Origin: a virus
DNA: 37,137 nucleotides
Strand: one strand, 5' to 3'
IMG/VR virus record: IMGVR_UViG_3300020185_000129
Coordinates: 1 to 37,137 of that record
Shown here piece after piece: positions 1 through 37,137 of this stretch (position 1 is its first letter; every line of letters begins with the position of its first letter). The translations under genes were made by a program, and so were the position numbers. Under the pieces are notes generated by a model that worked only from the letters and a program-made list of their open reading frames with translations, searched no databases and was not told the origin of the DNA.

Positions 1-1
1 A

Positions 2-172
2 GAAACAAGTTTTGATGAAAACGGCGAGAGAGTAGAAACGCAACTTGCTTCGCCAGAAGCAGAAGGCGTTCAGTATGATCGCATGGTTCCGCTTCTTTTA
101 ATGCTTATGAAAGAACAGAAAGAGCAAATTGAAACACTACAGACCGAAGTAGCGGCACTTAAAGGAGCATAA
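2..172 (+). CDS. C-terminal end of a tail fibre/spike with an S74-type intramolecular chaperone (partial)
   Basis: Only the last 56 codons are present; the open frame runs in from the left edge. The visible segment has a Gln-Tyr-Asp-Arg-Met-Val-Pro-Leu-Leu core followed by a short helix ending in TEVAALKGA. This is the usual end of peptidase S74 (endosialidase-type) chaperone domains, where a VDYxxLVPxL segment precedes a C-terminal coiled coil that trimerises the fibre and is then cut off. The complete fibre at 35047-36900 ends almost the same way (AEVAALKA), so the phage probably carries two S74 fibres. The catalytic serine of this copy lies outside the window. The Shine-Dalgarno of the next gene (AAAGGAG) is formed by its final codons. 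Confidence 0.72.
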   Translation, partial: ETSFDENGERVETQLASPEAEGVQYDRMVPLLLMLMKEQKEQIETLQTEVAALKGA

Positions 173-175
173 AGA

Positions 176-535
176 ATGACAACAATTACATGGACAATTT
201 CATCACTAGACTACGTAGTATCTAAAGACGGTCTAGATAACGTAGCCACAGTAGTTCATTGGCGCTGCACAGGCGAAGATGCAGACGGTAACGTAGGTTC
301 AGCTTACGGCACCAAAGCTCTCCCTGACGCTTCTTCGGACGGCTTCATCCCTTGGGATAACATCACCGAGGAGACTGTATTAGGCTGGCTCGTAGCTGAG
401 ATGGCTACAAACAAGATGGACGACACGCCTACTGAGCAGGAGTCTGTAGAAGCCTCTATACAAGCTCAGATTGACGAGCAGGCTAACCCAACTCGTGGCT
501 CTGGCGCTCTTTGGGCGGCTCCTGTAGCGGTCTAA
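176..535 (+). CDS. Small conserved phage protein next to tail fibre (DUF7936-like)
   Basis: A 119-residue acidic protein. The N-terminus (TITWTISSLDY) is followed by VVHWRCTG, a GSAYGTKAL stretch and a helical EETVLGWLVAEM segment, and it ends in a Gln/Pro-containing tail (QIDEQANPTRGSGALWAAP). I recognise this pattern from small proteins beside fibre genes in many marine phages, which I believe are grouped as DUF7936; that name is from memory. It has no signal peptide or membrane segment, so it is probably a virion or fibre-associated protein. It starts at ATG 176 behind AAAGGAG and its stop overlaps the next start (TAATG). Confidence 0.6.
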   Translation: MTTITWTISSLDYVVSKDGLDNVATVVHWRCTGEDADGNVGSAYGTKALPDASSDGFIPWDNITEETVLGWLVAEMATNKMDDTPTEQESVEASIQAQIDEQANPTRGSGALWAAPVAV

Positions 536-675
536 TGAAGACTCTAGCAGCCTTGGTACTCGTGTTACTCGCTGGATGCTCAGGCACACTACGAGAGAAA
601 TCTACGATCTGTTTAGGCTTCTGTTCGCACACTGAAGTTGAAACTGAGACGCAAACAAAGGACATTAGAAAATGA
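535..675 (+). CDS. Small lipoprotein (46 aa), possibly lysis-associated
   Basis: The ORF starts at ATG 535, overlapping the preceding stop (TAATG), and ends in an ATGA overlap with the next gene, so it sits in a translationally coupled chain. The peptide begins MKTLAALVLVLLAGCSG, a type II signal peptide with lipobox LAGC, giving a mature lipoprotein of about 33 residues. It lies just upstream of a holin cassette, where small outer-membrane lipoproteins often act as o-spanins. It lacks the proline-rich body typical of Rz1 and no i-spanin partner is obvious, so the spanin role is only a suggestion. Confidence 0.62.
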   Translation: MKTLAALVLVLLAGCSGTLREKSTICLGFCSHTEVETETQTKDIRK

Positions 676-986
676 AAGCATTAACTTTTCTGTTAGCTTT
701 AGTAGCTTTTAACGTGACAGCCGCAGAAATTTACTTAGCTGACGGTACTGTTATTGATTTGCCTGTAGGCTCCAAGGTTTACGTTGAAGAAAATACTGTA
801 TGGACGTTTACTAGGTTTAACGAAGGTGGCTTTGACTTGCGTCCGTTGACTCCTGTTGTAGAGGTTACAGAGGTCTGTGTAGACAATAGCCTCACCTTCG
901 GCGGTAACTCGGCTGTCTGCGAAGAAGAAGTAATCGTAGAAGAAGAGTGCGATCCTTTCACCTTTGGCGGCTCTGGTGGTTGCTGA
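672..986 (+). CDS. Exported protein of unknown function carrying two TFGG motifs
   Basis: 104 residues. Residues 1-18 (MKALTFLLALVAFNVTAA) form a clear Sec signal peptide, so the mature protein of about 86 residues acts in the periplasm or beyond. A short beta-rich part (IYLADGTVIDLPVGSKVYV) is followed by an acidic, cysteine-containing tail with two copies of a short motif, SLTFGGNS and PFTFGGSG, each bracketed by cysteines (five in all, including the final residue). The same motif recurs in the large acidic protein at 1659-3803, which suggests that both proteins contact one partner. It overlaps the lipoprotein stop by ATGA. No family recognised. Confidence 0.6.
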   Translation: MKALTFLLALVAFNVTAAEIYLADGTVIDLPVGSKVYVEENTVWTFTRFNEGGFDLRPLTPVVEVTEVCVDNSLTFGGNSAVCEEEVIVEEECDPFTFGGSGGC

Positions 987-988
987 CA

Positions 989-1261
989 GTGGAAGTCAGT
1001 GAGTTCAGAATAGAGCGTATGGAGAAGGCTTTAGACAAAGTGTGCGAGGCCGTTAGTCAGATTGCTGTAGTTGACGAAAGACTTTTATCGTTACTCAGCA
1101 GAATGGAACGATTTGAGAAACGTCTTGACGAGCAAGAAGACAAAGTTATTGAGTTATCAGAAGATGTTATTCTTAACTCTAAATTAATAAAGACTAGTGA
1201 AAGATTCTTTTGGATAGGTGTCAGTGCTGTGGCATCGTTTGTTGTTTACATGGTGCGCTAA
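989..1261 (+). CDS. Coiled-coil protein with C-terminal membrane segment; putative second holin or XhlA-like protein
   Basis: The frame is open upstream of 989, but GTG 989 is the most natural start because it lies two bases after the previous stop; ATG 1019 is an alternative. From GTG the product is 90 residues. Residues about 5-65 form an amphipathic coiled coil (IERMEKALDKVCEAV, LLSLLSRMERFEKRLDEQED), followed by one hydrophobic segment near the C-terminus (FFWIGVSAVASFVVYMV). This architecture is that of XhlA/hemolysin-like phage proteins and other single-TM lysis proteins. Its stop overlaps the start of the 3-TM holin (TAATG). Role assigned from architecture and position. Confidence 0.55.
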   Translation: MEVSEFRIERMEKALDKVCEAVSQIAVVDERLLSLLSRMERFEKRLDEQEDKVIELSEDVILNSKLIKTSERFFWIGVSAVASFVVYMVR

Positions 1262-1659
1262 TGCTTGAGCTACTGGTCGGCCCAGTTACTTCTTTACTTG
1301 ATAAGTTCATCCCGGACTCAGATGAAAGGAGCAGACTTGCCCATGAAATATCTACGATGGCTGAAAGACACGCTCAAGAGTTGGCTAAGGCCCAGATTGC
1401 GGTTAACAAAGAAGAAGCTAAAAGTTCTTCGCTCTTTGTGTCTGGCTGGCGTCCAGCGGTTGGGTGGGTCTGTGTTAGCGGAATGGCATTTAATTTTATC
1501 TGCGTCCCTCTTGGGAATTTTACCCTTACTCTATCTGGTGTGGATGTTTTTTTGCCAGCCTTGGATCTTAGTCAAATGATGCCAGTGCTTATGGGTATGT
1601 TGGGTTTAGGAGCCATGCGTTCCTTTGAGAAAGCCAAAGGCTGTGCGAGGGATAAATAA
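1261..1659 (+). CDS. Holin of the three-TM (GTA holin) type
   Basis: 132 residues from ATG 1261, which overlaps the upstream stop. An N-terminal amphipathic helix (LVGPVTSLLDKFIPD) and a charged helical stretch lead to a GWRPAVGWVCV segment, then hydrophobic spans around residues 65-85 and 95-118 (DLSQMMPVLMGMLGLGAMRSFEK). The GWRPxxGW signature followed by a GLGAMRSxEK end is what I recognise from the phage 3TM holin family (PF11351). It would form inner-membrane lesions that let the M15 endolysin (26105-26446) reach the cell wall. It is separated from that endolysin by most of the late arm. The next gene overlaps its stop (TAATG). Confidence 0.75.
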   Translation: MLELLVGPVTSLLDKFIPDSDERSRLAHEISTMAERHAQELAKAQIAVNKEEAKSSSLFVSGWRPAVGWVCVSGMAFNFICVPLGNFTLTLSGVDVFLPALDLSQMMPVLMGMLGLGAMRSFEKAKGCARDK

Positions 1660-3803
1660 TGTCTGAATCAGATTTTACATTTGGCGGGTCGTCTAATAAA
1701 GATAACACACCCCAACAAGAAGACAGCGGCACATATACAATGATTCTTCATCAAGAGACTGGCGATAACGCTGTAAGTCTTTTTGGTGCTACAGGTGAAG
1801 ATACACAGGCTCTTAGCTGGTCACCTACTCAAGTTACAGAAAGCGACCTTAGAAGCATATACGGAGAAAGCAATAACCTTCAAAACGTCTTTGGATCTTT
1901 TGACAGATACATGGATTACATTGAAGAATCCTCTGACATGATTGAGGCGCAGGACTGGTTTTCTCAAGAAGGCATTGACCAGACTACAGCAGCGGAAGAG
2001 CAACAAGAAGAAGACGACTTAGCTTTTGGGCCGGGACAACAGACGCCAGAAGACGACACACAGCAGTCAGACGCTAACGCTCGTCAAGGTGCTTATGCTT
2101 CTTGGATGAACAGCGCAGAAAACCAAGCGTTAATGAACAAGTACGGAATCCCTACAGAAGAGTTTACTAACGAGAAAGGCGATAGATTCCGTTGGACAGG
2201 TACAGGATTTGCACGTACCTACAAGTTAGACAGGACAGACTTTGGCGATTACGTAGCAGCCGCAGGCGCTTCTGCGTTGATGTTAGCTGCTCCGCAACTT
2301 GCTGCTGCTTTAGTAAACACAGGAATGACGGCAGCTTCAGCAGGTGCTTTAGCAAGCGGCACGTTAAGTCTTGCAAGTCAAGCAGCTACTACAGGTAACG
2401 TAGATTTAGATACGGTTATTCAAGACGCTCTTAGCGGCGCTGCTGGTGGTCTGTTTGGAGATGCTAACGAAGTAACGTCTATTGGCGCTGGCGATATAGC
2501 TAATGCTATAAGGGACGCCATAAATGATGTATCTAACGGAGAGTTTGGCGGGGATTACGGAGACATTGTTTGGCAGGATGTAGACGTTACTGATGTACTT
2601 GGTGATCTTCAAATACAGATTCCAGATTATACAGTCACCGAAGAAACAGAAGAAGCCGCTGCTGCTGCTGAAGAAGCCGCTGCTGCTGAAGAGGCTGCTG
2701 AAGAAGATGTTGCTGAAGAAGAAACTGTTGAAGAAGAAACTGCTGCTGAAGAAGGCGAAGATGAGTTAGGGTTTGGCGGCGCTGCTACTACTAAAGACAC
2801 TGAAGAAGAAGTTGAAGTTGAAGAAGAAGAAGAAGGTAGATTTGTCTATGAGGGCAATGGTGTTTTTAGAGACACGCAATCTGGAACGAACGATAGGTGG
2901 TTTATTCCAGACGTTGGCGACTTAGAAGTAGGCAGTACTGTAGGTGATGATTACTTAGAAAATAACAACGCCACAGTATATGAAGGCGAACTAGACGACG
3001 AAGAAATTGATGTATTTACAGACACTACGGACGAAGGCGAAGATGATTTTACATTCGGCGGTTCGACTACTAAAGACGCTGAAGAAGAAGTTGAAGTTGT
3101 AGAAGAAGAAGAAGAAGTTGTAGAAGAAGATCCTGAGACTGCTAAAGACGTTGCAGAGCAATTATTAAAAGATACTGCTAATGACGATACTGAAGGCGGC
3201 CTTACGTTTGGCGGTGCAGATACTAAAGACGCTGAAGAAGAAGTTGAAGTTGAAGAAGAAGAAGGCGAAGCTGACGGCACTGCTGACGACAAGGACGGCG
3301 AAACTGAATTAGACATAACGTTAGACGCAACCAAGGACGGCGAAGCTGACGGCATTGCTAACGACAAGGACGGCGAAGCTGACGGCACTGCTGACGACAA
3401 GGACGGTGAAGCTGACGGCACTGTTGACGACAAGGACGGCGAAGTTGAAGAAGACGGCTTAACCTTCGGTGGCGACTCTAATACTAAAGACGGTGAATCT
3501 GACGGCACTGCTGATGGTGACAAAGATGGTGAATCTGACGGCACTGCTGATGGTGACAAAGACGGTGAATCTGACGGCACTGCTGATGGTGACAAAGACG
3601 GTGACGGCGAAGAACAAGCAGAGTCTTTGTTTGGTTTAACTAAAGACGGCGGTGGCGGCGGTCTTGGAGGTGTTGGTACTTTTAAGCCTTTCATGGCAGG
3701 TATCTCTTACGAAGCGCCGACAGTGCAGAACATAATCCAATCACCTAATACAGATTATATGGCAGAACTAAACAAGATCATTAACAAGGGCATGTTAGTA
3801 TGA
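1659..3803 (+). CDS. Large acidic repeat protein with TFGG motifs, probable virion component
   Basis: 714 residues, with no enzymatic domain recognised. Residues 1-190 are a mixed, probably folded region. Residues about 190-250 are an Ala/Gly-rich hydrophobic segment (ALMLAAPQLAAALV) reminiscent of membrane-inserting ejection proteins. From about 325 to 665 the protein is low complexity: Glu/Ala and Val-Glu runs, then Asp/Gly repeats of the DKDGEADGTAD and DKDGESDGTADG types. A short motif of the form DFTFGGS or GLTFGG recurs at the N-terminus and ahead of each acidic block. The last 50 residues (Gly-rich, then IIQSPNTDYMAELNKIINKG) look folded again. It lies between the holin and the tail adaptor with overlapping starts and stops, so a tail or internal virion role is likely but unproven. 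Confidence 0.6.
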   Translation: MSESDFTFGGSSNKDNTPQQEDSGTYTMILHQETGDNAVSLFGATGEDTQALSWSPTQVTESDLRSIYGESNNLQNVFGSFDRYMDYIEESSDMIEAQDWFSQEGIDQTTAAEEQQEEDDLAFGPGQQTPEDDTQQSDANARQGAYASWMNSAENQALMNKYGIPTEEFTNEKGDRFRWTGTGFARTYKLDRTDFGDYVAAAGASALMLAAPQLAAALVNTGMTAASAGALASGTLSLASQAATTGNVDLDTVIQDALSGAAGGLFGDANEVTSIGAGDIANAIRDAINDVSNGEFGGDYGDIVWQDVDVTDVLGDLQIQIPDYTVTEETEEAAAAAEEAAAAEEAAEEDVAEEETVEEETAAEEGEDELGFGGAATTKDTEEEVEVEEEEEGRFVYEGNGVFRDTQSGTNDRWFIPDVGDLEVGSTVGDDYLENNNATVYEGELDDEEIDVFTDTTDEGEDDFTFGGSTTKDAEEEVEVVEEEEEVVEEDPETAKDVAEQLLKDTANDDTEGGLTFGGADTKDAEEEVEVEEEEGEADGTADDKDGETELDITLDATKDGEADGIANDKDGEADGTADDKDGEADGTVDDKDGEVEEDGLTFGGDSNTKDGESDGTADGDKDGESDGTADGDKDGESDGTADGDKDGDGEEQAESLFGLTKDGGGGGLGGVGTFKPFMAGISYEAPTVQNIIQSPNTDYMAELNKIINKGMLV
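3279..3608 (+). repeat. Tandem 33-bp and 36-bp coding repeats
   Basis: Four copies of a 33-bp unit encoding EADGTADDKDG or close variants (around 3270, 3340, 3375 and 3408) are followed, after a TFGG segment, by three nearly identical 36-bp units encoding ESDGTADGDKDG (3493-3600). The 36-bp units are almost identical at the DNA level, so they arose by recent duplication and are likely length-variable. Confidence 0.85.
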
Positions 3804-4444
3804 CATATTTAGAATTAGTAAACAACGTCCTTAGAAGGATACGAGAAGAAGAAGTTGCCAGCGTAAGCTCTACTACCTACAGCAAGATGATAGGGGACTT
3901 TGTTAACGACGCTAAAAAACTTGTAGAGACTTCTTGGGACTGGTCAGCTTTACGTACTACGTTAACGATTACAACTTCGGCAGACATATTTAACTATGTG
4001 CTTACAGGCAGTCAGAACCGTATTAAAGCATTGGATGTCATTAACGATACTTCTAACTTTTTTATGGAGTACCGTACTTCTAAGTGGTTTGACAATGAAT
4101 ACCTCAATCAAACTCCCGCGCGTGGAGCGCCACAGTTCTACACGTACAATGGTGTTGACTCCCAAGGTGATTCACAAATAGATGTATACCCAAAGCCTGA
4201 CGGAGTTTACACGCTAAGATTTAACTGCGTCTTGCGTAACGATGACTTGTCAGCAAACACAGATAGCATGTTAATTCCAGCAATGCCTGTAATACATCTT
4301 GCAGTAGCCCTAGCAGCGCGTGAGAGAGGCGAGACAGGCGGTACATCAACACCTGAGTACTTTGCTATAGCCAACCAGTATCTGTCTGACGCTATCGCTC
4401 TGGACGCACAGAAGCACCCTTACGAAACTGATTGGTATTCATAA
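3800..4444 (+). CDS. Head-tail adaptor / tail tubular protein A (T7 gp11-like)
   Basis: 214 residues, close to the T7 gp11 and P22 gp4 size class. The N-terminal helices (YLELVNNVLRRIREEEV, MIGDFVNDAKKLVETSWDWSALR) and the later IDVYPKPDGVYTLRFNCV strand segment plus a C-terminal helical AVALAARERGE region match the usual adaptor pattern in podoviruses. The protein would sit under the portal ring and bind the nozzle. Its start overlaps the stop of the acidic protein (ATGA), and the nozzle gene follows after 13 bases, which is the standard A-B order. Confidence 0.82.
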   Translation: MTYLELVNNVLRRIREEEVASVSSTTYSKMIGDFVNDAKKLVETSWDWSALRTTLTITTSADIFNYVLTGSQNRIKALDVINDTSNFFMEYRTSKWFDNEYLNQTPARGAPQFYTYNGVDSQGDSQIDVYPKPDGVYTLRFNCVLRNDDLSANTDSMLIPAMPVIHLAVALAARERGETGGTSTPEYFAIANQYLSDAIALDAQKHPYETDWYS

Positions 4445-4457
4445 TAGGAGCTAGTGT

Positions 4458-5975
4458 ATGGCCCAGCCACTACAAAGTATTAACCTAGTTGCTCCTGCGT
4501 TTAAGGGTATCAACACTGAGGACTCGCCTTTAGCTCAAGACCCGTCGTTTGCAGATGTTGCAGATAACGCTGTCATTGATAAGCGCGGTCGGATTGCTGC
4601 GCGTGAAGGCTTGGACACGATAACAACAAATAAAACTGCACTAGGCACAGACTACATACATTCTATACATGAGTTTTTTGATGGCTCTGGTAACGAAAAG
4701 GTATTTAGTTTTGGTAACGATAAAATACTTTCTGGCACAACTACGCTAGTAGATGAAACGCCGGGAAGTTATACTATTGCTGAAAATAACTGGCGCTCTG
4801 TTAACTTTAATAATGCAGCGTACTTTTTCCAAAGGGGACAAGAGCCTCTTATCTATACACACGCTGGTGGTGTCCAGACTTTTGCTGCTTATACAGGCGG
4901 CGCAACACCTACGTACCTCTGGTGCAACGAAGCATTAGCGGCTTACGGTAGACTTTGGGTAACCGACAGCAACATAGACGCACAAGTTATATACTGGTCT
5001 GACTTGCTCATTGGTACAGATTTTACTGGAGGATCGTCAGGCTCTATAGATATTTCTAAGGCTTGGCCTGATGGTGCAGACAGTATTATAGGATTAGCTG
5101 CTCACAACAATCTTTTAATTATTTTTGGCAAGCACAGCATCGTTGTATACCAAGGCGCTGACTCGCCAGCTACTATGTCAATCGCTGACACAGTTCCGGG
5201 TGTTGGCTGTGTGTGTCGAAACTCTATACAGCACATCGGTACTGACGTTTTATTCTTGGACGACACGGGCCTTAGGAGCTTTGGTAGAACGATACAAGAG
5301 AAGTCAATGCCTATTAGCGATCTTAGCGGCAACGTCAAGACAGAATTCATTGAAACTATTGCCAATCGACAGGGACATGTAGCGACCATCTACTCACCAG
5401 ACAATACGTTTTACCTTGTGTCGTTTGCCTCTAACAACCTTACGTACTGTTTTGATCTTAAAGGCACTACAGAAAACGGATCGTACAGAGTTACACGTTG
5501 GCCTAGTTCAGCTTTCTTTTCTTTTGAAGTCCTAAGAAACGGTCAGTTTTTGGTAGGTAATACTTTTGGATTGAGCGAATACTCAGGTTACTCTGACAAC
5601 GGATCTTCTTATCGCTTTAGATACTATAGCCCCGGTCTGACCTTTGGTGATCCATCAAAGCTAAAGATTCTAAAGAAGCTTAGGCCCACTATCGTAGGCG
5701 CTAACTCAGCCACAGTGTTTATTAACTGGGCTTATGACTTTGAAACTTCGTACAGAACTCAAGAATATACAGTAGGCAACCAACAGCCAGCTTTCTATAA
5801 TGTTAGCGAGTTTGCGGTTGGTGAGTTTACAGGCGGTACTTTAGTGTCTCGACGCGCTATTAATACGACAGGCGACGGCAGCGTGATCACCATAGGGCTT
5901 GAGTCAGACATCAACGGTTTTGCATTATCACTACAAGAAATTAACGTACTAGCATTAATAGGTAAAACACTATGA
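4458..5975 (+). CDS. Tail nozzle / tail tubular protein B-like
   Basis: 505 residues, beta-rich throughout, beginning INLVAPAFKGINTEDSP followed by DNAVIDKRGRIAAREGL. This N-terminus is typical of the podovirus nozzle (stabilisation) family, which starts by describing passage through a tube and is built as a beta-propeller. The middle contains repeated hydrophobic beta blades (LIIFGKHSIVVYQG, DVLFLDDTGLRSFG, NGQFLVGNTFGLSEY). It forms the lower tail tube in a complex with the adaptor encoded just upstream. The start is ATG 4458 behind AGGAG; the stop overlaps the next gene by ATGA. Confidence 0.78.
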   Translation: MAQPLQSINLVAPAFKGINTEDSPLAQDPSFADVADNAVIDKRGRIAAREGLDTITTNKTALGTDYIHSIHEFFDGSGNEKVFSFGNDKILSGTTTLVDETPGSYTIAENNWRSVNFNNAAYFFQRGQEPLIYTHAGGVQTFAAYTGGATPTYLWCNEALAAYGRLWVTDSNIDAQVIYWSDLLIGTDFTGGSSGSIDISKAWPDGADSIIGLAAHNNLLIIFGKHSIVVYQGADSPATMSIADTVPGVGCVCRNSIQHIGTDVLFLDDTGLRSFGRTIQEKSMPISDLSGNVKTEFIETIANRQGHVATIYSPDNTFYLVSFASNNLTYCFDLKGTTENGSYRVTRWPSSAFFSFEVLRNGQFLVGNTFGLSEYSGYSDNGSSYRFRYYSPGLTFGDPSKLKILKKLRPTIVGANSATVFINWAYDFETSYRTQEYTVGNQQPAFYNVSEFAVGEFTGGTLVSRRAINTTGDGSVITIGLESDINGFALSLQEINVLALIGKTL

Positions 5976-6205
5976 GCAACTATACCCCGACGACAGACTT
6001 TGCCGCTAAGGATTCTTTGCCTTCTGGAGACAGTGGCAAGATCATTCGTGGTACAGAGTTCAGCACAGAGTTTACTAACATAGCAACCGCAGTAGCGTCC
6101 AAGGCTAACACGGCAAGCCCTACGTTTACTGGAACTGTAACGATACCTGCCCTTACGTTTACGGGTACGTTAACGACAGGAACAATTGACGGAGGTAATT
6201 ACTAA
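5972..6205 (+). CDS. Small tail-tip/fibre-like protein
   Basis: 77 residues. The N-terminal part (TTDFAAKDSLPSGDSGKIIRGTEFSTEFTNIATAVASK) is a widespread phage structural motif, seen as a fibre-attachment segment in which a KIIKGxEF stretch precedes AI..K. The rest is Thr/Gly-rich beta repeats ending GTIDGGNY, as in fibre tips. The protein at 33949-35046 ends similarly (STVDGGTY). The Gly-Gly codons also form the GGAGGT ribosome-binding site of the next gene. Likely a minor tail protein. Confidence 0.6.
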   Translation: MSNYTPTTDFAAKDSLPSGDSGKIIRGTEFSTEFTNIATAVASKANTASPTFTGTVTIPALTFTGTLTTGTIDGGNY

Positions 6206-7272
6206 TGAGCTTACAAGCATTTCTAACAAGTCTAGGCAAAGGCCTCGGCACTGCTGCTGGTAGCATAGGCACTTCAATTGTTGACAACGCAGGTAGTGTT
6301 GGTTTAGGCGCTGGCGGTTTACTGCTTGCTAAAGAAGCCTACGACAGGCTAGGCGACATAGGCGATCAAGCTCTTGTGGGTTCTCAAATTGAAGGGCCAG
6401 ACGGTACGATGGTAAACGTGCCCGGAGCATTAGACATTGCACAGCTTGGTCTTGATCAGACACAGTTCCAGCCTTACGGTGTAACCTCATCTACTGGCAG
6501 TAAGTTTGGTTTCCAGCCTACCTATGATGCGCAAGGTACAATAACAGGATACGGTACTACGCAAACTCTGTCGCCTGAGGAGCAGGCGCTACAAGGTATG
6601 CTTATGGGGCAAGCAGGCACTACCTTAGGCGCTTCTCCGTATGGTCAAGCGGCTGGTAGAACAGCAGCAGAGCAAGCTTACGGTCTCGGTACTGGATTTA
6701 TGGCTTCTGCTGGCATGCCTACAGCGGGTCGAGAAGCTGAAGTGTACGATAGAATACGCGCAGTCCAGCAGCCAGAGGAAGAACGTCAGCGCATGGCGCT
6801 AGAGGAGAGACTGTTTAACCAAGGACGCTCAGGTGTCTCTACTAACATGTACGGCGGTACGCCTGAGCAGCTTGCGATGGCTAAAGCGCAGGGTGAAGCA
6901 CAGAACGCAGCGGCGTTATCTGCGATACAGCAGGGTCAAGCAGAGCAGATGCAGCAGGCCAAGCTTGGTCAAGCGTTTACAGGCATGGGTTCTCAGTTGT
7001 CTGCACAAGACTTGGCACTGTTAGGTGGACAGCAACAGCTAGGTTTGGGCGCGCTTGCAGGCTCTTACGTACCACAGGCTCAGTTGTTAGCAGCCATGCA
7101 AGGCAGTGAGCTTTACCCACAGCTACAGCAGAAGGGACAACTCTACGGTTCTGGCTTGTTTGGTGAAGCGGCTATGGGCGGGCTTGAAGCGCAGCTTGGC
7201 GCTGGTCTTGGGCAGGCTAACCTGATGGGACAGCTTGGTAGTGGTTTGTTAGGCGGCGCGTTTAAAATCTAA
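6205..7272 (+). CDS. Internal virion / ejection protein (small, Gly/Gln/Ala-rich)
   Basis: 355 residues. An N-terminal Gly-rich hydrophobic part (residues about 10-45, GKGLGTAAGSIGTSIVDNAG) is followed by a middle segment with Glu/Arg helices (EEERQRMALEERLFNQGRSG) and a long Gln/Ala/Gly-rich helical region. Such Gln-rich, Gly-punctuated proteins between the tail nozzle and the very large ejection protein correspond in position to T7 gp14-class proteins that enter the host envelope. Sequence identity with T7 is not visible; the role is from position and composition. Start ATG 6205 has GGAGGT upstream. Confidence 0.6.
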   Translation: MSLQAFLTSLGKGLGTAAGSIGTSIVDNAGSVGLGAGGLLLAKEAYDRLGDIGDQALVGSQIEGPDGTMVNVPGALDIAQLGLDQTQFQPYGVTSSTGSKFGFQPTYDAQGTITGYGTTQTLSPEEQALQGMLMGQAGTTLGASPYGQAAGRTAAEQAYGLGTGFMASAGMPTAGREAEVYDRIRAVQQPEEERQRMALEERLFNQGRSGVSTNMYGGTPEQLAMAKAQGEAQNAAALSAIQQGQAEQMQQAKLGQAFTGMGSQLSAQDLALLGGQQQLGLGALAGSYVPQAQLLAAMQGSELYPQLQQKGQLYGSGLFGEAAMGGLEAQLGAGLGQANLMGQLGSGLLGGAFKI

Positions 7273-7284
7273 GGAGATTTAGTA

Positions 7285-8487
7285 ATGGCTAAATTTGGAC
7301 AGAGTTTTATACAATCCCTAACGAATCCGGGATACAGTCAAGGCATGTTTGAGCTTGGCAGCGCAATTGGTCAGGCTCCTGCTTTGGCTAAAGAGAAAAA
7401 GGCTAAACAAGGAATGTTGCAACTCGTTCAAGAGGCTTTGATCAGTAACGATCCTACTGTCATGGAGGACGCGGGTAAGAAGATATTTCAAACCGACCCA
7501 GATATGGGAGCACAGTTAATACAGGGAGCGCAGAAACTACGCACAACAGCGCAGGCGGGACGTACAAGTAGAGGTCTTCAGGGTGGCTTGACAGCAATAC
7601 AAGCAGCGGCCACTAGAGGAGTTCCTCTTGCAGACTTGAAAGAAGCACAACAGTCTGTGATTAGCCTTGGCGGTACTCAAGACCAGATTTCTGATGCGTA
7701 TAAGGCAGGCATTCCTGAGGCTGAAGAAGCTGATGACCTTTCGCTAACTACTTCTACTATTCTTATTGACAATGTTCCTACTGTAGTGCAGACAGCGACT
7801 AACAAAAAAACTGGGCAGATTGTCAGTCAAAACACTATCGGTACTACTGAGGGTAAAGGCAAAGGTGAAAGCAAGAAAGGCTTGACAGCTTTATTTGCAG
7901 AGCAAGGGGTAGAAGTTGACTTAGACACTGTTGATGGTATACGCGCAGCACGTAACGTCGCGCTTACAGATTTAAGTAACGCTTCACTTGCTGGTCTTTT
8001 AGACGACATGCTTGTTAGAAAGCTTCCCATGAACGCTGCTGATTCTGTGAAGATGGTGCGTGACTCTGATCCTGCCTTTGCACTTAACGAAGAGCTTGTT
8101 GAGAAAGCAGGACGATTTAAAATTCTTAGTGCTTTAGGCAAAGACGATGTAGCAGGCGTTGCAGCTTTGATTGAAAGAACTGTTACGTCAACAACAGAAA
8201 ATGATCTACGCGCTGTTGCAGAGTTGGACAGATTTAGAGGGTCTAAAGACATTAAGCAGGCGCTTACAGACTGGGGACTTGGGCTTGCGGCAGGTAGGCT
8301 TTCTGAAGACACCATTAGTGAGTACACCCAAATTATGACAGGTCTTGAAACGCTCGCTAAAAACAGAATAAGCGACAGCATTGATAGGTTGTCAGTTGCA
8401 GCGGTAACAGAGAAAGAGCAGGCAGCTATAGATACCGCACGTAAGTACTTTGGTCTTGAGGACAGCGTGGAGATTATAAATCAATGA
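7285..8487 (+). CDS. Internal virion / ejection protein, middle of the trio
   Basis: 400 residues, mostly alpha-helical and soluble, beginning AKFGQSFIQSLTNPGYSQGMFELG. It has many short amphipathic helices and no enzyme motif that I can see. It lies between the gp14-like and the 917-residue ejection proteins, the place of T7 gp15. Start ATG 7285 follows AAGGAG with good spacing, and the stop overlaps the next ATG, so the three genes are translationally linked. Function from position only. Confidence 0.55.
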   Translation: MAKFGQSFIQSLTNPGYSQGMFELGSAIGQAPALAKEKKAKQGMLQLVQEALISNDPTVMEDAGKKIFQTDPDMGAQLIQGAQKLRTTAQAGRTSRGLQGGLTAIQAAATRGVPLADLKEAQQSVISLGGTQDQISDAYKAGIPEAEEADDLSLTTSTILIDNVPTVVQTATNKKTGQIVSQNTIGTTEGKGKGESKKGLTALFAEQGVEVDLDTVDGIRAARNVALTDLSNASLAGLLDDMLVRKLPMNAADSVKMVRDSDPAFALNEELVEKAGRFKILSALGKDDVAGVAALIERTVTSTTENDLRAVAELDRFRGSKDIKQALTDWGLGLAAGRLSEDTISEYTQIMTGLETLAKNRISDSIDRLSVAAVTEKEQAAIDTARKYFGLEDSVEIINQ

Positions 8488-11237
8488 CTGATAAAAAAAC
8501 TTCAAGAGTAGACTTAGGCGACGGCAGTGTTTTAACTTTTGCACACCCTGATGATTGGTCTGATGCGAAGATTAAAGCGTACGCTAGGCTAAACAGAAGC
8601 AAGGCTACGTCTACAAAGTCTACCGACACACCTACAGACAATAAAGCAGACGCTGACGAGATCACTACAGTCGATTTAGCCAAGCTTGGCCTGTCTAGGT
8701 TTGCTGTTCAGTTTGTCCCTGATGTTTTTCTATACAGCCGCGACGAAACCAACGCGGCTCTGGAAAGATCAGTAGGTAAATCAGAAGGCTTGTTTGACAC
8801 TGTTGGTTCAACGATGATGGAAGGCGAGGCAGAGAATCCCGGCGCTGTTAAGGAGAGAAAGGCTAGACAGATTGCTGGTGTGCCTGTAGACGCGGAGCTT
8901 GGTCTTGGGCAGGAAATCATAGCAGGCCTTTCTGATCCTCTTACGCTGGCGGGTACACCTATAAGAGCAGGCGTAACTAAGTTTTTGGCAGGCGCTGTCC
9001 CTGCTGTTACCTCTACAGTTGCAGGAACTACCGGAGGTGTTGTTGCTCCGCAGATAGTTAAAGAGTTAGGCGGCGGTGAGTTTGCTCAGGAAATGGCTGG
9101 CGCTGTTGCGGGCGGTGCTGCTGGCTTTGCTGCGGGTGCTGGCGTTACTCCGGTTGTCTCTACAGCAACTCGTGTAGGCGCTGAAGGATTTAAAAAGTTA
9201 ACGAACGCACCTGAAGCTTTAGCGAATAGTCAGGTTAGGTCTGAGTTGAATCAAATTAAAAACACTACAAAGCCTGAAGAGGTTGCTAATTCGGTCAACG
9301 AACTGGCTAGGCTTAAAGAAGAGATACCCGATCTAGAGCTTGGCGGTATCTTAGCGACAATGTTAGACAACGCTCCTGCGCGTAACTGGATAAAAAAGAC
9401 TTCAGCACAGAACAAGGCGTTTCAAAAGGAAGTCAACGATCTTGTTCAGCGCGAGACAGAAAAGCTAGCAGACAGGTTTGATGCTGTTGCTGGCATTGAC
9501 CCTGCTGCGCCTGTGACTAGACAGGAAATTGAAGTCGTGTTTCAGAAAGAGTTTGACAAGCAGGAAACTATATCAAGAGACAGGATTGACCGACAAAAAC
9601 AAAACATTGATAAGGTGTTAGCAGGTTTAACTACTAGGCTTACTGGAACAAAGGACGCTATTGACGTAGGCAGGACAGCTAACAAACTACTTGATAGAAA
9701 AGAATCAATGATCAGAAAGGAAGCTGACAAACTTTATGACGTTGTGAACAAGCGCGGTAAAAGTGTAAGGCTGACCGACAAGCAAGTGTTTGACGTTTGG
9801 AATAACTTTCGTAATGTACGCTTGCAAGATATGTTCGGCCCTCAGAGTAAGGTAGGGCAGCAGCTTGAGAAGCATTGGAAACCTACAGAGGTGGAAGACG
9901 CTGACGGAAACATGATGTTTGAGATGCCAAAAGTAACTGGCTCTGATCTTATCTCTTTAAAGAAGGCTGTCAACACTGAGATAACTAAACTGTCTAAGCG
10001 TAACCTGCGCGACGACATGCAAGCTAGCCAGACGCTTAACAAGCTCTATCAGACCAAAGAAATAATAAAGCAAACTATGGCAGACAAGGCGAAAACAGCG
10101 CCTACGTTTATTAAAGGCTTGCGTGACGCTGATGCGTTTTACTACAAAGAGCTTGGTCTTCCTATGCGCGCAGAAGGTATGCGGGATTTTACTGCAAAGC
10201 GTTTTGATAAAGGCGCTGCCGATGCTCTGATGAATTACCAGCAGGCTGAAGACTACGTTTCGTTTGTCGGTAAAGGCGGTGAGGCTGTGGTAAGACACGC
10301 TATAAGACTTAAAGCAGAGAAGGCTGGTGTAATCGGAGCAGATGGTAACATCAATCAGAGACAGCTTGACACGTTTGTTAGGCGCAATCAAAGATTGATA
10401 CAGCGTTTTGGAATGGCGCAGGAGTTTGCGGACACGGCAGGCAGACTAAGAACCATAAGGAATACAGAGGCGCGGCACAATCAGGCCTTTAAGGAGCAAA
10501 GCACCAAAAACGCAGAAGGTTTCTTTAAAACAATATCCAACATGAAGCTTTCTAAAGTGGTTGCAGAGATGCAGTCTAACCCAGCAAAGCGTAAAAGCTA
10601 CTTAGAAGAAATAAACAAGCTAAACGAAACTGAAAAAGCCTCTGTGTTGTCAGGGATACGTCAAGAGTTTTTGATGGGTTCTTACGGAAAGTCAGATTCA
10701 ATGGCAGACATTGTAAAAAGAAACTCTGAATTTGTTGATGATGTGTTTGGTGCTGGGTACGCCAAGAACATACAGAGACTCGCAGCAATCAGTGACAAGC
10801 TAAAGAAGATAGATTCTGTGTTGCTTGATAGCATGTCAGGTTCGCCTGTGATGGACACAGTGCAGGAGTCAATAGGCGTTAGCATACCTGAGCTTGCGGG
10901 TACGTTTAGAAACCAGATACTGTCACCGCAACGTAAAGTTATTAACACAGTGGCGCGGTCAGCAATCACAAAAGGAAAGGATAAGTTTTACAGTAAGTCA
11001 GCGGAGGTGTTGCTTGATCCTGACGTTGTTGCAGAGCTTGCCAACCCCCCTACAAGCGAATTTGCTAAGGCTTGGAAGGGATCTAAAGAGGCTGCTGTGA
11101 AGGTGGGACAGTACTACGTAGAGGCATTACAAGGATCGTTAAATCTTTCTACCATTAAAGCGTTCACGGCAGCGACTGACGTAACCACTCCAGCGGAACA
11201 GGAAGAACTAAAAAGGGGAGCCGAAGCTCCCAAGTAG
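8484..11237 (+). CDS. Large internal virion / ejection protein (gp16 position)
   Basis: 917 residues. Residues about 1-60 are polar. Residues about 150-235 are a long Gly/Ala hydrophobic region (AGAVPAVTSTVAGTTGGVV, AGAVAGGAAGFAAGAGV) suited to membrane insertion. The remainder is a long, charged helical body. It takes the last place of the T7-like order (adaptor, nozzle, three internal proteins). I see no transglycosylase motif in it, unlike T7 gp16. It ends six bases before the stop of the convergent minus-strand reductase gene, and its last codons double as that operon's terminator hairpin. Confidence 0.65.
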   Translation: MTDKKTSRVDLGDGSVLTFAHPDDWSDAKIKAYARLNRSKATSTKSTDTPTDNKADADEITTVDLAKLGLSRFAVQFVPDVFLYSRDETNAALERSVGKSEGLFDTVGSTMMEGEAENPGAVKERKARQIAGVPVDAELGLGQEIIAGLSDPLTLAGTPIRAGVTKFLAGAVPAVTSTVAGTTGGVVAPQIVKELGGGEFAQEMAGAVAGGAAGFAAGAGVTPVVSTATRVGAEGFKKLTNAPEALANSQVRSELNQIKNTTKPEEVANSVNELARLKEEIPDLELGGILATMLDNAPARNWIKKTSAQNKAFQKEVNDLVQRETEKLADRFDAVAGIDPAAPVTRQEIEVVFQKEFDKQETISRDRIDRQKQNIDKVLAGLTTRLTGTKDAIDVGRTANKLLDRKESMIRKEADKLYDVVNKRGKSVRLTDKQVFDVWNNFRNVRLQDMFGPQSKVGQQLEKHWKPTEVEDADGNMMFEMPKVTGSDLISLKKAVNTEITKLSKRNLRDDMQASQTLNKLYQTKEIIKQTMADKAKTAPTFIKGLRDADAFYYKELGLPMRAEGMRDFTAKRFDKGAADALMNYQQAEDYVSFVGKGGEAVVRHAIRLKAEKAGVIGADGNINQRQLDTFVRRNQRLIQRFGMAQEFADTAGRLRTIRNTEARHNQAFKEQSTKNAEGFFKTISNMKLSKVVAEMQSNPAKRKSYLEEINKLNETEKASVLSGIRQEFLMGSYGKSDSMADIVKRNSEFVDDVFGAGYAKNIQRLAAISDKLKKIDSVLLDSMSGSPVMDTVQESIGVSIPELAGTFRNQILSPQRKVINTVARSAITKGKDKFYSKSAEVLLDPDVVAELANPPTSEFAKAWKGSKEAAVKVGQYYVEALQGSLNLSTIKAFTAATDVTTPAEQEELKRGAEAPK
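11210..11231 (-). terminator. Rho-independent terminator of the minus-strand early operon, inside the plus-strand CDS
   Basis: Read on the minus strand: GGGAGC, loop TTCG, GCTCCC, then CTTTTTAG. This is a perfect 6-bp GC-rich stem with a UUCG tetraloop and a U-run, placed just after the reductase stop. On the plus strand the same hairpin is followed by AAGTAG rather than Us, so it should act only on minus-strand transcripts. Confidence 0.85.
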
Positions 11238-11243
11238 TGAACG

Positions 11244-13109
11244 TTAAAGTTCGCAGTTGTTACCAGTACAAGCCAGTTGCTGTGATCCTTCGGTCATGTC
11301 GCTGGCTTCTTCTATGTCCCAACTAAAGTCTTTCGGAAAGTCTTTGCATAACTTGTTATACGTTGACTTGTCGATAGCTTCATAGGGCGCTTGCTGGTAG
11401 TTGTGGTCACTGTACGGTAAGAAACTAATACCACTGATCTTATCGAACTTGTTGTACAGCCACTGTCCTACCTCTAAGAACTCATCGTCCCTGTAGTAAC
11501 AGGTCATTGACGGCTTGTGCTCACACCAGTAGTCCTGATAGATTTCCCACAACTCTAGCTGTTCCATAGCGCCCATGTCTGACGCCAGCACAGCGCAGTC
11601 AGGAGCCTCCATAGGAAAGCTGAACACCTTAGTGTTGGGTGACATAACATCATCCTCCACAGGTACACCAGCAGCCTCCAGTACAGCACACAGCGGATCG
11701 TCAGAGGAACCTCGAACGCGCCTTATGTAGTGCCGTGAGAATCTGGGGTGAATGCCCGAAGCAGAATCCACAAGCTGACTAACAGTACCACTGGGCTTAA
11801 CAGCAGTAATAGCAGTAGAAGCGTTAATCCCAAGTCGATCAGCGTGTGCCTTGTTCGTAGCCACAGCTTCTTCACGTAACGCCTTAAGCCACTTCTTAAG
11901 TTTGTCACTGTCTTCCCTCCCGGATAGTACAGGGTGATCCATGATACCAGTTAATGACACACCCAACAAAGCCTCCTCTTTTGTGTTAGTCTCCCATATC
12001 TTACGCAGGTACCTAAAGTTAGTTAGCGTAGCCTGAAGAGTTCCAAGGACAGTAGCGACACGTACCTTTCGTTTGAGGTCTGACAGCGTATCGGCTGGCC
12101 TGACAACAACTTCTGACAGGTTACAGAATTGATAGGGCCTGAGGATAATTTCACTGCATGGATTAGTTCCAAAATCATAGGTAGCATCTCGTCGCTCGTT
12201 CTTTGCAGCTTGCTTTTGACTTGCGACTCTAGAGAACATACCTCGTTCACCTGACCTTGACTCATATAAACTTGTCCACTCGTTTAGGAACGCCTCGAAG
12301 TCGGGCTTCTCTGTATAACATGCACTGTTGTTTGCTAGTCCACGCTGCGGATTGTCTATCCACCACTGTCCTGACTTGGCTCGTCGGATTCTGTCGTCTG
12401 TAAGGTTACTGAGACCGATAAGGGCACTTCGTCTGACCCCGCCCACGACAACGATCTGTGCAATCTTACAGCATACATCGTGGCACTCGACAGAACTGAG
12501 CTTGCGTCCAGCAGCGGCCCGAAAGATGTCAACGGTGAACCGGAACAGATCTTCAAGAGGCTCTGGCCCAGAAGCTCTACCTCCGAATGTCTTGAGGGGT
12601 GCACCCGAAGGCCGTACTCCAGATACGTCCCACTTTGGAACTTGACCACTATAGAGCATAGCGATGAGTTCCCGGTAAGCTTTGGCCCAGCCAATCTTTG
12701 AGTCTGATACGTGTATAACACTGTCGGTTTCATGGAAGTCCTCTGCTACCTCTGGCAACTTCTGAATGTACTGTCGTTCTACTGAGAATCCCGCACCTGT
12801 GCCACACATTAGAACGTACATCATTTCATCAAATGCTTTAGGGTGATCAATAGGCATGTAGCTACAGTTAAACCCTGCAACGTTGTCACGATCAAGAGCG
12901 TCACCCGCAGTCATCAACGCCCTCATCGAAGGCATTACCTCTAGGTTCTCAATGGCTTTACGCGCCTCCTTAGCGTCAGCCTCTGGTAGCTTGTCACCCC
13001 AGTAGTCCACGTATCTGCCTACGGTTTCTTGCCAAGTCTCACGGCGTTGCTTCTCTGGTATGTAACGTGCGTACCTTGACTTGTGTATGTACTGTTGATA
13101 TGCGTCCAT
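11244..13109 (-). CDS. nrdJ: Class II (adenosylcobalamin-dependent) ribonucleoside-triphosphate reductase, monomeric type
   Basis: 621 residues. It reduces ribonucleotides to deoxyribonucleotides with adenosylcobalamin as radical source, supplying precursors for phage DNA. All expected cysteines can be placed against the Lactobacillus leichmannii enzyme: C82 (FNCSYM) and C329 are the redox pair; C318 in NPCSE (with E320) is the thiyl radical site, 11 residues before C329 as in the model; C614 and C619 near the C-terminus (LACTGNNCEL) are the thioredoxin-reducible shuttle pair. It is somewhat shorter than the roughly 740-residue bacterial enzyme. It is the last gene of the minus-strand operon, starts at ATG 13109 behind GGAGGAGAA, and depends on host cobalamin and a thioredoxin-type reductant. 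Confidence 0.95.
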   Translation of the reverse strand: MDAYQQYIHKSRYARYIPEKQRRETWQETVGRYVDYWGDKLPEADAKEARKAIENLEVMPSMRALMTAGDALDRDNVAGFNCSYMPIDHPKAFDEMMYVLMCGTGAGFSVERQYIQKLPEVAEDFHETDSVIHVSDSKIGWAKAYRELIAMLYSGQVPKWDVSGVRPSGAPLKTFGGRASGPEPLEDLFRFTVDIFRAAAGRKLSSVECHDVCCKIAQIVVVGGVRRSALIGLSNLTDDRIRRAKSGQWWIDNPQRGLANNSACYTEKPDFEAFLNEWTSLYESRSGERGMFSRVASQKQAAKNERRDATYDFGTNPCSEIILRPYQFCNLSEVVVRPADTLSDLKRKVRVATVLGTLQATLTNFRYLRKIWETNTKEEALLGVSLTGIMDHPVLSGREDSDKLKKWLKALREEAVATNKAHADRLGINASTAITAVKPSGTVSQLVDSASGIHPRFSRHYIRRVRGSSDDPLCAVLEAAGVPVEDDVMSPNTKVFSFPMEAPDCAVLASDMGAMEQLELWEIYQDYWCEHKPSMTCYYRDDEFLEVGQWLYNKFDKISGISFLPYSDHNYQQAPYEAIDKSTYNKLCKDFPKDFSWDIEEASDMTEGSQQLACTGNNCEL

Positions 13110-13367
13110 CTATTCTTCTCCTCCGTACCCTAAAGTCTCTAACATAATTGAGTGTGCTCCCATCGTTAACAGCATGTGTGCTGAATCTGGATAGCTGTCG
13201 TTACTGATAACCTGCATCACCTTATCATCGCTGAATACAACGATAGCTGTCTTAACGTCTATGCCTCCCTCTTCCATCTCATCTACTGCGTCAGCCAAAG
13301 ACTGAAACAAGTCAGACGCCTTGACAGCCTCTTTGGTTTTACCGAACTCACCTTGAACTACCTTCAT
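13110..13367 (-). CDS. Hypothetical protein upstream of nrdJ
   Basis: 85 residues from ATG 13367. The frame also has a GTG at 13388, but ATG 13367 overlaps the stop of the 31-aa peptide (ATGA), so I prefer it. It is acidic, with a helical middle (SDLFQSLADAVDEMEEGG) and a strand-like segment (KTAIVVFSDDKVMQVISN). No signal peptide, membrane segment or known family. Its stop directly abuts the reductase start, and its 3' end carries the reductase Shine-Dalgarno, so the two are co-translated. Confidence 0.6.
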   Translation of the reverse strand: MKVVQGEFGKTKEAVKASDLFQSLADAVDEMEEGGIDVKTAIVVFSDDKVMQVISNDSYPDSAHMLLTMGAHSIMLETLGYGGEE

Positions 13368-13459
13368 AAGAACTCTGCCACTAACCACGTTACGTTAAAG
13401 ACAAGCAACACAATTATGAATGTGTAGTATATTGTCTGCTCTGTGTCATACTTGTTCAT
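13364..13459 (-). CDS. Micro-membrane peptide (31 aa)
   Basis: MNKYDTEQTIYY is followed by a single hydrophobic span (TFIIVLLVFNVTWLV) and AEFL. Start ATG 13459 has AGAGGAT seven bases upstream and overlaps the DUF3310 stop (ATGA); the stop overlaps the next start (ATGA). Overlaps on both sides and a strong ribosome site make it a probable real gene. A single-span inner-membrane peptide of unknown function. Confidence 0.6.
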   Translation of the reverse strand: MNKYDTEQTIYYTFIIVLLVFNVTWLVAEFL

Positions 13460-13839
13460 TGGTTATCCTCTATCAATGCATCAATCAACCTATTAAGATA
13501 CCAGTCAGCCTTGCGTAGATCCTCAACAGGTTTTTCTTTGTAGTCGTAGCGCCATAGATACTTCATCACGTTACCCTTGAGATAACCGAAGTACTGATCA
13601 GCATCCATAGATGCACGTATAGCTTCGATGGCCTCAATCGCTCCTGTGTTGTAGTGATCTGGATTCTCTACAGGACACGGCTCCTTAGTCCAAGTCTTGA
13701 CACCGTTGCGTACCACGTACTCGTCAGGCTCAAAGCCAGCAGGTGTGTCAGAGGGATGGTACAACTTAGCTGCTACTGTGTCCCATTCTCGTGGTGATGC
13801 TGAGTCTATTGAAAGGTTACGATTACTTTTAGTTGTCAT
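13456..13839 (-). CDS. DUF3310 family protein
   Basis: 127 residues. The C-terminal half carries the family signature: NPDHYNTG, then IEAIEAIRASM, then FGYLKGNVMKYLWRYDYKEK and DLRKADWYLNRLI. This compact helical domain is widespread in phages beside replication and nucleotide-metabolism genes. It is sometimes labelled nucleotide kinase-like, but its reaction is not established. The N-terminal 55 residues look like a variable linker. Start ATG 13839 lies behind GGAGG inside the end of the upstream gene. Confidence 0.85.
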   Translation of the reverse strand: MTTKSNRNLSIDSASPREWDTVAAKLYHPSDTPAGFEPDEYVVRNGVKTWTKEPCPVENPDHYNTGAIEAIEAIRASMDADQYFGYLKGNVMKYLWRYDYKEKPVEDLRKADWYLNRLIDALIEDNQ

Positions 13840-14002
13840 CTACTTCGTCCTCCAATCCGTTAAACTTATCTATGTTAGTCTGTATCTTATCCTGAAACTT
13901 ATCGACAAGATCGTAAGAGTTTATCTCAAGAACTTCAAGCAGTGTTATCTCATCTATGTTGTCTGCTATAAGCTCAAGCATCTCATCAAACGTCCGTGCC
14001 AT
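13829..14002 (-). CDS. Small acidic helical protein (57 aa)
   Basis: Begins MARTFDEMLELIADNIDEI and is almost entirely amphipathic and acidic; the C-terminus is LEDEVDDN. ATG 14002 is preceded by TCGGAGGCGGT, a strong ribosome site within the last codons of the phosphoesterase gene (17-base overlap). It ends 11 bases into the DUF3310 gene and supplies that gene's Shine-Dalgarno. No family function recognised. Confidence 0.6.
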   Translation of the reverse strand: MARTFDEMLELIADNIDEITLLEVLEINSYDLVDKFQDKIQTNIDKFNGLEDEVDDN

Positions 14003-14753
14003 ACCGCCTCCGAAGGTACGTCATGCTGATAGGCATCTCGTCAAACGCACCGTTGTCTACTTCATTGAACATCCACAGCCCAGCCCAGCTACCGTTAGTT
14101 TGTGGGTTAAGATACTCTTCATCATGTTGGTAAAAGATACCGCCGAACAGGGCAGTCATACGTTTACCTGATGCGTCGCGATCAAAAGCAATATCCCTGT
14201 CTTGAACGTGACCCATCACACAACTCATGTGCTTCTTCTGTAGCAGTAGCTTCGCTGACGAAACAGGTCTGCCCATGACACCACTGGTGAAGTAGTGACA
14301 GTACGCTACACCATCAATGACCACAGGCTTTAGGTAGGGATGTACCTCCCAGCCCTTCAGCGCCAAGTCATCATAGCTCATCAGCCCTTCAAGCTTTGCG
14401 TCATTCTCTACTGCACGTTCGATGCGCTGCTCGTGGTTGCCCATCGTAAAGACTAGGCGTGGCTTCCATACTGTCTTCTTGTTACTGCGCAATCGTTTTT
14501 GCTCTGCCTTGATAGTGTCCATGAACGCAGCCATAGCCTTGTTGCCAGCCTGTACGTCCTCAGAGTAGCGCCGTCCCTCGAAGGACTTCTTACCTACGTC
14601 GTAACTGGAAAGGCTAGGCATATCCCAATGATCACCAAGGTGGATGATAACATCAGGCTTAGTAGCAACAGCGTACCGAGCGGCCCATCGAATATGTTCA
14701 TAGTTGTCTCCCGGTTTTACTTGAGTGTCAGGTATGATTAAGTGTCTAGTCAT
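13986..14753 (-). CDS. Calcineurin-like metallophosphoesterase
   Basis: 255 residues from ATG 14753 (GGAGTGG upstream, ATGA overlap with the endonuclease). Metal-binding motifs appear in the expected order: PDTQV near residue 8, HLGDHWD near 38-44, TMGNHEQR near 103-110, then histidine-containing segments YCHYF and MGHVQD. The first motif has DTQ where DxH is usual, a common variation in phage members. The family hydrolyses phosphodiesters or phosphomonoesters; members beside T7-like nucleases may process DNA or nucleotides. The substrate cannot be told from sequence. Confidence 0.85.
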   Translation of the reverse strand: MTRHLIIPDTQVKPGDNYEHIRWAARYAVATKPDVIIHLGDHWDMPSLSSYDVGKKSFEGRRYSEDVQAGNKAMAAFMDTIKAEQKRLRSNKKTVWKPRLVFTMGNHEQRIERAVENDAKLEGLMSYDDLALKGWEVHPYLKPVVIDGVAYCHYFTSGVMGRPVSSAKLLLQKKHMSCVMGHVQDRDIAFDRDASGKRMTALFGGIFYQHDEEYLNPQTNGSWAGLWMFNEVDNGAFDEMPISMTYLRRRYGTDV

Positions 14754-15151
14754 TGCGTCCACTCCTTTGGTAAAGTCTTTGGAGTGTACCAATCAAATCC
14801 GTTGCGCTCTGCCCAGTCTGACATGCAGTAGTAGCTTCCGTCTTTGCGCTTGGTTGCTGCTGGCATTCTGTTGTTGGGGTTTTGGAACACGAATACCAAC
14901 TCCTCCTCTGGCTTGAGAGCCTTCTTGACATCGACATATTTACGAGCCTCTGGTTTCTCACGGAATCTCCCTTTGGCTTCGATATAATATGTTATACCGT
15001 TGGCCTTGTAAGTGAAGTCAGGATGGTAATGTTTGTGTTGTACGTATGCAACGGCACAAGGGTGATACTCACATCCCTTAAGCTGCTGCGCTAAGTCCCA
15101 TTCAAGCCACGAGTCGTAGCCCTTAGGAACATTATCTCTGGTTCGGCGCAT
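14750..15151 (-). CDS. Endonuclease I (T7 gp3-like Holliday junction resolvase)
   Basis: 133 residues, close to the 149 of T7 gp3. The conserved nuclease core is present: SWLEWDLAQQL (catalytic Glu helix), HYHPDFTY (compare TYTPDF in T7) and YYIEAKGRFRE (compare VETKG, Glu-x-Lys). It cuts branched DNA, resolving replication and recombination intermediates and helping degrade host DNA. ATG 15151 is chosen over upstream in-frame starts because AGGAGAG lies just before it. It overlaps the exonuclease end by 20 bases and the phosphoesterase start by ATGA. Confidence 0.9.
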   Translation of the reverse strand: MRRTRDNVPKGYDSWLEWDLAQQLKGCEYHPCAVAYVQHKHYHPDFTYKANGITYYIEAKGRFREKPEARKYVDVKKALKPEEELVFVFQNPNNRMPAATKRKDGSYYCMSDWAERNGFDWYTPKTLPKEWTQ

Positions 15152-15818
15152 TCCAGATCTCTCCTTCTTGACGGCGTAGGTACAGTAACCTTGCGTTCTC
15201 AATGACACGCTCTTCGTCGTCATACATTTCGACACACACATCATACATCTCACGTTCAGTTGTGCAGTCAGCCAGTGCTTTCTTAGCCTTGACTGGGCCT
15301 ACACCCTTGATACCGATGATGTTATCTGCGCGGTCACCCGTTAGTATTTGTTCGTACAAGAAACGTACAGCATCTTCTTCGCTAACGTCGTAGAAACTCT
15401 GCTTGTTAGGGTTGAAGTGCTTGCCCGGAACCTGATCGAAGTCCTTGTCGATACTGACAATCAGTGAGTCGTCGTCGGCGGTAGCAGCAATGGCGATCAA
15501 GTCGTCTGCCTCTTCCTCTACGCTAACGATAGCAGCCCACTCGTCTATCAGGTACTGCCTAATGGCTCCAAGGTGCTCAGGCTTTGGCTTGTCTTTCCTG
15601 TTTGCTTTGTAGCCAGCAGTCACTGCGATGTTGTCTCGGAAGTTGCCCTTTCCCGTGAGGTATACACGGTACTCAGGCTCGTCCTCGATGAGGATGTACA
15701 AGTCGCTGATCAAGTCAGACAGATAAGCACCAGCACTATACGCCGCGTACTCCTCTCTGTCCTCCTGTGACTTGTACGCGCAGCGGTAGGCTACGATATC
15801 CCCATCGATATGAATCAC
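15132..15818 (-). CDS. 5'-3' exonuclease (T7 gp6-like, PIN/FEN fold)
   Basis: 228 residues from GTG 15818, which overlaps the SSB stop (GTGA). Metal-binding acidic motifs: HIDGDIVAYR at the N-terminus, EEEADDLIAIAA near residue 100, SIDKDFDQVPG near 122 and GDRADNIIGIKGVGPVKAKK near 160-180, the last being the helix-3-turn-helix that binds DNA. It removes RNA primers and degrades DNA from 5' ends, in T7 also host DNA. It sits in a replication block with SSB and polymerase. Confidence 0.9.
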   Translation of the reverse strand: MIHIDGDIVAYRCAYKSQEDREEYAAYSAGAYLSDLISDLYILIEDEPEYRVYLTGKGNFRDNIAVTAGYKANRKDKPKPEHLGAIRQYLIDEWAAIVSVEEEADDLIAIAATADDDSLIVSIDKDFDQVPGKHFNPNKQSFYDVSEEDAVRFLYEQILTGDRADNIIGIKGVGPVKAKKALADCTTEREMYDVCVEMYDDEERVIENARLLYLRRQEGEIWNAPNQR

Positions 15819-16213
15819 AGTGCGTCAGCCTCGTCAACAGTATCGTCAACGTACTCGATCATCTTCGTGACCTTGCACTTGATCATGCTTGGGCTACGTC
15901 CTGTACCTACTGACCAGTCATAGTAACCAACAACACAGACTGCTTCACTGCCGTTAGCGATCATAACATCGGAGTCATACTCGACACCCTGATCATCTGT
16001 AACGCGCATCGGATTCTTACTCTTCATCGTAATGAAGTAATCCTTCTCGTCACCCTTGTTAGCAGCGGCGATACCCATGTCGTCCAGCGCAGCTACAGCT
16101 TTCTCGCTCAGGTTACCCAACACTATCTGGTACTTGTCACTAAACTTATTAAGCTTGTTGCGCTCAACCCAGTAGAGTGTACCTTTAAGTGTAAGTGGTT
16201 GTGGCTTATCCAT
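15815..16213 (-). CDS. Single-stranded DNA-binding protein (OB-fold, gp2.5 functional type)
   Basis: 132 residues. Beta-rich start (LTLKGTLYWVERNKLNKFSDKYQIVLGNL) and a Lys-rich core (YFITMKSKNPMRV), ending in an acidic tail (EYVDDTVDEADAL) like the tails phage SSBs use to contact polymerase and helicase. Shorter than T7 gp2.5 (232 residues), so the assignment rests on fold pattern, acidic tail and position between polymerase and exonuclease. ATG 16213 has AAGGAAAG upstream and its own strong promoter, giving the protein a separate, probably high, transcription level. Confidence 0.78.
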   Translation of the reverse strand: MDKPQPLTLKGTLYWVERNKLNKFSDKYQIVLGNLSEKAVAALDDMGIAAANKGDEKDYFITMKSKNPMRVTDDQGVEYDSDVMIANGSEAVCVVGYYDWSVGTGRSPSMIKCKVTKMIEYVDDTVDEADAL

Positions 16214-16244
16214 AATGCTTTCCTTTTTAGTTAACTACCGTAAT

Positions 16245-16273
16245 ATTATACCATGTATTTTAACAGGTGTCAA
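16245..16273 (-). promoter_or_regulatory. Sigma70 promoter for the SSB-exonuclease-nrdJ segment
   Basis: On the minus strand: TTGACA (16273-16268), 17-bp spacer ending AAAATACATGG, TATAAT (16250-16245). Both hexamers are exact consensus and the spacer ends in an extended -10 TG. The -35 box contains the TGA stop of the DNA polymerase gene. SSB starts 32 bases downstream of the -10. Confidence 0.92.
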
Positions 16274-17904
16274 TGAGTTTCTGCCCATGTCTTACCTATT
16301 TTGTATTCACCATCCAAGGGACAGCGCAGTTCGAGTTGCTCTCCAGCTTCTACGATTGCTTCAACCAGTTTCCTCCCTACTTCTTCAGCGTGTTCTGGCG
16401 TAGTCTCTACCTGAAACTCATCGTGTACGTTCGCAACGAATCTGTGCGGTACGTTACAGAGTTTGTCTCCTGCAATTACTAACGCCTGTTTCATAATCAC
16501 TGCACCGCATGACTGTAGCAGTGTATTTAGTGCAGCATGTTGGTGTCTAATCCAGACTCGTCGCCCATCAATTCCGGGTAGGCTTCCTTCTGAAGCAAGT
16601 GACTCAACCTTTCTGACCAGCCTCCCAAAAGCTGGCATGTTTCGTAGGTAAGAATCTCTAGCTCGCTTGCCAACCTTAGCATTTCCTCCGAGGATAGATC
16701 CAAGCTTTGAGTCTCCTGCTCCATACAAGAGAGCATAGGTAAAACGCTTTGCATCAGCTCTTGTTGCAAGTCCAGCAGCCTGTTGCGTTGCTGAGTGTAC
16801 ATCTCCGTCAAGTAATTCTCTGATGTATTCTTCATCTTTCATGTAGTGTGCAAGACAGCGCAGCTCCAGACTAGAAGCGTCAGCACCGACTAACACGTTA
16901 CCCTCCTCAACTGTGAAGCATTCCCTGTACGTAGACTCAGACGGTATCTGTGCCATGTTGGGTTTGCTGTGTGTCATGCGCCCAGTAACAGCACCGCATG
17001 TGTTAACGTACCCGTGTATGCGCGATCCAGAAACTGCATCGACCCACGACTTGACCATTGCAATCCGCTTGGATAGTGTCAGGTACTCTAAGACCAGCAC
17101 AGCTTCAGGGATGTGGCTGAGTTCCTTAAGGGTCGTCTCGTCCACCTTCGGCTTACCTGTCTCTGTGAACGTAGTCCATACTGCACCCTTCCCTTCAAGT
17201 CTGCTTGCAACCTGTTGTCTAGCTCCGGGATTAAATACCGTGACCTTATCCTTAAGACGCTTGCCTGTCTTGTCTGAGTACCGCTCCTCCACAATGGGCG
17301 GAAATATCTCTTGTAGTTCATGCTCAATCTCCTTCATTCGTTGCTCATGCTGCGCGTGTATCTCACAGCCCCTGTTGAAATCAAACGCAAACCCGTTAGC
17401 TATCTGGTCACTGATCATGAACGCAACTGAGTGCTCCAAGTCCTGACAGGCGTAGCTAAACTCTTTCTTCTTAAGCTTACCTGTTAGGTGCTTGTGTACA
17501 TGCCACGTTGCACGACAGTCCTTCAGACAATACTCAACCATCTCTGGTGTTATGTCTCTGTCAAAGTCCTCAACCTTAAAGTCACCCTTGAGTTCCTCAC
17601 CTGCACGTATGGCCCACTGCTTTAGTGAGTGACCGCCTTCAATGGCTGGGTCGAGCAGTCTACCCATGATCATCGTATCTTCAACGTCACCCTGCCACAC
17701 GAAGTCCCAAACTTCTTCGAGCCTACGCAGATCGAATCCAATTAGGTTGTGACCAATCATAGTTGAGACACCAGTCAAGGCTGCCTTTAGTTGTGTAGCG
17801 TTGTAACACGCAATACTCTTCCCAGAGTTCGGGAGATACACACCTGCTAGATGTATCTTCGTCCAGTCCAGTGTCGTCTCTAAGTCTACAACTGCGTATG
17901 TCAT
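16270..17904 (-). CDS. Family A DNA polymerase with 3'-5' proofreading exonuclease
   Basis: 544 residues from ATG 17904, chosen over an upstream TTG because AGGAGC lies eight bases before it. Exonuclease motifs: VVDLETT near residue 5, GHNLIGFDL near 52, YCLKDCRATWHVH near 126. Polymerase motifs: VGADASSLELRCLAHY (motif A), AKRFTYALLYGAGD (motif B) and NVHDEFQVE (motif C), in order. The motif B residue equivalent to E. coli Phe762 / T7 Tyr526 is Tyr. Shorter than T7 gp5 (704 residues), mainly in the thumb and exonuclease. It replicates the phage genome, probably with the primase-helicase and SSB encoded beside it. Confidence 0.95.
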   Translation of the reverse strand: MTYAVVDLETTLDWTKIHLAGVYLPNSGKSIACYNATQLKAALTGVSTMIGHNLIGFDLRRLEEVWDFVWQGDVEDTMIMGRLLDPAIEGGHSLKQWAIRAGEELKGDFKVEDFDRDITPEMVEYCLKDCRATWHVHKHLTGKLKKKEFSYACQDLEHSVAFMISDQIANGFAFDFNRGCEIHAQHEQRMKEIEHELQEIFPPIVEERYSDKTGKRLKDKVTVFNPGARQQVASRLEGKGAVWTTFTETGKPKVDETTLKELSHIPEAVLVLEYLTLSKRIAMVKSWVDAVSGSRIHGYVNTCGAVTGRMTHSKPNMAQIPSESTYRECFTVEEGNVLVGADASSLELRCLAHYMKDEEYIRELLDGDVHSATQQAAGLATRADAKRFTYALLYGAGDSKLGSILGGNAKVGKRARDSYLRNMPAFGRLVRKVESLASEGSLPGIDGRRVWIRHQHAALNTLLQSCGAVIMKQALVIAGDKLCNVPHRFVANVHDEFQVETTPEHAEEVGRKLVEAIVEAGEQLELRCPLDGEYKIGKTWAETH

Positions 17905-17943
17905 TCTCTTGCTCCTGTTGTACAATCCATCGGCCCATGTTAC

Positions 17944-18426
17944 TCATGTCGGAACCCTGTCTAGTTGGTCTATGCGTAAGTTATAACAATCAGCCCTAAC
18001 AATAAAGCCATTGTCTCCGTCCTTGTCTCCCTTTCGTAATGATCTAGCTTCTTTGAAGTATTCTTCTTTTGACTTGTACCCTAAAACGTAAAGGCTTCCC
18101 TTCTTAATGTAGCGGCAGAATATGTAGCCGTCGCATTTCTGGTGAAGTGAAGTTTTTGCTATGCTGTTGTCGTAGTAAGTACGCGGAGGTACTGTAGTCT
18201 CCTTTGTTTTGATGTCTATATGTAGGCCATTGTGTGTTATGTCGAAGTCTTTGCACGGTGTGCGCTCCGCTCCTAAGTATTCTGATAACATGATTTCAGC
18301 CAAGAAACCTACAGCGTTGCCTCCTCCTTTTCTAATGCTGTTCCTTATAGCTCCCATTTGTTTTGCTTCCTTGAGAGCCTGTGTCTTTTGTTCTTGTGTC
18401 GGTGTTAGCTCTATTATATTACTCAT
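17944..18426 (-). CDS. PD-(D/E)XK nuclease-like protein
   Basis: 160 residues from ATG 18426; two in-frame upstream ATGs exist. The motif set fits the restriction-endonuclease-like fold: E44 in GFLAEIMLSEYLG, an acidic pair in CKDFDITHNG (D60, D62), and D71-x-K73 in HIDIKTKE, followed by a strand-rich region (DGYIFCRYIKKGSLYVLGY). Members cut or nick DNA; whether the target is host, phage or branched DNA is unknown. It lies between the zinc-ribbon protein and DNA polymerase; its start region overlaps the stop of the former. Confidence 0.7.
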   Translation of the reverse strand: MSNIIELTPTQEQKTQALKEAKQMGAIRNSIRKGGGNAVGFLAEIMLSEYLGAERTPCKDFDITHNGLHIDIKTKETTVPPRTYYDNSIAKTSLHQKCDGYIFCRYIKKGSLYVLGYKSKEEYFKEARSLRKGDKDGDNGFIVRADCYNLRIDQLDRVPT

Positions 18427-18628
18427 TATAATACTCATCCAGTTCGTCAAACAAACTGCTGAACTCTGGTATGTCTGCTAATGTCCTGAGGTCAGCGCGA
18501 TCAGAAAAGTTTACATCACCGCCAGCAGATAAGCAACTGCTACAGATGTCGATGAACTCGTCTGTGTTAGAGCAACGTATCGTGGCTTCGTAGTCTGTCA
18601 GTTCTATGTTGCAGGCTTTACATCTCAT
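18419..18628 (-). CDS. Small zinc-ribbon protein (69 aa)
   Basis: The sequence starts MRCKACNIELTDYEATIRC and continues to IDICSSCL, giving two CxxC knuckles (C3/C6 and the pair near residues 29-32) that should bind one zinc ion. The C-terminal half is acidic. ATG 18628 was chosen because GGAGG lies seven bases upstream, immediately after the stop of the PAPS-reductase-like gene. Similar ribbon proteins are common in T7-like replication blocks; the function is unknown. Confidence 0.7.
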   Translation of the reverse strand: MRCKACNIELTDYEATIRCSNTDEFIDICSSCLSAGGDVNFSDRADLRTLADIPEFSSLFDELDEYYNE

Positions 18629-18629
18629 A

Positions 18630-19388
18630 TTAACCTCCGCAGTATCCAGAATCGCAATCAACATCTATCAATTCTATCTGATTGCTGCTGCTTTTTCTAT
18701 AGTTATTTGTACGTGCCCACTTAACAACATCTCTTATGTTGTCGTTGCCTAGCTTTGAGTTGGGGTTAAACCAAGCAGATCCCGTAGCCTTCTCAACTTT
18801 CTCTACCTTTAGTATGTCTTCTTCTGTCATCTCAGCTATGCCTGCTTTGCGTTGGTAGATACACGGGAAGCACTCTCTGCTACGGTGCGGAAGAAGCTCA
18901 AGCTCAGTGGCTTTGATCAGTGAGTCTCTGCGTTCTTCGTCGTACCGTACAAGCGGTGCCCATAGTGATCGGCCTCCGTGACCTTCGCTTTCTTCTGTAT
19001 GTTCGGGAAACGTAGCGCGTCTTGCTGACTCCTCACGCCGCACCCCTATCAGAACCGTTGCCTCTTTGTCAGGATCGTGCTCGTCCATAAGCTCAAGGCT
19101 AGGCGCTATCTTTAGTTGTTGAGTACAGAACTGGCGTCGGAATGCTGGGGTTATCTGACGTTCTTCACACAGCTTATCCATTCCCATTGTCTTTGTTCGT
19201 ACAAAACAAAATCCCATGTCGCCTGCTAGTTGATCTACTTCATCTATTCTTTTCTCCCAGTCTGAATGATGCCAGCCTGTGTCATTGTATACAACAAGCA
19301 CATTCTTTAAGTGTCTGTCGTAGGCCCACTGCATTAAGGCAACGCTGTCGTTACCACATGATGTAAATAAAAAGTAATCGAATCTCAC
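18630..19388 (-). CDS. PAPS reductase / DndC-like PP-loop protein
   Basis: 252 residues from GTG 19388, overlapping the helicase stop (GTGA) behind AGGAGAA. The nucleotide-binding PP-loop is TSCGNDSVAL (residues 9-18) in place of SGGxDS. Other signatures: VVYNDTGWHH, RRQFCTQQLKIAP around C88, and two cysteine pairs, C173-x2-C176 (RECFPCIY) and C245-x4-C250 (DCDSGYCGG), which could hold an iron-sulfur cluster or metal. The family activates substrates with ATP in sulfur transfer or sulfate reduction. No other dnd genes are present, so phosphorothioation is not implied. It is placed between helicase and nuclease-like genes. Confidence 0.8.
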   Translation of the reverse strand: MRFDYFLFTSCGNDSVALMQWAYDRHLKNVLVVYNDTGWHHSDWEKRIDEVDQLAGDMGFCFVRTKTMGMDKLCEERQITPAFRRQFCTQQLKIAPSLELMDEHDPDKEATVLIGVRREESARRATFPEHTEESEGHGGRSLWAPLVRYDEERRDSLIKATELELLPHRSRECFPCIYQRKAGIAEMTEEDILKVEKVEKATGSAWFNPNSKLGNDNIRDVVKWARTNNYRKSSSNQIELIDVDCDSGYCGG

Positions 19389-20974
19389 AATGCATTCTCC
19401 TCTTCTGTTAATCGTCCGGTGTCCTCGTTGTAGACTAGCCTACCTGCTGGCCCTGTCTTCCCGCTGAACCTGTTCTTCAGTACGCGTAGCTTGGTGGTGT
19501 TACGTTCTTCTTCGTCCTCTGCTTGGCTGTTACGCTCTGCTCCTATCACTGCATCGGATAGCTGTGCGATAGCGGCGCTGCCTCGTAGCATGCCGAGACT
19601 TGTAGCCGCACCATCCTCCAAAGACTTACCATCTGGACGCTTCAAGTGCGACACTAAAAGCAGGGTGATCCGCATCTCCTGAACAAACATACGTAGCTTG
19701 GTCATTATCATGTCGATTGCCTTGCGTTCATCCCCGTTCTGCTGGTCGGAAACCAGTATAGATAGGTGATCAAGTACAATGAACTGACAACCCAGACCCT
19801 TGACCATGTACCGCATGCGTCCCAGCACACGTTCGATCTCGTTACTTCCGAAGGCATCCCAAAAGAATACTCTGTTCTCGTAGTTGGTGGCGTGATACAC
19901 CCTGTCAACCTCCTCCGGTGAGTAGTCACAGTCGGGTAAGTGTATAGGCTTGTTCATCTCTAGCCCTACAAGGCCACGTAACGTCCTCTCAGGCGTTTCT
20001 TCTAGGAACATAAGACCCATGCACCCGTCCTTGTCTTGCTTCAGCATGGCTACTACAAGCTCTCTGAGGATGGTTGACTTACCAAGGCCACTACCAGCAC
20101 ATAGCGTGACCAGTTCAGCAGGACGGATTCCGTATAACATGTTATCAAGTTGACGAAAGGGATAGGAAGTCAGGCCCCTGCGCAGTGGTACCTTGATAGC
20201 TGCAAGCAACTCACTCGGACGCACGATACCGTCAGGCGTAAACACTTCAGCATCCCACCACTGCTTGACAAACTCACTAGCCTTGCCGTTAAGCAGGTAC
20301 TCGTTAGCATCCTTGCCGTCTGACATCTTCATTATCTTTGCCTTGTTACCGAACAGTTCTGCAACATCGTTCGCTGCCTTCTGTCCCGGCTCATCGCTGT
20401 CAAAGCAAATGATAACGTTCTCAAAGCTGTTGAGGTATTCAAACTGACTACGGCAATCCTTAATGGCAGCTTGTGCGCCGTTGCGTACACTAACAACAGG
20501 ATACTTACTGCCGAACATTTGGTAAGCAGCCATGCAATCGTACTCGCCCTCAGTTATGGTGATGTAACGTCCACCTGCACTGAACAGTTGCTGCCCGAAC
20601 AGTCTACCTTTAGTCCAGTCACCCTCCGTAACGAAACGTTTATCAGGGTAGCGCACCTTAGCTGCCACGGGTTCGTTGCCTTCATCGTAGTAACCAAACA
20701 ACACACGATCACCATCAACAATAGCACTGTACTTTTCTGCTGTCTCCTTCTGTATACGTCGGTCAATGATTGCACTGTACTTACCTGTCAGTAGCTTGGC
20801 GTTGAACTGCTTCTTGGTTTCGGGGCGGTGCTCGTAGGTTACACCCTGCCAGTCAGCAGTGGGCTTGCCACGCTTACCGCATGAGAAACAGTACGATGAT
20901 CCGTCCTCGTTAACGGTCAAGCATTTGTGATGTCCACAGTCGGGGCAACTTTGATGCGTCTTTGCAGTTGTCAT
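19385..20974 (-). CDS. Primase-helicase (T7 gp4-like)
   Basis: 529 residues. The N-terminal zinc-binding domain has C10, C13, C18 and the pair C29/C32 (CPDC...CFSC). A TOPRIM primase domain follows (TEGEYD at 141-146, FDSDEPG at 191-197, DGKDANEYL near 219). The C-terminal RecA-like hexameric helicase carries Walker A GSGLGKST (294-301), a Walker B-like FIVLDHLS, and LLLVSHLKRP. It unwinds the fork and makes primers for the polymerase encoded in the same operon. ATG 20974 has GAGGAT upstream and a strong promoter at 21060-21088. Confidence 0.95.
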   Translation of the reverse strand: MTTAKTHQSCPDCGHHKCLTVNEDGSSYCFSCGKRGKPTADWQGVTYEHRPETKKQFNAKLLTGKYSAIIDRRIQKETAEKYSAIVDGDRVLFGYYDEGNEPVAAKVRYPDKRFVTEGDWTKGRLFGQQLFSAGGRYITITEGEYDCMAAYQMFGSKYPVVSVRNGAQAAIKDCRSQFEYLNSFENVIICFDSDEPGQKAANDVAELFGNKAKIMKMSDGKDANEYLLNGKASEFVKQWWDAEVFTPDGIVRPSELLAAIKVPLRRGLTSYPFRQLDNMLYGIRPAELVTLCAGSGLGKSTILRELVVAMLKQDKDGCMGLMFLEETPERTLRGLVGLEMNKPIHLPDCDYSPEEVDRVYHATNYENRVFFWDAFGSNEIERVLGRMRYMVKGLGCQFIVLDHLSILVSDQQNGDERKAIDMIMTKLRMFVQEMRITLLLVSHLKRPDGKSLEDGAATSLGMLRGSAAIAQLSDAVIGAERNSQAEDEEERNTTKLRVLKNRFSGKTGPAGRLVYNEDTGRLTEEENAL

Positions 20975-20982
20975 AAGATCCT

Positions 20983-21043
20983 CTTTAAAGAGTCTTTAAA
21001 GTTAAAACTATAATAAGTTATATGATAATGTTTATCTTTAAAG
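20983..21043 (-). repeat. Three CTTTAAAG palindromes in the primase-helicase leader
   Basis: Exact copies of the 8-bp palindrome lie at 20983-20990, 20994-21001 and 21036-21043, between the promoter and the primase-helicase start. The first two sit 11 bp apart, immediately upstream of the GAGGAT ribosome site. They may bind a dimeric regulator or form leader structure; this is inference. Confidence 0.6.
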
Positions 21044-21059
21044 TTTACTCTATAGTAAT

Positions 21060-21088
21060 ATTGTAGCATGTATTTTCCTTGGTGTCAA
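21060..21088 (-). promoter_or_regulatory. Sigma70 promoter for the replication operon
   Basis: On the minus strand: TTGACA (21088-21083), 17-bp spacer ending AAAATACATGC, TACAAT (21065-21060). It has an extended -10 TG and the same downstream ATATTAC as the SSB promoter. The -35 box contains the TGA stop codon of the 30-aa membrane peptide gene. Confidence 0.9.
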
Positions 21089-21177
21089 GCGTTGTCACTA
21101 TACAGTGCAACCAAGATCCCAAGTATGTATCCAATGCCGCAGCCTAGCAGCAGGTTAAACAGTTCAGCTTCGTTCAT
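21085..21177 (-). CDS. Micro-membrane peptide (30 aa)
   Basis: MNEAELFNLLLGCGIGYILG followed by ILVALYSDNA. One hydrophobic span with glycines and a single cysteine covers residues 7-26. ATG 21177 has AGGAGAA at good spacing; it overlaps the upstream gene by 14 bases. Its stop codon is part of the -35 box of the helicase promoter. Too short for family assignment. Confidence 0.6.
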   Translation of the reverse strand: MNEAELFNLLLGCGIGYILGILVALYSDNA

Positions 21178-21373
21178 CAGGGTTCTCCTGCTCTATGCCT
21201 GTACGGTACAGTGTGTTAGCGATACCATCAATCATGTTGTATGCGTTGTCATACGCTAACGCTACGCCGTAGGATACTGGGTCGCTGTTACTGCTCATGG
21301 TGTTGAGATCACGCAGGTGTTTAAGCTTGCGCTGTACATCTCGCAGTTTGTGGTACGTCTCTAGTTGGTTCAT
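21164..21373 (-). CDS. Hypothetical helical protein (69 aa)
   Basis: Charged helical N-terminus (YHKLRDVQRKLKHLRDL), then a segment VSYGVALAYDNAYNMIDGIANTL with a helical, partly hydrophobic face. No signal peptide and no recognised family. Start ATG 21373 has GGAGG upstream and overlaps the preceding stop by ATGA, so it belongs to the coupled chain of the accessory cluster. Confidence 0.6.
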   Translation of the reverse strand: MNQLETYHKLRDVQRKLKHLRDLNTMSSNSDPVSYGVALAYDNAYNMIDGIANTLYRTGIEQENPDERS

Positions 21374-21555
21374 GCGAAATCCTCCAATGGTGGGTACGTC
21401 ATTACTGTAACCTGCATAGTTACACGGTGTTCAAAGTCTGTATTCTCTAGTGCTTCACTGGTAGCGTAACTCATGGCCTCGCCTAACGATTCAAACACAT
21501 CGTCTAGTAACCATGAAGGGTTTCTATCGTTCCTATATTCTACTTGATACTTCAT
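21370..21555 (-). CDS. Hypothetical protein (61 aa)
   Basis: Starts MKYQVEYRNDRNPSWLLDDV; a short alpha/beta domain with a helix (ESLGEAMSYATSEALEN) and a strand (HRVTMQVTVMTYPP). ATG 21555 is preferred to longer in-frame starts because AGGAGAA precedes it and it overlaps the lipoprotein stop (ATGA). No family recognised. Confidence 0.6.
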   Translation of the reverse strand: MKYQVEYRNDRNPSWLLDDVFESLGEAMSYATSEALENTDFEHRVTMQVTVMTYPPLEDFA

Positions 21556-21647
21556 TGTAAGTTCTCCTGTGGGTACGTCCAAGCTGCGTCGTCTGTGCTG
21601 ACAGTTGTGCAGCCACTCATTAACATAACTAAAAGCAATGCTCTCAT
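21552..21647 (-). CDS. Tiny lipoprotein (31 aa)
   Basis: MRALLLVMLMSGCTTVSTDD then AAWTYPQENLQ. Residues 1-13 are a complete type II signal peptide with lipobox MSGC, so the mature product is a 19-residue lipopeptide. The ribosome site GCGGAGGAG before ATG 21647 is among the strongest here, and both ends overlap neighbours by ATGA. Being in an early-type cluster, it would be made early and placed in the envelope. Early phage lipoproteins in other phages (for example Llp of T5) block superinfection; a similar role is possible but unproven. Confidence 0.6.
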   Translation of the reverse strand: MRALLLVMLMSGCTTVSTDDAAWTYPQENLQ

Positions 21648-21838
21648 GGGTGCTCCTCCGCATTGTATTCATCTTCGGCTACATCTTCGATTTGCCGCTC
21701 AAGTTCGGGGTGTAGCTTGTCAACGCGCACCTGTTGACCGTCATAGTGCAAGTCTAAGATTACGATTTCGTCCTCGCTAACCTCAACCCATGCGGTCACT
21801 TCAATGTATCCGCTGTCCAATATCACTTCAACTTTCAT
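21644..21838 (-). CDS. Hypothetical acidic protein (64 aa)
   Basis: Starts MKVEVILDSGYIEVTAWVEV, then EDEIVILDLHYDGQQV, a beta-strand-rich domain, and ends in an acidic helix (LERQIEDVAEDEYNAEEHP). ATG 21838 lies behind GGAGAG with suitable spacing; an ATG two codons upstream is too close to that site. It overlaps the previous gene by 11 bases. Small acidic early proteins of this kind are often host-takeover factors or DNA mimics; nothing specific is visible here. Confidence 0.6.
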   Translation of the reverse strand: MKVEVILDSGYIEVTAWVEVSEDEIVILDLHYDGQQVRVDKLHPELERQIEDVAEDEYNAEEHP

Positions 21839-22022
21839 GTGCATCTCTCCAAGTGTCGAATTGAATTGCAATCTCAAGCAGCGCAGCGCTCTGCTTATAC
21901 GCAGTGTAGCGTCCCTCGTACCAGTGGTCTAGGCTACAGTCGCCCTTGAACCTACGCGATAACCAACACGCTCTTGCTGCCTCTCTACGCAGCTCAGTGT
22001 GTAGTTCTTTTGTTGATTTCAT
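21828..22022 (-). CDS. Hypothetical helical protein (64 aa)
   Basis: MKSTKELHTELRREAARACW followed by a Tyr/Trp-rich middle (CSLDHWYEGRYTAYKQSAALLEIAI). Entirely helical and soluble. ATG 22022 overlaps the upstream stop (ATGA) and has GGAGAG before it. No family recognised. Confidence 0.6.
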   Translation of the reverse strand: MKSTKELHTELRREAARACWLSRRFKGDCSLDHWYEGRYTAYKQSAALLEIAIQFDTWRDAHES

Positions 22023-22411
22023 AGTGACTCTCCAGTTTTTAAAAGTTGATAACAAACTACGGTACGTTTTGAGCGTGCTTCTTTGAGTGCTGTCCAGTCT
22101 AGCACTACGCCGTCCTTGATAACGCTGACATGCCGTGAACTATATACGAGGTAGGTGCCGCTTGTCAAGCCCTTCTTCGGTAGGTTTTCTACGTACCCTT
22201 TCACCTTGACTTCTAGCATGTGATAGCCAGCGTCCTGTATGGCCTCGTTAAGTAGCAACCCTGACACACCGCGTCCACGCTTGCGGCGCAGTCTAGTATT
22301 GGCAACGTGCATGTTAGCGCCAGTGACTAGACAGTACGCCAGCGCAGTACAGAAACTGCGATCGCCTGCGTCTGTGAAGTCTTGATACAAACTTAAATAA
22401 TCTGTGTACAT
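22019..22411 (-). CDS. Papain-like cysteine peptidase-type protein
   Basis: 130 residues. The N-terminal helix contains GDRSFCTALAYCLVTG with C21, as in the nucleophile helix of papain-like folds. Later come TYLVYSSRHVSVIKDGVVLDW with H94 and D105. The order Cys, His, Asp and the length suit small phage-encoded papain-like or C39-like proteins. They may cleave proteins or act as deamidases; the substrate is unknown. ATG 22411 has GGAG upstream, just after the gp88-like stop. Confidence 0.55.
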   Translation of the reverse strand: MYTDYLSLYQDFTDAGDRSFCTALAYCLVTGANMHVANTRLRRKRGRGVSGLLLNEAIQDAGYHMLEVKVKGYVENLPKKGLTSGTYLVYSSRHVSVIKDGVVLDWTALKEARSKRTVVCYQLLKTGESL

Positions 22412-22419
22412 TTGCTCTC

Positions 22420-23082
22420 CTAAATGTCAATGACAAAACCTGATTGATCTTTCTTTGCTGCGCCCTTCGCAGTCAAGCCTACAACTACACCTCGCTTGTC
22501 ATAGAAGCGCATGTCGTGATCGTCGCCGCTGATTACCTCCCTGTCAAGGTATGATACGGGTAATTCTTTACGAAAGACTACCGCAATATTGTGACGCGAG
22601 TCCTTGACTTTCTGCGCGTACTTACTATTGGCTCCGCTATAGCTTACCGTCAAGTGATAATTGTCCGGCACTTTGCGGTTGGGTAGCTTTGTGTAGTCGT
22701 AGAATTGTATGTCAGGAAAGTCTGTGATGATGCCAGTGTTTTCCCATGCAATATCTGACGTACCATTGAGGCGCACCGCAGGTGACTTACCTTTTTTATA
22801 ACATGTTACGTTTATCTTTGTGAGTTCGGCGCGCAGTTGTGCTAAGAAATCATCGGGGCTGTTTAGCCAGTAGTCCAGCTTGCGTTGCCGCGCAGCTTGT
22901 ACACTGCTCATTGCGCCGCGTCCTGCCGTGTTTAGACAAGCCGCTTCGCACCCTGCTAGTTGTGACATTGGACACACTGCTCTGTCCGGTTTCATATACA
23001 TAATGTAGCTGCGTATCCTGTCCGAATACTTTGCGTTCTTGCGTAGCTTTGCGTTGCTACTTTGCTCTGCTAATAATTTCAT
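22420..23082 (-). CDS. Gp88-like phage protein (PF17338-type)
   Basis: 220 residues from ATG 23082, chosen for the GAGGAT ribosome site; the open frame runs further upstream without one. A conserved Cys-rich signature VCPMSQLAGCEAACLNTAGR near residue 37-56 is followed by a Gln/Arg-rich helix and a beta-rich C-terminal half (PDNYHLTVSYSG, NIAVVFRKELP). I recognise this as the gene product 88 family of phages. Its biochemical function is unknown to me; the cysteines could bind a metal. One copy of the TAACATGTTA element lies inside this gene (22799-22808). Confidence 0.72.
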   Translation of the reverse strand: MKLLAEQSSNAKLRKNAKYSDRIRSYIMYMKPDRAVCPMSQLAGCEAACLNTAGRGAMSSVQAARQRKLDYWLNSPDDFLAQLRAELTKINVTCYKKGKSPAVRLNGTSDIAWENTGIITDFPDIQFYDYTKLPNRKVPDNYHLTVSYSGANSKYAQKVKDSRHNIAVVFRKELPVSYLDREVISGDDHDMRFYDKRGVVVGLTAKGAAKKDQSGFVIDI

Positions 23083-23092
23083 AATGTAATCC

Positions 23093-23329
23093 TCACTCGT
23101 AATCCCACATCTCACCATCCCAATAAACGTTGTAGCCTTCCTTGTGCAGCCACTGCCCGACCTCATTGGGTATAGCAAAGCACCCATCATAGTCGTAAAT
23201 TCTACCGCCCTCAAGGAAAACACAACACGCATCGCGCTCGCCTCTGTTTACATGCTCAAAATAGATCTGCTCTTTTTTAATGTAAATGCCATAGTCTTTG
23301 TACGCTTCATCACATCCATATTTACTCAT
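23093..23329 (-). CDS. Hypothetical acidic aromatic-rich protein (78 aa)
   Basis: MSKYGCDEAYKDYGIYIKKE and onward, rich in Tyr, Asp and Glu, with strands (CCVFLEGGRIYDYDGCFAI) and a C-terminal QWLHKEGYNVYWDGEMWDYE. Starts at ATG 23329, with GGAGG in the last codons of the tiny upstream ORF. Net charge is strongly negative. No family recognised. Confidence 0.6.
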   Translation of the reverse strand: MSKYGCDEAYKDYGIYIKKEQIYFEHVNRGERDACCVFLEGGRIYDYDGCFAIPNEVGQWLHKEGYNVYWDGEMWDYE

Positions 23330-23332
23330 AAC

Positions 23333-23404
23333 TTAAGCCCTCCAAGGGTACATTGATAAAAGGATACCGCCCCAAACTATAACCCATATTACTTGATCTG
23401 ACAT
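23333..23404 (-). CDS. Micro-membrane peptide (23 aa)
   Basis: MSDQVIWVIVWGGILLSMYP ending WRA: one Trp-flanked hydrophobic span. The start ATG 23404 follows AAGGAG with ideal spacing, and its last codons contain the GGAGG site of the next gene. It lies directly downstream of a TAACTTGTTA junction element. Its small size limits certainty; the alternative is a leader peptide for the 78-aa gene. Confidence 0.5.
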   Translation of the reverse strand: MSDQVIWVIVWGGILLSMYPWRA

Positions 23405-23441
23405 TCTGTTTCTCCTTATAAGAAATTATAACTTGTTACGT

Positions 23442-23624
23442 TTATTCGTCGTCGTCGTCACCGACATCATTGTACACTGCCAAACATTCTGGACATGCTA
23501 CATCGGCAACGTTTGGATTGTCAAGCCACGTTCCAACGTGCGCGTACCTGTCACCTTCAACGTTGCGAGGCGCACCGCATACTGTTTCGCCAGCGTAGTA
23601 TCCTGTCAATGTGATGTGTATCAT
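23442..23624 (-). CDS. Hypothetical small Cys-containing protein (60 aa)
   Basis: Starts MIHITLTGYYAGETVCGAPR and contains VACPECLAVYNDVG, a possible zinc knuckle (CPEC) with a more distant cysteine, ending in an acidic GDDDDE tail. ATG 23624 has GGAGG upstream and overlaps the previous stop (ATGA); longer in-frame starts lack a ribosome site. No family recognised. Confidence 0.6.
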   Translation of the reverse strand: MIHITLTGYYAGETVCGAPRNVEGDRYAHVGTWLDNPNVADVACPECLAVYNDVGDDDDE

Positions 23625-23806
23625 TTTAGCCTCCGCTTTAATTCCATTGCAGCATAGTGAAACTCGTCCCAATACTGCCCCGTTTTTGGATTGTCTATTT
23701 TCTCGCCAGCCGTCGCCGCAGCGAATGCATCTGCGCGTATGTACTTTAAACTTTCTACCGATAGAGTTTTGAAACGTTCTATCGTGTCGCTGTGCCAGTT
23801 ATTCAT
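23621..23806 (-). CDS. Hypothetical helical protein (61 aa)
   Basis: Starts MNNWHSDTIERFKTLSVESL, then RADAFAAATAGEKIDNPKTG and QYWDEFHYAAMELKRRL: two helices around a NPKTGQYWDE loop. ATG 23806 overlaps the previous stop (ATGA) with GGGAG upstream. No family recognised. Confidence 0.6.
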   Translation of the reverse strand: MNNWHSDTIERFKTLSVESLKYIRADAFAAATAGEKIDNPKTGQYWDEFHYAAMELKRRLK

Positions 23807-23970
23807 TTTGTTACTCCCATGCATAGTGCTTCAAGCTCTGCTATGCGATCGTTTAACATTTTGATAGCTGCCTTGTGCTCTGCTACCTTGCCAGCGGTGC
23901 GACACCTGATAGCGTATTCCCGAGCTGCTGCGATCCGCGCCCATGCTTCGTTTTCTTGTTCGTCTGTCAT
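23803..23970 (-). CDS. Hypothetical coiled-coil protein (55 aa)
   Basis: Starts MTDEQENEAWARIAAAREYA and ends with a heptad-like helix AAIKMLNDRIAELEAL. Entirely helical and soluble. ATG 23970 has GGGAG upstream and comes 19 bases after a TAACATGTTA element; the stop overlaps the next start (ATGA). Confidence 0.58.
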   Translation of the reverse strand: MTDEQENEAWARIAAAREYAIRCRTAGKVAEHKAAIKMLNDRIAELEALCMGVTK

Positions 23971-24001
23971 TTCAAGTCTCCCAGTTTATAACATGTTACG
24001 T

Positions 24002-24220
24002 TTATTCGTCTTTAAAGCCCGAGCAAGGAAAAGCGTTGGGCATGAAACCATATTGTGGTTCTTTAAAATCCCAATCGTTTATCTCGTCAAAGCCGTACAA
24101 AACCAACGCAGAGATAAGCCCTTTTGATTTTTCCCACACGACTAGATTATGTGTTTTTGGAATGTCACCTTGGTACTTTTCAATGTCAATAACGTACGCT
24201 TCCAATGCTTTATATTTCAT
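24002..24220 (-). CDS. Hypothetical protein (72 aa)
   Basis: MKYKALEAYVIDIEKYQGDI followed by HNLVVWEKSKGLISALVLYGFDEIN and a Cys/Pro-rich end. Alpha/beta, soluble. ATG 24220 has CGGAGA upstream. The intergenic segment before it nearly duplicates the one before the 55-aa gene (TAACATGTTATAAACT, GGAGA, TTGAAATG). No family recognised. Confidence 0.6.
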   Translation of the reverse strand: MKYKALEAYVIDIEKYQGDIPKTHNLVVWEKSKGLISALVLYGFDEINDWDFKEPQYGFMPNAFPCSGFKDE

Positions 24221-24253
24221 TTCAATTCTCCGAGTTTATAACATGTTACAATT

Positions 24254-24406
24254 TTAACGTACCCAAACTAAATGGTTCAAGTGTTTATATTTGCGCTTAC
24301 CTTTACGCACCTCGCGAGTCGCCGCCGTGCCGCGCCCTGATACACTGTTTCGGGGCTTAGAATAGTCCAACGATGCGCGTATGTATTCAATGTCTTTACG
24401 ATTCAT
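24254..24406 (-). CDS. Small basic protein (50 aa)
   Basis: MNRKDIEYIRASLDYSKPRN, then a Gly/Arg/Lys-rich middle (GRGTAATREVRKGKRKYKH) and LNHLVWVR. Strongly positive charge suggests nucleic-acid binding. ATG 24406 has GAGGTGA upstream, and a TAACATGTTA element precedes it (24424-24433). Confidence 0.58.
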   Translation of the reverse strand: MNRKDIEYIRASLDYSKPRNSVSGRGTAATREVRKGKRKYKHLNHLVWVR

Positions 24407-24449
24407 GATGTCACCTCAAAACATAACATGTTATGGAAAAGCTACCCCG

Positions 24450-24944
24450 TTATAGGGTAGCCGCTGCATCGGCTAACAGTACAGCTAATTGATGCAATTG
24501 TGAATCCGTCAATTCTGCGTTTGCAATATTCTTCGCAGTCTCTACCAGTATGTTATCGCCTTCGGATTCCGTCTCGGTCTTTGGCGCTTTTACCGTCCAT
24601 TCAAAACCTTTTGTAGCCTTGAATGATAGCGCATAACCTTTCTGCGTCACCTTGTCGCGTGTCTTACCGTTTTTCATCGTCACTGTTTCAATGACAGCGC
24701 CGAAGCATTCTAGCATTCTAGACTCGCGGTTTATCGTAGATTTGAGAGTCTTTAGCGCGTTTACATTATCATCGGCGCTTAGTTCGATTACCGCTTCAAC
24801 TAACAAGCTGTCTGTTTCATTGTGAAACGCTATCGTTTCTGCGTCTCGGTCGATTGTGAATTGCGCTGTCTCTAATACGTCTCGAACACAAGCGGCTAAA
24901 GTACCTGCAACGTTTGCAGCGTTTGCAATATCTGATTCGTACAT
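24450..24944 (-). CDS. First gene of the minus-strand arm, function unknown (164 aa)
   Basis: 164 residues, acidic. N-terminal helices (ANAANVAGTLAACVRDVLET), a middle strand region (SLLVEAVIELSADDN), a Lys-rich strand pair (KGYALSFKATKGFEWTVKAP), then a Thr/Glu linker and a C-terminal helix (SQLHQLAVLLADAAATL). No family recognised. It is the leading gene of the leftward arm next to the control region, so it is expected to be expressed first. Its ATG overlaps a degenerate TAACTTGTTA junction element; the AAGG site lies inside that element's flank. Confidence 0.65.
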   Translation of the reverse strand: MYESDIANAANVAGTLAACVRDVLETAQFTIDRDAETIAFHNETDSLLVEAVIELSADDNVNALKTLKSTINRESRMLECFGAVIETVTMKNGKTRDKVTQKGYALSFKATKGFEWTVKAPKTETESEGDNILVETAKNIANAELTDSQLHQLAVLLADAAATL

Positions 24945-25028
24945 AACAAGTTACCTTTTAGTGATTAAGTCGTTATTGACCATGTGTCTATATTGAACGA
25001 ATCAATTCAGATTGTCTAATACTGTTTT

Positions 25029-25044
25029 GTTATAAGCTTATAAC
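25029..25044. repeat. Perfect 16-bp palindrome
   Basis: GTTATAAGCTTATAAC reads identically on both strands. It lies 85 bases upstream of the first minus-strand gene. It could bind a dimeric protein or mark an origin; no name can be given. Confidence 0.7.
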
Positions 25045-25104
25045 CGTTTAGTATATCAGGACAGAATCTGTTTAGCGCCTAACATATATTCAATGCAGTG
25101 TCTA

Positions 25105-25124
25105 TACTGTATGGATATACAGTG
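25105..25124. promoter_or_regulatory. LexA (SOS) box-like operator
   Basis: TACTGTATGGATATACAGTG has CTGT-N8-ACAG and matches 17 of 20 positions of the E. coli LexA consensus, with 7-bp perfect arms. It lies in the spacer between weak CAGACA and TATAGA hexamers on the minus strand, where a bound repressor could block leftward transcription. Confidence 0.65.
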
Positions 25125-25169
25125 TCTGTGTTGGGTCTATAGGGTACTACATAGACTCTCACACTCAAC

Positions 25170-25316
25170 TGCATTGATTCTCATTAGCATCTGATAATGA
25201 TTCTCATTAGTACTTGATAGTAGTGGCGTTAATGATTCTCATTAGTACTTGATAAGCGTAGTGATAATGATTCTGATTTGTATTCTCGTTCGCATTTGAT
25301 AATGATTCTCATTAGC
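25170..25316. promoter_or_regulatory. Tandem Fur-box-like dyads (or iterons)
   Basis: Copies of the dyad TAATGA-TTC-TCATTA or variants share a core starting at 25177, 25200, 25235, 25270, 25282 (degenerate) and 25305, i.e. spacings of 23, 35, 35, 12 and 23 (12+23=35). The best copy (25298-25316, GATAATGATTCTCATTAGC) matches 16 of 19 positions of the classical Fur box. Confidence 0.7.
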
Positions 25317-25508
25317 ATTTAGACACCGGGGCAGGGGTATTGTAGTTGTGTTGGTTTATAGTACCTGCACAGACACAAAAAAGAGCTAAATTGAAACTCA
25401 ACATGCAACGCAGAAAGCTAGATAACGTAAGGGTCTAAACAGAATCTGGAGTGCGCCTGTAAGGGACAGTACAGATCTGTGTAGTATTTACATTATAAAA
25501 GAAAAGAC

Positions 25509-25537
25509 TTGACAAACACTGAAAAGTATGCTATAAT
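25509..25537 (+). promoter_or_regulatory. Sigma70 promoter for the packaging/late arm
   Basis: TTGACA (25509-25514), 17-bp spacer ending GAAAAGTATGC, TATAAT (25532-25537): both hexamers consensus, extended -10 TG. It continues ATATACTGTATAG, containing a half LexA-like TACTGTAT. It drives the genes from 25738 rightward. Confidence 0.92.
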
Positions 25538-25586
25538 ATACTGTATAGATAAGTGATTAACTAAAGAGAAACTTGATCGCGCCGCT

Positions 25587-25696
25587 AATGCTTGACAACA
25601 TATAGGAACTTGACCACATAAAAGCATTAAGGATAAACATATATAAATATAACTTTAATGCCTATATGCAGTCATGGGCTAATATGCAGTCATGGG
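25587..25696 (+). repeat. Leader repeats with 18-bp period and a 7-bp stem
   Basis: CTTGACAACATA (25591-25602) and CTTGACCACATA (25609-25620) are 18 bp apart and enclosed by a stem AATGCTT (25587-25593) / AAGCATT (25622-25628). Further down, ATATGCAGTCATGGG occurs at 25664-25678 and 25682-25696, again 18 bp apart. All are in the untranslated leader of the first plus-strand gene. Confidence 0.7.
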
Positions 25697-25737
25697 ACGG
25701 CGAAGTTTCTATATAGTTCTTATACGAGGATGTTGTA

Positions 25738-26118
25738 GTGTCAGAAAAACCCGGTAGTAGTCGTGGTCGTCCCAAAAAGTCAGAAGTAGAGGCTGTTAAG
25801 AAAGGAAACAGGCGGGCTGTTGGGCGTCCGAAGGGCGACGCTGGCATTATGAACGAGTATAAGGCCCGAATGTTAGCCTCACCGAAGTCCAGAAAGGTCT
25901 TAGATGCTATTTTTTCTGCGGCTTTGGACGATGATCACAAGAATCAAGCAGCGGCGTGGAAGCTGGTGATGGACAGAGTTGCACCAACCGCGCTATTTGA
26001 AAAAGAAGTCATTAAAGAAGGTGGAAGAAGCGCCATTCAGATTAACATTACAGGCGTGGGTTCTACCGAAGTGTCATCAGGTGACGTTATTGACGGAGAT
26101 TCCGGTGAAGTACTTTAA
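25738..26118 (+). CDS. terS: Putative terminase small subunit with AT-hook motifs
   Basis: 126 residues from GTG 25738 (ACGAGGA upstream). Two AT-hook-like motifs, SRGRPKKS and AVGRPKGD, lie in the first 40 residues, followed by a helical core (SRKVLDAIFSAALDDDHKNQAAAWKLVMDRV) and an acidic C-terminal tail. AT-hook small proteins immediately before TerL are typical DNA-recognition subunits that choose the packaging site. Only the endolysin and one small protein separate it from TerL. It is the first gene after the late promoter. Confidence 0.65.
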   Translation: MSEKPGSSRGRPKKSEVEAVKKGNRRAVGRPKGDAGIMNEYKARMLASPKSRKVLDAIFSAALDDDHKNQAAAWKLVMDRVAPTALFEKEVIKEGGRSAIQINITGVGSTEVSSGDVIDGDSGEVL

Positions 26119-26446
26119 GATTGAAGAGTTTGACTGTCAAGAGACAGGAGAAAACGAAATGCTGCCAGAGTTCCTGCACGTTTTAGACGATCTGAGAGAC
26201 TTGTGCGGCTTTCCGTTTGTTATTACTAGCGGATACCGCAGCCCTAAGCACTCAATAGAGGCCGCTAAAACAACTCCGGGTACACATTCGCAAGGCATCG
26301 CAGTTGACATCAAGGTATCTTCTGGATCACAAAAGCATACCCTAGTCAGACACGCAATGGCCCTTGGATTTAGCGGCGTCGGCGTTGCTGATACCTTCGT
26401 ACACGTAGACTTCCGCGACTCTACGCCTGTTATGTGGACATACTGA
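26105..26446 (+). CDS. M15-family peptidase endolysin (peptidoglycan L-Ala-D-Glu or D-Ala-D-Ala type)
   Basis: 113 residues from GTG 26105, behind GGAG inside the end of the terminase small subunit gene. Zinc-ligand pattern of peptidase M15: H61 and D68 in GTHSQGIAVDIK, and H100 in FVHVDFRD; the SGYRSPKH stretch before it is also typical. It cleaves the peptide cross-links of peptidoglycan at the end of infection. No signal peptide, so it needs the holins at 989-1659 for release. Its place beside the terminase rather than the holins is noteworthy. Confidence 0.88.
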   Translation: MKYFKIEEFDCQETGENEMLPEFLHVLDDLRDLCGFPFVITSGYRSPKHSIEAAKTTPGTHSQGIAVDIKVSSGSQKHTLVRHAMALGFSGVGVADTFVHVDFRDSTPVMWTY

Positions 26447-26447
26447 T

Positions 26448-26798
26448 ATGTTATATACGAAGAATGTAAACTTAACAGACACTTCTACGCAAACGCTTGT
26501 AACTATTCCTAGTGGCTACGTTGCCCACTGGACAATGGCGTTCATTTCTAATCTGCACAACGCCACTAACAGCATCGCTTTGTTTATTGATAAGACGCCT
26601 GACCCTGACGTTTACATATTTAACGGAACTAACGTACAATCTAAAGAATACTTGCTTATTGACGGAAACGCAGTGTTTGTGTTACAGGCTGGAGACGTTA
26701 TCAAGGCATCAACAAGCGGATCAGGAAACATGGAAGTCGTTGTTACCTTCGATCTATTAGAAGCCCCTGCAACTTTTGTAAACTTTAACGGCGCATGA
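26448..26798 (+). CDS. Small beta-rich protein, probable virion accessory
   Basis: 116 residues. Alternating strands (NVNLTDTSTQTLVTIPSGYV, MAFISNLHNATNSIALFI, VVVTFDLLEAPATFV) suggest a beta-sandwich. Such proteins just before TerL or portal in podoviruses are often decoration or spike-like. No catalytic motif. Its start lies two bases after the endolysin stop with a weak ribosome site, and its stop overlaps the TerL ATG. Confidence 0.55.
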   Translation: MLYTKNVNLTDTSTQTLVTIPSGYVAHWTMAFISNLHNATNSIALFIDKTPDPDVYIFNGTNVQSKEYLLIDGNAVFVLQAGDVIKASTSGSGNMEVVVTFDLLEAPATFVNFNGA

Positions 26799-28051
26799 CT
26801 GACGTTAACGTAGAACTTCTGGATTGGCAGAAGAAAGTCTTTAATGACCCTACACGTTTTAAGGTGGTGGCTGCTGGGCGGCGTACAGGCAAGTCCCGGC
26901 TGGCTGCGTGGATGTTAATAATCAATGCGTTGCAGGCAGAGCGCGGCCATGTCTTTTACGTTGCCCCTACGCAGGGACAAGCCCGTGACATTATGTGGCA
27001 GACGCTCCTAGAGCTTGGACACAGTGTAATTACAGGCTCACATATTAACAACCTACAACTTAAGTTAGTTAACGGTGCAACCATTACGCTTAAGGGTGCT
27101 GACCGTCCAGAGACTATGCGCGGTGTCAGCCTTAAGTTTCTTGTTATGGACGAATACGCAGACATGAAGCCTGACGTTTGGGAGCAAGTCCTTCGTCCAG
27201 CATTGGCAGACCAGAAAGGCCACGCAATGTTCATAGGAACTCCGATGGGCCGTAACCACTTCTACGAATTGTACAAGTATGCGGAGCTAGGCGATGATGA
27301 GACTTACTCAGCGTGGCATTTTACCAGCTACGATAACAACCTTCTCGACCCTAATGAAATTAACATCGCAAAGAAATCAATGTCAAGCTACGCCTTTCGT
27401 CAGGAGTTCATGGCGTCCTTTGAGGCGGTTGGCTCAGAGATGTTTAAAGAAGATTGGGTACGTTACGGCGAAGCCCCCGAAGCAGGAGACTACTACATAG
27501 CCATTGACTTGGCTGGTTTTGAGGAAGTAGGTAAGAAACGCACAAAGAGTTCTAAGCTAGATGAAACTGCAATCTCCGTAGTTAAAGTGGGTGACAACGG
27601 TGACTGGCATATAGAAAACATTATCTATGGACGTTGGACGTTAGACGAAACGGCAATGAAAATTTTTCAAGCCGTCAGAGATTACCAGCCAGTATCCGTA
27701 GGCATTGAACGTGGCATTGCAAAGCAGGCAGTAATGTCACCGTTAATGGATCTCCAAAGGAAGTACGGCAAGTATTTTAGAGTGGAGGAGTTGACGCACG
27801 GTAACAAAAAGAAAACCGATAGGATCATGTGGGCACTACAGGGTAGATTTGAAAACGGCATCATAAGTTTAAATAAGGGCGAATGGAACGCACGTTTCCT
27901 CGACCAGCTATTTCAGTTTCCCGACCCGCTAACTCACGATGATCTTGTTGATTCCCTAGCGTACATCGACCAGATGGCAACTGTACCGTATGGGATACAC
28001 GACTTCATAGAAGATGAACTTGAAATCTTAGACATTGTAGCGGGATACTAA
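26795..28051 (+). CDS. terL: Terminase large subunit (packaging ATPase-nuclease)
   Basis: 418 residues. Walker A-type AAGRRTGKS (26-34), Walker B FLVMDEYAD (D119/E120), and a FIGTPMGRNHFYELY coupling motif follow in order. The RNaseH-like nuclease part begins at DYYIAIDLAGF (D238), continues with VGIERG, and ends in HDDLVDSLAY, which supplies the last metal-binding acidic residues. It moves DNA into the prohead through the portal and cuts it. It overlaps the upstream stop (ATGA). Confidence 0.95.
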   Translation: MTDVNVELLDWQKKVFNDPTRFKVVAAGRRTGKSRLAAWMLIINALQAERGHVFYVAPTQGQARDIMWQTLLELGHSVITGSHINNLQLKLVNGATITLKGADRPETMRGVSLKFLVMDEYADMKPDVWEQVLRPALADQKGHAMFIGTPMGRNHFYELYKYAELGDDETYSAWHFTSYDNNLLDPNEINIAKKSMSSYAFRQEFMASFEAVGSEMFKEDWVRYGEAPEAGDYYIAIDLAGFEEVGKKRTKSSKLDETAISVVKVGDNGDWHIENIIYGRWTLDETAMKIFQAVRDYQPVSVGIERGIAKQAVMSPLMDLQRKYGKYFRVEELTHGNKKKTDRIMWALQGRFENGIISLNKGEWNARFLDQLFQFPDPLTHDDLVDSLAYIDQMATVPYGIHDFIEDELEILDIVAGY

Positions 28052-28053
28052 TT

Positions 28054-30081
28054 ATGAAAGATGACTTATACAGCCCTGATCCTTTACTCGTTCAAGAGTC
28101 CTTGGAAGAGTGGGTAATGACAAAATGCGAAGACTGGCGTGACAACTATCAGTCTAACTACGAAGAAAAGTTTGACGAGTACTACAGACTGTGGCGCGGC
28201 ATTTGGGATCCAGCAGATACTGAGCGCAAGTCAGAACGCTCACGCATAATTAGTCCTGCCTTGCAGCAAGCTGTAGAGTCTAACGTTGCTGAGATGGAAG
28301 AGGCTACGTTTGGTCGTGGTAAGTGGTTTGACATTTCAGACGACATGAACGACAAAGAATCTCAGGACGTTCTGTATCTGCGTAACAAGCTTACTGAAGA
28401 CTTTGAGAACACTAAAGTTCGTAAGGCTGTTGCAGAGTGTCTTATTAACGCGGCTGTATTCGGTACTGGCGTTGGCGAAATCATCATTGAAGAAATTAAA
28501 GAGATGGCTCCAGCTACCCAGCCGATTATGGATGGACAGCTTCAAGCAGTTGGTGTTAACATTACAGATCGTGTGGTTGTCAAGCTTAAACCTGTTATGC
28601 CACAGAACTTCTTAATTGATCCTGTGGCAACGTCCATTGAGGACGCTATGGGCGTCGCTGTGGACGAGTTTGTTGGAAGCCACCACGTAGAGCAGTTACA
28701 AGAGAACGGCGTCTACAGAGACGTATACGTAGGCACAGCAGCTTCTGACACTGACCTTGAACCTGATCAAGACATTACAGTCTACAGCGACGACAAAGTT
28801 CGACTGACAAAGTACTATGGACTTGTTCCTAAGCACATGTTAGAAGAAGCCACCGACGAGAAGATTGAAGGTGACGCAGGATACGTAGAGGCTGTTGTTG
28901 TTGTTGCTAACGGCGGTACGCTTTTAAAGGCTGAAGCAAACCCCTACATGATGCAAGACAGGCCCGTAGTTGCGTTTCCGTGGGATGTAGTGCCTTCTAT
29001 GTTCTGGGGTCGTGGCGTTTGTGAGAAGGGCTATAACAGCCAGAAGGCTCTCGATACTGAGCTACGTGCGCGTATTGATGCATTGAGCCTCACAATTCAT
29101 CCTATGCTTGCCATTGACGCCACTAAGTTTCCACGCGGGGCAAAGCCAGAGATACGTCCCGGCAAAACAATCTTGACTAATGGAGATCCTCGTGAAGTAT
29201 TGCAACCGTTTAACTTCGGACAGGTCGGTCAAATTACGTTTGCCCAAGCAGCAAGCCTTCAACAAATGGTACAACAAGCTACCGGAGCAGTTGACTCGGC
29301 GGGACTCGCTGGCAACGTTAATGGTGAAGCTACTGCCGCTGGCATTTCTATGTCTCTCGGTGCTATTATTAAGCGCCATAAACGTACTCTGATAAACTTC
29401 CAGCAGTCATTCCTAATTCCGTTTGTTAAGAAAGCTGCATATCGTTACATGCAGTTCGATCCAGAAAACTATCCCGTTAAGGATTACAAGTTTAACGCAA
29501 CCTCTACGCTGGGCATCATTGCTCGCGAGTATGAAGTTACACAGCTTGTACAACTCTTGCAGACCATGAAGCAGGATAGTCCCATCTATCCAGTCCTCAT
29601 CCAAAGCATTATCGACAACATGAATTTGTCTAACCGCGAAGAACTGATCGCAGCTATGCAGCAAGCACAGCAGCCTAACCCAGAAGCACAGCAGGCAGCA
29701 CAGCAAGCACAGCAGGCACAGTTAGCGTTACAGCAATCGCAGACGGCAGCACTGTCAGCACAGGCACAAGAGTCGCAGGCACGAGCACAAAAGTACTCTG
29801 TCGAAGCGCAGCTTGAGCCACAAGAGGTTGAGATTAAACGCATTGAGGCTGTTACACGTAACCTTGCAGCGGGTGATCAAGACGACAAAGAGTTTGAGCG
29901 TCGCTTAAAGGTAGCTCAAGCAATCACTAAAGACAAAGAAGTAGAGGCCAAGATAAATGTTAATGACCCAGCAAGACCTCAAGAACCTAATCGCCCAAGT
30001 CAACGAAGCGTTCAAAGGCCAGTTCAACCGCCTGTCGAACCTAGAAGAGAAGGTAGCCCGTTTGGAGGAGAGCCTCAATGA
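28054..30081 (+). CDS. Portal protein
   Basis: 675 residues, the size expected for podovirus portals. Signs: WRDNYQSNYEEKFDEYYRLWRG near the N-terminus, LKPVMPQNFLIDPVATSIEDA and RPVVAFPWDVVPSMFWGRGVCE in the middle, DTELRARIDALSL, and a TAAGISMSLGAIIKRHKRTL stretch near the crown. The C-terminal 130 residues are a Gln/Ala coiled coil and a Pro/Arg-rich end. It forms the DNA entry ring at the capsid vertex. The 64-aa coiled-coil ORF overprints its last 125 bases. Confidence 0.9.
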   Translation: MKDDLYSPDPLLVQESLEEWVMTKCEDWRDNYQSNYEEKFDEYYRLWRGIWDPADTERKSERSRIISPALQQAVESNVAEMEEATFGRGKWFDISDDMNDKESQDVLYLRNKLTEDFENTKVRKAVAECLINAAVFGTGVGEIIIEEIKEMAPATQPIMDGQLQAVGVNITDRVVVKLKPVMPQNFLIDPVATSIEDAMGVAVDEFVGSHHVEQLQENGVYRDVYVGTAASDTDLEPDQDITVYSDDKVRLTKYYGLVPKHMLEEATDEKIEGDAGYVEAVVVVANGGTLLKAEANPYMMQDRPVVAFPWDVVPSMFWGRGVCEKGYNSQKALDTELRARIDALSLTIHPMLAIDATKFPRGAKPEIRPGKTILTNGDPREVLQPFNFGQVGQITFAQAASLQQMVQQATGAVDSAGLAGNVNGEATAAGISMSLGAIIKRHKRTLINFQQSFLIPFVKKAAYRYMQFDPENYPVKDYKFNATSTLGIIAREYEVTQLVQLLQTMKQDSPIYPVLIQSIIDNMNLSNREELIAAMQQAQQPNPEAQQAAQQAQQAQLALQQSQTAALSAQAQESQARAQKYSVEAQLEPQEVEIKRIEAVTRNLAAGDQDDKEFERRLKVAQAITKDKEVEAKINVNDPARPQEPNRPSQRSVQRPVQPPVEPRREGSPFGGEPQ

Positions 30082-30151
30082 GCAAGGAAAAAGATCCACG
30101 ACTAGCAAGAGCAGGGGTAAGCGGGTTCAACCAACCGAAGAGAACGCCTAA
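29957..30151 (+). CDS. Overprinted coiled-coil protein (64 aa)
   Basis: A different frame from both the portal end and the next gene. Starts MLMTQQDLKNLIAQVNEAFK, then RLSNLEEKVARLEESLNEQ, a clean heptad coiled coil, and a basic tail. AGAGG lies upstream of ATG 29957; ATG 29963 is also possible. In the portal frame this stretch is low-complexity Pro/Arg/Gln, which is unlikely to throw up a regular coiled coil by chance. Possibly a small internal-core or scaffold helper. It could still be an accidental frame. Confidence 0.5.
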   Translation: MLMTQQDLKNLIAQVNEAFKGQFNRLSNLEEKVARLEESLNEQGKRSTTSKSRGKRVQPTEENA

Positions 30152-30362
30152 GCACCCAACAAAATCGCACGTAGTTGTAGCCAAGGAAGGCGACAAAGTT
30201 AAGACGATACGCTATGGACAGCAAGGTGTTAGCGGTGCAGGTAAAAATCCTACCACTGCTAAAGAGAAAGCAAGACGTAAATCTTTTAAGGCGCGTCATG
30301 CAAAAAACATAGCCAAAGGCAAAATGTCTGCGGCTTATTGGGCAAACAAATCTAAATGGTGA
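30078..30362 (+). CDS. Conserved basic phage protein (94 aa)
   Basis: Lys/Arg-rich: SKEKDPRLARAGVSGFNQPK, SHVVVAKEGDKVKTIRYGQQ, and a C-terminal KSFKARHAKNIAKGKMSAAY. I recognise this arrangement from many marine phages between portal and capsid, without a known function. Overlaps the portal stop (ATGA) behind GGAGGAG. Its strong positive charge suggests contact with DNA or scaffold inside the head. Confidence 0.7.
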   Translation: MSKEKDPRLARAGVSGFNQPKRTPKHPTKSHVVVAKEGDKVKTIRYGQQGVSGAGKNPTTAKEKARRKSFKARHAKNIAKGKMSAAYWANKSKW

Positions 30363-30365
30363 TTA

Positions 30366-31040
30366 ATGAGCTACGAAACCAAAGTTAAGGAAGCCATAGG
30401 GTACTGTCTAAAGCAAAACGGACTCAAGGGTAACGCAAGTGAGAAAGTTATTGTTATGTACTCAGGTGGTATGGACAGCGTAAGTTTACTTTGGAACCTT
30501 TTAGAACACACGGAGCACGATGTACACGTACACTCAATACACTTGCACAACAAAGAGGGACGTTACAAAGCGGAAGCACACGCAATCCTAAACAGTATAC
30601 AGTACATGAAGGACAACCAAAGACCCTTTGAGTTTTCTTCGTCAGTGTATTCGTATATGGCTAAGGGTTGCGGCGGTCGCGACATGGCTTTGTATCTTTT
30701 TCAAGCGTCGCGTGTAGCAGCAGGAGAGGGACGCACATCAGCGGCTGTCTATACTGGTGACTACAACATGAGTAAGGTAGAGTCAGCAGAAGCTTACGGC
30801 ATTCTGTCAGCGATGTCTACCGGAAAACGTTTTAGACCCGTGTGGGCTACGCCGTTTGATAACATGACTAAGACGCCCGTTGAGCGCAGTAAAGGCATTT
30901 ACATGAGTATGCCTGAGCCTCTTAGGGAAATGTACTGGTCGTGCCGTAAACCCACTGAGGTTGGTGAAGGTTTTCTAACCTGCGGTGAGTGCCACGCTTG
31001 CAAAAGGCAAGCACACATGAAAGAAAGCTTAAAAACTTAG
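30366..31040 (+). CDS. queC: QueC-like ATP-dependent 7-cyano-7-deazaguanine synthase family protein
   Basis: 224 residues, the normal QueC size. PP-loop MYSGGMDSVSLLW (S33-G-G-M-D-S38) near the N-terminus, and C193, C206, C209, C212 near the C-terminus; the last three are spaced three apart (CGECHAC), as in the QueC zinc site, with the first cysteine upstream. The family converts 7-carboxy-7-deazaguanine to preQ0 with ATP and ammonia, a step in queuosine or archaeosine-type tRNA modification and in 7-deazaguanine DNA modification of phages. No folE, queD, queE or dpdA partner was found here, so the substrate would have to come from the host or the enzyme has diverged. Confidence 0.72.
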   Translation: MSYETKVKEAIGYCLKQNGLKGNASEKVIVMYSGGMDSVSLLWNLLEHTEHDVHVHSIHLHNKEGRYKAEAHAILNSIQYMKDNQRPFEFSSSVYSYMAKGCGGRDMALYLFQASRVAAGEGRTSAAVYTGDYNMSKVESAEAYGILSAMSTGKRFRPVWATPFDNMTKTPVERSKGIYMSMPEPLREMYWSCRKPTEVGEGFLTCGECHACKRQAHMKESLKT

Positions 31041-31049
31041 GAGGCTATT

Positions 31050-31163
31050 ATGCCAATGGTAAACGGAAAAAAATACGCATACACAGAAGCGGGTAAAGCT
31101 AAGGCTAAGAAAGCCGCAGCCAAAACAGGAAAGAAGGTGAAACGTGCCAAAGGCAAAAAGTAA
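31050..31163 (+). CDS. Tiny basic protein (37 aa)
   Basis: MPMVNGKKYAYTEAGKAKAK, then KAAAKTGKKVKRAKGKK: about half Lys/Ala/Gly. Preceded by AGGAGG with ideal spacing. A VNGKKYAYTxxGK start followed by a lysine-rich tail is common in marine podoviruses near the portal. Probably nucleic-acid-associated; function unknown. The next gene starts at GTG 31144, before its stop. Confidence 0.62.
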   Translation: MPMVNGKKYAYTEAGKAKAKKAAAKTGKKVKRAKGKK

Positions 31164-31305
31164 AAGCCCAAAGCCCTCTAACCCTGCGCTGTATTCCAGA
31201 GTCAAAGCAGAGGCTAAACGTAAGTTTGATGTTTGGCCTTCTGCGTATGCTTCAGGTTGGTTAACCAAAGAATACAAAAAGCGCGGAGGTAAGTACAGTG
31301 GCTAA
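31144..31305 (+). CDS. Conserved small basic phage protein (53 aa)
   Basis: From GTG 31144 with GAAGGTG upstream. Basic N-terminus (PKAKSKSPKPSNPALYSRVK), then AEAKRKFDVWPSAYASGWLT and KEYKKRGGKYSG. The KAEAKRKFxVWPSAYAS core is a recurring motif of virion-associated small proteins in marine phages. Overlaps neighbours on both sides. Function unknown. Confidence 0.65.
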   Translation: MPKAKSKSPKPSNPALYSRVKAEAKRKFDVWPSAYASGWLTKEYKKRGGKYSG

Positions 31306-31561
31306 ACCAAAGGGTGGTCTGACCAAATGGTTCAAAGAAGACTGGGTTGACCTAAAGACAGGCAAGGAGTGTGGACGTAAATCTGCTAAAAATTCTAAGC
31401 GTCCATACCCTTCCTGCCGCCCTAAAGCTGTTGCGGCTAAGATGACAACGGCTGAAAAGGCTAAGTCTAAAGCTAAAAAGACTGGCCCAGCTAAAGTCAA
31501 ACACGCAGTCACAGCATCCGGTAAACGCAGAAAGACTGGTAAAAATACCAAAAAGGCTTGA
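31298..31561 (+). CDS. DUF5872-like basic protein (87 aa)
   Basis: From GTG 31298 with GCGGAGG upstream. Starts MAKPKGGLTKWFKEDWVDLK and has CGRKSAKNSKRPYPSCRPKA (two cysteines), then a Lys-rich tail. The LTKWFKEDWVDL...CGRKS...YPxCxPK pattern is, from memory, the DUF5872 family. Fourth in a run of basic proteins between portal and scaffold. Its stop codon TGA is part of the -35 box of the next promoter. Confidence 0.7.
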   Translation: MAKPKGGLTKWFKEDWVDLKTGKECGRKSAKNSKRPYPSCRPKAVAAKMTTAEKAKSKAKKTGPAKVKHAVTASGKRRKTGKNTKKA

Positions 31562-31586
31562 CATTTGAGCAAAAGTATGGTATAAT
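31558..31586 (+). promoter_or_regulatory. Sigma70 promoter for scaffold and capsid genes
   Basis: TTGACA (31558-31563), 17-bp spacer ending CAAAAGTATGG, TATAAT (31581-31586). Full consensus plus extended -10 TG, close in spacer and downstream sequence (ATATAGTGTATAG) to the promoter at 25509. It gives the highly expressed capsid gene its own start. Confidence 0.92.
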
Positions 31587-31627
31587 ATATAGTGTATAGT
31601 AACTAATGAGACAACCAAAGGGCCTCT

Positions 31628-31873
31628 ATGAAACCTGAAGATGAAACATATTATAATAATTACTTTGATATCTTTAACACAGATGGTTGGAAACAACTTC
31701 TAGAAGACTTTAAAAGTAATGCAATTATAATAAACTCAGTTGAAGCAACAAAAGATGTAGATGATATGTTTTTCCGTAAAGGACAACTTAACGTATTAGC
31801 ACATCTAATAAACTTTGAAGCTATTACAACTAACAGCTTTGAAGACGCGCAGAACAACACAGAAGATGATTAA
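31628..31873 (+). CDS. Conserved small acidic phage protein (81 aa)
   Basis: EDETYYNNYFDIFNTDGWKQ, then LLEDFKSNAIIINSVEATKD and RKGQLNVLAHLINFEAITTN. The FxxDGWKxLxxD plus RKGQLNVLxxLxNFE pattern is frequent just upstream of scaffold/capsid genes in marine T7-like phages; the role is unknown. First gene after the promoter at 31558; AAAGGG precedes ATG 31628. Confidence 0.65.
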   Translation: MKPEDETYYNNYFDIFNTDGWKQLLEDFKSNAIIINSVEATKDVDDMFFRKGQLNVLAHLINFEAITTNSFEDAQNNTEDD

Positions 31874-32075
31874 AGTATACGATTTTAAGTGTACCAATGG
31901 TCACTACTTTGAAGAATTTGTAGACGCTGACGCTACAACCAGTAGGTGCGGTTGTGGTGCTAACGCTACAAGGGTCGTTTCAGCAACGCCATGCGTACTT
32001 GAAGGTGCATCTGGGGACTTTCCCGGACGGCACATGAAGTGGGTACGAGAACATGAACAAGCTGGACGTAAATAA
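31866..32075 (+). CDS. Small zinc-ribbon (FmdB-like) protein (69 aa)
   Basis: From ATG 31866, overlapping the previous stop. MIKVYDFKCTNGHYFEEFVD then SRCGCGANATRVVSATPC: a CxxGH knuckle and a CxC knuckle should bind zinc. The ending FPGRHMKWVREHEQAGRK is shared by many phage ribbon proteins near capsid genes. Possibly a regulator or assembly factor. Confidence 0.65.
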   Translation: MIKVYDFKCTNGHYFEEFVDADATTSRCGCGANATRVVSATPCVLEGASGDFPGRHMKWVREHEQAGRK

Positions 32076-32110
32076 AACTCCACAACCGTTAGGCGGAGAA
32101 GGTTAATAAT

Positions 32111-32908
32111 ATGGGACGAGCACAACTCGTAGACGAGCGTTCGGAAGAAGAAGAAGTTAACGACAACGTAGATACACTAGAAGCACCAGAGGATACAATT
32201 GAGTCTCCTGAAGAGGAGGTAGCTCAAGAAGTCTTACCAGAGAAGTATCAGAACAAGTCCTTGCAAGAGGTTGTTCAGATGCACCAAGAGGCTGAGAAGC
32301 TCCTTGGTAAACAAAGCTCTGAAGTTGGTGAACTGCGTGGTGTTGTTGATGACTACATCCAGACACAACTCGCACAACAACAAGCACCTGTACAACAGCA
32401 AGAAGAAGACGATACTGACTTCTTTGTTGATCCAAAGACCGCAGTTAGCAGGGCAATTGAGAACCATCCTAGTATTAAGGAAGCTGAACAAGCTACCCAG
32501 CAATACAAAAAACAAACAGCTTTGGCACAACTTCAAAGCAAGCATCCAGACATGAACGATATTGTCAAAGATGCTAAGTTTGCTGAGTGGATTAAAAGCT
32601 CTAAAATCAGGACTCAATTGTTTGTACAAGCAGACCAACAGTATGATTACGACGCCGCTGATGAACTGTTCTCCCTCTGGAAAGAGAGAGCCTCTGTCGC
32701 ACAACAGACAGTAGCAGTTGAGAAGCAAGCCCGTAAACAACAAGTTAAATCTGCAAGTACAGGCAACGCCCGAGGAACAGGTCAAACTCAACGTAAGAAA
32801 CAATATCGTCGTGCTGATATTATTAAACTTATGAAGACCGACCCAGATCGTTATGCAGCTTTATCTGAAGAGATTTTCCAAGCGTATGCCGAGGGTCGTG
32901 TTAAGTAG
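32111..32908 (+). CDS. Capsid scaffolding protein
   Basis: 265 residues, acidic N-terminus (EEEEVNDNVDTLEAPEDTIE), helical and Gln-rich throughout, with a short YQNKSLQEVVQMHQEAEKLL stretch and a basic, Thr/Gln-rich C-terminal region ending in ADIIKLMKTDPDRYAALSEE. This is the usual layout of podovirus scaffolds that guide capsid assembly and then leave. Directly upstream of the capsid gene. Start ATG 32111 has GGAG upstream. Confidence 0.82.
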   Translation: MGRAQLVDERSEEEEVNDNVDTLEAPEDTIESPEEEVAQEVLPEKYQNKSLQEVVQMHQEAEKLLGKQSSEVGELRGVVDDYIQTQLAQQQAPVQQQEEDDTDFFVDPKTAVSRAIENHPSIKEAEQATQQYKKQTALAQLQSKHPDMNDIVKDAKFAEWIKSSKIRTQLFVQADQQYDYDAADELFSLWKERASVAQQTVAVEKQARKQQVKSASTGNARGTGQTQRKKQYRRADIIKLMKTDPDRYAALSEEIFQAYAEGRVK

Positions 32909-32930
32909 CCTAATCTAAAGGAGATTTATA

Positions 32931-33893
32931 ATGGCGACTCAAACTTATCCCGGTACAGTAGGCGGTGGCTCCATTGTCAATAAGACAGCCGCAGCAACAT
33001 TCATCCCTGAAATCTGGAGCGACGAAGTAATTGCCGCATACCAGAAGAACCTGAAGATGTCACCTCTTGTAAAGAGAATGTCAATGACAGGTAAGAAGGG
33101 CGACAAGATCCATGTCCCTAAGCCTATCCGTGGCGCTGCATCTGCTAAAGTTGCTGACACCGCAGTTAACATTCAGGCGAACGTAGAGCAAGAATTGCAG
33201 ATTGAAATCAATCGTCACTTCGAGTACTCGCGTTTTATTGAGGACATTGTAGAAGTACAGGCACTCAACAGCCTGCGACAGTTCTACACAGAAGACGCTG
33301 GTTACCAGTTGGCTCTGACGGTTGACACTGACCTGATGAACTGCGGTACTGGTTTTGGTGACGGAACGCTAGACCTCGCTGCTCCTACTGGCGCAGATTG
33401 GGCTAACAGCAACAGCTACTACTTTAACGCTGCTACTGGTCTGGATCTCTTTGTTGCTGGCACTACGGCAACTGGCGATAACTTTACTGACCTCGGTTTC
33501 CGTGAAGCTATCAAGATCCTTGACGACGCTAACGTACCAATGGAAGATCGTTGCTTGATCATCCCGCCTGCTGCTCGTAAGACAGTAATGGGAATTGAGC
33601 GTTACGTATCCAGCGACTTCCGTGATGACCGTACTGTTAAGTCTGGTCTGATTGGCAATGTCTACGGTGTTGACGTTTACGTATCTAGTAACTGTCCTAC
33701 GCTTGAGACTAACGTCCGTGGCTGTATGTTCTTCCACAAGGATGCCATCATCCACGCCGAGCAGATGAACGTTCGTTCACAGACTCAGTACAAGCAAGAG
33801 TACTTGTCTACTCTGTACACCGCTGACACCCTCTATGGTGTTCAAGTGTATCGTCCTGAAGCTGGTTTAATCCTAGCTGTATTTGACGAGTAA
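32931..33893 (+). CDS. Major capsid protein (HK97-fold type)
   Basis: 320 residues. N-terminal arm (TQTYPGTVGGGSIVNKTAAA), then FIPEIWSDEVIAAYQKNLKM and KKGDKIHVPKPIRGAASAKV, which are characteristic of the marine T7-like capsid family; the C-terminal part has NCPTLETNVRGCMFFHKDAI and VQVYRPEAGLILAVFDE. It builds the icosahedral shell. ATG 32931 has AAGGAGAT upstream; a strong terminator follows the gene, consistent with high expression from 31558. Confidence 0.9.
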   Translation: MATQTYPGTVGGGSIVNKTAAATFIPEIWSDEVIAAYQKNLKMSPLVKRMSMTGKKGDKIHVPKPIRGAASAKVADTAVNIQANVEQELQIEINRHFEYSRFIEDIVEVQALNSLRQFYTEDAGYQLALTVDTDLMNCGTGFGDGTLDLAAPTGADWANSNSYYFNAATGLDLFVAGTTATGDNFTDLGFREAIKILDDANVPMEDRCLIIPPAARKTVMGIERYVSSDFRDDRTVKSGLIGNVYGVDVYVSSNCPTLETNVRGCMFFHKDAIIHAEQMNVRSQTQYKQEYLSTLYTADTLYGVQVYRPEAGLILAVFDE

Positions 33894-33900
33894 GACCCTT

Positions 33901-33925
33901 AGCCCCTTCGGGGGCTTTTCCTTTT
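33901..33925 (+). terminator. Rho-independent terminator after the capsid gene
   Basis: AGCCCC, loop TTCG, GGGGCT, then TTTTCCTTTTC: a 6-bp GC-rich stem with UUCG tetraloop and U-rich tract, eight bases beyond the capsid stop. Confidence 0.88.
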
Positions 33926-33948
33926 CTTGTTTGCTTTGGGGATAGCTT

Positions 33949-35046
33949 ATGCCTATTTATAGGGGTGATGGAGGTTCAGGTGATTCGTCTACGGACGCCT
34001 ATGCTTCACAGATTGCCCAGTACGCACAGACAGCTACCGAGAAAGCAAACGAAGCTTCGGCCAGTGCAACGGCGGCTGCTAATAGCGCCTCTGCTGCTGC
34101 TGGTTCGGAGTCTGGGGTAGCGGCCGATGCTGCTGCTGCCAACACAGCAAAACTTGCGGCTCAGGCTGCACAGGCTGCTGCCGAGACTGCTGAGACTGGT
34201 GCAGAGACAGCCGAGACTAATGCAGGCACACAGGCCACGGCTGCTGCTGGAAGCGCAACTGCTGCTGCGTCTAGCGCAACCTCTGCGGCTTCGTCGTCAG
34301 GTACGGCAGCTACCAGCGCATCACAGGCTGCTGCTGCGGCTGTATCGGCTAGTTCCAGCGCAACATCAGCAACATCAGCATCTTCGGCAGCTAGCTCTAG
34401 CGCAACCAATGCAGCTTCTAGCGCCACGGCTTCAGCTACCAGCGCAACTGCTGCGGCAACATCAGCGACTAACGCAGGTACGTCAGAAACAAACGCTGCT
34501 GCTAGCGCGGCTGCGGCACAAGCTGCACAGGAAGCTATTGATGGTTTGTACTTAGGCGCTCAGGCGTCTGATCCTACCGTTGATCTTAACGGTGACCCTG
34601 TTACCGCAGGCGACTGGTACTTCAACACAACGTCTAATTTAAGCAGAGTCTACAGCGGCTCATCTTGGGTTAATACAGCAAATGTCGGAACAGTTACTAG
34701 CGTAGGCGGCACAGGCACAGTCAATGGTGTAACGCTTACAGGCACAGTAACTTCTTCAGGTAACCTTACGTTAGGCGGTACGTTAGGAGGCATTACAGCC
34801 TCACAGCTTAACTCACAGAACATCAGTCAATGGACTAACGACAGTGGGTACACCACAAACACGGGTACAGTTACTCCGTCCAGCACAGATACGTTTACTA
34901 ACAAGTCAGGCAACATTAGTCAGTGGACTAACAACAGTGGCTACATAACAGGCAATGAAACAATTACATTAACTGGAGCAATTACTGGCTCTGGTACTAC
35001 TTCTATAGCAACCACACTGTCCACAGTTGACGGAGGCACATACTAA
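33949..35046 (+). CDS. Alanine-rich fibre/stalk protein
   Basis: 365 residues. Residues about 25-200 are an Ala/Ser/Thr-rich stretch (SASAAAGSESGVAADAAAAN, TSASQAAAAAVSASSSATSA) of collagen-like or coiled-coil stalk character. Residues about 205-235 contain the GAQASDPTVDLNGDPVTAGD WYFNTT-type motif frequent at stalk-to-tip junctions. A Gly/Thr beta region follows, with a repeated ISQWTNxSGYxT unit, ending STVDGGTY. No chaperone domain. It sits immediately before the S74 fibre gene, whose GGAGG ribosome site lies in its last codons. Confidence 0.72.
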   Translation: MPIYRGDGGSGDSSTDAYASQIAQYAQTATEKANEASASATAAANSASAAAGSESGVAADAAAANTAKLAAQAAQAAAETAETGAETAETNAGTQATAAAGSATAAASSATSAASSSGTAATSASQAAAAAVSASSSATSATSASSAASSSATNAASSATASATSATAAATSATNAGTSETNAAASAAAAQAAQEAIDGLYLGAQASDPTVDLNGDPVTAGDWYFNTTSNLSRVYSGSSWVNTANVGTVTSVGGTGTVNGVTLTGTVTSSGNLTLGGTLGGITASQLNSQNISQWTNDSGYTTNTGTVTPSSTDTFTNKSGNISQWTNNSGYITGNETITLTGAITGSGTTSIATTLSTVDGGTY

Positions 35047-36900
35047 ATGACTACTATTATTACTAAGAATGGCTCAGGTGCGCCCACAGCAGGGCAGTTA
35101 TCTCAAGGTGAACTTGCGGTAGACTTAACTAACAAAGAACTGTACACCAAAGACTCTGGTGGTAATGTTATTAAAGTTGGAGCGCAAGGCGGCTCAACAG
35201 GAACTTTTACAGACCTGACTGCAACCTCAAGCTTCACGTCTCCCGGCATCGACGACAACGCTAACGCTACGGCTATCACGATTGATGCCAATGAGAATGT
35301 TGGTATTGGCGATACAAGTCCATCAGAGTCATTATCAGTAGATGGAAACATAACAGTAGAGTCTGCAATCTACCGCACAACAGTTGGTTCTGGCGGTATT
35401 CGGTTTGCTTCGTCAGGGAGCATGAGGCCAGTAAATACTGCTGGTGCGTCCACTGACTTGGCTCTTGATATTGGTGATCCGTCCTTTAGGTTTAACGATT
35501 TGCACCTAGGAGGCGATGCCCTTATTGATGGCAATGTTGGATACACCGGCAAGCTATTTAGCTCGAACGATACGACCACTCTGGGTGGGTTACAGCTTTA
35601 CAGGAACCACTCAAGCGGAGACTGCTACCTGTTTGACACTACGCCAGTCCCTTTCTCTGGCGATATGATCTTCGGCACTACCAACACAGAGCGCATGCGT
35701 ATCACCGCAGCAGGAGTCACACAGGTAACAGGCGGCTTCGAGGCTGCACAATCGGGGGCTGGTGCTAATGCGTTTGCTGCTGGACTTAACGCAGGACTTA
35801 CGGGCCAAGCAGCTGGTGCCATCGCTGTTGGTGCCTCAGCGGGAGAAACTAGTCAGTCCCAGTTTGGGGTTGCTGTTGGAAATGCCGCAGGCTATACAAG
35901 TCAAGGTGCCAGTGCTATCGCTGTGGGCAACTCAGCAGGCCAGACAACGCAAGCCACGGGTGCTGTCGCTGTGGGCTTTGAGTCTGGTTTAACGACTCAG
36001 GGAGAGAGTGCTGTTGCAGTGGGCCGCAATTCTGGTCAGACCAGCCAAGGCGCTAATTCTGTCGCTGTCGGCAGAGATGCTGGCTTCACAGGCCAAGGCG
36101 CGCTGGCTACGGCTGTAGGCTATTATGCGGGTAAAGAGGCTCAAGGCACTGGTGCTGTCGCTGTCGGCAGAGAAGCAGGACAAACACGCCAAGGTGAAAC
36201 CGCTATTGCTCTTGGATATGCGTCAGGCTACGCAGACCAAGGCGTTGACTCAATCGCCATCGGCAACCGAGCAGGCCAGTCAAACCAAGCCGCTAACGGC
36301 ATCATTATTAACTCTAGTGGCGTGGCTAAGAACGTAACCGATGCCAACCACATATACCTGACTTCTGGCACCGCTAAATACCTGTACTACAATGGCACTA
36401 ACACTTGGGAGTTCAGAGGCGGCAACGTAACGGTTCCTAATGACAACTTGCTGGTTGGTGTTACTACGTCGATAGGCGGTAGCTCAGAAGGTATTGAGCT
36501 TCGCGGGGACGCTGGTTACTTTAAGACAGCTCGGAATACTTCTGCTACGGCAGGTCATTGGGAGATATATAACTCCCTTGGCTTGGTCGGATCTGTGACA
36601 ACCGCGTCTAACGCAACTTTCTTTAACTCGCTATCAGACGAACGCGCCAAGGAGAACATCGTAGACGCGCCTGCTGGCAACATCGACAGCATCAAGGTTC
36701 GTTCGTTCGACTGGAAGTCTGACGGTTCACACCAAGAGTATGGCTTTATTGCTCAAGAGCTTGAGACTGTAGCACCCTACGCTGTATCTAAGGGTGAGGC
36801 AGATGAGGACATGATGAGCGTGGACTACAGCAAGCTTGTACCCATGCTGGTCAAAGAGATTCAAGACTTAAAAGCCGAAGTAGCGGCACTCAAGGCGTGA
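35047..36900 (+). CDS. Tail fibre with YadA-like head repeats and S74 self-cleaving chaperone
   Basis: 617 residues. Residues 1-50 are a common fibre attachment motif (TAGQLSQGELAVDLTNKELY). The middle has eleven 16-residue repeats of the type AVGNSAGQTTQATGAV (about residues 240-416), as in the left-handed beta-roll of YadA-type trimeric adhesins. The end is an S74 chaperone: SLSDERAKENIVDAPAG with the catalytic Ser in SDER, SFDWKSDGSHQEYGFIAQEL, VDYSKLVPMLVKEI and a final coiled coil. The chaperone trimerises the fibre, then cuts itself off. It determines host attachment. Confidence 0.88.
   Translation: MTTIITKNGSGAPTAGQLSQGELAVDLTNKELYTKDSGGNVIKVGAQGGSTGTFTDLTATSSFTSPGIDDNANATAITIDANENVGIGDTSPSESLSVDGNITVESAIYRTTVGSGGIRFASSGSMRPVNTAGASTDLALDIGDPSFRFNDLHLGGDALIDGNVGYTGKLFSSNDTTTLGGLQLYRNHSSGDCYLFDTTPVPFSGDMIFGTTNTERMRITAAGVTQVTGGFEAAQSGAGANAFAAGLNAGLTGQAAGAIAVGASAGETSQSQFGVAVGNAAGYTSQGASAIAVGNSAGQTTQATGAVAVGFESGLTTQGESAVAVGRNSGQTSQGANSVAVGRDAGFTGQGALATAVGYYAGKEAQGTGAVAVGREAGQTRQGETAIALGYASGYADQGVDSIAIGNRAGQSNQAANGIIINSSGVAKNVTDANHIYLTSGTAKYLYYNGTNTWEFRGGNVTVPNDNLLVGVTTSIGGSSEGIELRGDAGYFKTARNTSATAGHWEIYNSLGLVGSVTTASNATFFNSLSDERAKENIVDAPAGNIDSIKVRSFDWKSDGSHQEYGFIAQELETVAPYAVSKGEADEDMMSVDYSKLVPMLVKEIQDLKAEVAALKA
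35760..36290 (+). repeat. Eleven 48-bp coding repeats
   Basis: Imperfect 48-bp units encode the 16-residue YadA-like repeat (Ala-Val-Gly-x-x-x-Gly-x-x-x-Gln-Gly-x-x-Ala-Val). Copies diverge at the DNA level, so the array is old and under protein selection rather than freshly duplicated. Confidence 0.8.
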
Positions 36901-36908
36901 CACTTAAT

Positions 36909-36958
36909 GGTGGGCGGGGGTCAACGCTAGTCCCTTCACTAGCGCCTCGCCTGCCACC
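36909..36958 (+). other. Extended stem-loop between fibre gene and lipoprotein
   Basis: Inner stem CGCTAGT / ACTAGCG (36925-36931 with 36938-36944) around a CCCTTC loop, continued by an imperfect outer stem (GGTGG 36909-36913 with CCACC 36954-36958). No U-run follows, so it is not a standard terminator. Could be a processing site or an RNA element; no function known. Confidence 0.6.
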
Positions 36959-36975
36959 AATCGAAGGGGATTATT

Positions 36976-37137
36976 ATGAAACACCTATTACTATTACCGC
37001 TGTTCGTTCTAGGAGCTTGTACCAGTGTTGAGGACAAGGCGGCCTATCGACAGGCGCAGATTGACATGGTTCGCCAGCAGCAACAAAGCAAGCAAGCCAT
37101 TGCCACCCAGCGGGAGCAAGCCGAAGCCGAGAAGTGG
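36976..37137 (+). CDS. Lipoprotein with coiled coil, partial (54+ aa)
   Basis: Starts MKHLLLLPLFVLGACTSVED, a type II signal peptide with lipobox LGAC, followed by a Gln-rich coiled coil (RQAQIDMVRQQQQSKQAIAT) that runs off the window. ATG 36976 has AAGGGG upstream. A membrane-anchored coiled coil next to fibre genes could be a spanin-like or virion lipoprotein. Nothing more can be said without the missing end. Confidence 0.6.
   Translation, partial: MKHLLLLPLFVLGACTSVEDKAAYRQAQIDMVRQQQQSKQAIATQREQAEAEKW

Follow-up and report, generated by a model that had tools for sequence, protein, structure and literature searches.

The DNA analysed here, hereafter the window, is one virus record of 37137 bases. 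Its sole divergent control region is a non-coding stretch of 793 bp (24945-25737). From it, the replication genes extend leftward as far as 11.24 kb; those for terminase, portal, capsid and tail read rightward. A LexA-type box and an array of Fur-type boxes are both located inside this stretch. The features are listed below; those given with no sign carry no strand.

24450..24944, minus strand: first early gene, left border of the control region, no family found
24990..25018, minus strand: candidate early promoter TAGACA-17-CAATAT, weak, read from the sequence, with a similar arrangement in relatives
25105..25124: LexA-type box TACTGTATGGATATACAGTG, 17/20 match to TACTGTATATATATACAGTA
25138..25166: left anchor TATAGGGTACTACATAGACTCTCACACTC, read from the sequence, kept in relatives to the left of the slot for Fur or DnaA sites
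25170..25188: degenerate Fur-type unit, 13/19, with TGATTCTCATTAGCAT in common with the Fur array
25193..25211: first of four Fur-type boxes, 16/19
25228..25246: second Fur-type box, 15/19
25263..25281: third Fur-type box, 14/19
25298..25316: fourth Fur-type box, 17/19
25326..25337: G-rich run CCGGGGCAGGGG, conserved, marking where the array is bordered on the right
25370..25392: right anchor CAGACACAAAAAAGAGCTAAATT, likewise conserved, the query for fetching relatives
25509..25537, plus strand: late promoter TTGACA-17-TATAAT with TG extension and perfect hexamers, from a motif scan
25539-25546: half-site TACTGTAT downstream of the late promoter, 13/20 as a full LexA box
25738..26118, plus strand: first late gene, small terminase-like by position, right border, no family match

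The product of the first late gene (126 aa) has an N-terminal AT-hook-like RGRPKK/VGRPKG, with Pfam AT_hook below cut-off. Auxiliary genes at 18630-19388 and 30366-31040 encode a PAPS-reductase-like and a QueC-like protein, respectively. Neither an integrase nor a phage repressor was recognised among the family matches of the window ORFs, several of which have no family, in agreement with the first-pass annotation.

Within the window, TACTGTATGGATATACAGTG is the only place with three or fewer mismatches to the LexA consensus, and 100 dinucleotide shuffles of the window yielded no place reaching its match. By itself, the CTGTN8ACAG core falls short of significance (2 in the window versus 1.1 expected), so the strength of the box rests on the full 20-mer, in which core, consensus flanks and interior are all present; the corresponding logo is clade-wide. 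The near-consensus LexA box reported earlier for the main control region is confirmed. It had further been placed between -35/-10-like hexamers on the minus strand and read as an operator tying early genes to the SOS response. No minus-strand sigma-70 site of at least 10/12 was found in 24900-25740, and the early promoter candidate, which scores below that threshold, is nonetheless the best placed. LexA operators overlap or adjoin the promoter of the regulated gene. TACTGTATGGATATACAGTG is situated 86 bp upstream of the early candidate and about 385 bp from the late promoter, the Fur boxes are farther from the early candidate, and neither kind of box overlaps either promoter; hence neither is in classical operator position. 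A simple LexA operator on the early promoter was rejected in view of this position and of the turnover of the box in relatives. The half-site described earlier as following the late promoter is present, and it trails the late -10 in relatives both with and without LexA arrays. It is therefore probably no LexA site, was dropped as such, and belongs to the conserved promoter region.

The larger feature was passed over in the first-pass annotation. Four Fur-type boxes follow to the right of the LexA box with an exact 35-bp period (25193-25316). The anchors bracketing this array (25138-25166 and 25360-25392) look like diverged direct repeats (GTACTACATAGACTCTCACAC / GTACCTGCACAGACACAAAAAAG). Possible roles of such repeats are a recombination handle for array swapping or a packaging signal beside terS.

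Relatives were collected with three queries (the primase-helicase, TerL and the first of the rightward genes) and by an exact search with the right anchor. The 172 loci, each containing the right anchor once, gave 105 non-redundant control regions. In 87 of them, an equivalent of the late promoter follows the conserved G-run at a distance of 150-314 bp on its right side. In a count of recurrent 9-mers within the control regions, for which no motif was supplied, TTATCCACA (DnaA box), AATGAGAATCATTA (Fur), TACTGTATA (LexA) and GTTGGCACG/TTGCATGGG (sigma-54) ranked near the top; these motifs had been spotted by eye ahead of the count. Enrichment was calculated for 46.7 kb of control region against the 737 kb remainder of the same contigs. 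For the motifs of a panel partly picked after viewing the sequences, whose folds are not blind and whose site counts, in relatives of common ancestry, are not independent events, the enrichment was 429-fold for DnaA TTATCCACA (95 sites in 25 control regions), 326-fold for LexA (31 in 22) and 70-fold for Fur (33 in 22); parS (ParB; 8 sites in 8 control regions) and sigma-54 TTGGCACGNNNNTTGCA (33 sites in 16) occurred nowhere else in the contigs. The blind part of the test comprised NtrC, enriched 74-fold (7 sites in 5 control regions), and roughly twenty other regulator motifs, none of which showed comparable enrichment in the control regions. No control region contained a site for CRP, FNR, ArgR, PurR, MetJ, TrpR, Zur, PhoB or FadR, or a reversed version of seven of the motif patterns.

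Using the strict panel, at least one site was detected in 64 of the 105 control regions, at least two in 59 and at least two classes in 29. The respective numbers for 1500 random 450-bp pieces from elsewhere in the contigs were 12, 0 and 0. The 41 control regions free of strict-panel sites include some that hold other repeats. Sites chosen by CTGTN8ACAG alone showed TA flanks and a ATATATAT-like interior at unselected positions, and those chosen by GGCAN7TGC alone showed AGTTGGCACG...TTGCA, which are the established consensus patterns of LexA and sigma-54. Neither pattern accompanied these cores where they occur in other parts of the genomes. By their identity, the sites are very probably those of host proteins. 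Arrays contain up to 10 DnaA boxes, and 5-7 LexA boxes in L511 and L514. Nine sigma-54-like sites alternate in strand in L181 and L187, and alternation was also seen in L436; the sigma-54 arrays of L127, L069 and L089 have one orientation throughout.

Other repeats were observed as well. The control regions L231, L235, L050, L125 and L279 carry GGTAACAC / GTTACCGGTAAC, and other regions carry TTGCATTNTGC, TTAAATGCATTTAA or GTGACC...GTCAC. The GGTAACAC repeats matched no regulator and were found in none of 229 genomes of the class. A further motif, GTCTTATAYAAGAC, is present in five copies per phage array (L234, L240, L250). In a Pseudoduganella genome (L527, L529) it occupies the interval from mdh to a GntR-family gene and also precedes a gene that reads as isocitrate lyase, gene names being taken from reading the translations. 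This placement suggests that GTCTTATAYAAGAC is probably a host (metabolic) regulator site too.

The site types give a hint of the host. A gammaproteobacterial host, in the GTDB sense, is consistent with CTGTN8ACAG as LexA core and with the types of the Fur, parS and NtrC sites. The alphaproteobacterial LexA motif GAACN7GAAC has 2 sites in the control regions, a 2.3-fold enrichment versus the 326-fold of the gamma type, and the box type and host suggested in the first-pass annotation are consistent with this result. TerL matches of 62-80% identity in MAG contigs were dropped as host evidence; the contigs come from unrelated phyla and so look like binning errors, not hosts. No close cultured isolate was found by DNA. 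Isolate proteins matched TerL at below 43% over half its length and the primase-helicase at 47% at most.

Arrays turn over faster than their surroundings. Pairs with right flanks 85-99% identical may have arrays just 35-55% identical, with differing contents. The control region of the window (L037) contains LexA and Fur sites, L046 contains GGTAACAC repeats, LexA and parS, and L044, whose right flank is 93% identical, has no LexA box and only Fur among the strict classes. LexA boxes occur in most, not all, members of the window's own clade, at varying places and in one to three copies. In other relatives, the box is duplicated, moved, or replaced by Fur, DnaA, ParB, sigma-54 or NtrC sites. Conservation across relatives had been named as a test of the operator. 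The box is not kept in all relatives with conserved surroundings, which in part speaks against an operator, while the wider site array persists. Read from these sequences, the array is a fast-changing, recombining non-coding module between divergent promoters, in which the identity of the sites is interchangeable, and the LexA box at 25105-25124 is one element of this multi-regulator array and no lone SOS operator. Gammaproteobacterial SOS operators have the 20-bp consensus, including flanks and interior, in common with the phage boxes. Unlike these operators, the phage boxes are located off damage-response promoters, stand among sites of the Fur, DnaA, parS and sigma-54 kinds, and are swapped fast.

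Among the right-anchor loci, several relatives with long contigs (L228, L244, L220, L218 and others) have a contig end no more than a few hundred bases from the array; the contigs of other relatives do not end there. Such ends may mark genuine termini, or the assembly may have broken at the hypervariable module.

A collection of 2.9 million viral contigs was scanned for tandem arrays. It yielded 90 stretches with LexA boxes in tandem. Of the 84 that were analysed, 51 encode relatives of the TerL, TerS, portal, primase-helicase, polymerase or RNR of the phage, and in 37 the identity of TerL is at least 50%. For sigma-54, tandem sites turned up in at least 120 stretches; 68 of the 119 analysed contain homologs of the phage's proteins (TerL at 50% or more in 50). 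Reversed or complemented patterns gave no tandem array in the same collection. Mixed arrays include LexA-LexA-parS-parS-LexA-LexA in L464 and L473, LexA with Fur in L514, and sigma-54 with NtrC and DnaA in L391. A few sigma-54 matches (e.g. L434, L353) fall within repeats, or within what may be coding sequence, on unrelated contigs and could be of another kind.

BLAST searches with the arrays led to the T5-like phages AKFV33, KEY and AAS21 and to Aeromonas phage Aer_P220. In T5 (AY543070), a LexA box (9409-9428, 19/20), a DnaA box (9510) and a Fur-like array (around 9560-9718) are situated, together with TGTGCAAATCCGAC repeats, in and just past the annotated injection stop signal (9140-10149). 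About nine TGTGCAAATCCGAC repeats stand beside the array (9752-10490), and 10 exact or near copies lie between 9.7 and 12.2 kb. A second cluster outside the signal (6121-6230), in another non-coding stretch of the first-step-transfer (FST) DNA, comprises two DnaA boxes and one LexA box (16/20). Across the 111 kb of T5 scanned, these two clusters (L535, L536) hold the sole LexA and DnaA matches at those thresholds. The control, T7, has one DnaA box and nothing else. The T5 region is thus also a non-coding array with LexA, DnaA and Fur-like sites. Unlike the window phage, T5 is larger and of another family, its region has a function defined by two-step DNA entry, and it contains the TGTGCAAATCCGAC repeats too. 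Repeats, and possibly DnaA boxes, of the T5 injection stop signal have been described earlier. Our search covered open-access papers other than the classic ones on this signal, so what was observed in T5 may in part have been recorded before; in that case the T5 novelty would fall and the multi-regulator arrays of the uncultured clade would be unaffected.

The AKFV33 region is matched by 641 phage records, 412 of them over at least 80% of the region, and the matches listed are, by name and size, mostly T5-like. Repeats similar to TGTGCAAATCCGAC were observed in AKFV33 and KEY (L532, L534). Escherichia phage nepoznato (Phapecoctavirus), an unrelated 150-kb coliphage, has a non-coding Fur-like array at about 73.7 kb (L540). 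The cultured Autographiviridae phage Aer_P220 carries three to four LexA-like boxes near its genome start (L530, 279-470), two of which overlap in tandem.

The enriched, tandem and mixed sites, their turnover and their lack of overlap with promoters are the observations on which the following proposal is built. The non-coding array between the divergent promoters would be a capture module, to which master DNA-binding proteins of the host could attach at several sites of high affinity. The window would capture LexA and Fur, and its relatives DnaA, ParB, sigma-54 or NtrC. As phage genomes multiply, the arrays would bind host proteins and titrate them off their chromosomal targets. SOS and iron-uptake repression would be lifted, oriC would run short of DnaA, segregation would be disturbed, or sigma-54 genes would be blocked, depending on which effect suits the given phage and host. 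Interchangeable multi-site arrays, indifference to strand and distance from promoters argue for protein capture over control of an adjacent gene. The one property that LexA, Fur, DnaA, ParB, sigma-54 and NtrC share is tight specific DNA binding atop a host regulon or chromosome process. From the sites, we infer that host proteins bind, are titrated, and that the phage benefits. Titration would be the simplest consequence of capture; as the purpose of the arrays, it is put at somewhat under an even chance.

A single incoming genome cannot titrate, and the arithmetic is weak early in infection and for single-site classes. The window's own array has one LexA and four Fur-type sites, and if a cell contains perhaps 100 genome copies, a single LexA box per genome may draw off little of the LexA, except in a host where this protein is scarce. 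The 41 control regions devoid of strict sites also count against titration, and the locations between divergent promoters and in the T5 signal fit other roles too. In E. coli, tens to hundreds of decoy site copies are enough for titration (PMC7826281), and multicopy plasmids bearing Fur boxes relieve the repression of fhuF (PMC3145626). In the synthetic decoys and the Fur titration assay, multicopy sites pull a regulator off its targets, as proposed here; these are engineered plasmids or a laboratory assay, whereas the phage arrays are natural DNA with sites for several regulators at once (PMC7826281; PMC3145626). The layout of a decoy array, several strong promoter-free sites on a multicopy replicon, is found in the phage, with the copy number deduced from phage replication.

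Sensing of the host state is a rather unlikely alternative. Host LexA, Fur, DnaA or NtrC would set early or late phage transcription through true regulatory sites, so that a phage might, for example, be held back in healthy cells and fire upon DNA damage or iron loss. The arrays sit between divergent early and late promoters, some sigma-54 arrays have a single orientation (L127, L069, L089), and in GIL01 the host LexA is the lysogeny repressor (PMC4551915). GIL01-type LexA use was the only phage precedent found in the open-access literature, the classic T5 papers lying outside that coverage. GIL01 and the window phage share LexA-type boxes to which the host repressor could bind; in GIL01 they repress the lysogenic promoter P1 with the phage gp7 and control lysogeny (PMC4551915). 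The window phage differs: neither promoter is overlapped by LexA or Fur boxes, no lysogeny genes were recognised among the ORFs with family matches (several being unassigned), and sites of many other regulators are present. Replacement of LexA and Fur in the same slot by DnaA, ParB or sigma-54 arrays and the strand-alternating sigma-54 sites of several phages (L181, L187, L436) also speak against sensing.

Bound host proteins might instead form a physical barrier at a fixed point of the phage DNA, where entry of the DNA, transcription or replication would pause; any strong host binder would suffice for this. Interchangeable binders suit such a purely mechanical role, and in T5 the LexA, DnaA and Fur-like sites are located in the injection stop signal of the first-entering DNA. 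However, host proteins bind only DNA already in the cell, so that it is hard to see how entry would stop, the second LexA/DnaA cluster of T5 lies outside the signal, and contigs end near the array in several relatives but not in others. Such staging is considered distinctly improbable. Composition artefacts, or sites of phage-encoded proteins resembling host motifs, are very improbable: the repeats with no assigned regulator (GGTAACAC, TTGCATTNTGC, TTAAATGCATTTAA, GTGACC...GTCAC) and the several ORFs of no family would fit, but at least six independent host consensus motifs would need to coincide, and a chance origin was rejected in view of the shuffles, reversed and complemented motifs, null pieces, control scans and the remainder of the genomes, which yield essentially none.

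Returning to protein capture, the arrays may represent an unrecognised class of swappable non-coding modules that capture several host master regulators and rewire the host without encoding a protein. The class as a whole is put forward tentatively, with slightly less than even confidence; its users would be a large clade of uncultured phages and, independently of it, lytic phages of the T5-like and other groups. Host takeover is usually ascribed to phage proteins, rarely to RNAs. If the proposal is true, the phage DNA itself would be an effector acting on the master proteins that govern SOS, iron, the start of replication, segregation and nitrogen. The old puzzle of how the T5 injection stop signal works would become directly testable, because the signal holds sites for named E. 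coli proteins, amenable to deletion or depletion in laboratory strains. Non-coding hypervariable regions of phages would gain a function, and hosts could be predicted from regulator motifs.
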